Source: Ferrigenium straubiae (GTDB taxonomy: Bacteria > Pseudomonadota > Gammaproteobacteria > Burkholderiales > Gallionellaceae). From it: a DNA stretch of 64,000 nucleotides. The stretch covers positions 1 to 64,000 of the forward strand of contig JAHQXD010000001.1 of the NCBI GenBank assembly GCA_019449655.1. Direction: 5' to 3'. The position numbers and the translations under genes are program-made. Positions 1 through 64,000 of the stretch are shown here, piece by piece (positions within the stretch are counted from its first letter, which is position 1; the number at the start of each line of letters is the position of its first letter). Below the pieces are notes generated by a model, which worked only from the letters and a program-made list of their open reading frames with translations, was not told the origin of the DNA and did not search any database.

Positions 1-2
1 CC

Positions 3-278
3 AGCGGCAGCGTAGAGAAGGCCGAAAGCGCAGGCAAGCTACTGAATGAAATCGTCCCGGCGATCAGCAAGACATCCGATCTGGTGCAGGAGATTGCCGC
101 GGCGTCGGAAGAACAATCGGCGGGAGTCGGCCAGGTCAACACCGCGATGGAGCAACTCAACCAGATCACCCAGCAGAACGCATCGAGCAGCGAGGAGCTG
201 GCGGCGACGGCGGAGGAGATGAGCGGCCAGGCGATGCAGCTGCAGAACCTGATGACGTTCTTCAAGGTGGCCGCGTGA
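3..278 (+). CDS. Methyl-accepting chemotaxis protein, C-terminal end (partial)
   Basis: The 5' part lies outside the window, so only about 91 residues remain. They form the C-terminal arm of the cytoplasmic four-helix signalling bundle of an MCP: heptad-like helices rich in Ala, Glu and Gln, with a run typical of the region after the hairpin tip ([17 protein letters not shown]) and a putative methylation-helix stretch ([14 protein letters not shown]). The chain ends FFKVAA without the NWETF-type pentapeptide that tethers CheR/CheB in some receptors. It sits directly upstream of cheR, cheD and cheB, so it probably feeds the same chemotaxis cluster. The ligand cannot be inferred because the sensor domain is not visible. 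Confidence 0.9.
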
Positions 279-358
279 AGCCGGGGATGCAGGCCGGGTC
301 CCGGTCCGGCGGATAGAAAAACTGCATTTCCCGGCACATCCTTACCGGTTTTTGTGAA

Positions 359-664
359 ATGCGTTATTGGCGGGTACTTGTCGAATCGGGCGATGGCAGG
401 CGGTTCTCCACCAGGGCGGTGGAGGTTTCCGCGAGCCGCGCGGTGCTGCGCGGAGAACATGCCTTGCCGGCCGGGATGGCGTGCGATCTGCAGGTCATCG
501 TTCCTCCGCCGAACGACCAGCAGCCGCCCGCCGTGGCGGGCCTGCAGGCCGAGGTAGGCGAGGTGGTGTTTGCTGCGGGAGACATCCTGCTGGACTTGAG
601 GGTCAGGTCGCTCAGCGACGAGGCGAGGCGGCTGATCGACATGCGCGGGGGGAACGCGGGCTGA
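359..664 (+). CDS. Small PilZ-like protein (tentative)
   Basis: A 101-residue soluble protein between the MCP and cheR. An N-terminal Arg-rich stretch (RYWRVLVESGDGRRFSTR) followed by VEVSASRAVLRG resembles the c-di-GMP-binding RxxxR and (D/N)xSxxG motifs of PilZ domains, but the match is loose: the first acidic/Asn position is Glu and the Gly is displaced. The remainder is beta-rich and ends in a short helix, also PilZ-like. No strong ribosome-binding site is visible before the ATG. If it is PilZ, it would link c-di-GMP to the chemotaxis genes; otherwise it is a hypothetical protein. Confidence 0.5.
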   Translation: MRYWRVLVESGDGRRFSTRAVEVSASRAVLRGEHALPAGMACDLQVIVPPPNDQQPPAVAGLQAEVGEVVFAAGDILLDLRVRSLSDEARRLIDMRGGNAG

Positions 665-693
665 CCGGCGTACCGATACGAACAGGAGGAAGA

Positions 694-1560
694 ATGCACA
701 AAACGGCAGGACATCTAAAACCGGCGCACGGGCATGGCGGAAATCCACTGGATGCCAATGTTGCGCTGCACGACCAGGAGTTTGCGCAGTTTCGCGACCT
801 GATCTACCGCATTGCGGGCATCAGCATGTCCCCTGCCAAGAGGCAACTGGTCTCCAGCCGGCTGGCGAAGCGGCTGAAGCATCACAATCTCGTGAGTTAC
901 GGCGACTACTTCCGCCTCATCACCTCGGCGCATGGCAAGGCCGAACTGCAGGTTGCGGTGGATTCGCTGACGACCAACGAGACGCATTTCTTCCGCGAGC
1001 CGAAGCATTTCGATTTCCTGCGCCAGCGCATCGTTCCGGCGCGCAAGGCCGGGAAGGGGCTGCGCATCTGGAGCGCTGCCTGTTCCAGCGGGGAGGAGCC
1101 CTACAGCATCGCGATGCTGCTGGACGAACTGCTGGGCAGCGAACCCTGGGAAGTGGTGGCCTCGGACATCAGCGCGCGCGTCCTGGAAAAGGCGCGCAGC
1201 GGGCTGTTTCCGATTGCGCGCGTGCCGGAAATTCCCAAAGCCTATTTGAACCGCTATTGCCTCAAGGGAGTCGGCGAGTATGACGGCACGCTGCTGGTCG
1301 AGCAGTCTTTGCGCGATCGGGTGCGGTTCATGCAGCACAACCTGACCGATACGCCGGGCAAGCTGGGCGAGTTCGACGCGATATTCCTGCGCAACGTGAT
1401 GATCTATTTCGACCAGGAAACCAAGCGCCAGGTGGTGTCGCGGCTGCTGCCGCTGCTGCGCCCCGGCGGGTATTTCCTCGTGGGGCATTCCGAGAGCCTG
1501 AACGGCGTGACGGATACCATGCAGATGGTCGTGCCCTCGGTGTACCGGAAACCGGGCTGA
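694..1560 (+). CDS. cheR: Chemotaxis protein methyltransferase CheR
   Basis: A 288-aa SAM-dependent glutamate methyltransferase that methylates MCPs in the cytoplasm for adaptation. The start at ATG 694 is preceded by a strong AGGAGG-type site at 685-690; the reading frame is open further upstream, but no such site supports a longer form. An N-terminal helical CheR domain (about residues 25-80) is followed by a Rossmann domain with the SAM motif WSAACSSGEEPYS and the conserved FLRNVMIYF near the C-terminus. Its stop codon shares a base with the cheD start (TGATG at 1558-1562), so the two are translationally coupled. No tetratricopeptide extension is present. Confidence 0.97.
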   Translation: MHKTAGHLKPAHGHGGNPLDANVALHDQEFAQFRDLIYRIAGISMSPAKRQLVSSRLAKRLKHHNLVSYGDYFRLITSAHGKAELQVAVDSLTTNETHFFREPKHFDFLRQRIVPARKAGKGLRIWSAACSSGEEPYSIAMLLDELLGSEPWEVVASDISARVLEKARSGLFPIARVPEIPKAYLNRYCLKGVGEYDGTLLVEQSLRDRVRFMQHNLTDTPGKLGEFDAIFLRNVMIYFDQETKRQVVSRLLPLLRPGGYFLVGHSESLNGVTDTMQMVVPSVYRKPG

Positions 1561-2081
1561 TGAAGAAACCGGCGCATGTCATCGAGATATTCCTGCAGCC
1601 GGGCGAAATTTATTTCGGCGAACGCGATACGCGCATCCGCACGCTGCTTGGCTCCTGCGTCGCGATCACGATGTGGCATCCCGATCTGCTGCTGGGGGGG
1701 ATGTGCCACTACATGTTGCCCAGGCACCCTGCCGGGAAACGCAGTGCGCTGGATGGGCGCTATGCCGACGAGGCGATGGAGCTGATGCTGCGCGAAATAG
1801 GCAAGGCCGCTACCCGGCCCGGCGAGTACCAGGTCAAGCTGTTCGGCGGCGGGCACATGTTTTCCGCGCATCAGGCGGTCAGGGACGACCACGTAGGCGC
1901 GAAGAACGTCGAGATGGCGCGGATCCTGGTGAAACGGCATGGTTTTTCGTCCTGTGCCGAACACCTGGGCGGGGCCGGGCACCGCAACATATTTTTCGAC
2001 ATCTGGAGCGGCCATGTCTGGGTGCGCCATCAGCCTCCGGCAAGCGGCGCTAACAAGAATGGAATGTTATGTTCGCAATAA
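1560..2081 (+). CDS. cheD: Chemoreceptor glutamine deamidase CheD
   Basis: A 173-aa CheD, which deamidates specific glutamines on MCPs and often interacts with CheC or CheY. Cys33 in LGSCVA and His50 in GGMCHYMLP match the Cys-His pair of the CheD catalytic site, and the conserved KLFGGGHMF follows. The start codon overlaps the cheR stop by one base; the 3' end overlaps cheB by 13 bases. The order cheR-cheD-cheB is common in Proteobacteria. The C-terminal tail after residue 160 is variable and probably disordered. Confidence 0.97.
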
Positions 2082-3142
2082 AGGTTTTGATCGTCGACGA
2101 TTCCGCCGTGGTGCGCCAGGTGCTGTCCGCCGCGCTTGCGGAGGAGCCGGGCATCGAGCTCATCGGTGCGGCTTCCGACCCGGTATTCGCCATGGAGAAG
2201 ATGCGCGCACGCTGGCCGGATGTGATCGTGCTGGACGTGGAGATGCCGCGCATGGACGGTATCACCTTCCTGAAAAAGATCATGGCCGAGCGCCCGACGC
2301 CGGTGGTGATCTGCTCCACGCTGACAGAGAAGGGCGCTGCAACCACCATGCAGGCGCTGGAGGCGGGCGCATTCAGCATCGTCACCAAGCCCAAGGTGGG
2401 ATTGAAGAAGTTCCTGGAAAATTCCTCGGACGACCTGGTCAGCACGATCAAGGCTGCGGCGCATGCCAACCCGCGCAAGCTGGTGCCATCCGCGCCGGCG
2501 GCGGGAATTGCTCCGCCGCCCAAACTATCCGCCGATGCGATCCTTTCCGCCGCGACGCACGCCATGGCGGAAACCACCGAGCGCGTGGTGGCGATCGGCA
2601 CCTCCACCGGCGGCACCCAGGCGCTGGAGGCGGTACTCACCGCGCTGCCGCAGGTATGCCCAGGCATCGTCATCGTGCAGCACATGCCGGAAAAATTCAC
2701 CGGCGCATTCGCGGCGCGGCTCAACGAGCTGTGCCGGATCGAGGTGCGCGAGGCCAGGAGCGGAGACCGGGTGCTGCCGGGGCGGGCGCTGATCGCGCCG
2801 GGCGGCAGGCACATGCTGCTGAAGCGCAACGGGGCGCAGTACCACGTCGATATCGTGGACGGGCCGCCGGTGAGCCGCCACCGCCCCTCGGTGGATGTGC
2901 TGTTCCGCTCGGTGGCCAAGTGCGCGGGCAAGAATGCGCTGGGCATCATCATGACCGGCATGGGCGACGACGGCGCGGCGGGGCTGCTCGAAATGCGCAA
3001 CGAGGGCGCGCTGACGATCGCGCAGGACGAACAGACATGCGTGGTGTACGGCATGCCCAAGGAAGCGGCCAAGCGGGGCGCGGTCATCAAGACCCTGCCG
3101 CTCGGCGCAATCGCCGGGGCGATTGCAGGGTTGAACCGATAG
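2069..3142 (+). CDS. cheB: Chemotaxis response regulator protein-glutamate methylesterase CheB
   Basis: A 357-aa protein with an N-terminal receiver domain (residues 4-120; acidic pocket D10 D11, phospho-acceptor D56 in [11 protein letters not shown]) and a C-terminal methylesterase domain (about 165-350). The Ser-His-Asp triad is visible as S179 in GTSTGG, H205 in QHMPEKFTG and the GMGDDG aspartates (D300/D301). It removes methyl groups added by CheR when phosphorylated by CheA. It overlaps the 3' end of cheD and is followed 13 bases later by the EAL-domain gene, so that phosphodiesterase-type protein is probably co-transcribed with chemotaxis genes. Confidence 0.98.
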
Positions 3143-3155
3143 CAGGGAGGCAAGT

Positions 3156-4868
3156 GTGAGTGCGATGGAGAAAATGCTGCGTGTTCTGGCGATAGAGGAT
3201 TCCGAAGACGACTTCGAGCTGATCCGCAACGAACTGACCGGGGGCGGATTCACGGTCGAGCATCAACGCGTCGATACCGAGGAGAGGCTCAGGGCCGTGC
3301 TGGAGCTAAAACCCTGGGATGTCGTGATCTGCGACCATAACCTGCCCGCGCTGGACTCGATGTCGGCCCTGCGCATCGTGCGGAAAACATTCAGGGATAC
3401 GCCTTTCATCATCGTTTCCGGGCTGATGACGGATGAGGTGGCGGCGGAGGTGATGCGCCATGGCGCGAGGGATTTCATTCACAAGGACAACCTGTCGCGG
3501 CTGGCGCCGGCCGTCGAGCGGGAACTCCTTCAGGCGGCGATGCAGGCCGAGCTGCAGGAGATACAGGAAGATTTCTACCGTGCATCGCATTTCGACGGTT
3601 TGACCGGGTTGCCGAACTGCGAGCACCTGTTCAGGCACCTCAGGTCGATGACGCTGCACCCGGCAGGCAATCCGTTCGCCGTTTTCCTGATCGACCTCAA
3701 CCGTTTCCGGAAGATCATCAATACGCTGGGCGTGATAGCCGGCGACAAGGTGCTTCTCGACTCGGCCGGGCGCCTGCGCATGGCGTTCGGAGAAGACGAT
3801 TTCATCGCGCGGCTCGGCGCCGACAGGTTTGTCGCCGTCGTGCCGTATCTGGACGGTGAGGCGCAGGCCTCGGAACTCGCGGCCGCGATCCACCAATGCA
3901 TGGACGGAGTGTTCCGGGTCGACGGGCAGGAACTGTTCGTCAAGGCAAGCGTGGGAGTGAGCTTCTACCCGAGGGACGGCAGGAAGTGGGACGAGCTGTT
4001 CAGGAATGCGGAGTCCGCGCTCTACAGCGCAAAGGCGGATGGAGGCAGCAGCTACCAGGCATACAGGCCGGAAATGGGCACCCGCGGAAAAGGATGCCTG
4101 ACCATGGAGACCGCCCTTTACCACGCGCTGGAAAAAGAACAGTTCGTGCTCCACTACCAGCCCCAGTTCGACCTGTTCAGCGGCCGGATTGTCGGGGCGG
4201 AGGCGCTGATCCGCTGGCGGCATCCGGAACTGGGCATGGTCCCGCCCGCCGAGTTCGTTCACCTGCTGGAGGAGACCGGCCTGATCGTCGCCGTCGGCGA
4301 ATGGGTGTTGCGCACGGCATGCGCCCAGAACAGGCGATGGCAGGATGCGGGGCTGCCGCCCATCCGCGTTGCCGTCAACCTCTCGGCGATGCAGTTCCGG
4401 CAGCCGGGGCTTGCCGGTGTTGTCGGGGATGCGCTGAAGGAGACCGGGCTGAATCCCGGATGCCTGGAACTGGAGATTACGGAAAATATCGCGATGCACG
4501 CCGAGGAGATGGTCATCGCCATCCTCGACGAATTGCGTGCAATGGGCATCCAGATCGCGATCGACGATTTCGGCACGGGGTATTCGTCGCTCAGCTACCT
4601 GAAGCGCTTCCCCATCGACAAGTTGAAAATCGACAGGTCGTTTGTGAGGGATTGCAAGGGGTGCATCAACGACGACGGCATCGTCATGGCGATCATCGGG
4701 ATGGGGCGCAGCCTGAAGCTGAAGGTGATCGCCGAAGGCGTGGAAACCCAGATGCAGGCCGACTTCCTGAAGCTCAACGGCTGCGATGAAGTCCAGGGTT
4801 ATTTTTACGGCGAGCCGATGGAGGCCAGCGAACTGGCGCGCCTGCTGGAGCGTGACGCCCAGGGATAG
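3156..4868 (+). CDS. REC / degenerate GGDEF / EAL response regulator
   Basis: A 570-aa protein. A receiver domain (about residues 7-125, phospho-acceptor D60 in VVICDHNLP) is followed by a GGDEF fold in which the signature reads GADRF (221-225). That lacks the GG(D/E)EF active site, so the domain is probably catalytically dead. The EAL phosphodiesterase domain (from about 320) keeps EAL at 349-351 and DDFGTGYSSLSYL. The likely role is phosphorylation-controlled c-di-GMP hydrolysis, the degenerate domain possibly sensing GTP. A GTG start at 3156 is chosen because GGGAGG lies at 3145-3150; an ATG at 3165 is the alternative. It follows cheB by 13 bases, suggesting input from the chemotaxis kinase. 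Confidence 0.93.
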   Translation: MSAMEKMLRVLAIEDSEDDFELIRNELTGGGFTVEHQRVDTEERLRAVLELKPWDVVICDHNLPALDSMSALRIVRKTFRDTPFIIVSGLMTDEVAAEVMRHGARDFIHKDNLSRLAPAVERELLQAAMQAELQEIQEDFYRASHFDGLTGLPNCEHLFRHLRSMTLHPAGNPFAVFLIDLNRFRKIINTLGVIAGDKVLLDSAGRLRMAFGEDDFIARLGADRFVAVVPYLDGEAQASELAAAIHQCMDGVFRVDGQELFVKASVGVSFYPRDGRKWDELFRNAESALYSAKADGGSSYQAYRPEMGTRGKGCLTMETALYHALEKEQFVLHYQPQFDLFSGRIVGAEALIRWRHPELGMVPPAEFVHLLEETGLIVAVGEWVLRTACAQNRRWQDAGLPPIRVAVNLSAMQFRQPGLAGVVGDALKETGLNPGCLELEITENIAMHAEEMVIAILDELRAMGIQIAIDDFGTGYSSLSYLKRFPIDKLKIDRSFVRDCKGCINDDGIVMAIIGMGRSLKLKVIAEGVETQMQADFLKLNGCDEVQGYFYGEPMEASELARLLERDAQG

Positions 4869-4922
4869 GGCTCCGGTGCGGGTCGGCCAGTGCCTGCCGC
4901 TCCCGCAGGCCTGCCGGCGCCT

Positions 4923-5537
4923 TTACTTCGCGCAGCCGCTGTTGTTGACGCTACGGTCCGGCATGGTGGTTCTGCAGAATTTCGCACCTTCCAGGATGGT
5001 GCTGCCCAGGTTGGTACCGATCAGCGTTGCCTCGGTGAGATCGGCGCGGGTGAGGTTGGCATTGACCAGGCTCGTCATCGCAAACACCGCGCCTCTGGCG
5101 TTGGCGCCGGTGAGGTCGGCCCCCTTGAGGTTGACCATGGACAGGTTTGCGCCCGCAAGGCTTGCTTCCCTGAGGTTGGCGTCCGTCAGGGTGGCTTGCG
5201 ACAGGTCAGCCTTGTCCAGGACGGCGCGCGACAGATTCGCGTTGTTCAAATAAGTCCCGGTCAGGACGGTTCCGGTGAGGTTGGCGCCGGACAGGTTGGC
5301 CCTGCTCAGGTTTGCGTCGGCGATCTTGTCGAAGCTCAGGTTGGCGCCTGCGAGGTTGGCGCCCGACAGGTCGGCGCTGGATAAATTGGATTTGGTCAGG
5401 TCAGTACCGGCGAGGTTGGCGCCGGGGCAGGTGGTCCGGCGTTTGATCAGGCAGCCGTTGACGGTTTGCTGCGCTTCGGCAACGGAGGCGAACAGCAGGG
5501 CGGCGGTAAGGGCAAGACAGCTGGCAAGAGTTTTCAC
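4923..5537 (-). CDS. Secreted pentapeptide-repeat protein
   Basis: A 204-aa protein, read here from a GTG at 5537 because AGGAAAG lies seven bases upstream and the resulting N-terminus (MKTLASCLALTAALLFASVAEA) is a textbook Sec signal peptide; an upstream ATG at 5558 would add seven residues. After the signal there are roughly 25 consecutive A(N/D)LXX pentapeptides, predicted to fold as a right-handed quadrilateral beta-helix of about six coils. Cysteines cap both ends (NGCLIKRRTTC and a C-terminal FCRTT...GCAK), which suits periplasmic disulfides. The function of exported pentapeptide proteins is generally unknown. It is convergent with the EAL gene. Confidence 0.85.
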   Translation of the reverse strand: MKTLASCLALTAALLFASVAEAQQTVNGCLIKRRTTCPGANLAGTDLTKSNLSSADLSGANLAGANLSFDKIADANLSRANLSGANLTGTVLTGTYLNNANLSRAVLDKADLSQATLTDANLREASLAGANLSMVNLKGADLTGANARGAVFAMTSLVNANLTRADLTEATLIGTNLGSTILEGAKFCRTTMPDRSVNNSGCAK

Positions 5538-5679
5538 GGGGGGCTTTCCTCGGTTCATGGTTAACTTCCGACAGTTTACCGCGCCTGCACCCTTTAGTCT
5601 TTTGATGGGCGGGAAAATCCGGCCGAAATGACGGATAATCGCCGCTGCAAAACCGCACCGCTTTTTACATCACCGAACC

Positions 5680-6516
5680 ATGAACCTCATCGTCCAGGCT
5701 ATCCACCCCATAGCCGCCATCCATCTGGATCACTTGTCCAAACTGTCACAGGCCAGACAGCGCGAGCAGGTCGCCGGGCATGTCTGCCGCCTGACCGAAG
5801 CGCAGTCGCATCCGGAGATTGCGCACTACTGTTTCGAGCACCAGCTGGATTACGGTTTCGTGCCGCGCGGCCGCTCGCTGGGCGATTTCGGGCTGCTGGT
5901 GATGGACATGGACTCCACGCTGATCACCATCGAGTGCATCGACGAGATCGCCGGCATGCACGGGCTCAAGCCGCAGGTCGCGGCGATCACCGAGGCGGCG
6001 ATGCGCGGGGAGATCGATTTCGCCGAGAGCCTGCGCCGCCGCGTCGCCTTGCTCGAAGGGCTGGACGAGCACGCCCTGCAGCGCGTGTACGACGAGCGCC
6101 TCAGGCTCTCGCCCGGCGCGGAAATCATGCTGGCCAAATTGAAGGAGCACGGCATCCGGACGCTGCTGGTGTCCGGCGGCTTCGTGTTTTTTACCGAGCG
6201 CCTCAAGGCGCGTCTCGGTCTCGATTTTGCCTATGCCAACACGCTGGAAATCGAGAATGGAAAACTGACCGGCAGGGTGCTGGGCAAGATCTTCGATGCG
6301 CAGGCCAAGGCCGACTGGCTGGTGAAAACCCGCGAGGAACTTGAGCTCCGGCCGGAGCAGGTCATCGCGATGGGCGACGGCGCGAACGACCTGAAGATGA
6401 TGGCGCGCGCCGGCATCAGCGTCGCCTATCACGCCAAGCCGGTGGTGCGCGAACAGGCCAGCTATGCGCTGAATTTCGTCGGGCTGGACGGCATGTTGAA
6501 TCTGCTGGCCGGCTAA
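5680..6516 (+). CDS. serB: Phosphoserine phosphatase SerB
   Basis: A 278-aa HAD-superfamily enzyme for the last step of serine biosynthesis. The HAD motif I nucleophile lies in VMDMDSTLITIECIDEIAG, motif II is LLVSGGFVFF, and motif III/IV is IAMGDGANDLKMM. The approximately 70-residue N-terminal region is shorter and less conserved than the ACT-like module in enterobacterial SerB. It is a stand-alone gene between the divergent pentapeptide gene and the diguanylate cyclase. No strong ribosome-binding site precedes the ATG. Confidence 0.95.
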   Translation: MNLIVQAIHPIAAIHLDHLSKLSQARQREQVAGHVCRLTEAQSHPEIAHYCFEHQLDYGFVPRGRSLGDFGLLVMDMDSTLITIECIDEIAGMHGLKPQVAAITEAAMRGEIDFAESLRRRVALLEGLDEHALQRVYDERLRLSPGAEIMLAKLKEHGIRTLLVSGGFVFFTERLKARLGLDFAYANTLEIENGKLTGRVLGKIFDAQAKADWLVKTREELELRPEQVIAMGDGANDLKMMARAGISVAYHAKPVVREQASYALNFVGLDGMLNLLAG

Positions 6517-6572
6517 AGCCCGGGCGAGGGTTTGCCGGTACAATAACCTGAGATATTTCTGGGCAGGCAATC

Positions 6573-7949
6573 ATGATCAAACTGAAGCAAAGCAGGGAGT
6601 TTGCCGCCGACTGGCAAAGGCTCTCCGAAGAGACTCCCGTCGCGCTGCGCAGACTGGTCGGAGAAATCGTGCGGCAGCAAGCCGCCGGGCTGGCCGATCT
6701 GTTCTACCGGAACATGCTGGACGACGAGGAAGCCAGGACGTTCCTAGATAACGACCTCGTCAACCAGCGCCTGCACGCTTCGATGCAACGCTGGCTGTGT
6801 GAGCTGTTTTCCGACGAACAGCAATATCCGGAGGCGATCTACAAGCATCAATGCCACATCGGCGAGGTGCATGCGCGCATCCAGGTGCCCATCGCGCTGG
6901 TGATGCGCGGTGCGCGCATGCTGAAGCATGCGATCCACGGCCATCTGGTGGAATCCACCCTGGGGCGCGGCGAACTGGTGAAGGCGAGCAACTTCGTCGC
7001 GGAAACGATCGAGCTGGCGCTGGATGCGATGACGGACTATTACGTGATCGACATGGAAAAGCAGACGCGCACCGACGAGGCCTACCGCATGTTCGCCCTG
7101 GGGCAGAACATGCTGGCCGAGCGCGAGCGGCAGCGCGCGGCGATCCTGGAGTGGGCGCAGCAGATCCTGCTCAAGCTGCTCGCCGAGGGCAGCGCGGCGG
7201 AGTTGCCGGACATCAAGCACTCCGAATTCGGCATGTGGCTGCAGCACAAGGCTGCAATCATCTTCGAGTCCGCGCCGGAGCTGGAACAGATCCGCCGGCG
7301 CATCGAGGACGTGGAAAAATCGCTGTTCCCCAAGTTGATCGAGTCGCGCAAAAATCCCGGCGATGGGGGCGCGCTGATGAAGGAGATCGAGGCGGGGATC
7401 GCCGAGATCAAGTTCATGCTGGGCGGCCTGTTCGACCGTTTCATCGAGGTGGAAAGCGGCCGCGATGCGCTGACGCGCCTGTTGAACCGCCGCTTCCTGC
7501 CCGCCGTGCTGACGCGGGAGATGGCGCTGGCGCGGCGCAGCAGCGTGCCGTTTGCGGTGCTGCTGCTCGACCTAGACCGCTTCAAGAAGATCAACGACAC
7601 CTACGGGCACGCGGCGGGGGATCTGGTGCTGCAGCAGGCCGCCGACCTCGTCACCGGCAGCGTGCGCGCCGGGGACTTCGTGTTCCGCTACGGCGGCGAG
7701 GAGATGCTCGTGGTGCTGGTCGAAGTCGGCAGGGAGCAGGCCCTGCAGGTTGCGGAGAGCATACGCCAGAAGTTCGCCGCGGAGCCGCTGCGCGTCGGCG
7801 ATGGGCAGACGACCCAGGTCACCACCAGCGTCGGCATCGCCACCTACAACGGCCACCCGGATTACGAGACGATGCTGAAGGATGCCGACGGCGCGCTCTA
7901 CGAGGCCAAGGAAGCCGGGCGCAATCGCTGCGTGGTGTCGGGGCGCTGA
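6573..7949 (+). CDS. dosC: Globin-coupled diguanylate cyclase (DosC-type O2 sensor)
   Basis: A 458-aa cytoplasmic sensor. The first 155 residues match the globin domain of E. coli DosC/YddV: FY45 and L67 correspond to distal Tyr43 and Leu65, and H100 in GEVHARI corresponds to the proximal heme ligand His98. A helical linker (about 160-290) leads to a GGDEF domain (295-455). The signature reads YGGEEM (374-378), with Met replacing the usual Phe, and an RxxD product-inhibition site is present (R365-D368). The expected role is O2-dependent c-di-GMP synthesis. The partner phosphodiesterase DosP is not adjacent. The effect of the F-to-M change is unknown. Confidence 0.92.
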   Translation: MIKLKQSREFAADWQRLSEETPVALRRLVGEIVRQQAAGLADLFYRNMLDDEEARTFLDNDLVNQRLHASMQRWLCELFSDEQQYPEAIYKHQCHIGEVHARIQVPIALVMRGARMLKHAIHGHLVESTLGRGELVKASNFVAETIELALDAMTDYYVIDMEKQTRTDEAYRMFALGQNMLAERERQRAAILEWAQQILLKLLAEGSAAELPDIKHSEFGMWLQHKAAIIFESAPELEQIRRRIEDVEKSLFPKLIESRKNPGDGGALMKEIEAGIAEIKFMLGGLFDRFIEVESGRDALTRLLNRRFLPAVLTREMALARRSSVPFAVLLLDLDRFKKINDTYGHAAGDLVLQQAADLVTGSVRAGDFVFRYGGEEMLVVLVEVGREQALQVAESIRQKFAAEPLRVGDGQTTQVTTSVGIATYNGHPDYETMLKDADGALYEAKEAGRNRCVVSGR

Positions 7950-7956
7950 AAAACTC

Positions 7957-8041
7957 GTAGGTCGGATTAGCGGTTTCATCGCGTAACCCGACGGTACCCA
8001 AAGTCGGGTTACGACGCAAAAATCCGCGCCTAACACGACGG
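7957..8041. repeat. REP/REPIN-like palindromic element
   Basis: The gap after the diguanylate cyclase holds a nested inverted repeat. The inner arms CGTAACCCGAC (7982-7992) and GTCGGGTTACG (8003-8013) are perfect complements with a 10-base loop. The outer arms GTAGGTCGGATTAGCGG (from 7957) and the CCGCGCCTAACACGAC region (up to 8041) are imperfect complements. This layout resembles widespread intergenic REP doublets beginning GTAGGTCGGATTAG. It could also act as an RNA hairpin protecting or ending the upstream transcript, but no T-tract follows. Bases 8043-8213 beyond it show nothing I recognise. Confidence 0.6.
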
Positions 8042-8213
8042 CTTTTTATCACTGGCGCGACCGGCTGGGTCGAGAATCGGCCACTCGACGACAGCTGCCT
8101 GCACGACCGCTACCGGCACAAACCAGAATGTCATGCCATGAAATACGCTTCCAGGCAGCAGGGCAGCCGCAACTGCCTGAAATTTTTTATACGGACGGGC
8201 TTGCCTGGAGGAA

Positions 8214-8474
8214 TTACGGCTTGTGCGGGGGCTTCGCGGTGCGCGCGATCTTGTCCAGTCGCAGGCGTGCTTGCTTTTCGGTGCGTTCGGCTCTTCTGAT
8301 CAGCTCTTTTTGCACCATGGCGTGGAAAGCGACCAGGTCCTGGCGGGGGTATTCATCCAGCACGCCGCAGTCCTGGAAAAACTCGGCCAGCCAGTGCGGC
8401 TCCAGTTCGGTTTTTCCCGTCTCCCGCAAATATTCCGTCGCGGCTGCGTCGGCGTAATCAGTTAATTTGGTCAT
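8214..8474 (-). CDS. Small hypothetical protein overlapping the sigma-like gene
   Basis: An 86-aa acidic/basic helical protein, read from ATG 8474 (a GTG at 8495 would add seven residues). It has no signal peptide or membrane segment; the C-terminal half is strongly basic (RRAERTEKQARLRLDKIAR). Its start lies inside the last 17 bases of the preceding sigma-like gene, so the pair is very likely co-translated and functionally linked. I do not recognise a family. It could be a binding partner or regulator of the sigma-like protein, but this is inferred from the overlap only. Confidence 0.6.
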   Translation of the reverse strand: MTKLTDYADAAATEYLRETGKTELEPHWLAEFFQDCGVLDEYPRQDLVAFHAMVQKELIRRAERTEKQARLRLDKIARTAKPPHKP

Positions 8475-8904
8475 GGGCAGGGAGACCGGGATCACGGATC
8501 AAATGCACCGACGACGGATTTGTATCGTCGTTCGCGACGATACGGTACCGGTCATGGTCCGGTTTTTCGAGCCACGCCGGGCCGCAACCGTCCCAATTCT
8601 GGATGGCGTATTCGATACTCTGGCGGATGCACTGGTCGGCGTAGGCCGAAAAACGCCCATGGCCTTCGCGTTCGAAATTTTCCAGCGCGTACGCCAGCCC
8701 CAGGTTGCCGGCCTTGAGCAGGTCGAAAAGCCTTATGTTGGCATAGCGCCGGGTGCTGTTGAGCGCGAGGCGCAGGTTGTGCGCGATCATCTTCTGCCGG
8801 GCATCGAAATCGCCTTCCTTGATGAGGCTCAGGAGGGCAAGCTCCCGTTTATCGCCCAACCGCGAGTCATGCGCGCTTGTTCTCGAATCGATGGTTTCCG
8901 CCAT
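8458..8904 (-). CDS. Truncated sigma-70-like protein (regions 1.2-2 only)
   Basis: A 148-aa protein. Residues about 20-100 align with sigma-70 regions 1.2 and 2: a HNLRLALNSTRRYANIR segment like region 2.1, DLLKAGNLGLAYALENF like region 2.2 (core-binding), and RFSAYADQCIRQSIEYAI like regions 2.3-2.4. The paired tryptophans usual in region 2.3 (TWWIRQ) are replaced by DQCIRQ, and no region 3 or 4 follows, so it probably cannot melt or recognise standard promoters. It overlaps the downstream 86-aa gene. Options are a core-RNAP-binding regulator, an anti-sigma mimic, or a decaying sigma gene; the clean reading frame argues against simple decay. Confidence 0.75.
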   Translation of the reverse strand: MAETIDSRTSAHDSRLGDKRELALLSLIKEGDFDARQKMIAHNLRLALNSTRRYANIRLFDLLKAGNLGLAYALENFEREGHGRFSAYADQCIRQSIEYAIQNWDGCGPAWLEKPDHDRYRIVANDDTNPSSVHLIRDPGLPAHDQIN

Positions 8905-9063
8905 GGCTTTGTTTGATAGGCCGCTATTTATTCAGGGGACGCCATTCTGACGATCGGGCCGCGTTTGAAACATAAGTGTCTTTACCTACAGGGTTTGATT
9001 TATTGAGGCAGGGCCGAATCCTTGCTAAGTTGCCGCTGTGACGTCAATGCAGAGGATAGGCGA

Positions 9064-9678
9064 ATGATCAAGCTCTACTACAGTCCGGGTGCCTGCTCCC
9101 TTTCTCCGCATATCGTCCTGCGTGAGGCGGGAATCCCTTTCGAGGCAGAAAAGGTAAATCTCAAGACCAAAAGAACCGATACCGGCACCGACTACGAGGC
9201 CATCAATCCCAAGAGCTATGTTCCCGCTTTGGTGATGAATAGCGGCGAGCTGCTGACCGAGGGGCCTGCCATCGTGCAATACCTTGCCGATCTCGCGCCC
9301 GCGAAAAACCTTGCGCCTGCGGCCGGGACCCTGGAGCGCTACAGGCTCCAGGAGTGGCTCAATTACATCTCGACTGAAATTCACAAGAGCTTCGGCATGC
9401 TGTTCAATCCGGCGGTACCGGAGGAAACTAGGAATGCCATCAAGGCAAGGCTCAACAAGAGGTTGGGTTACGCCGCATCCGCGCTCGAAGGAAGGAGTTA
9501 CCTGCTGGGCGATACGTTTTCCGTCGCCGACGCGTATTTGTTCACCATGCTCAGATGGACGTTTTTCACCGGAATAGATTTGTCGCCCTGGCCTGCGTTA
9601 AGGGAATATTTCAATCGCGTCGCCGCGCGTCCCGCGGTGGTCGCCGCCATGAAAGCGGAAGGGCTGCCCGTGGAGTGA
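9064..9678 (+). CDS. Glutathione S-transferase family protein
   Basis: A 204-aa cytosolic GST. The thioredoxin-fold N-terminal domain (MIKLYYSPGACSLSPHIVL) carries Cys11 at the position used by beta-class bacterial GSTs, cis-Pro in YVPALV and the glutathione-contact TEGPAIVQYL. A helical C-terminal domain with LLGDTFSVADAYLF follows. ATG 9064 is chosen because GAGGATAGG precedes it; an in-frame upstream ATG at 9022 would add 14 residues lacking similarity to GSTs. The gene stands alone, divergent from the sigma-like gene. The substrate is unknown; detoxification or maleylpyruvate-type isomerisation are both seen in the family. Confidence 0.93.
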   Translation: MIKLYYSPGACSLSPHIVLREAGIPFEAEKVNLKTKRTDTGTDYEAINPKSYVPALVMNSGELLTEGPAIVQYLADLAPAKNLAPAAGTLERYRLQEWLNYISTEIHKSFGMLFNPAVPEETRNAIKARLNKRLGYAASALEGRSYLLGDTFSVADAYLFTMLRWTFFTGIDLSPWPALREYFNRVAARPAVVAAMKAEGLPVE

Positions 9679-9701
9679 TGTTTGCCGGCTGAGCACCATC
9701 C

Positions 9702-9729
9702 AAAAAAAGCCCCACCATCGCGGTGGGGC
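9702..9729 (-). terminator. Intrinsic terminator of the five-gene minus-strand operon
   Basis: A perfect 8-bp stem (GCCCCACC at 9709-9716, GGTGGGGC at 9722-9729) with a 5-base loop. Read on the minus strand it is followed directly by seven T residues (9702-9708). It lies just beyond the stop of the TPR gene and closes the operon that begins at 14088. Confidence 0.9.
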
Positions 9730-9752
9730 CGGTGTTCCGAGTCGAATGCGAG

Positions 9753-10391
9753 TTAGTGCTTCTTCTCGATCTTCTTGATGGCATCCTGGATTTCCGCCTT
9801 GCGACCGGTGTCCGCATCCTCGCGGCCGGGGCGCGCCGGGGCGTTCAGTGCCTTCTTGAAGTATTCGAGCGCCTTGGCATTTTCGTTGCGCTCGACCATG
9901 AGTTCACCCATGAAGAAGTTCGGGTCGATGCCGTCCGGGTTGACCTTGAGCGCACGCTCGAGGTAATCGCGCGCCTTGTCGTGGTCGCCGAAAGAGCCGA
10001 AGCGCGGCACCTTGTAGTACAGGCTGCCGAGCGAGGTCAGCGCGGAACCGTTCAGGGCGTTGGCGTCGATCTTTTCCGCAGCCAGCAACAGGTCGCGCGC
10101 GGCCTTGGCGGTGCCGCCGGCCGAGAAGATGCTCTGGTACTTGGCCAGGGTGCTGGTGATGATGCCTTCCCAGATCAGCGGCTCGGCGCGGCCGGGGTTG
10201 GCGGCGCTTACTTCGTGTGCTTCCTTGACGAGCTTCTCGAACGCGGCTTCCTTTTCTTTTTCGGGTGTCTTGTAAAAGGCGGTTGCCCAGTCGTGCTGCA
10301 ATTTCTGGATGGCGGCGTCGAGCGGCGCGGTTTCGGCGAATGCGCTGGTGGCAGCGAACAGCAGGGCGATCAGCCAGGTGTACTTCTTCAT
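9753..10391 (-). CDS. Periplasmic TPR-repeat protein
   Basis: A 212-aa protein with a Sec signal peptide (MKKYTWLIALLFAATSAFA). The mature part is helical with tetratricopeptide-like units, the clearest being ARDYLERALKVNPDGIDPNF and AKALEYFKKALNAP. It ends in a Lys-rich helix. TPR units normally scaffold protein contacts. It is the last gene of the minus-strand run, 36 bases after the SDR gene and just before an intrinsic terminator, so it is probably expressed with the acyl-activation genes. Its partner is unknown. Confidence 0.85.
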   Translation of the reverse strand: MKKYTWLIALLFAATSAFAETAPLDAAIQKLQHDWATAFYKTPEKEKEAAFEKLVKEAHEVSAANPGRAEPLIWEGIITSTLAKYQSIFSAGGTAKAARDLLLAAEKIDANALNGSALTSLGSLYYKVPRFGSFGDHDKARDYLERALKVNPDGIDPNFFMGELMVERNENAKALEYFKKALNAPARPGREDADTGRKAEIQDAIKKIEKKH

Positions 10392-10427
10392 AACTCCTCC
10401 TTGTGTGAATGTTGCTTGTTGATGGGA

Positions 10428-11234
10428 TTACTTACCGATGGACTGGGCGTACTTGCGCGCGATGCGCGTGTTCTTCAGCAGGCCGTTGTCGACCAGGCGC
10501 GGGAACATGCCGTTCAGCCGCGCGAAGAAGGACTCCGGCTGGCCGATGAAATGTTCCTTGCGCTCCTGTTCGATCGCCAGCACGATCTGGGCGGCGACAT
10601 AGTCGGGCTCGTCCATGTTCGTCTTGGTCTCGGCCAGCATCCTGGTTGTGACGTCGTCGTTGAGCGGCGTCTTGGTGGCGCGCGGCGAGACGTAGGTGAC
10701 GCCGACCTGGCTGTCGACCAGCTCGCGGCGCAGCGCCTCGGAGAAGCCGCGCATCGCGAATTTGCTTGCGCAGTAGGTCGCGAAGTGCGGGAAGCCGATC
10801 GAGCCGAAGGCCGAGCCGATGTTCACGATGCGCCCGCTGTCCTGCTTCAGCAGGTGCGGCAGCACGGCGCGCACCAGCAGCATCGGCGCGATGACGTTGA
10901 CGCCTATCATCTGCTCGATGCGTTTCGGGTCGTGGCGCTCGAACAGCGTGAAGTCCATGATGCCCGCGTTGTTGATGAGCAGGTCCACGCCGCCCATCGC
11001 CTGCAGCGCGGCGTCCACCGCCTGCTGCGGTGCGCCCTCGGCGGACAGGTCGAGCGCGACGGCTGTGGCCGAGCCTCCGTTCTTGTTGATCTCGGCGCAG
11101 ATTTCCTCAACGCGTGGCGCGTTGCGTTCGACCAGCGCGAGCTTCGCGCCCTTCGCGGCGAGCAGCAGCGCGAGGCGGTAGCCGATGCCGCCGGCCGCGC
11201 CGGTCAGGATGATGCGTTTGCCAGACAGATTCAT
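10428..11234 (-). CDS. Short-chain dehydrogenase/reductase
   Basis: A 268-aa NAD(P)-dependent SDR. The cofactor motif TGAAGGIG is near residue 10, NNAG is at mid-domain, and the catalytic Ser and YCASK motif (YxxxK) follow. ATG 11234 is chosen because GGGAGG precedes it by a normal spacing; longer in-frame starts run into the upstream gene. The start overlaps the stop of the TenA-like gene (ATGA). The substrate is unknown; in this operon it plausibly oxidises or reduces a product derived from an activated fatty acid. Confidence 0.92.
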   Translation of the reverse strand: MNLSGKRIILTGAAGGIGYRLALLLAAKGAKLALVERNAPRVEEICAEINKNGGSATAVALDLSAEGAPQQAVDAALQAMGGVDLLINNAGIMDFTLFERHDPKRIEQMIGVNVIAPMLLVRAVLPHLLKQDSGRIVNIGSAFGSIGFPHFATYCASKFAMRGFSEALRRELVDSQVGVTYVSPRATKTPLNDDVTTRMLAETKTNMDEPDYVAAQIVLAIEQERKEHFIGQPESFFARLNGMFPRLVDNGLLKNTRIARKYAQSIGK

Positions 11235-11908
11235 GCAGTTCCTCCCGTTGTTGGAATGAAGCGATCGCCCAGATCGCGGAAGATGTCGCCGTAGAGCTTG
11301 TAGAACATTTTCGCGCAATGGATCAGGCAGGCCTGATCGGCGGGGTCAGTGATGCGGTCGATCAGCGACTCGTAGAAGCCGACATGGCCGACGTCCAGCG
11401 AGCCGTGCGAATTCAGGTAGGAGAACGCGTTCTTGCCGAGTCCGAGGCTTTGCTGCAAGGCTTGTCCGGCATGGGTCGCCAGCGCGACGCTGGTTCCTTC
11501 CAGCACCAGCACCATGCCGAAGAAGCCGACCGGATTGACGCGCGTGATGGTGTCGTAGGCGTAGGCCACCATCAGCTCGGTGGCAATGCACGGCTTGCCG
11601 TTGCGCACCGCTTCGGCGTCGCCGCCGCAGGCCTTGATGTCGTTCAGTATCCATTCCTGGTGGCCGACTTCTTCCTCGATGTATTCGGCCACCGCGGTCC
11701 GCAGCCATTCGTATCTTTCCGGCAGGCGCGCGCCGCAGGCCATCAGCAGCGGGGTAGTGTGCTTGACGTGGTGGTAGGCCTCGGTCAGGAATGCGATGTA
11801 GGCGGCGAGGCTGACCTGGCCGGACGCGCCGGCGCGAATGATGGGCAGGCCCTGCAGTTCGTTGCGCTCCGCCTCGGTGGCGGCAAGCAGTTGCTCATAG
11901 ACCGTCAT
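11231..11908 (-). CDS. TenA-like / heme-oxygenase-fold di-iron protein
   Basis: A 225-aa all-helical protein of the iron-containing redox (TenA/PqqC, heme-oxygenase-like) superfamily. Candidate metal ligands are E and H in LTEAYHHVKH, E and H in YIEEEVGHQEW, and D and H in HGSLDVGHVGFYE, a spacing typical of heme-oxygenase-like di-iron oxidases such as UndA or CADD. ATG 11908 places the start inside the end of the AMP-ligase gene (14-base overlap), and the stop overlaps the SDR start. Oxidative conversion of an acyl substrate is a reasonable inference; the reaction is not known. Confidence 0.85.
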   Translation of the reverse strand: MTVYEQLLAATEAERNELQGLPIIRAGASGQVSLAAYIAFLTEAYHHVKHTTPLLMACGARLPERYEWLRTAVAEYIEEEVGHQEWILNDIKACGGDAEAVRNGKPCIATELMVAYAYDTITRVNPVGFFGMVLVLEGTSVALATHAGQALQQSLGLGKNAFSYLNSHGSLDVGHVGFYESLIDRITDPADQACLIHCAKMFYKLYGDIFRDLGDRFIPTTGGTA

Positions 11909-13418
11909 CTGATTTTTCCCTGTACAGTTGCTCGATGGATGTTTGATAAAGCTGCCAGATCGCCGCGCGCTTGAGGCGGCCGTTCGCGGTGAGTTGCCCG
12001 TTCTGCGGCAGAAATGGGGCCTGTGCGGGAAGCCAGTGTTTGACCCGCGCATAGTCGGGCAGCACGCGGTTCGCCTCGTCGATGGCCTGGTTCACGGCGG
12101 CAAGCGCCTCGGGCGTCGCGCCGCGCGGCACGATCACCGCGATGTTCCATGGGCGCGCCTCGCCGAACACCGCCGCCTGCGCGATGGCCGGGTGCAAGGT
12201 CAGTTCGCGTTCCACCCATTCCGGCGACACGTTGCGCCCGAACGAGGTGATGAAGATGTTTTTCTTGCGCCCGGTGAGGTGGAGGAAGCCCTCCTCGTCG
12301 AGGTGGCCGGTGTCGCCGGTCGGCCAGAATTCATCCGGTTGCAGCGGCGCATCGCCGGTGTAGCCGAGCAGGGTCGCCCCCGCCACCAGGATCTCGCCGT
12401 CCTTGGCGAACTTCACCCGCGCGTGCGGCAGCGGCTTGCCGACGCTGCCGATGCGGCGTTCCGCTTCGGTGTTGAGCGCGACCACCGAGGCGCATTCGGA
12501 CAGGCCGTAGCCCTCGAACACCGGCAGGCCGAGTTTATCCGCGCGCTGCAGCAGGCGCGGCGCGACGGGGGCGCCGCCCACCGCGACGAAGCGCAACCGT
12601 TGCGGCGCGGGATGCCCCGCCTCGATGGCGGCGATCATGGCGTGCAGCAGTTGCGGGGTCAGGATGGTGGTCGTCGCCTTGCACTGGATGAGCGCGGCGA
12701 GCATTTTTTTTACGTCCAGCCCGGTCGAGCCGCTCAGGCCCACTTCGGCGAGCGGCAGCAATTGGCAGCTTGCACCGGCCAGCAGCGGCACATATACGCC
12801 GGCGAGGTTCTCCAGCAGGGTGGACAGCGGCAGCACGCTGACATGCAGGTCGGCCGCATCGCCGCGCGTCGCGGCCAGCAGGGAAGAGGCGACCTGCTGC
12901 AGCGCGTCGGTACCCAGACATACACCCTTGGGGTGGCCGGTGGTGCCGGAGGTGTAGGTGACCTTGACCGTGCCCGCGGGCAATGCTTTCGCGGCGATGT
13001 TGTGCAGGCGGATGTCGCTGAAGGTCTGGCCGTTCAGCTCATGCGTGAATACCGCGCCGGTTTCGATGCCTGCGGCCTCGAGCAGCTTGCGGTATTGCTC
13101 CGGCTGGTCGGTGAGGATGCAATCGATGCCTGCGTCGCGGATGCTGTGGGCGACCTGTTCCGCCGAGAAGAAGAACGGCAGCGGGACGATCGGCTTGCCG
13201 GCGTGCAAACAGGCCAGGTCGAGCACGGCCCAGAGCGGCGAGTTGTCGAGCGCCAGCGCTATCGTCCCGGCGGGGGCCGCGCGCAGTTGCGCACCGAATC
13301 GTTCGATCGCGGCGGCGAGCTCCCGGTAGCAGAGCGCCTGTTGTTTGCCGAGCAGGGCAGGGGAATCGGGACATTCCTTGCTCCATCGGCTGACGGCGTC
13401 GATGACGGACAGGCTCAT
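11895..13418 (-). CDS. AMP-dependent acyl-CoA synthetase/ligase
   Basis: A 507-aa adenylate-forming enzyme. Motifs in order are YTSGTTGHPKGV (ATP-binding P-loop), the GYGLSECA aromatic/acidic motif, TGDTGHLDEEGFLHLTGRKKN (hinge), and a C-terminal NGQLTANGRLKR with the adenylation Lys. Overall it resembles long-chain fatty-acyl-CoA or acyl-AMP ligases, although it is shorter than classical FadD. It lies 13 bases after the hemolysin-family gene and overlaps the TenA-like gene, indicating a single transcript. It probably activates a fatty or aryl acid for the neighbouring enzymes. Confidence 0.92.
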   Translation of the reverse strand: MSLSVIDAVSRWSKECPDSPALLGKQQALCYRELAAAIERFGAQLRAAPAGTIALALDNSPLWAVLDLACLHAGKPIVPLPFFFSAEQVAHSIRDAGIDCILTDQPEQYRKLLEAAGIETGAVFTHELNGQTFSDIRLHNIAAKALPAGTVKVTYTSGTTGHPKGVCLGTDALQQVASSLLAATRGDAADLHVSVLPLSTLLENLAGVYVPLLAGASCQLLPLAEVGLSGSTGLDVKKMLAALIQCKATTTILTPQLLHAMIAAIEAGHPAPQRLRFVAVGGAPVAPRLLQRADKLGLPVFEGYGLSECASVVALNTEAERRIGSVGKPLPHARVKFAKDGEILVAGATLLGYTGDAPLQPDEFWPTGDTGHLDEEGFLHLTGRKKNIFITSFGRNVSPEWVERELTLHPAIAQAAVFGEARPWNIAVIVPRGATPEALAAVNQAIDEANRVLPDYARVKHWLPAQAPFLPQNGQLTANGRLKRAAIWQLYQTSIEQLYREKSDDGL

Positions 13419-13431
13419 GTTTTCCTCGGGG

Positions 13432-14088
13432 TCAGGTGCAGGTCTTGCAGCAGAGGTCGATTGGTTTGGGTGCGGAGCCGCCGTCAGGCCGGAGCTTGCT
13501 GCGCCGCTCGATGCGCTGCAGCGCCATGATCTGCGGCTTCTGCTCGTAATAGCTGCCCCATTCCGCCTGCTCTTTTACAGGGAGCCGGCTCTTGTCGGGA
13601 TCGCCGAGCAGGACCGGGTTCAGCCCCAGCTTGATGAACGCGTTGCGTACCACCGGAACAGCGGTGAACACCGCCCACTGCTTGGAAGTAGCATGCAGGC
13701 GGTCGATGATGGCGGTAATCAGGTAGCGTGCCACACCGGGTTCGATGACCGACAGGTTGCCCACTTCGACTATGTCGTTGCGCTCGACCGGGGAGCCGGT
13801 GCGCTCCGCGAGCACCACCTCGATGGGGTGATCCAGGTAAGTTTCCAGGAACAGCGGCCCGAGCGCGGCGCTACGGAACCCGCAGGCTGCAACCAGTTTG
13901 TTGTCCTGGTCGCGCAGGCTCATCAAACAGGGCTTGAAGCGCCGGATTTTTGCGCCGTACGCCTCGCAGAAAATTTCGCCGATGAATTGCTCGACCTCGG
14001 CGCGGTCGCTATCGCCGGGTTGGGAAAAATGCACGTCGAACGGGCGTTCAGCCAGGCCGATGGCGGGGTTGGAAATGACGGTATTCAT
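13432..14088 (-). CDS. Thermostable-hemolysin-family protein
   Basis: A 218-aa protein resembling the thermostable hemolysin (delta-VPH) family, a group with a GNAT-like fold despite its name. The characteristic features are an EIFCEAYGA segment, a conserved CGFRSAALGPLFLETYLD block and VEVGNLSVIEPG. There is no signal peptide. Four cysteines cluster near the end (DLCCKTCT). It is the first gene of the operon AMP ligase, TenA-like, SDR, TPR. In context an acyltransferase role is more plausible than pore formation, but this is inference. Confidence 0.8.
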   Translation of the reverse strand: MNTVISNPAIGLAERPFDVHFSQPGDSDRAEVEQFIGEIFCEAYGAKIRRFKPCLMSLRDQDNKLVAACGFRSAALGPLFLETYLDHPIEVVLAERTGSPVERNDIVEVGNLSVIEPGVARYLITAIIDRLHATSKQWAVFTAVPVVRNAFIKLGLNPVLLGDPDKSRLPVKEQAEWGSYYEQKPQIMALQRIERRSKLRPDGGSAPKPIDLCCKTCT

Positions 14089-14229
14089 CGATTTTGTGAG
14101 GCTGGCTGGTTGCCCATACTAAATGGATAGCGCGTTATTTTACCAGTTGCGAAACAGCAAATCGGTGTAAACACACGGCTTCAGGCTGCCTGGAATAAAA
14201 AAAGTTCAAAGTCATGGCGTCGTGCCGGA

Positions 14230-15174
14230 TCAGGCTGCTTTCAGTTTTGCGCGCGCATAGGAAATTCCCGCTTTTACCAGTTCCTTTGCGTCGTAGCGGT
14301 TGAGCATGTTGCAGCCGTTGCACAGTTCCGGGATGGCTCCCATGCCCTCGCGCCTGGCCAGCACTTCGCGGATACTCATGTTTGCAACGTTCCCGATAGG
14401 GTGTTTGTGGCTGACGTCGTTGTAGCAGTACAGGTAATCGCCGCTCGATGCAATGAAGACGTCGATGTTGCGCGGTATGCATTTGAAGCTGTTGCTGCGC
14501 CACTGCTGGATGACATCCCGTACGCCGGGGACGAAGTCGAATTCCTGGGAGCGCAAATGGTGCTGATCGATCAGTTGCCGCAGCTTCTCGGTGGCCAGTT
14601 CATGCTCTTTCAGGGTGCCGCCGCGGTTGTACAGGGTGGGCGACATGGTCAGGGTTTCCACGCCCTGCGCGCGCAGCCAGGCGATGGTGTCCGGCAGGGA
14701 GGGCAGGCATTCCGGCATGGGCGTGAGGCTGATAGCCAGCTGCGTGTGCTTGAAGAGTTGCTGCGCCGTCCTGATGTTTTCCATCACGCGCGCCTGGTCG
14801 AGGTTGACGTGCACGCGATCGTATACCTTGGGGTCTATGCTGGAAAAGGAAATCAGCAGCAGGTCGATTGCACCGTCCAGATGGCGGATGCGTTCGGCGT
14901 CGAGCTGGTGGCCGTTGCTCACCATGTCGAAGCGGATCGGGTGGCCGCGCATGTCGTCCACGAACTCGAAAAATTTGGTGTGCGTGGTGGGTTCGCCGTA
15001 GCCCGCGATGACCACGCGGAACACGTCCTGCGGCATCAGGCGCTCCAGCACCTGCCTCCAGGTTGGCTCGGTCATGAGCATGGGGTTCTCGATCAGGTCT
15101 CTCGGGCACATCGGGCAAAGCGCATTGCATTTGCTGGTCCACTCGACGTTGGCGGCGATGCGGTAGGAACTCAT
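14230..15174 (-). CDS. Radical SAM protein with SPASM-like C-terminus
   Basis: A 314-aa radical SAM enzyme. The 4Fe-4S/SAM motif CNALCPMC (CxxxCxxC) is at about residues 17-24, followed by a GYGEPT-type SAM-binding turn. A C-terminal cysteine set (FKCIPRN, YLYCYND, LCNGCNML) suggests an auxiliary cluster like the SPASM domain. The start overlaps the stop of the FMN-barrel gene (ATGA), so the two form a unit. The substrate is unknown and no precursor peptide is evident nearby; it is separated from the hemolysin-family gene by 141 bases. Confidence 0.9.
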   Translation of the reverse strand: MSSYRIAANVEWTSKCNALCPMCPRDLIENPMLMTEPTWRQVLERLMPQDVFRVVIAGYGEPTTHTKFFEFVDDMRGHPIRFDMVSNGHQLDAERIRHLDGAIDLLLISFSSIDPKVYDRVHVNLDQARVMENIRTAQQLFKHTQLAISLTPMPECLPSLPDTIAWLRAQGVETLTMSPTLYNRGGTLKEHELATEKLRQLIDQHHLRSQEFDFVPGVRDVIQQWRSNSFKCIPRNIDVFIASSGDYLYCYNDVSHKHPIGNVANMSIREVLARREGMGAIPELCNGCNMLNRYDAKELVKAGISYARAKLKAA

Positions 15175-15698
15175 TTAACGGTACCGGGGGAAAGTTCGGC
15201 GGGAACCAGGCGCGGGATATATGCGGGGCAGCTCGGCATAACCTTTTCGATGTCCACGACGACGACGCATTCCGCCTGCGGAAAGTGTTCCATCATCTCC
15301 GCGTTCTCGTGGATGGACGCCTTGCCGTTCACGCGCAGGCGCGCGCCGTCGGCGAAATCGATGAACAGCATGCTGACATAGGGGTTGAGCAGGATGTTGC
15401 CAAGGCTCATGTAGGCGCCGTTGCCTTTGACGCGCGCCTCGAAATGGGGGAAGGCCAGGCGGTTCGGCTCCAGTACCCTGACCAGGCCGGGGCCGCCGCC
15501 CTTGAACGAGCAGTCGCAGCGCCCGTCGGGGGAACTGGTAGCGAGAAAGAAGAACGGCGCTGCCTCGATCCGGGCGTGGAACTGCTCCGGGATGCGGTCC
15601 CAGATGAGCTGCTGGATGCGCTCTTCGGTCCACAATTCCGGGTTGCCCCAGCGTTGCTGTGCGTCAAGCTCGCCGGTGTGAAAGGGCGATGAGGTCAT
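15171..15698 (-). CDS. Pyridoxamine-phosphate-oxidase-like FMN-binding protein
   Basis: A 175-aa FMN split-barrel protein (PNPOx-like). The core FFFLATSSPDGRCDCSFKGG resembles the beta-hairpin of this superfamily, with VLEPNRLAFPHF and PYVSMLFIDF strands following. Proteins of this type without PNPOx catalytic residues often reduce or bind flavins, F420 or heme. It is translationally coupled to the radical SAM gene, so it may handle the electron or flavin chemistry of that enzyme. The specific function is unknown. Confidence 0.82.
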   Translation of the reverse strand: MTSSPFHTGELDAQQRWGNPELWTEERIQQLIWDRIPEQFHARIEAAPFFFLATSSPDGRCDCSFKGGGPGLVRVLEPNRLAFPHFEARVKGNGAYMSLGNILLNPYVSMLFIDFADGARLRVNGKASIHENAEMMEHFPQAECVVVVDIEKVMPSCPAYIPRLVPAELSPGTVK

Positions 15699-16053
15699 GG
15701 TAGTTATCCCGGCAGAATGTTCTGAAAAAAGGTCGTTCCGGCAAAAAATCGGTTGCTCGTCAAAGACCGCGGTATTGTAGTGAAGTTCAAGCTTTTTGGC
15801 TGAGCTGCCGCAGCGAATTTTGTAATCGTTTGTAATCGTAAATAGGTTGCGACTATAGGCAGGTGGTTATATAAGAGATAGTCAATTATTTTTATAAAGA
15901 TGATAAGCATTGCTTATTGCCTATATTATTGCGTCACCCCGGAACCGCCGTGCCGTTTCATGGACGGTTGCATGCCAAGTATGGCAGTGTTGACAGTCTT
16001 CGGCCCTCCCCCTACATTGCCTGTCCTTTTCCGTATTGCCAGAAGTTAATAAC
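15699..16053. promoter_or_regulatory. A+T-rich divergent intergenic region with repeats
   Basis: This gap separates the minus-strand radical SAM/FMN pair from the RND operon. It holds a perfect tandem duplication of the decamer TTTGTAATCG (15819-15828, 15829-15838) and a perfect inverted repeat ATAAGCA-T-TGCTTAT (15903-15917), which has the form of an operator for a dimeric regulator. It also holds the RND promoter listed separately. No convincing gene is present. Confidence 0.55.
15990..16018 (+). promoter_or_regulatory. Sigma-70-type promoter of the RND operon
   Basis: A consensus -35 box TTGACA (15990-15995), a 17-base spacer and a -10 box TACATT (16013-16018, four of six consensus positions) lie 36 bases upstream of the adaptor start codon. 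The palindrome at 15903-15917 is upstream of the -35 box. Confidence 0.6.
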
Positions 16054-17088
16054 ATGAAGCGCAGTATCCTGTTTCTACTCCTCTTGCCCCTCTACGTCGG
16101 CTGTAGCAAGGAACCAGCTCCAGCAGCCAGGATTGAACGGCCCGCGCTGACCCTGGTGGCGGGTTCTGCCGCGACCGATGTCGGCAACACCTACAGCGGC
16201 GAGATACGCGCACGCCATGAAACGCAGCCGGGTTTTCGCGTCGGCGGAAAGATCATCGAACGGCTGGTGGATGCGGGTGCACGGGTCAAGGCCGGGCAGG
16301 CGCTGATGCGCCTCGATCCCGGCGATGCCGGGCTGCAGCTTGGTGCGGCCGAGGCGCAACACCGCATGGCCGAGAATGATGCGAAGCGCTTTCGCGAGCT
16401 GCGCGGCAAGGGCTTCGTGAGCCAGGCGGCGCTGGATGCGAAGGAGGCCGCATTCGAGGCCGCCGCCGCCCAGGCCGGGCTGGCGCGCAACCAGTCCGAT
16501 TACACCACGCTGCGCGCCGACCGGGCGGGTGTGGTTGCGGCCACCCTTGCCGAGGCCGGGCAGGTGGTCGCCGCCGGGCAGCCGGTGCTGCGCCTCGCGC
16601 CGGATGGCGAGCGCGAGGTGGCGATTGCGGTGCCCGAGTCGCAACTGGCCGATCTCAAAATCGGCGCACCCGCCGAAGTCACCCTGTTGACCTCAGGTGC
16701 AGCGCCGCTGGCCGGACGCCTGCGCGAGTTGGCACCAGCGGCCGATCCGGCCAGCCGCACTTATGCGGCGCGCGTGACCCTGAGCCAGCCCGGCCCGGAT
16801 GTTGCGCTGGGCATGACGGCGCGGGTGAGCTTCTCCGCTGGTAAAAAGAGCGACGGCCTGCTGATTCCGCTGGGCGCGATTTTCCAGCAGGGCAAGGAGG
16901 CGGCGGTGTGGATCGTCGCGGCCGACCGCACCATCAGCCTGCGTCCGGTGCAAATCGCCGAATACCGCGACGACGGCGCAGTCGTCACGAGCGGCCTTAA
17001 AGCGGGTGAGCGCATCGTCGGCAACGGGGTGCATCGGCTCGCGGCGGGAGAGAAAATCCGCATCATCGAGAGCAGCGGCGCGCAATGA
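16054..17088 (+). CDS. RND efflux periplasmic adaptor (membrane fusion) lipoprotein
   Basis: A 344-aa HlyD/AcrA-family adaptor. ATG 16054 gives a lipoprotein signal ending YVGC (residue 17); an in-frame TTG at 16036 would add six residues. The biotin/lipoyl-like halves (RVGGKIIERLVDAGARVKAG and TLRADRAGVVAATLAEAGQVV) flank a short alpha-helical hairpin, and beta-barrel and membrane-proximal domains follow. It should link the inner-membrane pump to an outer-membrane channel. The stop overlaps the pump start (ATGA). No TolC-type gene is adjacent, so the channel must be encoded elsewhere. Confidence 0.93.
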   Translation: MKRSILFLLLLPLYVGCSKEPAPAARIERPALTLVAGSAATDVGNTYSGEIRARHETQPGFRVGGKIIERLVDAGARVKAGQALMRLDPGDAGLQLGAAEAQHRMAENDAKRFRELRGKGFVSQAALDAKEAAFEAAAAQAGLARNQSDYTTLRADRAGVVAATLAEAGQVVAAGQPVLRLAPDGEREVAIAVPESQLADLKIGAPAEVTLLTSGAAPLAGRLRELAPAADPASRTYAARVTLSQPGPDVALGMTARVSFSAGKKSDGLLIPLGAIFQQGKEAAVWIVAADRTISLRPVQIAEYRDDGAVVTSGLKAGERIVGNGVHRLAAGEKIRIIESSGAQ

Positions 17089-20000
17089 AGGGACCCAATC
17101 TCTCCGCCTGGGCGCTGGCGCACCGGCAGATGGTGTTGTTCCTGATCGTCGTGCTGACGGGCGCGGGGGTGCTCTCTTACCTCAATCTCGGGCGCGCCGA
17201 AGACCCGGACTTCACCTTCAAGGTCATGGTGGTGCGCACCCTGTGGCCCGGTGCGACGGCGCAGGAGGTCGAACGGGAGGTCACCGAGCGCATCGAGAAG
17301 AAGCTGCAGGAAACGCCCTGGGTGGACGTGCTGCGCTCCGCCTCCAAGCCGGGCGATTCGATGGTCTTCGTGGTGCTCAAGGATTACACGCCCAAGCCCG
17401 AGGTGCCGGAGGCCTGGCGGCAGGTGCGCAAGAAACTGGACGATATCCGCCACACCCTGCCGGAAGGCGTGCAGGGGCCGTACCCCAACGATGAGTTCGG
17501 CGACGTGCAGATCAACATCTTCGCGCTGACCGGGGACGGGTTCGACCTCGCGGCTTTGCGCCGCTACGCGGACCGCATCGCGCTGGAGCTGAAGCGCGTG
17601 CCGGACGTGCGGCGCGTCGAGCTGTTCGGCGTGCAGGAGGAAAAAATCCACCTCGAAATCGCGCCGCAGCGCCTCGCGAACCTCGGCATCACGCCCGGCC
17701 AGATCGGCGAGGCTTTGCAGAAGCAGAATATGGTGAACCCTTCCGGTTTCGTCGATACCGCGACCGATAAGGTGTTGTTGCATGTGTCGGGCGGCTTCGA
17801 CAGCGTGGAGCGGGTGCGCAACGCCGACCTGCTGGTGAACGGGCGGCACTTCCGGCTGGGCGACATCGCAAAGGTGTCGCGCGGCCTTGCCGATCCGCCC
17901 AATCCGCAGATGCGCGTCGGCGGGCAGCCCGCCATCGGCCTCGGTGTCGTGATGGACAAGGGCGGCGACGTGATCCGCCTCGGCGAGAACCTGCAGCAGG
18001 CGATGGCAAAAATCTCGTCAGATCTTCCCGCGGGCGTAGACGTGCATGTGGTCGCGAACCAGCCGGAGGTGGTGAGGGGCTCCATCCACCTGTTCGAGAA
18101 CTCGCTGGCCGAGGCGATCCTGATCGTGCTCGCGGTGTCCTTCCTGAGCCTCGGCTGGCGCACCGGCACGGTGGTGGCGCTCTCCATCCCGCTGGTGCTC
18201 GCGATCACCTTCTTCCTCATGAAGACGTTCGGCATCGGTCTGCAGCGCATTTCGCTCGGCGCGCTGGTAATCGCGCTCGGCCTGCTGGTGGACGATGCGA
18301 TCATCGCGGCGGAGATGATGGTGGTGAAGATGGAGCAGGGCTGGGACCGCTTCAAGGCCGCGACTTTCGCCTACACCTCGACCGCTTTCCCGATGCTCAC
18401 CGGTACCTTGATCACCGCCGCCGCGTTCACCCCGGTGGGTTTTTCCAAATCGGCCGCGGCCGAATACACCATCTCGATCTTCCAGGTCGTGACCATCGCG
18501 CTGCTCACCTCGTGGATCGTCGCCGTGGTGTTCACGCCCTACCTCGGCTATCGGCTGCTCGACCCGAAGAAGCTCGTGGCGAAGGCGCAGCGCCACGGCG
18601 CGGACATCTACGACACGCCGTTCTACCGCCGCTTCCGCGCACTCGTTACCTGGTGTCTGCGCAACCGCTGGAAGGTGATCGGCGCGACGGTGCTGATCTT
18701 TCTGCTCTCCATCGCCGCGTTCGGCAAATTCGTGGAGAAGCAGTTCTTCCCGGCTGCGAGCCGCCTCGAGCTGATCGTCGATGTCTGGCTGCCGCAGGGC
18801 GCATCGCTCAGGGCGACCGAGGCCGAGACCAGGCGCATCGAGCGGATATTGGCGAGCGACCCGGCGGCGGCCTCCTTTTCCTCCTACATCGGCAACGGCG
18901 CGCCACGCTTCATCCTGTCGCTCGACGTGCGCCTGTTCAGCGACAACTACTCGCAGATCGTGATCCTCACTAAGGGGCTGAAGGAGCGCGAGGAGCTCAA
19001 GCACCGGCTGACGGAGCTGTTCGACTCGGCGGAAGGCGGCTTCTCGCATATCCACGCGCGCGTGTCGCGCCTCGAGAACGGCCCGCCGATCGGCTACCCC
19101 GTGCAGTTTCGCGTGATGGGCGAGGACGTCGAACAGGTGCGGACGATCGCCGACAAGGTCGCCGACTTGATGCGCGCCAACGCGCACCTGCAGGACGTGA
19201 GCTTCGACTGGTACGACAAGGTGAAGGCGATGCGCGTCGAGGTGGATCAGGACAAGGCGCGCCGCCTCGGCACCTCCAGCAAGGAGATTGCGCAGGCGTT
19301 GCAGGGCTGGCTGAACGGCGTGGCGCTTGCGCAGTACCGCGAGGGCGACCAGCTGATCGACATCGTGTGGCGCGGTACTGCCGATCGTGAGGTGCGTTCG
19401 CTGGACCGGCTGCCCGAGCTCGACATCCCGCTGCCCGAGGGCCGCCATGTACCGCTCGCGCAGGTCGCAAAACTGGTGCCGGTGCTGGAGGAGGGGCTGA
19501 TCTGGCGGCGCAACCGCCTGCCGACGATGACAGTACTCGGCGACATGGCCGACAAGACCCAGCCCGCCACCGTGTCGGTGGAGTTGGACAAGCAGCTCGA
19601 CGAACTGCGCGCCACGCTGCCGATCGGCTACCGCATCGAGATGGGCGGCAGTATCGAGGAATCCGCCAAGGGCGAGACCGCGATCAAGGCGGTCATGCCG
19701 CTGATGCTGGTCGGTGTGATTACGCTGTTGATGATCCAGCTGCAAAGCATCAGCCGCACCGCCATCGTGCTGCTCACCGCGCCGCTCGGCCTGATCGGCG
19801 TCACGCTCGCGCTGCTGGTGTTCCAGGTGCCGTTCGGCTTCGTCGCCAACCTCGGCTTCATCGCGCTGGCCGGGATGATCATGCGCAACTCGGTGATTCT
19901 GGTAGATCAAATCCGCCAGGACGAGGAGGCGGGCAAGACGCAATGGGAGGCGATCGTCGGCTCCACCGTGCGCCGCTTCCGTCCGATCTCGCTGACCGCC

Positions 20001-20156
20001 GCCGCCGCGATCCTCGCGATGATTCCGCTGACCCGCCAGGTGTTCTGGGGGCCGATGGCCGTGTCCATCATGGGCGGACTGGTCATCGCCACGCTGCTTA
20101 CCTGCCTCTTCCTGCCCGCGCTGTATGCGGCGTGGTTCCGGGTGAAAGAGGCTTGA
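17085..20156 (+). CDS. RND-family multidrug/solute efflux permease
   Basis: A 1023-aa inner-membrane proton antiporter of the AcrB/HAE1-like family. It has the usual two halves, each with a large periplasmic loop. The transmembrane proton-relay aspartate pair is present (D403, D404 in GLLVDDAIIAAEMM). Membrane helices recur at VVLTGAGVLSYL, ILIVLAVSFLSLG, FLLSIAAFGKFVEKQ and near the C-terminus. It starts in overlap with the adaptor gene. Substrate specificity cannot be read from the sequence. The gene pair is followed by 136 bases without a recognisable feature before nadK. Confidence 0.95.
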   Translation: MKGPNLSAWALAHRQMVLFLIVVLTGAGVLSYLNLGRAEDPDFTFKVMVVRTLWPGATAQEVEREVTERIEKKLQETPWVDVLRSASKPGDSMVFVVLKDYTPKPEVPEAWRQVRKKLDDIRHTLPEGVQGPYPNDEFGDVQINIFALTGDGFDLAALRRYADRIALELKRVPDVRRVELFGVQEEKIHLEIAPQRLANLGITPGQIGEALQKQNMVNPSGFVDTATDKVLLHVSGGFDSVERVRNADLLVNGRHFRLGDIAKVSRGLADPPNPQMRVGGQPAIGLGVVMDKGGDVIRLGENLQQAMAKISSDLPAGVDVHVVANQPEVVRGSIHLFENSLAEAILIVLAVSFLSLGWRTGTVVALSIPLVLAITFFLMKTFGIGLQRISLGALVIALGLLVDDAIIAAEMMVVKMEQGWDRFKAATFAYTSTAFPMLTGTLITAAAFTPVGFSKSAAAEYTISIFQVVTIALLTSWIVAVVFTPYLGYRLLDPKKLVAKAQRHGADIYDTPFYRRFRALVTWCLRNRWKVIGATVLIFLLSIAAFGKFVEKQFFPAASRLELIVDVWLPQGASLRATEAETRRIERILASDPAAASFSSYIGNGAPRFILSLDVRLFSDNYSQIVILTKGLKEREELKHRLTELFDSAEGGFSHIHARVSRLENGPPIGYPVQFRVMGEDVEQVRTIADKVADLMRANAHLQDVSFDWYDKVKAMRVEVDQDKARRLGTSSKEIAQALQGWLNGVALAQYREGDQLIDIVWRGTADREVRSLDRLPELDIPLPEGRHVPLAQVAKLVPVLEEGLIWRRNRLPTMTVLGDMADKTQPATVSVELDKQLDELRATLPIGYRIEMGGSIEESAKGETAIKAVMPLMLVGVITLLMIQLQSISRTAIVLLTAPLGLIGVTLALLVFQVPFGFVANLGFIALAGMIMRNSVILVDQIRQDEEAGKTQWEAIVGSTVRRFRPISLTAAAAILAMIPLTRQVFWGPMAVSIMGGLVIATLLTCLFLPALYAAWFRVKEA

Positions 20157-20292
20157 GGGCCCACTCTGCCGGGGGAAGCGCGGAATAGGCCATTTGCATC
20201 ATAGGAATGGGCCGGTATATGTAGTAATCCTTCATGAGGTAGGGAGGGTAATCGCTTTGTCATTGCAGGGGCGATATGGTTTAATCGCGCCC

Positions 20293-21165
20293 ATGAAATT
20301 CCCCTTCCAGAACGTCGCGCTGATCGGCAAACACAAGGCCCCGGAAATCGCTGGGCCATTGTTGCGTCTGGCTGCATTTTTGTCTTCCAGAGGGCTGAAT
20401 GTGGTGGTGGACAGTTTGACCGCCGAACAGATCGAAACCAGCCCTTATCCGGCGATGAACCTGAACGAGATGGCCCATGCGATGGACTTGGCCATCGTGA
20501 TCGGCGGCGACGGCACCATGCTGAACATCGCGCGCACCCTGTCGCCGTACCAAGTGCCGCTGGTCGGGGTGAATCAGGGCAGGCTGGGCTTTCTCACCGA
20601 CCTCACGCTGGAGAATATGCAGGACACCATGGCAGCGATGCTGGAGGGCAAGTTCGTCACCGAGCAGCGCCTGCTGCTGTCGGCAAGCGTGCTGCGCGGC
20701 GAGGTCGAGGTGTTCAGCGGACTTGCTTTCAACGAAGTGGCAGTACACCGCAACCATGTCAGCAGTATGGTCGAGTTCGAGGTGCGCATCGACGGCGAGT
20801 ACCTCTACAACCAGCGCGCCGACGGCCTCATCGTGGCGACACCCACCGGTTCGACCGCCTATGCGATGTCCGCGGGTGGCCCGATCCTGCACCCCAGCCT
20901 GGATGTGCTGGAGTTGGTGCCGGTATGCCCGCATACGCTGAGCAACCGTCCCATCGTGGTGAAAGGCTCATCGGTGCTGGAAATCCTGATGCACCGCACC
21001 GGCGATATCCGCGTGCGTTTCGACAGCCACACCAACTACGATTTGGAACTGCACGACAAGATCATCGTCACGCGCCACCCTCAGCCAGCCTGCCTGCTGC
21101 ATCCGGTGGGGCACAGCTACTATCACACGCTGCGCGAGAAGCTGCTCTGGAACCAGACCCTCTAA
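20293..21165 (+). CDS. nadK: NAD kinase
   Basis: A 290-aa ATP/polyphosphate-dependent NAD kinase producing NADP. The GGDGTMLNIAR motif, the NE region (FNEVAVHR) and the DGLIVATPTGSTAYAMSAGGPI block are all intact. ATG 20293 gives the canonical N-terminus (MKFPFQNVALIGKHK); longer in-frame openings lack similarity. The order nadK-recN-bamE-dapB is typical of Betaproteobacteria, although hrcA, usually upstream, is replaced here by the RND pump. Confidence 0.96.
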   Translation: MKFPFQNVALIGKHKAPEIAGPLLRLAAFLSSRGLNVVVDSLTAEQIETSPYPAMNLNEMAHAMDLAIVIGGDGTMLNIARTLSPYQVPLVGVNQGRLGFLTDLTLENMQDTMAAMLEGKFVTEQRLLLSASVLRGEVEVFSGLAFNEVAVHRNHVSSMVEFEVRIDGEYLYNQRADGLIVATPTGSTAYAMSAGGPILHPSLDVLELVPVCPHTLSNRPIVVKGSSVLEILMHRTGDIRVRFDSHTNYDLELHDKIIVTRHPQPACLLHPVGHSYYHTLREKLLWNQTL

Positions 21166-21186
21166 ATGCTGAAGTTGACCAGATAA

Positions 21187-22848
21187 ATGCTGAAATTTCT
21201 GGGCATTCGCGATTTCGTTATCGTTCCCTCGCTTGAACTGGATTTCTCTTCCGGTTTCACCGCGCTGACCGGCGAGACCGGTGCGGGTAAATCCATCCTG
21301 ATCGACGCATTGTCGCTGGCGCTCGGCGAACGCGGCGATGCGGCCATGGTACGCAACGGCTGCGAGCGTGCCGAGATCGCCGCCGAATTCGATATTGCCG
21401 CGCTGCCGCATCTGCAAGCCTGGTTGCGCGAACAGGAACTGGACGGCGATGAAGGCGTGTGCCTGCTGCGCCGCGTGCTGGATGCCGGGGGGCGCTCGCG
21501 CGGTTTCATCAATGGGCGCGCTGCCACGCTGCAGCAGATGCGCGAGGTGGGCGAGCAATTGCTGGATATCCACGGCCAGCATGCACATCAATCGCTGCTG
21601 CGCTCCGATGCGCAGCGCATGCTGCTGGACGGGTATGCCGGCGTGGCAGTCGATGCCGGGAAGGCTGCAGCCCTGTACCGCGACTGGCAGGCGTTGCGCC
21701 GCCGCCGCATCGGCCTCAGCGAGAATGCAGAGGCGGTGGCAGCCGAGCGCGAGCTGCTGCGCTTTCAGCGCGACGAGCTGGAAGGGCTGGGTTTCAACCT
21801 TGGGGAGTGGCAGGAATTGCAGGCGGACTACGCGCGCCTTGCCCATGCCGCGAGCCTGCTGGAGACTGCCGCCTTCGGCATCGAAACGCTGAGTGAGGCG
21901 GACAACGCCTGCCTCGAACAACTCAACGTGCTGGCGGCGCGTCTGCGCGACGGCATGACGCACGATGCCAGCCTGGGTGAAACGCTGCGCATGCTGGAAA
22001 GCGCGCAGGCCGAGTTGCAGGAGGCGGTGTATGCGCTGCGCCATTACCAGCAGCGCCTGGATGCCGATCCGCAGCGCCTGCACGAACTGGAGCAGCGCAT
22101 CCGCAGAGTGATGGATGCCGCGCGCAAACACCGTACCGCGCCGGAGCAACTGGGGGAGGTGCTGCAGCGCATCGTGACGCGCCTCGAAGAACTGGGCGGC
22201 GATGCCGATCTGGCCGCTCTTGAGCAGCAGGAAAATGCTGCCCAACAAAGCTATCTGGCGGCTGCGCAGAAATTGACGTCGGCACGCAAGAAAGCCGCCG
22301 ACAGGCTGGCGCGCGAGATCACCGCGGCAATGCAGGCGTTGGCGATGCAGGGCGGCAGCTTCGCGGTGGCGCTGCTGCCGCTGGCCGACGGGAATGCTCA
22401 CGGCCTGGAGACGGTGGAGTTCCAGGTCGCCGCCAATCCCGGCGTGCCGCTGCGCAGCCTAGCCAAGGTTGCCTCGGGCGGTGAACTGTCGCGCATCGGC
22501 CTGGCGATCCAGGTTGCCGCGAGCCAAGTCGCCAGCGTGCCGACGCTGATCTTCGACGAAGTGGACAGCGGCATCGGTGGACGCGTTGCGGAAATCGTCG
22601 GGCAGTTGCTCAAGAAGTTGGGCAAGGATGGGCAGGTGTTGTGCGTGACGCACCTGCCACAGGTTGCCGCCGCCGCCGATCACCAGTGGCAGGTGAGCAA
22701 GGCGGTGGAAAACGGCGTCACGCTGAGCCGCATTGCCGTACTGGACGGCGAACGGCGTGTCGAGGAAATTGCGCGCATGCTGGGTGGCGTGAAAATCACC
22801 GATACGACGCGCAAACATGCGGCGGAGATGTTGGGTGCGTCCGCTTGA
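21187..22848 (+). CDS. recN: DNA repair protein RecN
   Basis: A 553-aa SMC-like ATPase for double-strand-break repair. Walker A is GETGAGKS (29-36). Coiled-coil arms occupy roughly 160-350, and the signature (VASGGELSRIGLA) and Walker B (TLIFDEVDSGIGG) are in the C-terminal lobe. The region between nadK and recN is peculiar: a six-codon open frame (ATG 21166 to TAA 21186) repeats the first bases of recN (TAAATGCTGAA occurs twice), so the genuine recN start is the second copy. Confidence 0.96.
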   Translation: MLKFLGIRDFVIVPSLELDFSSGFTALTGETGAGKSILIDALSLALGERGDAAMVRNGCERAEIAAEFDIAALPHLQAWLREQELDGDEGVCLLRRVLDAGGRSRGFINGRAATLQQMREVGEQLLDIHGQHAHQSLLRSDAQRMLLDGYAGVAVDAGKAAALYRDWQALRRRRIGLSENAEAVAAERELLRFQRDELEGLGFNLGEWQELQADYARLAHAASLLETAAFGIETLSEADNACLEQLNVLAARLRDGMTHDASLGETLRMLESAQAELQEAVYALRHYQQRLDADPQRLHELEQRIRRVMDAARKHRTAPEQLGEVLQRIVTRLEELGGDADLAALEQQENAAQQSYLAAAQKLTSARKKAADRLAREITAAMQALAMQGGSFAVALLPLADGNAHGLETVEFQVAANPGVPLRSLAKVASGGELSRIGLAIQVAASQVASVPTLIFDEVDSGIGGRVAEIVGQLLKKLGKDGQVLCVTHLPQVAAAADHQWQVSKAVENGVTLSRIAVLDGERRVEEIARMLGGVKITDTTRKHAAEMLGASA

Positions 22849-22893
22849 GGTATCATGCGGCGGCTTTAAATTCTGTAACTGACTGAGACTATC

Positions 22894-24466
<1,573 letters not shown>

Positions 24467-24802
24467 TTTATTCTGGACGTCGCTGGCATGGATCGCCGCT
24501 CCCGGAATCGGCGTGCTGGTGGGCAGCTCCCCGTCGAACTGCGTCAGCAGAAAATATTTGCATTATTTTGCCGGAACGTGCTTCGTCGTCATTGGACTTT
24601 TTGACGCTGTGGAAGGCTTGGGAAAATGCATGGTAAGAGCCTGGATTTTTATGAGCCTTTAACGATGCATGGTGTTGAATTATTCATTGTAACGGGAAGG
24701 TAACTAACTGGATTTTAGTTGATTTTAGCTTGGTTGATGTGTGCTGGAGTATTTGAAATCGGATCGTAAAAAATACTTGATAAAAATACTTGCTATTTAT
24801 GC
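24467..24802. other. A+T-rich gap with a possible gene remnant
   Basis: Between dapB and the norSY promoter. A frame open from 24468 to the stop at 24660-24662 encodes a hydrophobic sequence (AWIAAPGIGVLVGSS, then HYFAGTCFVVIGLFDAVEG) without a convincing start or ribosome-binding site. It looks like a decayed fragment of an integral membrane protein, perhaps a LysE-type exporter, but this is weak. A tandem pair of AAAAATACTTG (24769-24779, 24782-24792; 13-base period) lies just upstream of the -35 box and may be a regulator site. Confidence 0.4.
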
Positions 24803-24831
24803 TTGACACATCTGGTTGCTTGGGACAGAAT
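24803..24831 (+). promoter_or_regulatory. Promoter of the norSY-type cluster
   Basis: A perfect -35 TTGACA (24803-24808), a 17-base spacer and -10 CAGAAT (24826-24831, four of six) are positioned to start transcription near 24838, ahead of the first small membrane-protein gene. The direct repeats at 24769-24792 end 10 bases before the -35 box and suggest activator control. Confidence 0.6.
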
Positions 24832-24904
24832 TTGAGGGCGCGTCAAATTGTCGCAGAACAATCGCGTGAAATATGACGTAAATATAACGGGAGGGAGGTA
24901 TCCA

Positions 24905-25048
24905 ATGGAATCATCCAACGCTGGGAGCGCGCCAGTTCCTTTCACGCGGCAAGTGCTGCAAAACAAAATGCTGATGTTGACCGTACTGATAGCCGTCAGC
25001 GCTGTGGCTTACTTTGGTATTGGTCTTTTCATGTTGCTCGGTCGCTAA
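24905..25048 (+). CDS. Small single-helix membrane protein A
   Basis: A 47-aa protein starting at ATG 24905 behind a strong GGGAGGGAGG at 24890-24899 (a TTG at 24848 would give 66 aa but lacks a site). It has a soluble N-terminus and one transmembrane helix (residues about 22-44). The segment PFTRQVLQNKMLML matches, position for position, PHFMQKILDNQWLMLL in the small protein encoded at 25200-25355, so the two are tandem paralogues. It is likely an accessory subunit of the adjacent heme-copper enzyme, comparable in size to CcoQ or CoxIV-type subunits. No family name is recognised. Confidence 0.75.
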   Translation: MESSNAGSAPVPFTRQVLQNKMLMLTVLIAVSAVAYFGIGLFMLLGR

Positions 25049-25199
25049 AGCCTCTTTAAATCTAGGATATTCTGGTTGCCTCGCAAGTGGCGGCTTGAAT
25101 GGAGGCCGAGTAGGTAAAGAAAAAAACGAGTTTATTTGGGTTGTTTTTGTGTCAACTATCAATGGCGTCAGCCATCAATTGTCAAGGGAGGAGTAAAAG

Positions 25200-25355
25200 A
25201 TGTCAGGACTAACTTCAAGTGGTGCAAGCCCTCATTTCATGCAAAAAATCCTGGATAACCAGTGGCTTATGTTGTTGTTGGCCAACTTGGTGCCTCTGGT
25301 GCTTTATACGGGGTGGGGTTTGTATGACATTATCAATATACCGACGGCCCCATAA
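25200..25355 (+). CDS. Small single-helix membrane protein B
   Basis: A 51-aa protein (ATG 25200, preceded by GGGAGGAG) with one membrane helix (about residues 18-42; WLMLLLANLVPLVLYTGWGL). It is a paralogue of the 47-aa protein just upstream, sharing the pattern PxFxxx(V/I)LxNxxLML. It precedes norS by about 40 bases and is presumably in the same transcript. A structural or assembly subunit of the NorSY-like complex is the most economical reading. Confidence 0.75.
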   Translation: MSGLTSSGASPHFMQKILDNQWLMLLLANLVPLVLYTGWGLYDIINIPTAP

Positions 25356-25394
25356 AAGTGCCACGTTTGATTAATTAACAAGGAGAGAGGAATT

Positions 25395-25952
25395 ATGGGA
25401 ACGTCTTATACCCCCCCAACAAACCCTGATTGGTGGCGTGAGCCAATCGAACGCACCGAAATATGGTGGATTGTTCTTGCATTTGCATGGTGTGTATTCA
25501 TGTTTGTCTGGATGACCGGCTGGCACTTTATGGGGCCGCAAAACATGAGCAACGAAACTTACAAGACGACCCCTGAGGTGTTTTCCAAGAAGGTTGCCGA
25601 TATGCAGGCAAAGTACACTGTCCGCAAGGATGAGGCTACTGGTGAAGATGTCGTGGCACCGCCACCCGGCAGCGATGTTTATCTGGCCGCCATGTCTTGG
25701 CAGTATCGCCCCATCCTTGAGCTGCAAAAAGGGCAGAAGTATCGCATACATATTTCGTCGCTTGATGTGGGGCACGGTTTCTCGTTGCAGCCTGAGAACA
25801 TCAACTTCCAAGTCTATCCTGGCTATGAGCAGGTTACTACCATGACACCCAACAAAACCGGTACTTTTGCCATAGCTTGTGGCGAATACTGTGGCGGCGT
25901 TGATGCCATGGGGCATCACACGATGCTGGGCAGAATTTACGTAAAGGAGTAA
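25395..25952 (+). CDS. norS: NorS-like CuA-domain subunit II of a heme-copper oxidoreductase
   Basis: A 185-aa subunit with one N-terminal membrane helix (about 23-46) and a periplasmic cupredoxin domain. CuA ligands are recognisable: H127 in DVGHGFS, C162 and C166 in ACGEYCGG, E164, H174 and M177. The spacing from the second Cys to the His is seven residues instead of the usual three, a four-residue expansion of the CxExCxxxHxxM motif. CuA implies electron input from a soluble cytochrome c or cupredoxin. The start has GGAGAGAGG upstream; norY follows six bases after the stop. Assignment as norS rests on the pairing with norY and senC as in nitrifier norSY-senC clusters. Confidence 0.85.
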   Translation: MGTSYTPPTNPDWWREPIERTEIWWIVLAFAWCVFMFVWMTGWHFMGPQNMSNETYKTTPEVFSKKVADMQAKYTVRKDEATGEDVVAPPPGSDVYLAAMSWQYRPILELQKGQKYRIHISSLDVGHGFSLQPENINFQVYPGYEQVTTMTPNKTGTFAIACGEYCGGVDAMGHHTMLGRIYVKE

Positions 25953-25958
25953 AGAATA

Positions 25959-27665
25959 ATGGCGACGACAATGTCTGATTTTCGCATTGATCCGGTGTCG
26001 GGTCTCAAGATTCACCGGACGGCCAATACGCTGGTCAAATGGAACGCGTTTGCGTCTGTGGTGTTTTTGCTGGTTGGCGGTCTGTTTGGTCTCGGAGTGG
26101 CGCTTACCCGTATGCCGAGCGTGCAACTGCTCAGCCCGGAATTGTTCTACATGGCGCTGACGGCTCACGGCTTGGTGAGCTTGGCGGTGTGGATCATTTT
26201 CTTTGAAATGGCAGTGTTGTATTTCCTTGGCGCGCATGTTCTGGGTAACCGGATTGCGGGACCGAAGTGGGCGTGGGCGCAGTTCTGGCTCATGCTTGTA
26301 GGTGCAGCCCTGGTTGCCGTGGCAGTGCTGGGTGGCAAGTCTAGCGTGATGATGACTTCCTATCCGCCGCTTCAGGCTGAGCCGCATTTCTATCTGGGGT
26401 TGATCCTGTTTGCCGTGGGTGCACTGATTGGCTGTTTCGTGTTCCTCGGTACGCTGGTGGTTGCCAAGAGGGAGAATACTTATCAGGGGTCGCTTCCGCT
26501 GGTGGTGTTTGGCGGTGTGACAGCTACGGTGATTGCAGTGTTCACCATCGTTTCCGGCGCCTTGATTCTGATCCCGACTTTCCTCTGGTCGGTCGGGCTG
26601 ATCAGCCACATTGATCCGATGATGTATCGGGTTATCTGGTGGGGTTTCGGCCACTCTTCGCAGCAAATCAACGTGGTTACCCATATCTCCATCTGGTACC
26701 TCATTGCATCGCTGGTGTTTGGTGCCAAGCCAATGTCCGAGAAGGTAAGCCGTGGTGCGTTCCTGCTGTATATCCTGTTCCTGCAACTGGGTTCCGCGCA
26801 CCATCTGCTGTCTGACCCGGGTCTGACTTCCGCCTGGAAGATATTCAATACCAGCTACATGATTTATCTGGCTGTGCTGGCTAGTATGATCCACGGCTTG
26901 ACCGTTCCTGGTGCCATTGAAGTTGCGCAGCGCAGGAAAGGTCTCGATACCGGTCTGTTTACCTGGCTGCGTAAGGCTCCTTGGGGTAATCCGATTTTCT
27001 CCGGCATGTTCCTGTCGCTGGTGGGCTTCGGTTTTATCGGCGGTATCACCGGCGTGGTGATGAGCGTGGAGCAGATCAACATGGTTATCCACAACACCGT
27101 TTACCTGCCGGGCCATTTCCATGGCACGCTGGTGTCCGGTACTACCTTGGCATTCATGGCGGTCACCTACTGGCTGATCCCGGTGGTATTCCAGCGCAAG
27201 ATCGCTCTGGCTGGAATGGCAAAGTTGCAACCCTATGTTTTCGCCATCGGCTCTGGAGTTTTCTCCATCGCCCTGATGGGGGCAGGTACCTTGGGTGTGC
27301 AGCGCCGTCATGCGGATATCACCTTTGCAGGTCAGCCACTGGCTTATGAATACCCTGAAATCGCCAAGGGTCTGATGGACTTGGGCGAAATCTTCGGTAT
27401 AGTCATGGCGGTCGGTGCGGTTATGTTCATTCTGGTTGTTCTGGCCTCCATCTTTGCGGGCGAGAAGATTCCTGAAGGTTCCGCTCCATGGCCTAAGGTT
27501 GAAGATGCTGACGTTGTGGCCGAAAGGACCGGAAAGCATCACGTTGGTATGTGGGGTATGGAAGCGCCCGGCACCTTCATACTCGCCATGATTCTTTTCG
27601 TGACGATCGTGCTGTACTACTTCATTAACTTCAAGTACCTGTCCACTGTGTGGGGCATGTCTTAA
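25959..27665 (+). CDS. norY: NorY-like heme-copper oxidoreductase catalytic subunit (sNOR-type)
   Basis: A 568-aa membrane protein with about 12-13 helices. Heme ligands H70 (TAHGLVSL), H386 and H388 (GHFHGT) and all three CuB histidines (H232; H281-H282) are present. The usual HPEVY after the first CuB histidine reads HSSQQ, so the cross-linked active-site Tyr is Gln236. Loss of that Tyr is a hallmark of nitric oxide reductases rather than oxygen reductases, and norSY clusters of ammonia oxidisers (sNOR) have the same partner arrangement. Predicted reaction: 2 NO to N2O with electrons from CuA. Not experimentally established for this protein. Confidence 0.82.
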   Translation: MATTMSDFRIDPVSGLKIHRTANTLVKWNAFASVVFLLVGGLFGLGVALTRMPSVQLLSPELFYMALTAHGLVSLAVWIIFFEMAVLYFLGAHVLGNRIAGPKWAWAQFWLMLVGAALVAVAVLGGKSSVMMTSYPPLQAEPHFYLGLILFAVGALIGCFVFLGTLVVAKRENTYQGSLPLVVFGGVTATVIAVFTIVSGALILIPTFLWSVGLISHIDPMMYRVIWWGFGHSSQQINVVTHISIWYLIASLVFGAKPMSEKVSRGAFLLYILFLQLGSAHHLLSDPGLTSAWKIFNTSYMIYLAVLASMIHGLTVPGAIEVAQRRKGLDTGLFTWLRKAPWGNPIFSGMFLSLVGFGFIGGITGVVMSVEQINMVIHNTVYLPGHFHGTLVSGTTLAFMAVTYWLIPVVFQRKIALAGMAKLQPYVFAIGSGVFSIALMGAGTLGVQRRHADITFAGQPLAYEYPEIAKGLMDLGEIFGIVMAVGAVMFILVVLASIFAGEKIPEGSAPWPKVEDADVVAERTGKHHVGMWGMEAPGTFILAMILFVTIVLYYFINFKYLSTVWGMS

Positions 27666-27683
27666 AGAAATGAGATGACGGGG

Positions 27684-27798
27684 AGGGTGCCTTTGGCACC
27701 CCTCCAAGGTAGTGAATATTCAGGTTAGAGGGAAACCTCTAACCTAAACCAGAAAAGCAATTGCCAAGTGCACAATGCGCGGTTTAGGTTAGAGGTTT
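27684..27798 (+). promoter_or_regulatory. Attenuator-like inverted repeats between norY and ctaB
   Basis: A hairpin GGGTGCC/GGCACCC (27685-27701) follows norY without a T-tract. Then come three related blocks: AGGTTAGAGG (27722-27731), its exact complement CCTCTAACCT (27736-27745) closing a GAAA loop, and a downstream copy. Bases 27733-27750 are the perfect 18-base inverse of 27781-27798. The middle block can therefore pair with either neighbour, forming alternative hairpins as in attenuators. A REP-like mobile repeat is the other explanation. Confidence 0.6.
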
Positions 27799-27865
27799 CA
27801 ACAGATTGGAAGATCAACTAATACCTTCTCCAAAGCAGCGGAGAGAGGAAGGAACGGTCGTTAAG

Positions 27866-28729
27866 ATGATGATGGTCAGGCAGTGTATTAATCTTTTCAA
27901 ATTGCGCATTGGCGTGGTAATTACGTTGGCGGCTTTGGGCGGCATGGCAATCACCCCAGGGCAGGCGTTGACCAGCTGGCAAGTTTTTATCTTGTCGCTG
28001 ACGGTCATGATGGCCTCTGCGGCTGCAGGCGCTTTCAATCAATACTTCGAGCGCGATATCGATGCAAAAATGACGCGAACCAAAAATCGTCCATTCTTGA
28101 ACGGCTACTTTCAGCATAGCCGCAAGTGGCTGGTGGTCATCGGCTCGATGCTTGCAGTTTCTGTAGCCTCCGCTGCCTTTGCATTTAACGCGATGACGGC
28201 GCTGAATATTTTCCTCGGCGCGTTTACTTATGCCATAGTTTATACAGCTTGGTTGAAACGCCGTACCTGGTTGAATATCGTATTTGGCGGGTTGGCGGGG
28301 AGTTTCTCGGTGCTTGCAGGTGCGGCGGCGGTTGATCCTTCGTTTGGCCCGCTTCCCGGACTGCTGGCCTTGGTGCTATTCCTGTGGACGCCTCCGCATT
28401 TCTGGAGCCTGGCAATCGTCATTCGCGACCAATACGCCGCTGCAGGGGTGCCTATGCTGCCGGTGGTAAAGGGTGACAAAAAGGCAGCACGCATTATTTT
28501 TGGGCATACCATCCTTCTGGTTGCCGTCTCGCTCTTGCCGATGTTTTACGGTTTGGGCTGGGTATATCTGACCGGTGCCTTGGTGGGTGGAATTTATTTC
28601 ATAGTTAAAAGTGTGCAATTGGTGCGCAATCCAACCAAAGAGGCGGCTATGGCCAACTTTGTTGCCTCGTTGGTGCAGTTTAGCGTGTTGATGATAGCGT
28701 TGATGCTGGAAGTGAATTTCGGCGCCTGA
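27866..28729 (+). CDS. ctaB: Protoheme IX farnesyltransferase (heme O synthase)
   Basis: A 287-aa UbiA-family prenyltransferase (CtaB/CyoE) with about nine helices. The first Asp-rich motif is NQYFERDIDAKMTRTKNRP and the second conserved region is WTPPHFWSLAIVIRDQY. ATG 27866 gives the standard N-terminus; a TTG at 27806 would add 20 atypical residues. It makes heme O from heme B. No heme A synthase (ctaA) is present in the cluster, hinting that the adjacent enzyme uses heme b or o rather than heme a. Confidence 0.93.
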   Translation: MMMVRQCINLFKLRIGVVITLAALGGMAITPGQALTSWQVFILSLTVMMASAAAGAFNQYFERDIDAKMTRTKNRPFLNGYFQHSRKWLVVIGSMLAVSVASAAFAFNAMTALNIFLGAFTYAIVYTAWLKRRTWLNIVFGGLAGSFSVLAGAAAVDPSFGPLPGLLALVLFLWTPPHFWSLAIVIRDQYAAAGVPMLPVVKGDKKAARIIFGHTILLVAVSLLPMFYGLGWVYLTGALVGGIYFIVKSVQLVRNPTKEAAMANFVASLVQFSVLMIALMLEVNFGA

Positions 28730-28746
28730 TTTTCATTGTTAGGAGA

Positions 28747-28784
28747 AAAACCCGTCTAAGGTTTGCCGCAGACGGGTTTTTTTA
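28747..28784 (+). terminator. Intrinsic terminator after ctaB
   Basis: CCCGTCT (28751-28757) pairs with AGACGGG (28770-28776). The stem is extended by A-runs against T-runs, with a 12-base loop and seven T residues (28777-28783). It ends the norS-norY-ctaB transcript 20 bases or so after the ctaB stop. Confidence 0.9.
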
Positions 28785-28821
28785 TCCCCTAAAAAAGTAT
28801 ATTAGAAAAATATAATTTATC

Positions 28822-28849
28822 TTGCGTTTTCGATATAGCATATTAAAAT
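28822..28849 (+). promoter_or_regulatory. Possible promoter of senC
   Basis: TTGCGT (28822-28827), a 16-base spacer and TAAAAT (28844-28849, five of six -10 positions) in an A+T-rich stretch. It lies between the ctaB terminator and the senC start at 28899, and fits a separate transcript for senC. Confidence 0.45.
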
Positions 28850-28898
28850 AGTCGGGTATTGTTCAGTCGATCCCTATACAAGTATTAAGGCCTAAGGT

Positions 28899-29792
28899 AT
28901 GCACCTCTCTTCGTTAACGCTAAGCTGTGCGATTCTCTTGTCGGTGACACTGCCATCCTTGGCGCAGGGTCGCGATATCAGCGGCATGAAGCTATATAAG
29001 GCCAATGTATCGACGGCGAAATCGCAGGCGCAGCCGGAAGTGGCAGATGCACAGGTTTTTAGTGAAAAAGAAGCCCTGCGAATAAGCCAGGCTGCAATAG
29101 GCAACCAGCTTGGCGATTACACTTTGCTGGATCGCAGCGGACGTACCGTGCGTTTGGCGGATTACCGTGGCAAGCCGCTGGTCATCAGCTTGATCTATAC
29201 CCATTGTCCGATTATCTGCGCGACTACCACGCGCAGCTTGACTGCGCTCAAATTATCTCAAGAAGCGCTGGGAGTGGACAGTTTCGGTGTGTTGACAGTG
29301 GGTTTCGATACTGAGAACGATACGCCTGAAGCGATGGACGATTTTGCCAAGCGGATGGGGGTGGATCTGCCTAAATGGGATTTTGTCAGTGCCGACCCGG
29401 AAACGATCAAAAAACTGAGCAAGGATTTGGGATTCAGTTACTACCCTACCGAGGAGGGTGGTTTTAATCATATAACGCAGACCACCTTTGTCGATGGACG
29501 GGGTAAGGTCTACAGTCAAATCTACGGTGATGAGTTCGAGAACAAGACGCTGCTAGAGCCGCTTAAGGATATGATTTACAAAATAAAAACGGCACAGCCT
29601 GGACTGGCCGGATTTTCGAGTAAAGTGAAGCTCTTTTGTACGGTCTACGACGAAAAATCGGGGAAGTATGAAGTGAGCTACAACTATTTTTATGCGATGG
29701 GGGCGGGGATCATCATGTCGCTGCTTATTGGATGGTGGCTCGTGTACGAATATCGCCGCAGCCCGAAACGTAATTACCCGCGCCATGATTGA
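28899..29792 (+). CDS. senC: SCO1/SenC-family copper chaperone
   Basis: A 297-aa exported, membrane-anchored thioredoxin-fold protein. The N-terminal signal is MHLSSLTLSCAILLSVTLPSLAQ. The copper site is CPIIC (CxxxC) in YTHCPIICATT plus the downstream His in GGFNHITQTT. A second membrane helix lies near the C-terminus (MGAGIIMSLLIGWWLVYEY), longer than in minimal SCO proteins. SCO proteins load CuA of subunit II; here NorS is the obvious client. The norSY-senC association is known from nitrifiers. Confidence 0.9.
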   Translation: MHLSSLTLSCAILLSVTLPSLAQGRDISGMKLYKANVSTAKSQAQPEVADAQVFSEKEALRISQAAIGNQLGDYTLLDRSGRTVRLADYRGKPLVISLIYTHCPIICATTTRSLTALKLSQEALGVDSFGVLTVGFDTENDTPEAMDDFAKRMGVDLPKWDFVSADPETIKKLSKDLGFSYYPTEEGGFNHITQTTFVDGRGKVYSQIYGDEFENKTLLEPLKDMIYKIKTAQPGLAGFSSKVKLFCTVYDEKSGKYEVSYNYFYAMGAGIIMSLLIGWWLVYEYRRSPKRNYPRHD

Positions 29793-29869
29793 TTTACGCC
29801 AGAATAACGTTTTTTTGCTCAGGCGCGTTCTTTGTATTTGTTTGAAAATGTTTTTTTCAGGAGTTACCG

Positions 29870-31804
29870 ATGATTAAACTCGTACACCGCATCGGCCAGG
29901 GCATTTTCTTGCGCCTGGAGAGCGCCTTCAATGGCATTTTTGGGCCAGCCTTGAACCCATTCTATTACCTGGGCGCGATCACCTATCTGATGTTCTGGAT
30001 CATCGTGGTCAGCGGTTTTTACATCTACGCTTTTTACGACACCGGCGTGAACGACGCTTTCGATTCGGTGGAGCAGCTAACCAATAAGCAATGGTACCTG
30101 GGCGGCATCATGCGCAGCCTGCATCGTTACGCTTCCGACGGGATGATCGTGTTCGGCGTCCTGCACCTGCTGCGTAATTTCGCCTTCGACCGCTACCGCG
30201 GCTTCCGGTGGTTTTCCTGGTATACGGGCATCCTGGTGTTGTGGCTGATCTATATAGCGGGCATAAATGGCTATTGGTTGCCTTGGGATAAGCTGGCCCA
30301 GTTTGCGGCCGTGGGAACCGCGGAATGGCTGGATGCGTTGCCGATATTCAGCGCTCCGCTGGTGCGCAATTTCCTGGAGCAGGGCAGCGTGAATGATCGC
30401 TTCTTCTCCCTGCTTTCGTTTATTCACCTTGGCATCCCGCTGGGGGCTTTTGCGATCATCTGGGTGCACACGCAGCGCGTACCGCAGGCCAAGACCTCTC
30501 CGCCCAAGGCAATCACGATTTGGTTGATCCTGTCCATGGTCGTACTTTCCTTGATTCATCCGGCTTTGAGCCAAGGGCATGCAGACTTGGACTCTGCGCC
30601 TATGGTTCTGAATCTGGACTGGTTCTACTTCTGGAGCTATCCGTTGCTCTATTCATGGAACCCGAGCCAAGTCTGGATATTGGTGGGAGGTGTTTCCGGA
30701 CTTTTATTATTGCTGCCGTTCCTCGGAGGGCGACGCGGCAAGGGTGAATACGAAATCATTACTGCTCCCGCCGGCCATACAGTGATGGCTAAACCGGGCG
30801 AGACTGTCCTTGAGGCTGCACTGCGCCAGGGGTTGAACCTGCCCTATGTGTGCCGCGACGGCGCCTGCGGGGTTTGTAAGGGCAATATCCTCAAGGGAAC
30901 GGTCGATTACGGCACCTACCAGAAGGGTGTGCTCACCGATGCGGAGAAAGCGGAGGGCAAGGCCCTATTCTGCTGCGCCAAGCCGCTGTCGGATTTGGCA
31001 ATAGAATGCACGGAAGTCGATGAACTGGGGAAATTTCCGGTCAAGACCATGAAGTTCCGCGTGGAAAAAATGGAGCGGGCAGCGCCGGAAGTCATGCTGA
31101 TCGAGTTGCGCCCCGAAGGCGGCGAACAAATGAATTTTATCGCCGGCCAATATATCGCCGTGCATCTGGAGGATGGCAGCAAGCGCAGCTATTCCATCGC
31201 CAATGCCCCGCATGAATCGGACCACCTGCAACTGCACATCCGCCTGGTGGAGGGCGGCAAATTCACCACGCATGTGTTCAATAAAATGAAAGTGGGCGAT
31301 GTGCTGCAGGCGGAAGGCCCGCTGGGCACTTTCTTCCTGCGCGAGGAAGTCGACAAACCCATCATCTTCATGTCGGGAGGTTGCGGTTTCGGCTCCGTCA
31401 AGGGCATGGTGGAACATGCCTTCAAGATCGGGCTGAATCGCCCCATGACGCTGTACTGGGGGGCCAGAACACCGGCCGACCTGTATTCGGATCTGCCGGA
31501 AAAATGGCAGCGGGAGCATAACAATTTCAAGTTCATCCCGGTCATATCCGAACCGAAACCGGAAGATGGCTGGCAGGGCCGAACCGGCTTGGTTCACGAG
31601 GCCATCCTGCAGGATTACCCGCAACTGGACGGCTATCAGGTTTATGCCTGCGGTTCATCCGGGATGGTTGAGGCAGGCCGTGCGCCGTTCATGGCCAAGG
31701 GGCTACCTGAAGATCAGTATTTTTCTGACGCATTTACGGTTGCCTGCTACAAGGCTCCGGCTGCGGAAGCATCAGTATCCTCCGAGGGGGTGACACATGG
31801 CTAA
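29870..31804 (+). CDS. Cytochrome b / [2Fe-2S] ferredoxin / flavoreductase fusion
   Basis: A 644-aa three-part protein. Residues 1-285 are a cytochrome b N-terminal (b6-like) domain with two His pairs for two b hemes (H85/H99 and H186/H200). Residues about 292-385 are a plant-type ferredoxin (Cys328, 333, 336 and 368 or 369). Residues 388-630 are an FNR-type module with the FAD motif RSYSIANAP and the nucleotide motif GGCGFGS. It could couple NAD(P)H and quinone/quinol redox through the membrane. Its N-terminal domain is clearly paralogous to the cytochrome b at 34178-35737. ATG 29870 is preceded by CAGGAG; the next gene overlaps its stop. Confidence 0.88.
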   Translation: MIKLVHRIGQGIFLRLESAFNGIFGPALNPFYYLGAITYLMFWIIVVSGFYIYAFYDTGVNDAFDSVEQLTNKQWYLGGIMRSLHRYASDGMIVFGVLHLLRNFAFDRYRGFRWFSWYTGILVLWLIYIAGINGYWLPWDKLAQFAAVGTAEWLDALPIFSAPLVRNFLEQGSVNDRFFSLLSFIHLGIPLGAFAIIWVHTQRVPQAKTSPPKAITIWLILSMVVLSLIHPALSQGHADLDSAPMVLNLDWFYFWSYPLLYSWNPSQVWILVGGVSGLLLLLPFLGGRRGKGEYEIITAPAGHTVMAKPGETVLEAALRQGLNLPYVCRDGACGVCKGNILKGTVDYGTYQKGVLTDAEKAEGKALFCCAKPLSDLAIECTEVDELGKFPVKTMKFRVEKMERAAPEVMLIELRPEGGEQMNFIAGQYIAVHLEDGSKRSYSIANAPHESDHLQLHIRLVEGGKFTTHVFNKMKVGDVLQAEGPLGTFFLREEVDKPIIFMSGGCGFGSVKGMVEHAFKIGLNRPMTLYWGARTPADLYSDLPEKWQREHNNFKFIPVISEPKPEDGWQGRTGLVHEAILQDYPQLDGYQVYACGSSGMVEAGRAPFMAKGLPEDQYFSDAFTVACYKAPAAEASVSSEGVTHG

Positions 31805-32363
31805 GCCAATGCAATATATCGGCCAAGGGATTTTTTATGCCCTGTTTATGGGTGTGATCGGCTATTTTTCTACTTTTCCGACATACACTCATTTGCCGCC
31901 TGATGAGACATTGATCAAATTAAGCTTCAGACATGCAGGCCAGCATGTGGGAGAATGTCGCGAGCGTTCTGCGGAGGAGCTGGCCAAATTGCCTGAATAC
32001 CAGCGTAAGGGAGGCACCAAGGTGTGCCCGCGCGGGCGATCCGATGTGGTCGTTGAACTGGAAATGGATGGAAAACGGCTCTATCATGAAACGTTGAGGC
32101 CGACCGGGATGGCACACAGCAGTAATGCAAACATTTACCGGCGCATTCCGGTGAAGGCGGGCGTTCATACGTTGACGGCACGCCTGAAGGATCACCCTGG
32201 GGATGATTTCAACTATGTGAGCAATGAAACAGTTGACCTTGCGCCAGGGCGTATCCTGGTGATCGATTTCAAGGCGGCGACCGGCGGGTTTATTTTCAGG
32301 AACAAAAACTTAGCAGTAAAAGTGCAACCAGAAACAAAAGTGCAGCCAGAGGGTAAGGAATGA
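31797..32363 (+). CDS. Membrane-anchored periplasmic protein of unknown function
   Basis: A 188-aa protein overlapping the cytochrome b fusion by eight bases and the next gene by four. An uncleaved N-terminal helix (about residues 10-28) is followed by a beta-rich periplasmic domain with two Cys (GECRERS, KVCPRGRS) that could form a disulfide or bind a cofactor. I do not recognise the family. Its tight overlap on both sides says it is an integral part of the module, probably a subunit or assembly factor for the heme-copper-oxidase-like protein that follows. Confidence 0.75.
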   Translation: MAKPMQYIGQGIFYALFMGVIGYFSTFPTYTHLPPDETLIKLSFRHAGQHVGECRERSAEELAKLPEYQRKGGTKVCPRGRSDVVVELEMDGKRLYHETLRPTGMAHSSNANIYRRIPVKAGVHTLTARLKDHPGDDFNYVSNETVDLAPGRILVIDFKAATGGFIFRNKNLAVKVQPETKVQPEGKE

Positions 32364-33775
32364 ATTCAGCAAATCAGCAAGCAGGTGCCGGGCAAGGAAT
32401 GAACGCAGGCGGAGAAGAAAAACACGGGAGCGGGTTTTCCCTCACCATGCCGTCGGAGGTCAGCCGCAAGCTGGCTGCAGGCTGGCTGAAGCTCGGCATC
32501 GCATCGCTGGTAGGCGCAGGGCTGTTTGCCATTCTACTGGTGCTTTCGCGTACCCCCTATGTCCAGGATATTTTTCCCTGGGTCGATTTTTTCCATACCG
32601 CGCTGGTGGTGCATGTGGATTTATCGGTGTTGCTCTGGTTCATGGCATTCGCCGGTGTGCTGTGGAGCCTGAATTCATCGTCCAGATTCATCGGCGCAGG
32701 CTGGCTGGCGCTGGTGCTGGCTACCGTGGGCGCTGCGGTGATCGTCCTGTCTCCCTTCATCGCGGTCGGCAAGCCGCTGATGAGCAATTACGTGCCGGTC
32801 ATTGAAAGCACCTTCTTCTTTACGGGATTGATTATTTTTGCCGTCGGCGTGGCTGTGCTGGTATTGCGCAGCTTGGTGGCGGTGCCGCCTGCCGGCATGT
32901 GGCAGGGCGGCGAAGGCTCGATACGCCTCGGTTTTTATGCCGCCTCCATCTCCACATTGGTTGCCCTGATTGCTTTCGGCTGGTCCTACAACATCATTCC
33001 GCGGGGAATTTTCGAAAGCACACAGTACTATGACATGCTGTTCTGGGGTGGCGGCCATGTGCTGCAATTCACCTATTCACTGTTGATGCTGGCCGGCTGG
33101 CTGTGGCTGGCGGATGCCTGCGGCGCGAAAATTCCGCTGACCTCGAGGTTGGCGTCGGGCTTTCTCGTGCTGGGGCTGCTGCCAGTATTCTACGTTCCCG
33201 TTATTTACCTGTCTTTTGCCGGTGACATGGGCGGCTACATGGAGCAGTTCACCCAGTTGATGAAAATTGGCGGTGCTTTTGCCCCCGTGCCGCTCGGTTT
33301 GGCGGTGCTATACGGCATCGGCGCGGCAGGAAGCGATCCGGCGACCAAGCCGCAACGCGCCGCGCTGCTCTCGTCCGTCATCCTGTTTGCCATCGGTGGC
33401 GGGATAAGCCTGATGATCGGGGACAGCAACACCATCATCACCGCACACTATCACGGAACCGGCGGGGCAATCAGCCTGGCCTTCATGGGACTGGCCATAC
33501 ACCTGCTGCCGCGCCTCGGCTACCGCACACCGGATTTGAAGTGGGCCACGTTGATGTCCTACATCTACGGCACGGGCCAACTGCTCCACATCATCGGGCT
33601 GTTGTGGTCGGGCGGATACGGAGTACAGCGCAAAGTCGCCGGTGCTGCACAAGGCCTGCATGGTTTTGCGCAGACGGCGGGTATGGGACTGATGGGCTTG
33701 GGCGGATTGGTCGCCGTGATCGGCGGAATCATGTTCCTGGTTGTGGTCTTCAAGGCCATGCGCCGGCCGGCGTAA
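32360..33775 (+). CDS. Divergent heme-copper oxidoreductase subunit I lacking canonical CuB site
   Basis: A 471-aa protein with about 12 helices. Low-spin heme ligand H85 (VVHVDLSVLLWFM), high-spin heme ligand H363 and low-spin H365 (AHYHGTGG) are in place, and one CuB histidine (H233 in WGGGHVLQF) remains. The helix VII His-His pair is missing; that segment reads IYLSFAGDMGGYMEQF, offering Asp289 as a possible substitute. There is no HPEVY Tyr. Remembered reports describe non-canonical NO-reductase families (gNOR, nNOR) with altered CuB ligands; membership needs a phylogeny. No subunit with CuA or c-type heme is adjacent, so electrons may come from the cytochrome b fusions. Confidence 0.75.
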   Translation: MNSANQQAGAGQGMNAGGEEKHGSGFSLTMPSEVSRKLAAGWLKLGIASLVGAGLFAILLVLSRTPYVQDIFPWVDFFHTALVVHVDLSVLLWFMAFAGVLWSLNSSSRFIGAGWLALVLATVGAAVIVLSPFIAVGKPLMSNYVPVIESTFFFTGLIIFAVGVAVLVLRSLVAVPPAGMWQGGEGSIRLGFYAASISTLVALIAFGWSYNIIPRGIFESTQYYDMLFWGGGHVLQFTYSLLMLAGWLWLADACGAKIPLTSRLASGFLVLGLLPVFYVPVIYLSFAGDMGGYMEQFTQLMKIGGAFAPVPLGLAVLYGIGAAGSDPATKPQRAALLSSVILFAIGGGISLMIGDSNTIITAHYHGTGGAISLAFMGLAIHLLPRLGYRTPDLKWATLMSYIYGTGQLLHIIGLLWSGGYGVQRKVAGAAQGLHGFAQTAGMGLMGLGGLVAVIGGIMFLVVVFKAMRRPA

Positions 33776-33862
33776 GGACTGCAATGCTGTTCAATCCGCG
33801 CCTTGCCTGCTGTTTTCAGGCAGAGCGCGGATATGAATCAGTTGAAGTAGGCGTTTAGCCTG

Positions 33863-34063
33863 TTACTTTGGCGCTACCTCGGAGGTAATTATGAGGTACT
33901 TCATGAAGTTGAACGTGATAAATGCCAGCGTCAGGATGATGCAAAAGAAGATGACGCTGCGATTCTTGAAACGCTCTCCGCGCGAAACCTCGATGCGATC
34001 CAGTATCCAGTCGGACGCGAAGTAAAGAAATGCGGCTACAACAGTGTAATAAATAACTTCCAA
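33863..34063 (-). CDS. Small two-helix membrane protein
   Basis: A 66-aa protein on the minus strand, between the divergent heme-copper subunit and the second cytochrome b fusion. TTG at 34063 is the only sensible start, with GGGGAA upstream. Two hydrophobic helices (VVAAFLYFASDWILD and VIFFCIILTLAFITFNFM) flank a charged loop (RIEVSRGERFKNR). No family name is recognised. It is convergent with the preceding gene and divergent from the following one. Confidence 0.6.
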   Translation of the reverse strand: MEVIYYTVVAAFLYFASDWILDRIEVSRGERFKNRSVIFFCIILTLAFITFNFMKYLIITSEVAPK

Positions 34064-34177
34064 GTTAATTCCCCATTAGTATTTTGCGACCCGCTCATTA
34101 TATTATGCTGCCATGCTTTGGGCAGATGAATTTAACCGGTTTCCGGCTGTATTGCTGGTATTGATGCAAGGGTTTCC

Positions 34178-35737
34178 TTGACTACTCCCAGGCACACCGA
34201 GTCTGTTGCACGCAGGATGCTGCTCCGGTTCGAAGGCATCCTGAATAAGGCTTTCGGCAACGATCTTAACCCTTTCTACTATCTGGGTGCGCTGGGGTTC
34301 TATTTTTTCTGGGTTGTGGCCGTCAGTGGCGCCTATATCTACATCTTCTACGATACCGGCGTGGAAGATGCTTTCAAATCGGTTGAGTCCCTCACACTCG
34401 AACAACCGTATCTCGGCGGCATCATGCGCAGCCTGCACCGCTATGCTTCCGATGCACTGCTGGTGGTGATGCTGCTGCACTTGTTGCGCGAATATATTTT
34501 GGGGCGTTATCGCGGAGCGCGCTGGTTTGCGTGGTTCACGGGGGTGCCGCTGATCTGGCTGATCTTTGCCGCCGGCGTCAATGGCTACTGGATGGTCTGG
34601 GATAAGCTGGCCCAATATTCCACCGTGGCTGCCATGGAATGGTTCGACTGGCTGCCGATTTTCAGCGAGCCGCTGTCGCAGAGTTTCGTCTCCCGGGAAG
34701 TCCTTAATGACCGGTTTTTCTCGCTGATATCGTTCTCCCATGTAACCATCCCGCTGATCATCCTGTTCCTGCTCTGGGTGCATATCATGCGCATCAGCTA
34801 CCCCGTGGTTAACCCGAGGCGCGGGCTTGCGCTCGGGGTGCTGCTGGCGATGCTGGTTCTGTCGTTGCTCAAACCGGCGCTGAGCCAGGGGCTGGCGGAT
34901 ATGGGGGTTGAGCCGCGCGATATCGGCATCGACTGGTTCTACATGTTCATTTTCCCGCTGCTGGACAGATGGTCGGCTGGCCAGGTATGGGCACTGACTG
35001 TCGGCATCACCCTGCTGATCAGTATCCTGCCGTGGCTGCCGACCCGGAACAAACAGATCCCGATTGCCGAGGTGAGCCTCAAGAATTGCAACGGCTGCCG
35101 GCGCTGTGTTGCCGACTGCCCCTACGAGGCGGTGGTGACGCAACCGCGCACCGACAGCCTGCATTTCCAGGAAGAGGCCGTGGTCATCCCGGATCGCTGC
35201 GTCAGTTGTGGTATCTGCGCCGGTGCCTGTCCTTCCTCGACTCCCTTCAGGAGTGATGCCGGCTATGTGAGTGGAATCGAAATGCCCTCCATGCCGATGG
35301 CCGGGCTGCGCGCCGCGATGACCGCCGACTTGGCGAAACTGAAGGGCGGTGCGCGGGTAATCGTGTTCGGCTGCGACAACGCGGCGGACATCGAAAAATT
35401 GCGCGGCGAAGGTATTGCCGTCATGAGCCTGCCGTGCACGGCCATGCTGCCGCCATCCTTCATCGAATATGCGCTGCATGAGCATCAGGCCGATGGCGTA
35501 TTCATCACCGGCTGCCGCGAGAATGACTGCTACCACCGCATGGGCGGAATGTGGACGACGCAGCGGCTGACCAGGGAGCGCGAGCCGCGCCTGCGCGGTC
35601 GCGTCGAGCGCGACCGTCAGCGGATCAGGCTGTTCTGGGCGTCTTCTGCGGATTTCAAGGAATTGTCCAAAGAACTGGAATCGTTCCGCATCGGCCTGCG
35701 CGGCTCGGCCTCTACCCAAGTGGAAGTGAACGATTAG
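34178..35737 (+). CDS. Cytochrome b / 2x[4Fe-4S] ferredoxin / MvhD-like fusion
   Basis: A 519-aa protein. A cytochrome b N-terminal domain (1-290; heme ligand pairs H87/H101 and H188/H202) is fused to a two-cluster ferredoxin (CNGCRRCVADC at 304-314 and CVSCGICAGAC at 341-351). A C-terminal domain (about 375-500) resembles the methyl-viologen-reducing hydrogenase delta subunit MvhD (VFGCDNA..., TGCRENDCYHRMG). MvhD domains normally pass electrons to heterodisulfide-reductase-like complexes. The start is TTG 34178 with weak AAGGGT upstream; an internal ATG at 34217 is possible. It probably links the quinone pool to low-potential Fe-S chemistry. Confidence 0.85.
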   Translation: MTTPRHTESVARRMLLRFEGILNKAFGNDLNPFYYLGALGFYFFWVVAVSGAYIYIFYDTGVEDAFKSVESLTLEQPYLGGIMRSLHRYASDALLVVMLLHLLREYILGRYRGARWFAWFTGVPLIWLIFAAGVNGYWMVWDKLAQYSTVAAMEWFDWLPIFSEPLSQSFVSREVLNDRFFSLISFSHVTIPLIILFLLWVHIMRISYPVVNPRRGLALGVLLAMLVLSLLKPALSQGLADMGVEPRDIGIDWFYMFIFPLLDRWSAGQVWALTVGITLLISILPWLPTRNKQIPIAEVSLKNCNGCRRCVADCPYEAVVTQPRTDSLHFQEEAVVIPDRCVSCGICAGACPSSTPFRSDAGYVSGIEMPSMPMAGLRAAMTADLAKLKGGARVIVFGCDNAADIEKLRGEGIAVMSLPCTAMLPPSFIEYALHEHQADGVFITGCRENDCYHRMGGMWTTQRLTREREPRLRGRVERDRQRIRLFWASSADFKELSKELESFRIGLRGSASTQVEVND

Positions 35738-35750
35738 AAATTTAGCGGAT

Positions 35751-35780
35751 ACAGGGCGGAACCACAGTGTTCCGCCCTGT
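35751..35780. terminator. Perfect hairpin between convergent genes
   Basis: A 12-bp perfect stem (ACAGGGCGGAAC at 35751-35762 with its complement at 35769-35780) and a 6-base loop lie between the cytochrome b fusion and the minus-strand secreted protein. No T-tract follows on either strand, so it is a likely bidirectional transcript end or RNA-stability element rather than a classical intrinsic terminator. Confidence 0.6.
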
Positions 35781-35815
35781 ACGGGCCGCAGCAAGCCACA
35801 AGCCATTCACTGCAA

Positions 35816-36268
35816 TCAATAAAACGATTTACGCCATACAACCCAAATCGAGTGGCGCCGCGGCTTGATATCGATCTGCCCGTCTTTCGATTCGAAGCGC
35901 AGGATAGGCGACAACGAAGCGCGGTTACTGCCGGGAGCAATTTGCCATTGTGCGTTTGCTGACCAAGCAGTCTTCGCTTTGGTTTCGGCGACAAGGCCCA
36001 ACCGTAAGGTGTTGCTTACCCCTGATTCAACGGGCGCAATATTGTCCGAATGGGAAAAAACGCTGTCCGTTTTGATCAGGTTCGGAGGCATCAATTCAGT
36101 GCCGGAGAATATCGGCTGGATTGTTAATATGTCCAGGTCGCGCGCAAAGAAGTCTTCCTCGGACTGGGCTTTATGTGCCACAACGACCAATCCAACGAAT
36201 ATCACCCCGGAGCACATGCGAAGCATGGCCACTCGAATAAATCTAAAGCAAGAAATGAAGTCAGACAT
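35816..36268 (-). CDS. Secreted protein of unknown function under riboswitch control
   Basis: A 150-aa protein with an N-terminal hydrophobic export segment (MLRMCSGVIFVGLVVVAHKAQ). The mature part has alternating beta-like stretches and ends WVVWRKSFY, an aromatic C-terminus reminiscent of outer-membrane or surface beta proteins. The ATG at 36268 has a strong GGAAGGAGAA site. A c-di-GMP-I riboswitch lies in its leader, so the gene product is expected to change with the c-di-GMP level, as with adhesins, pili or surface proteins. I do not recognise its family. Confidence 0.75.
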   Translation of the reverse strand: MSDFISCFRFIRVAMLRMCSGVIFVGLVVVAHKAQSEEDFFARDLDILTIQPIFSGTELMPPNLIKTDSVFSHSDNIAPVESGVSNTLRLGLVAETKAKTAWSANAQWQIAPGSNRASLSPILRFESKDGQIDIKPRRHSIWVVWRKSFY

Positions 36269-36332
36269 GCTGTTCTCCTTCCCATATACCTAAACACCGT
36301 GAGGGTACGCAATTTGTGCACACAACTATCAT

Positions 36333-36418
36333 TCATGTCGCAGCACCATTGCCATAGCCCCAGAGCCCGGCGACTTTGCACTCTTACCTTTCGGCAAGTT
36401 TGCCAAGTGAGTGCAGGC
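36333..36418 (-). ncRNA. Cyclic di-GMP-I (GEMM) riboswitch
   Basis: Read on the minus strand, the leader contains the conserved aptamer elements in order. These are GGCAAA (36404-36399); a stem CTTGCC/GGTAAG closed by a GAAA tetraloop (36392-36389); the receptor-like GCAAAGTC (36379-36372); a second hairpin starting GCCGGGC; and AATGGTGCTGCGAC (36350-36337), corresponding to the conserved ATGGTAGCCGGG. The aptamer ends about 65 bases before the ATG of the 150-aa secreted protein. The expression platform may sequester the GGAAGGAG site; no terminator with a T-tract is visible. Other DNA between 36419 and 36689 shows nothing I can name. Confidence 0.8.
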
Positions 36419-36689
36419 TATTGAATGGCACCGGAAGAATCAATTCATACAAGACGAATGGCTGGGTCATTTGGATGGCCGGTAAATATTGTCCCGAATA
36501 ACCCATGATCCCGCGTATGAACGGTTGGATTATCCGGACGAACGGTAGGGGATTGTATAAATAGCTAATAATTTCCTGAAGATGCACATCAGCCGCGACT
36601 GCGCGGTTGCGGACGAACCAGGTTGTACTGAGTATTTATGCAGATTACAGGTAATTATTCAATGAGTTGGAGCCATTTCGGCACCGGCC

Positions 36690-39600
36690 CTAACGCAATT
36701 CGGCAAAGAAATTCTTGATCGCCAGCACGCGTTGATGCAGGTCGCCGTATTTCAGCTCGATGCGTAGCCTGTCCTGTCCCGACATCTTGATATGACGTTT
36801 GCCCTGGATCAGGGTGATGATCTTCAGCGGGTCGATGGGCGGGTTCGGGATAAACTGGATGACGATGGCCTCGGATGAGGCATCCACCTTGCTGATGCCG
36901 AGCGGCTTGGCGAGGATGCGCAGGCGGTGGCAGTCAAACAGTGCCTGCGTCGGTTCGGGCAGCAGGCCGAAGCGGTCGATGAGTTCCTGCTGCATATCTT
37001 CCAGTTCCTCCAGCGTGGCGCAGTTGGCGAGACGCTTGTAGATCACCAGCCGCTGGTGGATGTCGCCGCAGTAGTCGTCGGGCAGGAGCGCTGGCGTGTG
37101 CAGGTTGATCTCGGTGGTCACACCCAGCGGGTGCGCCATGTCCGGTTCCTTGCCCTGCCTGAGTGAGGTGATTGCGGCGGAGAGCATGTCGTTGTAGAGA
37201 CTGAAGCCGATCTCCTGCATCTCGCCGCTCTGCGATTCGCCGAGCACTTCGCCCGCACCGCGAATCTCCAGGTCGTGCATCGCGAGGTAGAAGCCGCTGC
37301 CGAGCTGTTCCATCGACTGGATCGCTTCGAGGCGTTTTTTCGCCTGCGCGGTGAGGCCTTCCTTGCTGTCCACCAGCAGGTAGGCATAGGCCTGGTGGTG
37401 CGAGCGCCCGACGCGGCCGCGCAACTGATGCAACTGGGCGAGGCCGAAGCGGTCGGCGCGATTGATGAGGATCGTGTTCGCGGTCGGCACGTCGATGCCG
37501 GTCTCGATGATGGTGGAACACAGCAGCACGTTGAAGCGCTGGTGGGTGAAATCGCGCATCGCCGCTTCCAGTTCGCGCTCGCCCATCTGGCCGTGCGCCA
37601 CGCGGATGCGCGCCTCGGGCAGCAGCGCCTCCAGTTTCTCCTGCATGTTGGCAATGGTGTCGACCTCGTTGTGCAGGAAATACACCTGCCCACCGCGCTT
37701 GAGTTCGCGCAAAACCGCCTCGCGGATTACGCCCTGGCTATAGTTGCTGACGAAGGTCTTGATCGATAGCCGCCGCTGCGGCGCGGTGGCAATCACCGAA
37801 AAGTCACGCAGGCCTTCGAGCGACATCGCCAGCGTGCGCGGAATCGGCGTCGCGGTTAGAGTTAAAACATCCACTTCGGCGCGCAGCGCCTTGAGCCGTT
37901 CCTTCTGCTGCACGCCGAAGCGGTGCTCTTCGTCGATGATGACCAGGCCGAGGTTGTGGAACTTTACGTCCTTCTGGATCAGCTTGTGCGTGCCGATGAC
38001 GATGTCCAGGCTGCCTTCGGCGAGATCCTTCAGTGCCTGCGTCGTTTCCTTCGCAGACCTGAAACGGGAAAGTTCGGCGATCTTCACCGGGAAGTCGGCG
38101 AAGCGGGTACTGAAGTTCTGGAAGTGCTGCTCGGCGAGCAGCGTCGTCGGCACCAGCACCGCGACCTGCTTGCCATCCATCACGGCGACGAACGCGGCCC
38201 GGAGCGCGACTTCGGTCTTGCCGAAGCCGACGTCGCCGCAGATCAGCCGGTCCATCGGCTTGCCGCACTTGAGGTCGACCAGCACCGCCTCGATCGCGGC
38301 GGCCTGGTCGGCGGTTTCCTCGAAACCGAAGCCCGCCGCGAACGCCTCGTAATCGTGGTAGTTCAGGTTGAAGGCATGCCCCTTGCGCAGGGCGCGCTGT
38401 GCGTACAGGTTGAGCAGTTCGGCAGCGGTATCGCGCACCTGCTGCATCGCGCGGCGCTTGGCCTTGTCCCATGCCGTCGTGCCCAGCTTGTGCAAGGGTG
38501 CCGCTTCCGGCGCGCCGCCGCTGTAGCGGCTGATGACGTGCAGTTGCGCGACCGGTACGTAGAGCTTGTCCTCGCCCGCATATTCCAGCAGCAGGAACTC
38601 GTTCTCGCCTTCGCCGAGATCGAGGTTGACCAGTCCGCGGTAGCGCGCGATGCCGTGCTGTTCGTGTACCACCGGATCGCACGGCTTGAGCTCGGACAGG
38701 TCGCGCAGCATGCCCTCGACGTTGCTCTTCTTCGCGGCGCGCGCGGCGCGGTTCCTGGGCTGGGAGGCATACAGTTCGGTCTCGGTCAACAGTGCGATAT
38801 TTTCATCGCTCAGGAGGAAGCCGTTCTGCAACGGGCCGACGCACAGCATGAACTTCTCGCGGCCGGCGAGGAAGGCCGCATAGTCTTCGCATGTGGCGGG
38901 CGCGAGGCCATATTCCCTCAGGTAGCCCGCGACGATTTCGCGCCGCCCAAGGCTGTCGGCGAGCAGCAGCACACGCCCCGGATATGACTGCAGGAAGCTC
39001 TGGAACGCCTGCACGGGGATTTCGGCGCGCCGGTCCACGGCGATGGACGGAATCGCGGCGGTGGGGCAGGGGGTAAGGGTCGCGCCGCCTCCACCGGTGA
39101 CGACATCCAGTCTCTCAAACTCTTTCGCGTGGATGAAAAACCGCTCTGCATCCAGGAACAGCTCCTTCGGCTCCAGCAGCGGGTGCTGCGGGTCGCCCCT
39201 GAGCAGGTTGTAGCGCGAGGCCGCATCCTGAGTGAATTGCTGAATTGCGGCATCCACATCGTGATGCAGGCACAGCGTGGCGGTCTTGGGCAGGTAGTCG
39301 AACAGTGTCGCAGTCTGATCGAAGAATAGCGGCAGGTAATACTCGATGCCTGAAGGTGCGATGCCCTTGCTCACATCCTTGTAGATGCGCGACCTGGACG
39401 GGTCACCCTCGAAACGTTCGCGGAAATTCTGGCGGAAGGTCGCCTGACCCTTTTCGTCGAGCGGGAATTCGCGCGCGGGCAGCAGGCGGATTTCCGGCAC
39501 GGGGTACAGGGTGCGCTGCGTGTCCACGTCGAAGGTGGCTAGGGTCTCGATCTCGTCGTCGAACAGGTCGATGCGGTAAGGCAGCGTGCTGCCCATCGGA

Positions 39601-40094
39601 AACAGGTCGATGATACCGCCGCGCACGCAGTATTCGCCGGGGGTGAGCACCTGCTGCACATGGTTGTAGCCGGCGAAGGTGAGCTGTTCGCGCAGTTGCG
39701 CCACATCCATGCGCTCACCGCGCTTGAGAAGGAAGGTATAGGCGGCGAGGTGCTCGACCGGCGGCAGCGGGTACAGCGCGGTGGTGAGCGGCACGATCAC
39801 CACGTCGCAGGCATTGCTGCGGATATGGTGCAGCGTCGCGAGCCGCTCCGAGACAAGGTCCTGGTGCGGCGAGAAGTGGTCGTAAGGAAGCGTTTCCCAG
39901 TCCGGTAGCAGGTGTACGCGCAGGCTTGGGGCGAAGAACGGGATTTCCTCCAGCAGGCGCTGCGCCTCCAGCGCATTCGCGACGATCACCGCCAATGGCG
40001 AGTGCCGTGCGGCATGTTGCGCCAGCGCCAGTGCATCGGACGAACCGTACAGTTGGGTGTAGCGGGGGCGGGGATGGGAGGACTGGAACAGCAT
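36690..40094 (-). CDS. mfd: Transcription-repair coupling factor Mfd
   Basis: A 1134-aa SF2 translocase that removes stalled RNA polymerase and recruits UvrA. The UvrB-homology region is N-terminal; the RNAP-interacting domain (VHEQHGIARYRGL) is central. The helicase motor has Walker A GDVGFGKTEVALRAAF and DEEH (IIDEEHRFGVQQKERLK), followed by the TRG and C-terminal D7 domains. ATG 40094 is chosen because GGAGGT lies about 10 bases upstream; ATG 40124 and 40175 are possible but extend beyond family length. It is transcribed divergently from the metY-type gene. Confidence 0.96.
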   Translation of the reverse strand: MLFQSSHPRPRYTQLYGSSDALALAQHAARHSPLAVIVANALEAQRLLEEIPFFAPSLRVHLLPDWETLPYDHFSPHQDLVSERLATLHHIRSNACDVVIVPLTTALYPLPPVEHLAAYTFLLKRGERMDVAQLREQLTFAGYNHVQQVLTPGEYCVRGGIIDLFPMGSTLPYRIDLFDDEIETLATFDVDTQRTLYPVPEIRLLPAREFPLDEKGQATFRQNFRERFEGDPSRSRIYKDVSKGIAPSGIEYYLPLFFDQTATLFDYLPKTATLCLHHDVDAAIQQFTQDAASRYNLLRGDPQHPLLEPKELFLDAERFFIHAKEFERLDVVTGGGGATLTPCPTAAIPSIAVDRRAEIPVQAFQSFLQSYPGRVLLLADSLGRREIVAGYLREYGLAPATCEDYAAFLAGREKFMLCVGPLQNGFLLSDENIALLTETELYASQPRNRAARAAKKSNVEGMLRDLSELKPCDPVVHEQHGIARYRGLVNLDLGEGENEFLLLEYAGEDKLYVPVAQLHVISRYSGGAPEAAPLHKLGTTAWDKAKRRAMQQVRDTAAELLNLYAQRALRKGHAFNLNYHDYEAFAAGFGFEETADQAAAIEAVLVDLKCGKPMDRLICGDVGFGKTEVALRAAFVAVMDGKQVAVLVPTTLLAEQHFQNFSTRFADFPVKIAELSRFRSAKETTQALKDLAEGSLDIVIGTHKLIQKDVKFHNLGLVIIDEEHRFGVQQKERLKALRAEVDVLTLTATPIPRTLAMSLEGLRDFSVIATAPQRRLSIKTFVSNYSQGVIREAVLRELKRGGQVYFLHNEVDTIANMQEKLEALLPEARIRVAHGQMGERELEAAMRDFTHQRFNVLLCSTIIETGIDVPTANTILINRADRFGLAQLHQLRGRVGRSHHQAYAYLLVDSKEGLTAQAKKRLEAIQSMEQLGSGFYLAMHDLEIRGAGEVLGESQSGEMQEIGFSLYNDMLSAAITSLRQGKEPDMAHPLGVTTEINLHTPALLPDDYCGDIHQRLVIYKRLANCATLEELEDMQQELIDRFGLLPEPTQALFDCHRLRILAKPLGISKVDASSEAIVIQFIPNPPIDPLKIITLIQGKRHIKMSGQDRLRIELKYGDLHQRVLAIKNFFAELR

Positions 40095-40274
40095 CGGCAG
40101 GATTACCTCCGGAAAGGCGCGCATTATAAGGGAAGCCTCTGGAGAATGTGTTTTGGCTATGCCCCATGCTATCATTTAAAAACTTGCATCCAACCCGGTT
40201 CAGGCGTGCCGGACATGCTTGCCTCATAGTGGATAACGGGGCAATAGACAACCAAATCATTAAGGGGATAGGCA

Positions 40275-41549
40275 ATGAAACTCGAATCACTCGCTTTGCA
40301 TCACGGCTACAAATCGGAAGCTACTACGAAAGCTTCGGCGGTTCCGATTTACCAGACCACTTCCTACACTTTCGACAATACGCAGCACGGCGCCGACCTG
40401 TTCAACCTGCAGGTCGCCGGAAATATTTACACGCGCATCATGAACCCGACGACCGCAGTCCTCGAAGAGCGGATGGCGGCGATAGAGGGCGGCATCGCTG
40501 CGCTGGCGGTTGCCTCGGGCATGGCTGCCGTCACTTACGCGATCCAGTGCATCACCCGCGCCGGGGACAACATCGTCAGCACCAGCCAGCTTTACGGCGG
40601 CACCTACAACCTTTTCGCGCATACTTTTCCGCAGCAGGGCATCACGGTGCGCATGGCATCGCACGACGACTATACCGGCCTGGAGAAGCTTATCGATGGC
40701 AAAACGCGCGCCGTCTATTGCGAATCCATCGGCAATCCGCTCGGCAACGTGGTCGATCTGGAAAAACTTGCGGAGATTGCGCACCGCCACGGCGTACCGC
40801 TGATCGTCGACAACACGGTGGCGACGCCTTGCCTGTGCAAGCCGTTCGAGCATGGCGCGGACATCGTGATCCACTCCTTGACGAAATATATCGGCGGGCA
40901 CGGCACCACCATCGGCGGCATCATCGTCGACTCCGGCAAGTTCGACTGGGTTGCCAACAAGGCGCGTTTCCCGATGCTGAACGAGCCCGACCCCTCCTAT
41001 CACGGCGTGGTTTATACCGAGGCATTGGGCGCGGCCGCCTATATCGGCCGCTGCCGCGTCGTTCCGCTACGCAACACCGGGTCTGCGTTGGCGCCGCTGA
41101 GCGCCTTCCTGTTGTTGCAGGGGCTGGAAACCCTGGGTTTGCGCATGGAACGGCATTGCGAAAATACGCTGGCAGTGGCGCAATTCCTGAAGAACCACCC
41201 GCAGGTCGAATGGGTCAATTACGCAGCGCTGCCTGACAGCAGGTTCTACCCGGTTTGCCAGAAAATTACGCAGGGCAAGGCTTCCGGCATCCTGACCTTC
41301 GGCATCAAGGGCGGGCAGGCGGCCGGCGCGAAGTTCATCGATGCATTACAGATGATCCTGCGCTTGGTCAATATCGGCGATGCCAAGTCGCTGGCCTGCC
41401 ATCCCGCATCGACGACGCACCGCCAGTTGAATACCGAGGAGATGGCCAAAGCGGGCGTGTCGGAAGACATGGTGAGACTGTCCATCGGCATCGAGCATAT
41501 CGACGATATTCTCGATGACATCCGCCAGGCGCTGGCTGCGGCTGCCTGA
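40275..41549 (+). CDS. metY: O-acetylhomoserine sulfhydrylase (MetY-type)
   Basis: A 424-aa PLP enzyme of the Cys/Met metabolism family. The N-terminus (LALHHGYKSEATTKASAVPIYQ) and the PLP-lysine motif HSLTKYIGGHGTTIGG are typical of O-acetylhomoserine/O-acetylserine sulfhydrylases, which add sulfide to make homocysteine. AAGGGGAT precedes the ATG. It stands alone between divergent mfd and the ispD operon. A homoserine-O-succinyl variant (MetZ) is the alternative. It connects with the methylthioadenosine salvage genes at 51-56 kb through sulfur-amino-acid metabolism. Confidence 0.93.
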   Translation: MKLESLALHHGYKSEATTKASAVPIYQTTSYTFDNTQHGADLFNLQVAGNIYTRIMNPTTAVLEERMAAIEGGIAALAVASGMAAVTYAIQCITRAGDNIVSTSQLYGGTYNLFAHTFPQQGITVRMASHDDYTGLEKLIDGKTRAVYCESIGNPLGNVVDLEKLAEIAHRHGVPLIVDNTVATPCLCKPFEHGADIVIHSLTKYIGGHGTTIGGIIVDSGKFDWVANKARFPMLNEPDPSYHGVVYTEALGAAAYIGRCRVVPLRNTGSALAPLSAFLLLQGLETLGLRMERHCENTLAVAQFLKNHPQVEWVNYAALPDSRFYPVCQKITQGKASGILTFGIKGGQAAGAKFIDALQMILRLVNIGDAKSLACHPASTTHRQLNTEEMAKAGVSEDMVRLSIGIEHIDDILDDIRQALAAAA

Positions 41550-41591
41550 TGTCTCGAGTGACAGGGATTTCAGCTTTCTGATCGCTTAGGC

Positions 41592-42281
41592 ATGCCGGAT
41601 TTTTTCGCCCTTGTTCCCGCCGCCGGTTTCGGCGCACGCATGGGGCATGAGTTGCCCAAGCAATACCTGCCGCTGGCCGGGCAGCCGCTGATTTTTCATG
41701 CGCTGAATACGCTGTGCGCCAGCCCCGAGATTTCCACGGTGTTCGTGGTGCTGGCGCCCGGCGACACGCTGTTCCATACCTACGACTGGTCGCGCTTCGG
41801 CGACAAGCTGCAGCCGCTGTATTGCGGGGGGGAGACGCGCGCCGAGAGCGTGTCGAATGGCCTGCTGGCTTCCGAGCTGGAGCCGGACGACTGGGTGCTG
41901 GTGCACGACGCGGCGCGCCCCTGTCTGACGCAGGTGCACTTGGCCAGGCTGATTGCCGAATTGCGCAACGACGAGGTGGGCGGCATCCTTGCCGTACCGG
42001 TGGCGGATACGCTGAAGCGCGCCGATAGCAAAGGGCGCATCGCGCGCACCGAAGAACGCACCGGATTGTGGCAGGCGCAGACGCCGCAGATGTTTCGCGT
42101 CGGGCTGCTGGCGCAGGCGTTGCAGCAATGCAAGACGGTCACCGACGAGGCGTCGGCGGTCGAGGCTCTGGGCTTGCAGCCGAAGCTGGTGCTGAGCGAA
42201 TCGAGCAACTTCAAGGTGACTTATCCACAGGACTTGCTCCTGGCCGAGTTGCTGCTGAATCAACAAGGAAATCGAACATGA
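41592..42281 (+). CDS. ispD: 2-C-methyl-D-erythritol 4-phosphate cytidylyltransferase
   Basis: A 229-aa cytidylyltransferase of the MEP isoprenoid pathway. The CTP-binding loop [20 protein letters not shown], the [11 protein letters not shown] motif and the [11 protein letters not shown] segment are intact. Its stop overlaps the ispF start (ATGA at 42278-42281), the usual ispDF coupling. It is the first gene of a five-gene housekeeping run (ispD, ispF, tsaB, rimI, udg) with overlapping ends throughout. Confidence 0.97.
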
Positions 42282-42751
42282 GAATCGGACAGGGTTTCGA
42301 CGTCCACCAGCTGGTGGCGGAACGCAAGCTCATCATCGGCGGGGTGGAAATTCCGTATGAGCGGGGGCTGCTCGGCCATTCCGATGCTGACGTACTGCTG
42401 CACGCGATCAGCGATGCGCTGCTCGGCGCGGCGGCGCTGGGCGACATCGGTAAACATTTTTCCGATACCGAAGCGAAGTACAAGGACATCGACAGCCGCA
42501 TCCTGCTGCGCGAGGCCCTGCATCGGGTGCGCGAGCAGGGCTGGCGTGTCGGCAACGTCGATGCGACCATCATCGCGCAGGCGCCGAAGATGGCGCCGCA
42601 TATCCCGCAGATGGTGGTGCATATCGCCGCCGACCTGCGCGTGGAGAAGAGCGCAGTCAATGTGAAGGCGACCACTACCGAACAGCTTGGGTTCACCGGG
42701 CGCGCCGAGGGCATCGCGGCGCAGGCTGTAGTGTTGCTGCTGGCCGACTGA
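42278..42751 (+). CDS. ispF: 2-C-methyl-D-erythritol 2,4-cyclodiphosphate synthase
   Basis: A 157-aa MEP-pathway enzyme converting CDP-ME-2-phosphate to the cyclic diphosphate. Metal ligands D8 and H10 in GFDVHQ and H42 region in [14 protein letters not shown] are present, as is the C-terminal [14 protein letters not shown] 42278 yields the standard N-terminus [10 protein letters not shown]. It overlaps ispD by four bases and shares one base with tsaB. Confidence 0.97.
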
Positions 42752-43440
42752 TGCGCGTTCTCGCGGTAGAGACTTCCACCGAATACTGCTCGGTCGCGCT
42801 GTGGCAGGACGGCGTGATTATGGAGCGCTGCGATCTGGCCGTGCAGAAGCACTCCGAAATGCTGATCGCGATGCTGGGTGCGCTGCTTCAGGATGCGGGC
42901 TTCAGGATTCAGGATATGGACGGCATCGCGTTCGGCATGGGGCCGGGGTCGTTCACCGGGGTGCGCATCGCCTGCGGTGCGGCGCAGGGCTTGGCGTTCG
43001 GTGCAAACCTGCCGGTGGCCGGTGTGTGCACCCTGCAGGCGCTGGCCGAGGCTTCCGGCCAGCCGCGCGTGATCGCGGTGCTGGATGCGCGCATGGGCGA
43101 GATTTATCACGCCGCGTATGAGAAGCGCGACGATGCATGGGCAGCGGTGAGCGAACCGCAGTTGTGCAAACCGGACGAGGCTACACCGCTGCCGGGCAAT
43201 GGCTGGTTTGGCGCGGGCAGCGGTTTCGCCATGTATGGCGAGGCATTGAGCAGGCGCTATGCCGGGCAGTTACAGGACATAGACGGCACCGCCGTGCCGC
43301 AGGCCGCCGCGATCGCCGTGCTCGGCGCGGCGCAGTTTGCGCAGGGGCGCGGGGTGGATGCGGCGGAGGCCTTGCCGCTGTATCTGCGCGACAAGGTCGC
43401 GCTGAAGACCTCTGAGCGCGAAGGGCCCCGTTCAGCATGA
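42751..43440 (+). CDS. tsaB: tRNA threonylcarbamoyladenosine biosynthesis protein TsaB
   Basis: A 229-aa ASKHA-fold partner of TsaD needed for t6A37 modification of ANN-decoding tRNAs. The N-terminal [13 protein letters not shown] and the [20 protein letters not shown] block are diagnostic. It starts on the last base of the ispF stop codon and ends overlapping rimI. The tsaB-rimI pairing is common in Proteobacteria. Confidence 0.95.
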
Positions 43441-43895
43441 TGTTGCGCGTGATGACGCAGGACGATGTGGACGCAGTGCTCGCCGTCGAACAGGCGGTGC
43501 AGCGCTTTCCGTGGACGCGCGGCAATTTTGTCGATGCGCTGGACAGCGGCTATCTGTGCCGCGTGGATGAAACGGAAGAAGGCGGGATACGCGGTTACGC
43601 GATCCTGATGCCGGCGATGGATGAGGCGGAGTTGCTGACTATCGGCGTGGCGGCAGCGCAGCAGCGCAAGGGACTGGGGCGCGCGATGTTGTCGGAGATG
43701 CTGGATATGGCAAGGGCAAGGAACATGCGCCGCGTGTTTCTCGAAGTGCGCCCCTCCAATGCCGCCGCGATCGCCCTGTATCGCAGCGCGGGCTTCGACG
43801 AAATCGGCGTGCGACGCGGCTATTACCAAAACGCGAACGGCAGCGAGGATGCGCTGATGATGGCGTGCGAGTTGACGAGGGAGTTCAATGGATAG
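43437..43895 (+). CDS. rimI: Ribosomal protein S18 alanine N-acetyltransferase
   Basis: A 152-aa GNAT-fold N-acetyltransferase. The acetyl-CoA motif A ([15 protein letters not shown]) and the [23 protein letters not shown] block typical of RimI are present. ATG 43437 overlaps the tsaB stop; a second ATG follows immediately (43440). It overlaps the downstream glycosylase by eight bases. Confidence 0.94.
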
Positions 43896-44640
43896 GAACG
43901 AGGCGGTGTTGCGCGAATTGAACCTGTATCCGCTGTGGCAGCGGCGCGGTGAGCCTGTGCTCGTCACAACGGTTGCCGCTCCCGCTGCTGTTCCGGTTGT
44001 GCCGCCGGTTGTTGCCGAACCGCCACGTGCGGCATCCGCCGCAACAGAAAATGGCGAGCGGGGTCGCGAGCAACATATCGGCGAACTCGACTGGCCGCAG
44101 TTGAAGGCGATGGTGCGCGACTGCACCGCCTGCAAGCTGCGCGTCGGCTGCACGCAAACGGTGTTCGGCGTGGGCGACGAACAGGCCGAGTGGCTGTTCG
44201 TCGGAGAAGGGCCTGGCGCGGACGAGGATGCGCAGGGCGAGCCCTTCGTAGGACAGGCGGGCAAGCTGCTCGACAACATGCTGCTGGCTATCGGGCTTAG
44301 GCGCGGCAAGAACGTGTACATCGCGAATATCGTCAAGTGCCGCCCGCCCGGCAACCGCGCGCCGGAGGCGGACGAGGTCGCGGCCTGCCTGCCGTATCTC
44401 AAGCGCCAGATCGAACTGATAAAACCCAAACTTATTGTTGCGCTGGGCAAGACCGCCGCCACCGCCCTGCTGGGGCGCGAGGCAGCACTGGGTTCGCTGC
44501 GCGGTACATTGCACGACTTCAACGGCATGCCCTTGGTCGTCACATACCATCCCGCCTACCTCTTGCGCAGTCCGATGGAGAAGGCCAAGGCATGGGAAGA
44601 TTTACAATTTGCCGTGCGGACGCGACACGGTGAGGCGTAG
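43888..44640 (+). CDS. Family 4 uracil-DNA glycosylase
   Basis: A 250-aa Fe-S uracil-DNA glycosylase (UDGa, family 4). A Pro/Ala-rich N-terminal linker (about 28-60) precedes the catalytic domain. Cluster cysteines are CTAC (CxxC) and [18 protein letters not shown] (C-x16-C). Motif A is [20 protein letters not shown] and the downstream TYHPAYLLR motif holds the His. It excises uracil from DNA for base-excision repair. The last codons lie in a 41-base sequence that is repeated 96 bases further on. Confidence 0.93.
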
Positions 44641-44752
44641 CCTTCCGGTGCGGGAGCATCCGCAACGCGCCTCCACCACGGCTTTTCGGCTGTGCAGTCA
44701 CTGACGGAGGCGCGGACGCGACACGGTGAGGCGTAGCCTTACGGTACGGGAG
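44616..44752 (+). repeat. 41-base direct repeat at the end of the UDG gene
   Basis: Bases 44616-44656, covering the last codons and stop of the glycosylase gene, recur at 44712-44752 with only two mismatches (39 of 41 identical). The unit contains GACACGGTGAGGCGTAGCC. The arrangement indicates a local duplication or a short repeat family whose first copy was recruited as the gene's 3' end. Bases 44753-44889 beyond it hold a small inverted repeat TATGTGG/CCACATA (44848-44871) just before the next gene. Confidence 0.75.
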
Positions 44753-44889
44753 GGTCGCACCTCATCATGCAATCCAGGCTGAGGTGTGTCATGGTTTTCT
44801 GGCCTGAACTTTACTAGGCTGCAGTGTGTGGGAGAATTACGAAGCGCTATGTGGCTGTGTGATACCACATACTTTATAAAGGTCTGGTG

Positions 44890-47800
44890 ATGACGGACAA
44901 CAGAAGCAGCAAGAAAATATTGCAGGCGTTCTTTTCCCCTGCTGTAACCCTGATGAACCGCCTAGATGTCGCCAGGAAATTCGTACTGCTGGGGCTGATG
45001 TCGCTGGTTGCGATTGCAGTGGTGGTATACAGCCTGTTTGCCAAGCTTGAGCAGGACATCAGCTTTGGGCAACGTGAACTGAAGGGCCTCAAGCTGATCG
45101 AGCTGTTTCCCCGGACGGTACATGTTCTCCAGCAACACCGCGGGCTTTCAGCGGGGCTCCTCGGCGGCGACGGAAGCATGCGGGACAGCCGTGCCGGCGC
45201 GGAAAGGCAAGTGGTCGAAGCGCTGAATGAAATGTCGGGGCAGGTCTTCTCCGGCATGAACCCGGGCGAAGATTTGCAGCATATCAAGGCGGACTGGGAG
45301 CGCCTGCGCAAGGAGGGACTCAGCTGGACAGCGGCTGAAAATTTTGCCGCGCATACCCGCCTGATCGCCCGGATACAGTCATTCGAGGGGATGGTTGCCG
45401 ATGAATATGCGCTGACCCTGGATCCGGAACTCAGCACGTTCTATCTTATCGATACCATCGTCAACAAACTGCCGCATGCGCTTGAGCACCTTGGGCGGTT
45501 GCGCGCATACGGCACCGGAGTGCTGGCAAAGAAACAGGCTAGCGAGCAGCAGAAGATCGAGATGAGCATCCTGATTGCCAAGCTTGATGACGCGATATCG
45601 CTGCTCAAGGCCAATCTTGACAAGACCGGCCGACACAACCCGGCACTTCAGGACGTAATCTCCACAGCATCCAGGGACATCGCCGATTCGGCACGGCAGG
45701 TTGCCGGCCTGGTGACGTCGGACATCCTTTCCGGACGTTTTGCCACACAACCCGATGCTTTTTCCGGAATGTCCACGGTGGCCATCGACAGGAGTTATTC
45801 GCAGTTATATGAAAAGCTGCTGCCAATGGCCGAGACCCTTATCCGGGAGCGTATCGAACGGGCGGAAAGCACGGTGCGTTTCAGCGTTGGCACCGCCTTC
45901 CTGCTGTTCCTGGTGGCAGCCTATTTCTCGGTGGGCATCAGCCGCGCCATCATCGTCAACATCCGGTCGCTGGCCCGTTCGGCTCACGCTTTTGCAGACG
46001 GCAGCCTGCATGAACGGGTCAGCATCGATACGCGCGACGAGCTTGGTCAGGTGGGCGACAGTTTCAACGAAATGGCCTTCGGCTTCCGCACCTTGCTGGA
46101 GGCCTCCCGCGAAAACGAAGCGCGCCTGCGCGACCTGTCGGAGAACCTTGAAGAGCGGGTAAAAAAGCGCACCATGGAACTGGAGCAGGCGCAGCAGTTG
46201 ACCGAATCGCTGCTGCGGCGCAACCAGGCATTGATGACGACCTCCATGGACGGCATTCATATAATGGATACGCAAGGCAACCTGCTGGCAGCCAACGATG
46301 CCTTTTGCCGCATGCTGGGTTATACCCAGGACGAGGTGGCCGGCCTCAATGTGGCCGATTGGGATGCGCAATGGCCGATCGGGGAGTTGCGGGTAAGATT
46401 CAGGGGGCTTATCGGCGGGAGCTCCAGGTTCGAGACCCTGCATCGCCGCAAGGATGGCGTGTTGATCAACGTCGAGATCAGTGCTTCCGGCGTTGCGCTG
46501 GAGGGGCAGGAATTCATCTATGCCTCAAGCCGCGACATCACCGGGCGCAAACGGTACGAAGAGGTGCTGAAGCGGCACAAGCTGGTGATTGATACCGCAA
46601 TAGACGGGTTCTGGATGACCGATATGAGGGGAAATCTGCAGGAGGCCAACGAGGCTTACGCAAAGATATCGGGTTATACGGTCGATGAGCTGGTGAACAT
46701 GAACATCAGCAAGCTGGAAGCCAAGGAACAATCGGCGGAAGAAGTCCGGGCGCATATCGCAAAAATCATGGCGCAGGGCTACGAACGGTTCGAAACGTGC
46801 CATCACCACAAGGACGGGCACGAGATCGATATCGAGGTGTCCGCCACTTACATGGCCGAATCGCAGCAATTGTTCGTTTTCTGCCACGACATCACCAAGC
46901 GCAAGAAGGCCGAGGAGGCGCTGCGCATTGCCGCGGCGACCTTCGAGACGCACGAGGCCATCCTGATCACCGATGCGAATGCGAATATCGTCCGCGTCAA
47001 TCGTGCCTTCGAGGAAACGACCGGCTACAGCGCAGAAGAGGTGCTGGGCAAGAATCCGCGCATCCTCAGCTCGGGCCGCCAGGACAAGGCCTTTTATGCG
47101 GAGATGTGGCAACAATTGCTGGAAACCGGTTCGTGGACTGGTGAGATGTGGGACAGGCGCAAAAACGGGCAGGTTTACCCGAAGTGGCTGACCATCACCG
47201 CCATCAAGAACGAACGGGGCGAGACGACCGAGTATGTCGCCATCTTCAGCGACATCACGGCGCGCAAGGAGGCCGAGGAGGAAATCCGCAACCTCGCGTT
47301 TTATGACGCGCTGACCAAGCTGCCCAACCGGCGCCTGCTGCTGGACCGCTTCCACCTGGCGCTTTCGGTGTCGGCGCGCAGCCATCATTACGGCGCGGTG
47401 CTGTTTCTCGATATGGACAAATTCAAGGTGCTCAACGATACGCTGGGGCACGACCATGGCGACCTGATGCTGGTCGAGGTGGCCGAACGCATCCAGTTCT
47501 GCGTGCGCGAAGTGGATACCGTGGCGCGGCTGGGCGGTGATGAGTTCGTGGTGTTGATCGAGGAGATCGGCACGAACGCGCAGGATGCTTCGCAGAAAGT
47601 TGCGCTGATCGCCGAGAAGATACGCGCGGCGCTGTCGGTACCCTATCAGATCAAGGGGCACGAGCATCACAGTTCGCCGAGTATCGGTGTGTGCCTGTAT
47701 CGGGGCAGCGAGCAATCGGTGGATACCCTGCTCAAGCATGCCGATCTGGCGATGTACCAGGCCAAGGAGGCGGGACGGAATACGGTACGTTTCTTCGATC

Positions 47801-48600
47801 CCGCGATGCAGCACGCGGTAGAGTTGCACGCCGCACTGGAGGCAGACTTGCGCCGCGCCGTACCCAACGGGGAATTGCGCCTGTTTTACCAGATACAGGT
47901 GGACAGCGAGCATCATCCGCTGGGTGCGGAGGCGCTGGTGCGCTGGGAGCATCCCAGGCGCGGCATGGTTTCACCCGTGCAATTCATCCCCGTCGCCGAG
48001 GAGAGTTCGCTGATCCTGGATATCGGGCATTGGGTGCTCGATACCGCCTGCCGGCAGCTTGCGCAATGGGGTGAAAATGAGCGGATGCGCCATTTGACAG
48101 TGGCCATCAACGTCAGTGCGCAACAGTTCCGCCTGCACAATTTTGTGGACAAGATTGCAACAGCGCTGCATACCCATCACATTGATCCGTCTCGCCTCAA
48201 GCTGGAGTTGACCGAGAGCGTGGTGCTGAACGATGTCACCGACGTGGTGACCAAGATGCACGCATTGAAAGCACTCGGCGTCCAGCTGTCCCTGGACGAT
48301 TTTGGCACCGGCTATTCGTCGCTGTCCTACCTGAAGAAGCTGCCGCTCGATCAGCTCAAGATCGACCAGAGCTTCGTGCGCGACCTTGCAACCGATCCGA
48401 ACGATGCAGTGATGGTGCAAACCATCATCGACATGGCGCAGAACTTCCGCATGGGCGTGATCGCCGAAGGGGTGGAGACCGAGGCGCAATTGGGCTTCCT
48501 CAAGCAGAATGGCTGCATGACGTATCAGGGGTATCTGTTCGGCAAGCCGCTGCCGGTCGGGGAGTTTGAAGCGCTGCTCGGAAAGTTGCGGGGGGATTGA
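44890..48600 (+). CDS. NIT-HAMP-PAS-PAS-PAS-GGDEF-EAL sensor protein
   Basis: A 1236-aa inner-membrane c-di-GMP protein. TM1 is about 31-50. The periplasmic domain has the P-box of nitrate/nitrite-sensing (NIT) domains (VHVLQQHRGLSAGLLGG). TM2 is about 330-355, followed by HAMP and three PAS domains starting near 447, 562 and 683. The GGDEF domain is intact (GGDEF at 882-886), as is the EAL domain (EAL at 1014-1016; DDFGTGYSSLSYL). It may make or degrade c-di-GMP in response to nitrate/nitrite, a theme matching the NO-related island. A GTG one codon upstream is an alternative start. Confidence 0.92.
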   Translation: MTDNRSSKKILQAFFSPAVTLMNRLDVARKFVLLGLMSLVAIAVVVYSLFAKLEQDISFGQRELKGLKLIELFPRTVHVLQQHRGLSAGLLGGDGSMRDSRAGAERQVVEALNEMSGQVFSGMNPGEDLQHIKADWERLRKEGLSWTAAENFAAHTRLIARIQSFEGMVADEYALTLDPELSTFYLIDTIVNKLPHALEHLGRLRAYGTGVLAKKQASEQQKIEMSILIAKLDDAISLLKANLDKTGRHNPALQDVISTASRDIADSARQVAGLVTSDILSGRFATQPDAFSGMSTVAIDRSYSQLYEKLLPMAETLIRERIERAESTVRFSVGTAFLLFLVAAYFSVGISRAIIVNIRSLARSAHAFADGSLHERVSIDTRDELGQVGDSFNEMAFGFRTLLEASRENEARLRDLSENLEERVKKRTMELEQAQQLTESLLRRNQALMTTSMDGIHIMDTQGNLLAANDAFCRMLGYTQDEVAGLNVADWDAQWPIGELRVRFRGLIGGSSRFETLHRRKDGVLINVEISASGVALEGQEFIYASSRDITGRKRYEEVLKRHKLVIDTAIDGFWMTDMRGNLQEANEAYAKISGYTVDELVNMNISKLEAKEQSAEEVRAHIAKIMAQGYERFETCHHHKDGHEIDIEVSATYMAESQQLFVFCHDITKRKKAEEALRIAAATFETHEAILITDANANIVRVNRAFEETTGYSAEEVLGKNPRILSSGRQDKAFYAEMWQQLLETGSWTGEMWDRRKNGQVYPKWLTITAIKNERGETTEYVAIFSDITARKEAEEEIRNLAFYDALTKLPNRRLLLDRFHLALSVSARSHHYGAVLFLDMDKFKVLNDTLGHDHGDLMLVEVAERIQFCVREVDTVARLGGDEFVVLIEEIGTNAQDASQKVALIAEKIRAALSVPYQIKGHEHHSSPSIGVCLYRGSEQSVDTLLKHADLAMYQAKEAGRNTVRFFDPAMQHAVELHAALEADLRRAVPNGELRLFYQIQVDSEHHPLGAEALVRWEHPRRGMVSPVQFIPVAEESSLILDIGHWVLDTACRQLAQWGENERMRHLTVAINVSAQQFRLHNFVDKIATALHTHHIDPSRLKLELTESVVLNDVTDVVTKMHALKALGVQLSLDDFGTGYSSLSYLKKLPLDQLKIDQSFVRDLATDPNDAVMVQTIIDMAQNFRMGVIAEGVETEAQLGFLKQNGCMTYQGYLFGKPLPVGEFEALLGKLRGD

Positions 48601-48684
48601 ACCACGAAGCGTACGAAGATCGCGAAGAGGAACAGAAGGTTATTTCATATGGAAATTTTTCGTGACCTTTGTGTTTTTCGTGGT
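48600..48684. repeat. Intergenic ACCACGAAG-type palindromic repeat
   Basis: The start AACCACGAAGCGTACGAAG (from 48600) is mirrored by CTTTGTGTTTTTCGTGGT, ending at 48684; the outer 8-base arms ACCACGAA/TTCGTGGT are perfect. This type of interrupted palindrome is frequent between genes in many proteobacterial genomes. It sits between the convergent sensor and lplT genes, where no other terminator is visible, and may act as one. Confidence 0.5.
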
Positions 48685-48703
48685 GAAGGGTCGTTTTTGG
48701 CTC

Positions 48704-49930
48704 TTATCTCTGCCCCTTGTCCTGGTCGTGCCCGTGGCGCCGGTACAGTGCAGCCATGATGCCGGACAGCAGCAGGCCGAAGACCAGGATGATGAAGTAG
48801 ATGCTGAAATCCAGTTTCTGCATCACGGCGTATAGCCCCAGCATCGCGAAGATGCTGAGGTTCTCGTTGAAGTTCTGCACCGCGATCGAGCGTCCCGCGC
48901 CCATCAGCAGGTGGCCGCGATGCTGCAGCAGCGCGTTCATCGGCACGACGAAATAGCCGCCCATCGCGCCGATCGCGATCAGCAGCAGGATCGCCAGCAT
49001 GCTATTTGTCACCGGGATCATCATCAGCACCACGACCCCCATCGCGATGCCGACTGGCAGCACCTTGACCGCATGCTCCAGCCTGACGAATTTCGCCGCG
49101 AGCACCGAGCCGATGGCGATGCCGATGGCCACCCAGGCGGTGAGCTGGGCGGCCTTGCCGATGTCGTAATGCAGCGCGACGGCCGCCCAGGCCAGCACCA
49201 GCAGGCGCAAGGTGGCGCCAGCGCCCCAGAACAGCGTGGTGACCGCCAGCGATACCTGGCCGAGCGGGTCTTTCCACAGCAGCTTGAAGCAGTGCCAGAA
49301 ATCCCTGGCGAGGAAAGCGGGGCTGCGGCTGAGCGGCTTGTGGTCGATGGCCACGCGCGGGATGTAGAGGTTGAAGATCGCGGCGGCGACGTAGATCAGC
49401 ACGATGACGGCGACGGCCAGTTCCCCGATGCTGCCGACCAGCGGAATGTCCCAGCTTTGCAGCAGCGGGCCGATAATTTTCGGGCTGATGAGCACCCCGC
49501 CCACCACCGCGCCGAGCACGATGGCGGCAACAGTCAACCCTTCCATCCAGCTGTTCGCCTTGACCAGCTGGTCGGGTGGGAGATATTCGGTGAGGATGCC
49601 GTATTTCGCGGGCGAGTAGGCCGCCGCTCCGAGGCCGACCAGGCAATAGGCGATCAGCGGGTGGATGCCGGCCAGCATGAGGAGGCAGCCGGCCAGCTTG
49701 ATGATGTTGCTGATGAACATTACGCGTCCCTTGGGCAGCGAGTCGGCGAACGCGCCGACAAAGGGCGCCAGCACGATGTAGGAGACGATGAAGCTCTGCT
49801 GCAATATCGGTGTATGCCAGGCTGGCGAGCTTAAGTCCTTGAGCAGGGCAATCGCGGCAAACAGCAGGGCATTGTCGGCGAGCGCGGACAGGAATTGCGC
49901 CGCGAGGATGATGTAAAAACCGAGATTCAT
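48704..49930 (-). CDS. lplT: Lysophospholipid transporter LplT
   Basis: A 408-aa major-facilitator protein with about 11-12 helices. The N-terminal MNLGFYIILAAQFLSALADNALLFA and the AAAYSPAKYGILTEYLPPDQLVKANSWMEG segment are characteristic of LplT, which flips lysophospholipids across the inner membrane for reacylation. The acyltransferase partner Aas is not fused or adjacent. The gene is divergent from alr with a 96-base gap. Confidence 0.9.
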   Translation of the reverse strand: MNLGFYIILAAQFLSALADNALLFAAIALLKDLSSPAWHTPILQQSFIVSYIVLAPFVGAFADSLPKGRVMFISNIIKLAGCLLMLAGIHPLIAYCLVGLGAAAYSPAKYGILTEYLPPDQLVKANSWMEGLTVAAIVLGAVVGGVLISPKIIGPLLQSWDIPLVGSIGELAVAVIVLIYVAAAIFNLYIPRVAIDHKPLSRSPAFLARDFWHCFKLLWKDPLGQVSLAVTTLFWGAGATLRLLVLAWAAVALHYDIGKAAQLTAWVAIGIAIGSVLAAKFVRLEHAVKVLPVGIAMGVVVLMMIPVTNSMLAILLLIAIGAMGGYFVVPMNALLQHRGHLLMGAGRSIAVQNFNENLSIFAMLGLYAVMQKLDFSIYFIILVFGLLLSGIMAALYRRHGHDQDKGQR

Positions 49931-50026
49931 TACAACCGGGTCATTTTGGGCAGGCCGTTTTATATCACGAAAGCATGGCCCCTGCTATCATTAGCACCTG
50001 CAAAACCCTTGCGATAAGTAATTTCC

Positions 50027-51091
50027 GTGCCACGCCCCATACAAGCCCGTATCGACCAGAGCGCGCTGGAGAACAATCTCCGCGTGGTGCGCCGCGCCGC
50101 GCCGTCCGCGCGCATCATGGCGGTGATCAAGGCGGACGGCTACGGGCATGGCTTGAGCAGGGTGGCCGAAACCCTGTCCGCGGCGGAAGGTTTCGCGCTG
50201 CTGGACATCCGGGATGCGGTGCAGTTGCGCGAGGCGGGTTTCCGCCAGACGATCCTGCTGCTGGAAGGCGCTTTCGACGCCGGAGATATGGCCATCGTCG
50301 CCCGCTACGATCTGGCCTGCGTGATCCACAGCGCCTGGCAGGTCGCCCTGCTCGACGCCTATCCGCAAAGCGGGAAGCTGGATGTCTGGTTCAAGGTCAA
50401 CACCGGCATGAACCGCCTCGGCTTTACGCCGCAGCAGGCGGTGCAGGCGATGGAGCAACTGCGCCGCCATCGCGCCGTGCGCGAGATCACCCTGATGACG
50501 CATTTCGCCAACGCCGACGAGGCGCGCGGCATCGCGGAGCCGCTTGCCTTGTTCAACGGTTTTGCCGCGCAATATCGCATGCCGCGCTCACTCGCGAATT
50601 CCGCCGCGCTGCTGCGCTATCCCGAAACACATGGCGAGTGGGTGCGCCCCGGCCTCATGCTGTACGGCGCATCGCCTTTCATTGAGACCGGTGCGCGGCA
50701 ACTCGGCCTGCAGCCGGCGATGACCCTGAGCAGCCGCCTCATTGCCGTGCAGGAGCTGCGCGCCGGCGACGAGATCGGCTACGGCGCGCTGTTCCGTGCC
50801 GAACATGCCATGCGCATCGGAATCGTCGCCTGCGGCTACGCTGACGGCTATCCGCGCCATGCGCCGAACGGGACGCCGGTGCTCGTGGGCGGGCAGGCAG
50901 TGCAGACCCTGGGGCGCGTCTCGATGGATATGCTTTACGTGGATTTGAGCAGGCTGCCGCAAGCTGGCGTCGGCAGCGCCGTCACCCTGTGGGGCGAAGG
51001 CATGCCGATCGAAGAAGTGGCGCGCGCGGCGGGAACCGCCAGCTATGAGTTGATGTGCGCGCTGACCGCGCGTGTGCCGGTTGTGATTTGA
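50027..51091 (+). CDS. alr: Alanine racemase
   Basis: A 354-aa PLP enzyme supplying D-alanine for peptidoglycan. The PLP lysine motif is AVIKADGYGHG near residue 34. The catalytic Tyr region is EIGYGALFRAEHAMRIG and the C-terminal domain carries GRVSMDMLYVDL. The start is GTG at 50027, giving the standard N-terminus; the upstream spacing is short to lplT's divergent promoter. mtnP follows after 19 bases, so they are probably co-transcribed. Confidence 0.96.
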   Translation: MPRPIQARIDQSALENNLRVVRRAAPSARIMAVIKADGYGHGLSRVAETLSAAEGFALLDIRDAVQLREAGFRQTILLLEGAFDAGDMAIVARYDLACVIHSAWQVALLDAYPQSGKLDVWFKVNTGMNRLGFTPQQAVQAMEQLRRHRAVREITLMTHFANADEARGIAEPLALFNGFAAQYRMPRSLANSAALLRYPETHGEWVRPGLMLYGASPFIETGARQLGLQPAMTLSSRLIAVQELRAGDEIGYGALFRAEHAMRIGIVACGYADGYPRHAPNGTPVLVGGQAVQTLGRVSMDMLYVDLSRLPQAGVGSAVTLWGEGMPIEEVARAAGTASYELMCALTARVPVVI

Positions 51092-51110
51092 GATAACGGA
51101 GGAAAGGTAT

Positions 51111-51971
51111 ATGTTGGGAATTATCGGCGGCAGCGGCGTTTACAACATCGAGGGGCTGGAGAACACCCGCTGGGTGAAAGCGGAATCCTCGTTCGGCGAA
51201 CCCTCGGACGAAATTCTCATCGGCGAGTTGGCGGGGCAGTCCATTGCCTTCCTGCCGCGCCACGGGCGCGGGCATCGCCTGCCGCCTTCGGCAATCAACT
51301 TCCGCGCCAATATCGATGCGCTCAAGCGCCTCGGCGTGACCGACATCATTTCGGTGAGCGCGGTGGGCTCGCTGCGCGAAGATCTCGCGCCGGGCACGTT
51401 CGTCATCGTGGACCAGTTCATTGACCGCACCTTCGCGCGGGAAAAGAGCTTCTTCGGCAGCGGCCTGGTTGCGCATGTCTCGATGGCGCGCCCGGTGTGC
51501 GGGCGCCTGGGCGACCATCTGCATGCGGCGGCGCAACAGGCCGACATTCCGGTGGTGCGCGGCGGCACCTACATGGTGATGGAAGGCATGCAGTTCTCCA
51601 GCCTCGCCGAGTCGGAACTGTACCGCTCATGGGGCTGCGACGTGATCGGCATGACCAACATGCCGGAAGCCAAGCTCGCGCGCGAAGCCGAGATCTGCTA
51701 CGCGACGGTGGCGATGGTGACCGACTACGACTGCTGGCATCCCGACCATGACCATGTGACGGTTGATGCAATCGTGAAGGTGCTGCTGGAAAACGCCGAC
51801 AAGGCGCGCGCCCTGGTCAAGCGCGTCGCGCCGCATGTGCATGGCGACGAAAAAGGTTCGGAATGCGGCTGCCGCAGCGCGCTGCAATACGCCATCATCA
51901 CCGCGCCGGAAGCGCGCGACCCGGCGATGGTGGAGAAGCTGTCCGCCGTGGCCGGGCGGGTGCTGAAATAG
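51111..51971 (+). CDS. mtnP: S-methyl-5'-thioadenosine phosphorylase
   Basis: A 286-aa phosphorylase that cleaves methylthioadenosine (and commonly 5'-deoxyadenosine) to adenine and methylthioribose-1-phosphate. The phosphate loop LGIIGGSGVYNIEGL, the RHGRGHRLPPSAINFRANI block and the MEGMQFSS and TNMPEAKLAREAEI motifs are intact. GGAGGAAAG precedes the ATG. It leads a run with apt and mtnA that handles both products. A methylthioinosine phosphorylase is the close alternative. Confidence 0.95.
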   Translation: MLGIIGGSGVYNIEGLENTRWVKAESSFGEPSDEILIGELAGQSIAFLPRHGRGHRLPPSAINFRANIDALKRLGVTDIISVSAVGSLREDLAPGTFVIVDQFIDRTFAREKSFFGSGLVAHVSMARPVCGRLGDHLHAAAQQADIPVVRGGTYMVMEGMQFSSLAESELYRSWGCDVIGMTNMPEAKLAREAEICYATVAMVTDYDCWHPDHDHVTVDAIVKVLLENADKARALVKRVAPHVHGDEKGSECGCRSALQYAIITAPEARDPAMVEKLSAVAGRVLK

Positions 51972-51981
51972 AAAGTGGTTT

Positions 51982-52046
51982 TGTAGGAGCGCAATTTATT
52001 GCGCGAAAGGGTGCAAGCTCATCGCGCAATAAATTGCGCTCCTACA
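51982..52046. repeat. REPIN: 25-bp perfect inverted repeat (TGTAGGAGCG type)
   Basis: Bases 51982-52006 are perfectly complementary to 52022-52046 around a 15-base centre. Each arm starts TGTAGGAGCGCAATTTATTG and itself contains a small palindrome, as in REP sequences of Pseudomonas and relatives (TGTAGGAGCG core). Two facing REPs make a REPIN, a nonautonomous element moved by RAYT transposases; no RAYT gene is in the window. It separates mtnP from apt. Confidence 0.85.
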
Positions 52047-52090
52047 GCTAATGCGAACAACGGCTTTGTTAAACGTTATAAGGAAACTGT

Positions 52091-52618
52091 ATGCCCATCA
52101 AATCCAGAATCCGTACCATCCCGCATTACCCCCACAAGGGGATCATGTTCCGCGACATCACCACCCTGCTCAAGGACCCGGTCGGCCTGCGCGCCACGAT
52201 CCAGGAGATCGTCAGCCGCTACAAGGACGTGAAGATCGACAAGATCGCCGGCATCGAATCGCGCGGCTTCATCGTCGGCACGCCGGTTGCCTATGAGCTT
52301 GGCCTCGGCTTTGTGCCGGTGCGCAAGAAAGGCAAGCTCCCCGCCGAGACGGTCGGGCGCGACTACCAGCTCGAATACGGCAGCGACCGCATCGAGATTC
52401 ATACCGACGCGATCCAGAAGGGCGACCGGGTGTTGCTGGTGGACGACCTTATCGCCACCGGCGGCACGGCGGAAGCCGCCGCCGGGCTGATCCAGGACAT
52501 GGGTGGGACGGTGGTGGAATGCTGCTTTGTGATCGACCTGCCGGATGTGGGTGGGAGGAAGCGGCTGGAGAAGCTCGGGCACAAGGTGTTTGCGCTCTGC
52601 GAATTTGAAGGTGATTGA
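52091..52618 (+). CDS. apt: Adenine phosphoribosyltransferase
   Basis: A 175-aa type I phosphoribosyltransferase converting adenine and PRPP to AMP. The PRPP motif VLLVDDLIATGGTAEAA and the flexible-loop VRKKGKLPAET are intact, as is GIESRGFIVGTPVA. It lies between mtnP and mtnA and would recycle the adenine released by MtnP, making the run a self-consistent MTA salvage unit. Confidence 0.96.
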   Translation: MPIKSRIRTIPHYPHKGIMFRDITTLLKDPVGLRATIQEIVSRYKDVKIDKIAGIESRGFIVGTPVAYELGLGFVPVRKKGKLPAETVGRDYQLEYGSDRIEIHTDAIQKGDRVLLVDDLIATGGTAEAAAGLIQDMGGTVVECCFVIDLPDVGGRKRLEKLGHKVFALCEFEGD

Positions 52619-52619
52619 A

Positions 52620-52689
52620 TGTAGGGTGGGCACAGTGTGCCCACGCGGCTATTAAACAAATCGGTGGGCAACAAGTTGCCCACCCTACA
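52620..52689. repeat. REP doublet of the GTAGGGTGGGCA type
   Basis: The whole apt-mtnA gap is filled by two facing palindromes. Outer arms TGTAGGGTGGGCA (52620-52632) and its exact complement (52677-52689) enclose one hairpin GTGGGCAC/GTGCCCAC (52626-52644) and one GGTGGGCAAC/GTTGCCCACC (52663-52684). This is the common GTAGGGTGGGCAC..TGCCCACCCTAC repeat type of many Betaproteobacteria. The mtnA start follows four bases later without a clear ribosome-binding site. Confidence 0.8.
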
Positions 52690-52693
52690 AATT

Positions 52694-53770
<1,077 letters not shown>

Positions 53771-53790
53771 ACTCGATTATTCATCAGGCC

Positions 53791-53866
53791 GTTCGTGCTG
53801 AGCCTGTCGAAGCATGAACGGTCCCAGTGCGCAACCGTTCGACCCTTCGACAGGCTCAGGGCGAAC
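53791..53866. repeat. Palindromic repeat of the CTGAGCCTGTCGAAG type
   Basis: GTTCGTGCTGAGCCTGTCGAAG (53791-53812, shown in part) and the complement of 53845-53866 agree at 20 of 22 positions, facing one another around 32 bases. This is a widespread intergenic repeat core (CTGAGCCTGTCGAAG). It occupies most of the gap between mtnA and the aldolase fusion. Confidence 0.75.
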
Positions 53867-53939
53867 GGTTTCGGGGAAGCTGTGTGGCGTTGCACCTGAC
53901 GGATACTCCTGAATGAGTTTTATAGAAACGGGAACAGCA

Positions 53940-55907
53940 ATGGAAAATCTCTGGAACGATACGGAAGCAGGCAAGCACAAGGACATCCTCGCGGAGCGAG
54001 TCTATTCGTCGCGCCTGCTCGGTGCGAACACGAACCTGGTGCTGCACGGCGGCGGCAATACCTCGGTCAAGGGTGTCAGCAGGGACATCTTCGGTGAGGA
54101 TATTGAAACGCTGTTCGTCAAGGGCAGTGGCTCCGACCTCGCGACGATAGAAGCAAAAGACTTCGTCGCGGTGCGCCTTGACGCGATGCTCAAGCTGTCG
54201 CGCCTCGAAAAGCTCTCGGACATCGACATGGCGCGCGAGCTCAAGCTCGCCTCGCTCGACCCGGCCGCGCCTGCGCCCTCGGTCGAGGCGATCCTGCATG
54301 CGCTGATCCCGCACCGCTTCGTCGATCACACGCACGCTGATGCAATCGTGACGATCACCAACACGCCCGACGGCGAGGCGCGCATTCGCGAGCTGTTCGG
54401 CGACGAGGTCATCGTGCTGCCCTACGTGATGCCCGGCTTCTACCTCGCAAAGCTGTGCGCCGAAGTGTTCCCGAAGCAGGCGACTCCGCGCACCATCGGC
54501 ATGGTGCTGATGAACCACGGCATCTTCAGCTTTGGCGACACTGCGAAGCAGGCCTATGATCGCATGATCGACCTGGTCGGCCGTGCCGAGGGCTACCTGC
54601 AGAAGCATGCGTCACTGGTGCCATCAACCGGCATCGAGCCGACTGTCGACTGGTCCGGCTTGCCAGAGTTGCGCAAGAAGGTTTCCGCCGCCGCCGGCTT
54701 CCCGATGCTGTTGCGCAGTAATTCCAGCAGCGCCGCGCTGGCCTTTGCGCGTCATTCCAGCATCGCGGAAATCTCGCAGCGCGGCCCCGCGACCCCTGAC
54801 CACATCATCCGCACCAAGCGCCTGCCGCTGCTCGGCCGCGATGTCGAGGCTTACGCTCAGGCGTACAGGAATTATTTCGAGAAAAATTCCGCATCGGCCA
54901 AGGCTCCGCTGACGATGCTCGACCCTGCGCCGCGCGTGATTCTCGATGCGGAGTTCGGGCTCGTCAGCGCGGGCCGTTCGGCGCGCGACGCGCAGATCGT
55001 CGAGGATATTTACCTGCACACGCAGGACATCATCCTGCGCGCCGAAAAGCTCGGCGGCTACCGCGCGCTCGGCGAGGCTCCGCTGTTCAGCATGGAATAC
55101 TGGGACCTGGAGCAGGCCAAGCTGAAGAAGGCCGGTGCGCCGAAGGCGTTCGCGGGCGAAGTCGCGCTGGTGACCGGCGCTGCATCCGGCATCGGCAGGG
55201 CCTGCGTGCAATCATTCCTGAACCGCGGTGCGGCGGTGGTAGGCGTGGACATCAATCCGGCAATCGAGGCTTCATTCGGCAATCGCGCGGACTACCTCGG
55301 CATCACTGCGGACCTGACCTCCTTGCCGGATATCCGGCACGTCATCGAACAGGCCCTGCGCCATTACGGCGGGCTCGATATGCTGGTGCTGAACGCTGGC
55401 GTTTTTCCCGGCGGCAGGAAGATCGCGGCACTGTCCGACGAGGAATGGCGCAAGGTCATGGCGGTCAACCTTGACTCCAACCTGTCCATCATGCGCGAGG
55501 TGCATCCCTTGCTGAAGGCGGCGCCGAGGCATGGCCGCGTGGTGGTGAACGGCTCAAAGAACGTTCCTGCGCCGGGGCCGGGCGCTGTAGCCTATTCAGC
55601 GTCCAAGGCGGCGCTGACCCAGGCAGCGCGCGTCGCCGCACTGGAGTGGGGCGCGGACGGCATCCGGGTCAACGTCGTGCACCCCAACGCGGTGTTCGAC
55701 ACCGGCATCTGGACGCCGGAAGTGCTGGCGCAGCGCGCCGCGCATTACGGCATGAGCGTGGACGACTACAAGCGCAATAACGTGCTGCACGAGGAAGTCA
55801 CCAGCAAGGACGTGGCGGAGCTGATCGCGGAAATGTGCGGCCCCCTGTTCTCAAAAATAACCGGCGCGCAGCTTCCGATCGATGGCGGAAACGAGCGGGT
55901 GATTTGA
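53940..55907 (+). CDS. Bifunctional class II aldolase / short-chain dehydrogenase fusion
   Basis: A 655-aa protein read from ATG 53940, which fits the family N-terminus (MENLWNDTEAGKHKD); ATG 53913 would add nine residues. Residues 1-395 form a class II aldolase/adducin domain (LVLHGGGNTSVKG; Zn ligands in HTHADAIVTI and MNHGIFSFGD). Residues about 415-655 are an SDR (TGAASGIG; YSASK). The architecture is that of rhamnulose-1-phosphate aldolase/alcohol dehydrogenase, but no rhamnose genes are nearby. After mtnP-apt-mtnA it more likely cleaves methylthioribulose-1-phosphate (or the 5-deoxy analogue) to DHAP plus an aldehyde and reduces or oxidises that aldehyde. Confidence 0.88.
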   Translation: MENLWNDTEAGKHKDILAERVYSSRLLGANTNLVLHGGGNTSVKGVSRDIFGEDIETLFVKGSGSDLATIEAKDFVAVRLDAMLKLSRLEKLSDIDMARELKLASLDPAAPAPSVEAILHALIPHRFVDHTHADAIVTITNTPDGEARIRELFGDEVIVLPYVMPGFYLAKLCAEVFPKQATPRTIGMVLMNHGIFSFGDTAKQAYDRMIDLVGRAEGYLQKHASLVPSTGIEPTVDWSGLPELRKKVSAAAGFPMLLRSNSSSAALAFARHSSIAEISQRGPATPDHIIRTKRLPLLGRDVEAYAQAYRNYFEKNSASAKAPLTMLDPAPRVILDAEFGLVSAGRSARDAQIVEDIYLHTQDIILRAEKLGGYRALGEAPLFSMEYWDLEQAKLKKAGAPKAFAGEVALVTGAASGIGRACVQSFLNRGAAVVGVDINPAIEASFGNRADYLGITADLTSLPDIRHVIEQALRHYGGLDMLVLNAGVFPGGRKIAALSDEEWRKVMAVNLDSNLSIMREVHPLLKAAPRHGRVVVNGSKNVPAPGPGAVAYSASKAALTQAARVAALEWGADGIRVNVVHPNAVFDTGIWTPEVLAQRAAHYGMSVDDYKRNNVLHEEVTSKDVAELIAEMCGPLFSKITGAQLPIDGGNERVI

Positions 55908-56224
55908 AACGCACCAGGCTATTACTAGCGCAGCGCAATCCGCAAAGCGCCAATCCGAGGGGCATGTTTTCATACTGCAGGCACCTCCCCGCATAACGGG
56001 GCGGCACTTTGCTGCGCCTGATGCAGTTTTGAGGCTTCACTGACCGCAAACATTGCACTCACCGACAATTGGCCGGAAATCACCCCCATCTGGCCAACCG
56101 TTCATCCCCTGATTTCAACCGCTCATCCGCGTTCCCGCACCTTTCATTCCGGGTGTGTTGGATCAGATGAATGGCTATGGCATTACGTCCCGAGGTTGGT
56201 TAAATTGCGCACGACTTAACGATG

Positions 56225-56339
56225 TTTCAGAAGCTGAAAGTTGGTTTTTTAGGTCTATGTGGCACGGTAGTACGACTTCTCTCTGCTAGGCGCAATGCCT
56301 AGTTTTCCCCTAGGGGCAGGCAACTGCCCCTTTTTTTTT
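56225..56339 (+). ncRNA. Candidate small RNA with three hairpins and terminator
   Basis: Hairpin 1 is TTTCAG-AAG-CTGAAA (56225-56239). Hairpin 2 is CTAGGC-GCAAT-GCCTAG (56286-56302). Hairpin 3 is GGGGCAG-GCAA-CTGCCCC (56313-56330), followed by nine T residues. The element lies in a 680-base gene-free interval, over 300 bases after the nearest stop codon, so it is not obviously that gene's terminator. No convincing promoter was found, and the 5' end is unknown. Confidence 0.4.
56313..56339 (+). terminator. Strong intrinsic terminator
   Basis: A perfect 7-bp GC-rich stem (GGGGCAG 56313-56319, CTGCCCC 56324-56330) with a GCAA tetraloop, followed by an uninterrupted T9 (56331-56339). It ends either the candidate small RNA or a long 3' UTR of the aldolase operon. 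Confidence 0.9.
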
Positions 56340-56587
56340 GTGTCAACTATGAAGCCATGGCCCATCCTCGCCATTGCTACGTCAGTGCATGATCCCTTTG
56401 CATTTCGCACCCGATTATTTTGCCCCGCAATCGCTCGGGGATTTTCCGGCGCATGCGCTTGGGTTTCTATCAACCGTCTGGTAAATTGCAATAGACGGGA
56501 AAAGACGGCGTGAAACGGTTATGCAGTGTGAAAGCCAGGGTTTATGCTGGTTCGATGGGCGTGAATGGATGGAGAAGTGCAGCTTTT

Positions 56588-56662
56588 TGGCGTCCTCGAC
56601 AGGAATCGAACCTGTAATTGACCCTTAGGAGGGGCCGGTTATATCCATTTAACTACGAGGAC
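56588..56662 (-). tRNA. tRNA-Arg (anticodon CCT)
   Basis: Read on the minus strand, the acceptor stem GTCCTCG pairs with CGAGGAC (56592-56598 versus 56656-56662). The D-arm contains TTAAATGGATATAAC, and the anticodon arm is GGCCC-CTCCTAA-GGGTC, giving CCT for AGG codons. The T-arm has GGTTCGATTCC. The discriminator G and an encoded CCA follow (56588-56591). It closely resembles E. coli argW. tRNA-Arg(CCT) genes are frequent integration targets, but no integrase or att-like repeat is visible beside it. Confidence 0.95.
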
Positions 56663-56735
56663 AGGCTGGCTGCGGATGCAGGGTGCGCATTCTAGCCTAA
56701 ACGCCGCTTAATCAGAACCCGATCGGGGGCATGCC

Positions 56736-57911
56736 ATGGAAAAACGCAAATTGCCCGGTACCGTCATCGCGCTCGGCCTGGTCAGTTTCCTGAATGACCT
56801 GGCTTCGGAAATGGTGACGCCGTTCATCCCGATCCTGATCGCCACCGTGCTTGGGGCGGGGCCGGTAATCCTCGGGCTGGTGGAGGGGGCGGCGGATGCG
56901 GCGGCGAGCTTCCTCAAGCTGTGGGCGGGGCGCTATTCGGATACCGGGCAGGGGCGGCGCAAGCAGTTGATGGTGTTCGGCTATGGCTTGTCCAACCTGG
57001 TGCGGCCGCTGCTCGCGCTGGTGTCGAGTTGGGGCGCGTTGCTGCTGCTGCGCAGCTTGGATCGCGCCGGCAAGGGCCTGCGCAATGCGCCGCGCGACGC
57101 GTTGCTCGCGGATAGCGCGCATTCCGATATCCATGGTTTCGCCTACGGTTTCCACCGCGCAATGGACAACGCCGGGGCGCTGGGCGGTACACTGCTCGCC
57201 GTTGCCGCGTTGAGCTGGCTGCACTGGTCGGTGAGTGAGGTGATCCTGTGGTCGGCCGTGCCAGGCGTGCTTGTGTTGCTGGTGCTGGTGTTCGGCGTAC
57301 ACGAAACGCCGCGCCCGGAAGTGCCGCAGCAGAAGCCGCAGGCGCCGCTGGCGTGGGCCGTGCTGTCACCCAACATGCGCCGCTATCTGTGGGTGCTGGT
57401 GCTGTTCACCTTCGCGCGCGTCTCGGAAAGTTTCATCCTGCTGCGCGGCAACGAGTTGGGTATGAGCGTGGTGCAGTTGCTGCTGCTGTGGGCGGCGCTG
57501 AACCTCGTCAAATCCGCTGCCTCGCTGCTCGGCGGGCGCATGGCGGATGAGTTCGGCAGGCGCCGCCTGACCATGATTAGCTGGTCAGGCTACGCCGCAG
57601 GTTTTGTGGCGCTCAGCCTGGTCGAACAGGGCAGCGCGCTATGGGCCTGCACCCTGCTGTATGGCTTGCTGGCCGGCATGGGTGAAGGCTCGGAACGCGC
57701 GTTGATCAGCCTGTATGCCGACGAACGCGAGCGCGGCACGGCGTTCGGCTGGTATCATCTCGCCGTCGGCCTGAGCGCCATTCCCGCCGGGCTGTTGTTC
57801 GGCACGATATGGCATTACTGGAACGCCGGTGCCGCATTTCTCTTTGCCGGGGCGTTGGCGTTGCTGTGCGCGCTGTTGTTGCGCTTCTGGCGTTTCAACG
57901 ATCCGGCGTGA
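56736..57911 (+). CDS. MFS transporter
   Basis: A 391-aa inner-membrane protein with about 12 helices and the major-facilitator interdomain signature (GRRKQLMVFGYGL after helix 2-3, and GGRMADEFGRRRLTM in the second half). A loop RSLDRAGKGLRNAPRDALLAD with several charged residues is conserved in a subgroup of uncharacterised bacterial MFS proteins. The substrate cannot be assigned. It stands alone between tRNA-Arg and uup. Confidence 0.9.
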   Translation: MEKRKLPGTVIALGLVSFLNDLASEMVTPFIPILIATVLGAGPVILGLVEGAADAAASFLKLWAGRYSDTGQGRRKQLMVFGYGLSNLVRPLLALVSSWGALLLLRSLDRAGKGLRNAPRDALLADSAHSDIHGFAYGFHRAMDNAGALGGTLLAVAALSWLHWSVSEVILWSAVPGVLVLLVLVFGVHETPRPEVPQQKPQAPLAWAVLSPNMRRYLWVLVLFTFARVSESFILLRGNELGMSVVQLLLLWAALNLVKSAASLLGGRMADEFGRRRLTMISWSGYAAGFVALSLVEQGSALWACTLLYGLLAGMGEGSERALISLYADERERGTAFGWYHLAVGLSAIPAGLLFGTIWHYWNAGAAFLFAGALALLCALLLRFWRFNDPA

Positions 57912-57981
57912 TTTTCATCAAATGGTTTTCGGTCGGTTTTTTTTCAATCAATCAAGATACTTCAACAAGTAGTTTTCACTT

Positions 57982-59895
57982 ATGCCAATCATCACATTAG
58001 ACAAGGCCTGCCTTGCATTCGGGCACGTCGCGCTGCTCGACCACGCCGATTTCCAGCTTGACGAGGGCGAACGCGTCGGCCTGATCGGGCGCAACGGCGG
58101 CGGCAAGTCGAGCCTGATGCGAGTGCTGGCCGGCCAAGCGAATCTGGATGACGGGCTGGTGTGGTGCGCACCGACTGCGCGTATCTGCTATGTCAGCCAG
58201 GAGCCGGTGCTGGGGGCGGATGACACGGTGTTCGATGCGGTGGCGCAGGGGCTGGGCGGCATCCAGAAGCTGCTGCACGATTACCACCATGTGTCGCATC
58301 AGATATCCGAGCCGGATGCGGACGTGGATAAACTGCTGGAACAGATGCAGCACCTGCAGACCCAACTGGAAGCACAAGACGGCTGGTCGATCCAGGCGCG
58401 CATCGAGACCACCATTGCAAAGCTCGACCTGGAGGCCGACAAGCGCGTCGGTGAACTATCTGGTGGGCAGCGCAAACGCGTGGCACTGGCGCAGGCGCTG
58501 GTGGCCGAGCCGGACGTGCTGATCCTCGACGAGCCGACCAACCATCTGGATTTCGCGTCGATCGAATGGCTCGAAGGCCTGCTGAACAATTTCGGCGGTG
58601 CGGTGCTGTTCGTCACGCACGACCGCCGTTTTCTCGACAACGTCGCGACGCGCATCATCGAGCTGGATCGCGGCAAGCTGGCGGGTTTCCCCGGCAACTT
58701 CTCCGCCTATCAGGCGATCAAGGAGCGCATGCTGGCGGACGAGGCGGTGGTGAATGCCAAGTTCGACAAAGTGCTGGCGCAGGAAGAAGTGTGGATACGC
58801 CAGGGCGTCAAGGCGCGCCGCACGCGCAACGAAGGCCGTGTGCTGCGTCTCGAACAGTTGCGCCGCGAGCGTGCGGCGCGGCGCGAGAAACTCGGCAAGG
58901 TCGAGATGAGCGTGGATGCCGGCGAGCGCTCCGGCAAGCTGGTCGCGGAACTCGTCAATGTCAGCAAGTCGTATGGCGCGCGCAAAATTATCGACGATTT
59001 CTCCTGCCGCATTCAGCGCGGCGACAAGATCGGCCTGCTCGGTCCGAACGGTGCGGGAAAGAGCACGCTGCTCAAGATCATCCTCGGCGAGTTGCAGCCG
59101 GACAGCGGGCAGGTGAAGCTCGGCACCAAGATTGCGGTGGCGTATTTCGACCAGTTGCGCGAACAACTGAATGACGAAGCGACGCTCGCCGATACCATCA
59201 GCCAGGGTTCTGATTTTGTCGAGATCGGCGGACAGAAGAAGCACGTCATCAGCTATCTCGGCGATTTCCTGTTCGCGCCGGAACGTGCGCGTTCGCCGGT
59301 CAAAAGCTGCTCAGGCGGCGAGCGCAACCGCCTGCTGCTGGCGCGGCTGTTCACCCAGCCCGCCAACGTGCTGGTGCTCGACGAGCCGACCAACGACCTC
59401 GACATCGAGACGCTGGAGCTTCTTGAAGAGTTGCTTTCCAGTTACGAGGGCACGCTGTTCCTGGTCAGCCACGACCGCGCGTTTCTCGACAACGTGGTGA
59501 CGCAGGTGATCGCCTTCGAGGGCGATGGCAAGCTGATCGAATACGCCGGCGGCTACGAGGACTGGGTGCGCGTGAAGAAATATCAGGCGGGTGTGGCGGC
59601 CGTCAAACCCGCCGCCACGCCGCCGCGCGCCGCAGAGGTCAAGGTTGAGAAAGCCAAACCTGCCAGCAAGCTCGGCTTCAAGGAGGCGCGCGAACTGGAA
59701 GAGTTGCCGAAACGCATCGAGGCCCTGGAGCGCGAGCAGAGCGACATCGCCGCGCATTTCGCCGACGGCAGCATCTTCAGCAGCGATCCTAAACGCGCCA
59801 AGCAGTTGCAGGCGCGCAATGAGGAAATCGAGGTGGAAATCGCGGCGGCATTGGAGCGCTGGGAAGAGCTGGAGCGGCGTTCTTCAGCCCTGTAA
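57982..59895 (+). CDS. uup: ABC-F family ATPase Uup
   Basis: A 637-aa cytosolic protein with two ATP-binding cassettes. Walker A motifs are GRNGGGKS and GPNGAGKST, signatures LSGGQRKRVALAQAL and CSGGERNRLLLARLF, with Walker B/DEPTNHLD and DEPTNDLD. A linker with basic helices (about 240-300) separates the cassettes, and a C-terminal coiled-coil domain (about 560-637) defines Uup. ABC-F proteins act on ribosomes; Uup also affects branched DNA intermediates. Confidence 0.95.
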   Translation: MPIITLDKACLAFGHVALLDHADFQLDEGERVGLIGRNGGGKSSLMRVLAGQANLDDGLVWCAPTARICYVSQEPVLGADDTVFDAVAQGLGGIQKLLHDYHHVSHQISEPDADVDKLLEQMQHLQTQLEAQDGWSIQARIETTIAKLDLEADKRVGELSGGQRKRVALAQALVAEPDVLILDEPTNHLDFASIEWLEGLLNNFGGAVLFVTHDRRFLDNVATRIIELDRGKLAGFPGNFSAYQAIKERMLADEAVVNAKFDKVLAQEEVWIRQGVKARRTRNEGRVLRLEQLRRERAARREKLGKVEMSVDAGERSGKLVAELVNVSKSYGARKIIDDFSCRIQRGDKIGLLGPNGAGKSTLLKIILGELQPDSGQVKLGTKIAVAYFDQLREQLNDEATLADTISQGSDFVEIGGQKKHVISYLGDFLFAPERARSPVKSCSGGERNRLLLARLFTQPANVLVLDEPTNDLDIETLELLEELLSSYEGTLFLVSHDRAFLDNVVTQVIAFEGDGKLIEYAGGYEDWVRVKKYQAGVAAVKPAATPPRAAEVKVEKAKPASKLGFKEARELEELPKRIEALEREQSDIAAHFADGSIFSSDPKRAKQLQARNEEIEVEIAAALERWEELERRSSAL

Positions 59896-60221
59896 CATTG
59901 GGCCATCGTTATCTGTGAAACACGAGTTTCGGCAGATAATTCAACTCCTGAGTATCCACACTCGCATCTTTACCTGATAGTTTGAGCGATGAATCTGGTT
60001 TTCCGTTAAGGTGTTTTCAGCCGGAAAATGCGGGTTTTTCAGTATTTCGGCTTTCTCCCAACCCCTGCAACATAGGCGTGCTGCCTGCATCGTCCCGGTA
60101 GTGCGAGCAATTTCCGGACCGGCACAGAAACCGGCAGCCCTGCGTCGCTCGCTTGGCTCAATCCGGATTCCATGTGCGCATCTGGAGCGACTCCTGCCAT
60201 GCATGCCCAAAGGAGAACGCA
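59896..60221. other. Intergenic region upstream of the pilin operon
   Basis: A hairpin just after uup (TTATCTG 59910-59916 with CAGATAA 59934-59940, plus inner GAAAC/GTTTC) may end that transcript, though no T-tract follows. The rest is non-coding and probably contains the promoter of the minor-pilin operon, but I cannot place -35 and -10 boxes with confidence. No c-di-GMP riboswitch motif was found here. Confidence 0.45.
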
Positions 60222-60620
60222 ATGAAAATACAAAAAGGTTTCAGCCTGATCGAATTGATGATCGCCGTCGTGATTGTCGGCATTCTTGCCGCAGTGGCTT
60301 TCCCCAGCTACCAGAATTATGTCGTCAAAAGCAATCGGGCGGCTGCACAGGCTTTCATGGTGGATGCAGCGAGCCGCGAGAAGCAATATTTGCTCGACGC
60401 TCGCAGTTACGTGAGTGTGGCTGACAACAGCGGTTTTTCTGCCTTGGGCATGACCGTACCGGGCGATGTTGGCAAGCACTACACCATTGCAATCTCTGCA
60501 CCGGCAGCAACGCCGCCGTCCTTTACTATCACCGCCACCCCGACCAGCAGCCAGCAGACGGCTGATGGCGCATTGACCTTGACCAGCGACGGCACCAAAG
60601 GTCCCAGCGGCAAGTGGTAA
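60222..60620 (+). CDS. pilE: Type IV pilus minor pilin PilE
   Basis: A 132-aa type IV prepilin. The short leader MKIQKG is followed by the PilD cleavage site G/F and the hydrophobic helix FSLIELMIAVVIVGILAAVA with Glu5. The PSYQNYVVKSNRAAAQAFM segment is typical of PilE-type minor pilins. ATG 60222 is preceded by AAAGGAGAA. It leads an operon continuing through fimT, pilV, pilW, pilX and pilY1, which prime pilus assembly and adhesion. Confidence 0.93.
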   Translation: MKIQKGFSLIELMIAVVIVGILAAVAFPSYQNYVVKSNRAAAQAFMVDAASREKQYLLDARSYVSVADNSGFSALGMTVPGDVGKHYTIAISAPAATPPSFTITATPTSSQQTADGALTLTSDGTKGPSGKW

Positions 60621-60622
60621 AC

Positions 60623-61093
60623 ATGAAAAAAATGCACTCGGCCGAATCCGGCTTCACCCTCACCGAGCTTCTGGTGGTCGTGGCGGTACTGGGCATTCTG
60701 GCGGCTGTTGCCGTACCCAGCTTCCAATCGCTGACCCAGAACCAGCAGGTGAAAAATGCGAGCTTCGAATTGTTCTCCAGCCTCAGCCTGGCAAGAAGCG
60801 AGGCCATCAAGCGCAATGGCAATGTCACGGTGACGCCGATCGATGTTAACGATTGGGGGAAGGGTTGGGCGATAGCATCATCTGGAGAAACCATCAAATC
60901 GCAGGGAGCGCTGAAAGGGGTATCCGTAGTCGCGGCCGGCACACCCGCCAGCGTGGTTTACGCAAGGACCGGCCGGGCAAGCGCGTCGGTGTCCTTTCAA
61001 ATGGATGTTACGCCTGCGAATCCGGACATTCGCCGCTGCATCAAGATCGAACTGAGCGGGATGCCGCGCACCCTCAAGGGAGCCTGCTCATGA
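60623..61093 (+). CDS. fimT: Minor pilin FimT/GspH family
   Basis: A 156-aa prepilin-like protein. The leader ends SG/FTLTELLVVVAVLGILAAVAV with the required Glu5, and the ARSEAIKRNGNVTVTP block is typical of FimT/GspH. It starts at ATG 60623, two bases after pilE (a GTG at 60614 would overlap pilE). The stop overlaps the pilV start. FimT has been linked to DNA binding in transformation and to pilus initiation. Confidence 0.92.
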   Translation: MKKMHSAESGFTLTELLVVVAVLGILAAVAVPSFQSLTQNQQVKNASFELFSSLSLARSEAIKRNGNVTVTPIDVNDWGKGWAIASSGETIKSQGALKGVSVVAAGTPASVVYARTGRASASVSFQMDVTPANPDIRRCIKIELSGMPRTLKGACS

Positions 61094-61662
61094 GCGCTTT
61101 CAGAAACGCCGGTTTCAGTTTGATCGAGGTGCTGGTCACCATCCTGATCCTGATGGTTGGATTGCTGGGGCTGGCCGGATTGCAGGGCCGCGCCGTGACT
61201 GCACAGATGGAAGCCTATCAGCGCTCGCAGGCGCTGATCCTGCTGAAGGATATGGGTGACCGGATCAGCGCCAACCGTCATAACGCCACCGCTTACATTA
61301 CCAATGCGAGTGGTGTGACTCCCGCACCGCGCGGAACAGGATTTAATGGTTCTGCCGTGCAGGACTGTTCCGGTTTTACCGGTAGCAGTCTTGACCTGTG
61401 CGAATGGCACAATGCGCTGCTGGGCGCGGCGGAAACGCAGGGCGGCGCCAATGTCGGAGCGATGATAGGTGCGCGCGGTTGTGTTTATCAAGTCACGGTA
61501 CCGGCAAGCGGCGTTGCCGGGGAATATCTGGTTGCCGTTGCCTGGCAGGGGTTCAACAGCACTGCAACCCCCGCTGTAGATTGCGGGAGCGGTCAGTATG
61601 GCGATGAGGCGAAGCGCCGAGTGGTTACGCTGCCGGTTGCGATTGCGGACTTGGCGCCATGA
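61090..61662 (+). CDS. pilV: Minor pilin PilV
   Basis: A 190-aa prepilin with the site AG/FSLIEVLVTILILMVGLLGLAGLQ characteristic of PilV. ATG 61090 overlaps the fimT stop (ATGA) and the 3' end overlaps pilW by four bases. PilV forms part of the pilus-tip priming complex with PilW, PilX and PilY1. Confidence 0.93.
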   Translation: MSAFRNAGFSLIEVLVTILILMVGLLGLAGLQGRAVTAQMEAYQRSQALILLKDMGDRISANRHNATAYITNASGVTPAPRGTGFNGSAVQDCSGFTGSSLDLCEWHNALLGAAETQGGANVGAMIGARGCVYQVTVPASGVAGEYLVAVAWQGFNSTATPAVDCGSGQYGDEAKRRVVTLPVAIADLAP

Positions 61663-62699
61663 ACTACTCCATCCGCACATGTGCTCTCGCAAACCGGCAA
61701 ACCCAACGCGGCCTGTCGCTGGTCGAGTTGATGATTTCCATCACCATCGGCCTGCTCATTCTTTCGTCCATGGCTACTTTGTTCAGCAACCAGAGCAAGA
61801 CGCGCAGCGAACTGGATAAATCGAATCGCATGATCGACAACGGGCGTTACGCTTTGGATGTGTTGTCAGAAAATCTCCGGGTAGCCGGTTTTTATGGGGA
61901 GCTTGACCCATCCTCAACTGCCCTGCCAGCCAGCATTACCGATCCCTGCTCAACCACACCGGCGGACATGGCAGGTGCAATTCGCCTGCATGTAGGGGGC
62001 TATAACGCCGCTACGGCCAGCTCGGCCATCGCAAGCCCGCCTTGCGGCCTGACTTCCGCATCGCTTAAAGCCGGCAGCGACATCCTGGTGTTGCGCCGCG
62101 CGGACACCTCCGACCCGATTGCACAGGGTTCTGCAACGGATGGCATTCACTACATTCAAGTGTCGAATTGCCAATATGAGGTTGGTACGCCATTCATCAT
62201 TGCCAACGCTGCAGCCAGTTTCAACCTGAGCCAGCGCAATTGCACCGCAGCCAACAACGCACCTTTTGCCAATGTGCGGCGATTTATCGTGCAGACCTAT
62301 TTCGTTTCGCCCAATAACAATGGCTCCGACGGAATTCCTACCCTGAAGCGCAGGGAGCTTGATCCGGCTGGTACGGGCGCATTTGTTACCACGCCCCTGG
62401 TTGAGGGTATCGAGTACCTCCAGGTTGAGTATGGTCAGGACACCAATAACGATGGCGTGGCCGACAGCTATGCCCAGACCTGTGCGGATGTTACATGCTG
62501 GTCGAATATCGTCTCGGTAAAACTTAACATCATCGCCAGGAATACCGAGACGACGGCGAGTTACACCGATGCCAAAACCTATTCCCTCGGTCTGGCCGGA
62601 AGCTACACCCCCGCAGGCGGCGATCGCAATTACAAACGCCATGCCTATACCCAGGTGGTTCGCCTGGTTAACCCGGCGAGCCGGAGAGAATCACCATGA
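61659..62699 (+). CDS. pilW: Minor pilin PilW
   Basis: A 346-aa protein. A longer leader (about 18 residues) precedes RG/LSLVELMISITIGLLIL. The conserved NRMIDNGRYALDVLSENLRVAGFYGE segment is diagnostic of PilW, and a large C-terminal domain with several cysteines follows. Overlaps of four bases with both neighbours indicate tight co-translation. Confidence 0.93.
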   Translation: MNYSIRTCALANRQTQRGLSLVELMISITIGLLILSSMATLFSNQSKTRSELDKSNRMIDNGRYALDVLSENLRVAGFYGELDPSSTALPASITDPCSTTPADMAGAIRLHVGGYNAATASSAIASPPCGLTSASLKAGSDILVLRRADTSDPIAQGSATDGIHYIQVSNCQYEVGTPFIIANAAASFNLSQRNCTAANNAPFANVRRFIVQTYFVSPNNNGSDGIPTLKRRELDPAGTGAFVTTPLVEGIEYLQVEYGQDTNNDGVADSYAQTCADVTCWSNIVSVKLNIIARNTETTASYTDAKTYSLGLAGSYTPAGGDRNYKRHAYTQVVRLVNPASRRESP

Positions 62700-63181
62700 T
62701 CAGTAAACAACACGGCAGTACCTTATTGGTGGCGCTCGTCATGCTGGTGCTGCTGACCCTGATTGCGCTTTCCGCAATGAATGCCACCACCACCAGCATT
62801 CAGGTGGTCGGTAATGCGCAATTCCGCGAAGAAGCCAACGCTGCTGGGCAACGGGCGATAGAGACCGTTGTCAGCAACAGCAACTTTCAGACGGTTGTAC
62901 CATCGCCGCAAAACATCGATATCAACCGGGATGGCACTAATGATTACGCGGTTACGTTCAACCCCGCTCCCAGATGCGTTTCGTATATCCCTGTCGCCAC
63001 CACGGATACCAATGTCCCTGCGATATGTTTCGGCTCGATAGGCGCGGTTTGTTATTGGACAGTCTGGGATATCACCGCGGTGGTGACCGACCTGCATGGT
63101 TCCGGTGCAACAGCCACCATCCATCAGGGTATCAGAACGATCGCCGGCCTGAATACTGCTTTGGCTCAATGTGGCGTTTGA
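62696..63181 (+). CDS. pilX: Minor pilin-associated protein PilX
   Basis: A 161-aa protein with the PilX N-terminus (KQHGSTLLVALVMLVLLTLIALSAMNATTTSIQVVGN). It lacks the classical G/F-E5 prepilin site but keeps the hydrophobic helix, as in other PilX members. It starts in overlap with pilW and is followed 17 bases later by pilY1. Confidence 0.92.
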   Translation: MISKQHGSTLLVALVMLVLLTLIALSAMNATTTSIQVVGNAQFREEANAAGQRAIETVVSNSNFQTVVPSPQNIDINRDGTNDYAVTFNPAPRCVSYIPVATTDTNVPAICFGSIGAVCYWTVWDITAVVTDLHGSGATATIHQGIRTIAGLNTALAQCGV

Positions 63182-63198
63182 TTTGATTGGAGGCTGTC

Positions 63199-64000
63199 AT
63201 GAATAAATTCAATAAAATCCTGTTCGCCGTTGCCCTGCTGGGCATGATACTTCCTGCGGCCACCAGCCGGGCGGAAGACATCGATATTTACGCCAGGCCA
63301 GAGTCCACTTCGGGTGCGGCCAATCCCAATATTCTGATCGTCATCGACAACAGCGCGAACTGGGCGGATAACGCTCAGCATTTTCCCGGCATGTATCAGG
63401 GCGAGGCGGAACTGGATGCCATACGCACTATTACCTCTGAGCTGAACGACAAGGTGAACATCGGACTGATGATGCTGACCTCTAATGTGGACGGTGGATA
63501 TGTCCGCTTCAAAGTACGTCAGATGAGTCAGACCAACAAGTCTGCCTTCGCCGAACTGATCGGTTACCCATCCGGTTGTACGGATGGCGCAAACAGCCTG
63601 AACGGCACACCGAACTGCATCTTCAAAAATTTCAATACGCCTAGAGAAAAAACGAACAATGCCAACTACAGTGCGGCCATGTTCGAAGTCTTCAAGTATT
63701 TCGGCGGTTATACCAGTCCGCAATATGCTACCGCCGACCCGGCAGTGGCGGGTGCACCGGTCGATACCACCCATTTTGGCCCCCAACGCCATGCAGGCCC
63801 CAACTCCTCTGCAGATCTGTATGCGTTTACCCCTGCGGGGGATACGACGCAGACACTGTATAACCCTCCCATCACCAGCGAGGGAAGCTGCGCCAAAAAT
63901 TATGTCATCTTCATCGGCAACGGCTTCCCGGCGCAGGACGCCGCCGCCACCCTGTTGAGCGGGGTGGGCGGCGATACCACGCAACTGCCGCTGAACAACC
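63199..64000 (+). CDS. pilY1: PilY1-type pilus tip adhesin (partial, runs off the window)
   Basis: The first 267 codons of a much larger protein, open to the end of the window. The Sec signal peptide MNKFNKILFAVALLGMILPAATSRA is followed by a von Willebrand A-like domain beginning PNILIVIDNSANW, where D-x-S-x-N may form the MIDAS metal site. Ca-binding beta-propeller regions expected in PilY1 would lie beyond the window. GGAGG precedes the ATG. It terminates the minor-pilin operon and probably mediates surface attachment. Confidence 0.9.
   Translation, partial: MNKFNKILFAVALLGMILPAATSRAEDIDIYARPESTSGAANPNILIVIDNSANWADNAQHFPGMYQGEAELDAIRTITSELNDKVNIGLMMLTSNVDGGYVRFKVRQMSQTNKSAFAELIGYPSGCTDGANSLNGTPNCIFKNFNTPREKTNNANYSAAMFEVFKYFGGYTSPQYATADPAVAGAPVDTTHFGPQRHAGPNSSADLYAFTPAGDTTQTLYNPPITSEGSCAKNYVIFIGNGFPAQDAAATLLSGVGGDTTQLPLNN

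Follow-up and report, generated by a model that had tools for sequence, protein, structure and literature searches.

A gene cluster of Ferrigenium straubiae encoding a predicted eNOR-type nitric oxide reductase, two cytochrome b fusions and a CuB-less heme-copper paralogue

Eleven genes located at positions 24905-35737 of the analyzed window (64,000 nucleotides, i.e., positions 1 to 64,000 of contig JAHQXD010000001.1 of Ferrigenium straubiae) encode two heme-copper subunits together with two cytochrome b fusion proteins and a set of accessory proteins, which raises the question of what reaction this set serves and whether both heme-copper subunits are catalytic. A search of the literature (titles and beginnings of abstracts) gave no description of a CuB-less heme-copper paralogue or of this cluster.

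Gene content, composition and recurrence of the cluster

Ten genes of the cluster lie on the plus strand and one, encoding TM2, on the minus strand. All genes named in the sequence-only reading were open and in the order claimed there, and two small front genes were added to the list. The first of them (24905..25048, plus strand) is an ORF with a ribosome-binding site, encoding a 47-aa one-helix protein, for which tblastn matches were obtained in 18 of 80 loci, all Gallionella-like by sequence (including L048, labelled Polaromonas). The second (25200..25355, plus strand), placed upstream of the subunit II gene, encodes a 51-aa one-helix protein found by tblastn in 41 of the 80 loci; one-helix ORFs occupy the equivalent position in Defluviimonas and Thermus, and the position of CbaC in qCuANOR is similar. 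The Pfam scan covered the other nine cluster genes and matched COX1, UbiA (CtaB) and SCO1-SenC, as well as Cytochrome_B combined with Fer2/FAD/NAD domains in one gene (bFNR) and with 4Fe-4S and FlpD/MvhD domains in another (bMvhD). The product of the CtaB/heme O synthase gene (27806..28729, plus strand) scored 267.9 bits with TIGR01473 (cut-off 210.3), and that of the gene for the SCO1/SenC copper-delivery protein (28899..29792, plus strand) 57.8 bits with PF02630.

The A+T-richness of the block, pointed out previously, was confirmed (GC of 0.539 versus 0.616 in the remaining window), and 4 of 107 sliding windows of block size had a GC as low. Among 61 relatives searched, eNOR subunit I and the CuB-less paralogue (HCO2) co-occurred in an identical set of 17 genomes, in 15 of which both heme-copper genes were placed at most 10 kb apart on one contig. 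The cluster gene order, whose conservation had been proposed as a check, is seen repeatedly over 80 named loci, well outside Gallionella. The sequence-only reading was to be given up if the two blocks were never kept together in related genomes; they are mostly together, so it stands on this point, the exceptions being some loci of sulfur oxidisers (L059, L063, L069, and L074), where HCO2 is separate from the remaining block. A suspected disruption of bMvhD in two genomes (G017 and G026) was dropped, the flagged stops being close to the natural ends. Of the cultured carriers, Herbaspirillum sp. ST 5-3 (L068) has no bFNR within the 21 kb analyzed, and in Quisquiliibacterium transsilvanicum DSM 29781 (L083) a bFNR is encoded upstream, on the opposite strand.

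The first heme-copper enzyme

The gene of the cupredoxin subunit II (25395..25952, plus strand) ends 6 bases upstream of that of subunit I (25959..27665, plus strand). Its COX2 score (21.0) is just under the Pfam cut-off of 22, and the CuA residues (Cys162, Cys166, His174, and Met177) are kept in all 45 aligned rows. In subunit I, the histidine sextet (H70, H232, H281, H282, H386, and H388) is present in 51 of 51 rows, and the position of the ba3 active-site tyrosine is occupied, in a gapless phmmer alignment, by Gln236 (codon 26664-26666), which is equally invariant. According to PMC8756737, glutamine in place of this tyrosine is diagnostic of eNOR; for sNOR/qCuANOR (NorSY), asparagine is given by PMC3475470 and also by a PMC8756737 table. 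With Gln, not Asn, in every row, the NorSY/sNOR identity was rejected, and the "NorSY-type" label given to this enzyme earlier had to be replaced by eNOR.

The marks of cNOR/qNOR and gNOR were absent as well. In the alignment columns, the glutamate following the helix VI histidine (HxWVE) of cNOR/qNOR was missing from both heme-copper subunits (HSSQQ in eNOR and HVLQF in HCO2), and the active-site aspartate of gNOR was not observed in the 51 rows, which carry Gln. In the tree, subunit I joined Gln-bearing homologues of Thermus and Thermomicrobium plasmids (support 98/97), with no eNOR-labelled reference included in the dataset, and VIA-align gave no separation of the heme-copper types (A, B, C, NOR), whose Z values lay within about 3 of each other.

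The similarity to eNOR (the family of Hemp & Gennis), as far as it is described in the text available from PMC8756737, comprises a B-type-like subunit I whose tyrosine site is occupied by Gln and a cupredoxin subunit II encoded directly upstream, and such enzymes are often annotated as cytochrome c oxidases. The present locus differs from that description in the additional presence of CtaB, SCO, the two cytochrome b fusions, Peri, and HCO2; no description of this combination was found in the consulted passages of PMC8756737. With sNOR/qCuANOR (NorSY-SenC), as presented in the accessible part of PMC3475470, it shares the consecutive arrangement of a small transmembrane peptide, CuA subunit II, subunit I, and SenC; in contrast, Asn is placed at the tyrosine site there, and neither cytochrome b fusions nor a CuB-less paralogue are mentioned in that part.

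Association with nitrite reductases and regulatory boxes

A strong nirS or nirK gene was found in all 14 genomes of the genus with the cluster, but in only 4 of 23 without it (p = 5e-7; because the genomes are related, this p-value and the one given below overstate independence). No cNOR/qNOR was detected in 12 of these 14 genomes, including that of the window (qNOR query, E 1e-10), while two (G021 and G017) also carry cNOR or qNOR. The window's genome encodes both NirS and NirK, with nirS located on a different contig from the cluster, and the COX1 search indicated four heme-copper subunits in it.

The sample of 370 Gammaproteobacteria genomes, scored for nirS alone, contained 67 nirS-positive ones. 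Amongst these, a canonical NOR was absent from 19 of 31 genomes with eNOR compared with 3 of 36 without it (p = 4.6e-6), the remaining 12 of the 31 having both types of enzyme. Four of the 35 eNOR genomes lacked nirS, and at least 18 of the 31 have a nirS-family gene no more than 20 kb away from eNOR or HCO2. The neighbours of eNOR on a Thermus plasmid include a nitrite reductase gene as well as genes for an Rrf2 regulator and for a DUF542 protein.

Outside Gallionella, an Fnr/Dnr-type box was present within 600 bp upstream of the subunit II gene in 19 of 23 loci (shuffles: mean 0.6, maximum 2). The Gallionella-group loci showed no enrichment (2 of 20, shuffles 0.8), and in the window no such box, allowing up to 2 mismatches, occurs in the 439 bases preceding the first gene. 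The proposal of a module for NO reduction, made from the sequence alone, is thus well supported by the co-occurrence with nirS/nirK, the replacement of canonical NORs, and the boxes found outside Gallionella.

Cytochrome b fusions and adjacent membrane proteins

Both fusion proteins consist of a diheme cytochrome b6 and helices E/F, followed by redox domains: 2Fe-2S ferredoxin, FAD, and NAD(P) domains in bFNR (29870..31804, plus strand), and two 4Fe-4S clusters with an MvhD/FlpD domain in bMvhD (34178..35737, plus strand). The two bis-His heme pairs are kept in all rows, i.e., H85/H99/H186/H200 of bFNR, along with D250/W251, in 41 of 41, and H87/H101/H188/H202 of bMvhD, along with D252 and W253, in 63 of 63, as are the eight ferredoxin and four MvhD cysteines of the latter (63 of 63). 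The invariant D and W (250-251 and 252-253, respectively) belong to a DW[FY] motif that aligns to (P)EWY of b6f subunit IV and cytochrome b, with Glu changed to Asp and Pro missing. The heme histidine pairs together with this PEWY-like motif indicate that both fusions are likely quinol-interacting. The entry of quinol, NAD(P)H, and ferredoxin electrons, suggested earlier, is consistent with the domain content and with the Qo-like motif, the direction of transfer and the partners being putative.

With cytochrome bc1/b6f the fusions share a pair of bis-His hemes and, in the ef loop, a motif resembling (P)EWY. They differ from it in carrying Asp instead of Glu and attached cytoplasmic redox domains, and the cluster has no detected c-type cytochrome or Rieske protein (none of the latter among the nine genes scanned with Pfam). 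Garcia Martin reportedly described in 2006 a cytochrome b/b6 of Accumulibacter that carries NAD(P) and flavin domains, proposed as a link between quinol and NAD(P); the fusion of a cytochrome b with a flavoreductase is common to both, and the one analyzed here is part of an eNOR cluster. The ferredoxin and MvhD domains of bMvhD, which matches the C-terminus of HdrA2 with 69 bits, are shared with HdrA2/MvhD and with Qmo-type complexes, whereas the diheme cytochrome b anchor distinguishes it from them, and no HdrBC or hydrogenase gene was found in the cluster.

Peri (31797..32363, plus strand), a predicted periplasmic protein with an N-terminal helix and a beta-sandwich domain (AlphaFold pLDDT 92), is present at 70 of 80 loci and has two invariant cysteines in an alignment of 60; its fold search gave no match at E <= 0.001. 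TM2 (33863..34063, minus strand), a two-helix protein, is encoded at 50 of 80 loci, mostly directly after HCO2 and on the opposite strand.

The CuB-less heme-copper paralogue

HCO2 (32360..33775, plus strand) scored 32.5 with COX1, just under the Pfam cut-off of 34.8, and its profile gave no match in PDB sequences. It has the heme-copper fold and all three heme-ligating histidines. H85, H363, H365, and H233 are kept, but the His-His pair of helix VII is changed to Ile-Tyr (282-283), and HCO2 retains one of the three CuB/FeB histidines that mark a catalytic heme-copper reductase. The gNOR-type Asp is replaced by Phe in 108 of 111 rows and by Tyr in 3. In the tree, HCO2 forms the sister clade of eNOR.

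HCO2 was found in 49 of the 370 Gammaproteobacteria genomes and in no plasmid searched, and some members of the family are named oxidase subunits. As 20 of the 49 genomes lack eNOR, and 10 of those 20 also lack nirS, its role is not NO-specific; reciprocally, six genomes of the sample have eNOR without HCO2. Of 14 eNOR-lacking genomes examined, 6 have aa3-oxidase genes beside HCO2. The CuB site being mostly lost, the sister position to eNOR, and the aa3-oxidase adjacency without eNOR point to a probable role of HCO2 in assembly or as an accessory protein, and the second heme-copper reductase assumed in the sequence-only reading becomes unlikely.

Alternative explanations

It is conceivable, though rather unlikely, that the main task of HCO2 and the cytochrome b fusions is the biogenesis of heme-copper enzymes (delivery of heme A) and not electron transfer. 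Within 99 loci, a few of which share one genome, CtaA is encoded in 33 of the 74 with eNOR or bMvhD, and CtaA, CtaC, CtaD, or CtaG in 10 of the 25 others; in nine loci (L051, L053, L059, L060, L062, L070, L178, L180, and L188) HCO2 and CtaA are head to head. However, none of these four genes lies near HCO2 in 7 of the 14 examined HCO2-only genomes, it stands alone in Thioploca and Beggiatoa-type loci, and heme delivery does not need the complete flavin/NAD, 2Fe-2S, 4Fe-4S, and MvhD sites of the fusions.

A mainly O2-reducing function of the first enzyme, as a variant ba3-type oxidase in a cluster serving microaerobic respiration, we regard as quite improbable in view of the replaced tyrosine, the tight nirS/nirK link, and the replacement of canonical NORs, even though B-type (ba3) oxidases are the closest solved structures to subunit I, one locus (L054) has bMvhD and HCO2 within an aa3-oxidase cluster, and Gallionellaceae are presented as microaerophiles in the available parts of PMC11784278 and PMC12622760.

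It is very doubtful that HCO2 itself reduces NO as a second enzyme, or acts as a catalyst that binds NO, at an active site rebuilt from H233, Q236, and Y283. H233 and Q236 occur in all 111 rows (in part a consequence of the search patterns used) and Y283 in 107, and the protein is the sister clade of eNOR; against this stand the loss of two CuB histidines, the Leu replacing Y283 in L161, the canonical NOR kept by 8 of 10 nirS genomes with HCO2 and without eNOR, and the lack of a canonical NOR in 7 of 10 HCO2-only genomes without nirS (scored for nirS alone).

Proposed function and significance

We consider it reasonably probable, judging from sequence comparisons, that the cluster specifies an eNOR-type enzyme, whose reaction would be the reduction of NO to N2O, plus accessory membrane proteins likely supplying electrons and aiding assembly. 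NO would be made from nitrite by NirS/NirK, and electrons may reach eNOR from a periplasmic cytochrome c through CuA, with heme and copper presumably provided by CtaB, SCO, and often CtaA. In the cytochrome b fusions, quinol may be oxidized at a Qo-like site where DW[FY] substitutes for PEWY, and their cytoplasmic domains may pass electrons to and from NAD(P)(H) as well as ferredoxin or a different Fe-S partner. Peri could be the periplasmic partner of the fusions, and HCO2 a non-catalytic heme protein that relays electrons for heme-copper reductases or helps to assemble them.

A more far-reaching model, in which a bc1-like complex composed of the fusions, Peri, and HCO2 splits the electrons of quinol between eNOR and NAD(P)+/ferredoxin, seems improbable to us. 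The high-potential electron would pass through HCO2, as a Rieske substitute, to eNOR and NO, and the low-potential one over the b hemes to NAD(P)+ (bFNR) or ferredoxin (bMvhD); if this were true, NO reduction would drive the reverse electron flow needed by iron and sulfur oxidisers.

The cluster links a pair of cytochrome b fusions, each with a quinol-site motif, to NO reduction and draws attention to a common family of heme-copper paralogues in which the copper site is largely missing. In PMC12622760, the strain KS of 'Ca. Ferrigenium straubiae' is presented as an autotrophic nitrate-reducing iron oxidiser without a canonical nor gene, which for that reason depends on partners for NO removal. 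In the window's genome, which is probably that of KS or of a near relative, the eNOR cluster is complete and no cNOR/qNOR was detected. The question of NO removal in KS thereby becomes testable, and the cluster likely explains how some iron oxidisers reported to be without a standard NO reductase remove the toxic NO formed from nitrite.

Gene Block and Identity of the Catalytic Subunit

The block (24905-35737) is filled by eleven genes and has a GC content of 0.539 versus 0.616 in the remaining window, with 0.51 in its first part (24803-29800); the genome holding it (G000) comprises 2,659,708 bases in 5 contigs and is 99.99% complete. The front of the block encodes two one-helix peptides, a CuA subunit II (25395..25952), a heme-copper subunit I (25959..27665), CtaB, and SCO/SenC. 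The rear encodes a cytochrome b-flavoreductase (bFNR, 29870..31804), a predicted periplasmic protein (Peri, 31797..32363), a second heme-copper protein (HCO2, 32360..33775, plus strand), an antisense two-helix protein (TM2, 33863..34063, minus strand), and a cytochrome b/4Fe-4S/MvhD protein (bMvhD, 34178..35737). Convergent to bMvhD lies a secreted-looking ORF of 150 aa (35816-36268, minus strand), for which a Pfam scan gave no match.

In an alignment to ba3 oxidases, Gln236 of subunit I occupies the active-site Tyr position, and this residue and all six histidines were found in 51/51 subunit I rows. Gln is described as the mark of eNOR in PMC8756737; PMC3475470 gives Asn at this site in qCuANOR, with which the Nitrosomonas sNOR is placed. 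By the published mark, subunit I is a predicted eNOR. This enzyme is not new in Gallionellaceae, because the available part of PMC10734462 already reports eNOR, sought by BLAST, in 4/6 members bearing narGH (with cNOR as the commonest NOR); that part makes no mention of the rest of the cluster.

The CuA loop of subunit II (window 25878-25925) reads C-x3-C-x7-H in 19/19 parsed Gallionella-like rows, window included, and is four residues shorter (C-x3-C-x3-H) in 16 others, with 10 further rows outside this pattern. The eNOR of a Thermus thermophilus plasmid (L168:9983-11668) has Lys at the expected low-spin heme His (HFK versus HFH).

Conservation of the Cluster

Among 61 relatives searched, subunit I and HCO2 were found in the identical 17 genomes, no more than 10 kb apart on the same contig in 15 of them and on separate contigs in G005 and G016. 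The same 17 genomes gave bMvhD matches at E 1e-60, although in G003 and G058 this search was passed only by the bFNR paralogue. Across 80 named loci of Beta- and Gammaproteobacteria, the recurring order was eNOR II-I-CtaB-SCO-[bFNR-Peri]-[bMvhD-Peri]-HCO2-TM2, bMvhD being last in the window's group and elsewhere usually preceding HCO2. With many contigs cut, these loci held HCO2 (80), Peri (70), bMvhD (64), SCO (60), subunit I (52), TM2 (50), CtaB (45), subunit II (44), and bFNR (43). The whole cluster is present in 'Ca. F. altingense' AG11 (L022) and 'Ca. F. bremense' BP06 (L027), and a Defluviimonas plasmid carries eNOR-CtaB-SCO-bMvhD-Peri without HCO2.

Several loci showed other surroundings. 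At L054:450-9370, an aa3-type oxidase cluster encloses bMvhD and HCO2, and eNOR is absent from the contig. In one Gallionella clade (L040, L042, L049; judged by its length, L131 is the contig of L040 again), two matches to CtaA (heme A synthase) on opposite strands follow the cluster, about 1-3 kb past bMvhD. Distant HCO2 relatives (about 30-41% identity) occur in L018, L183, L186, and L190; in L018 and L190 they adjoin a protein judged by eye to be CcsA-like, and that of L018 retains a single His of the helix VII pair.

The 600 bp upstream of subunit II were searched for a palindrome of the Fnr/Dnr type, allowing one mismatch and leaving out the duplicate locus L130. It was found in 19/23 loci outside Gallionella (in 60 shuffles, a mean of 0.6 and never more than 2) and in 51/666 other stretches of those loci. 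The Gallionella group had it in only 2/20 loci (shuffle mean 0.8), and none with up to two mismatches was found in the 439 bases that precede the cluster's first gene in the window.

Co-Occurrence with Nitrite Reductases and Canonical NORs

In the genus sample (37 genomes; nirS at E below 1e-100, nirK over 290 bits), nirS or nirK was present in 14/14 genomes with the cluster versus 4/23 without it; among the 22 genomes with a completeness of 90% or more, the values were 9/9 versus 3/13 (p 5e-4). A search for cNOR/qNOR found none in 12 of the 14 cluster-bearing genomes (G021 has cNOR as well), and 2/4 nir-positive genomes without the cluster had one. G000 itself carries a tandem pair of nirS-type genes (C5:592779-596415), each scoring about 480 bits to Cytochrom_D1, and also nirK at C5:432509.

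Within 370 Gammaproteobacteria, HCO2 was found in 49 genomes, eNOR in 35, and nirS in 80, with 31 genomes common to eNOR and nirS, 37 to HCO2 and nirS, and 29 to HCO2 and eNOR. Canonical NOR was missing from 19/31 nirS genomes with eNOR versus 3/36 without it (67 checked), the latter comprising 2/10 with HCO2 alone and 1/26 with neither, these 26 being the lowest-numbered of 39 such genomes. At least 18 of the 31 nirS and eNOR genomes have a nirS-family gene within 20 kb of eNOR or HCO2, some of the lower-scoring nirN/nirF kind.

Cytochrome b Fusions and Predicted Role of the Cluster

Both bFNR and bMvhD retain two bis-His pairs and all Fe-S cysteines. In their loop after helix E, D and W are invariant and the next residue is usually F or Y; this motif aligns to the PEWY found in cytochrome b and in b6f subunit IV. 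On this basis, both fusions are likely to have a site for quinol oxidation. Peri follows bFNR or bMvhD in most loci, with one gene in the window and two in L055, L061, L064, L073, and L082; it is predicted to form a helix and a beta-sandwich, and comparison with solved structures gave no recognisable match.

The most likely role of eNOR in these organisms is NO reduction. Through the two fusions, NAD(P)(H) and an Fe-S partner would likely be linked to eNOR or to the quinone pool, and HCO2 is probably accessory.
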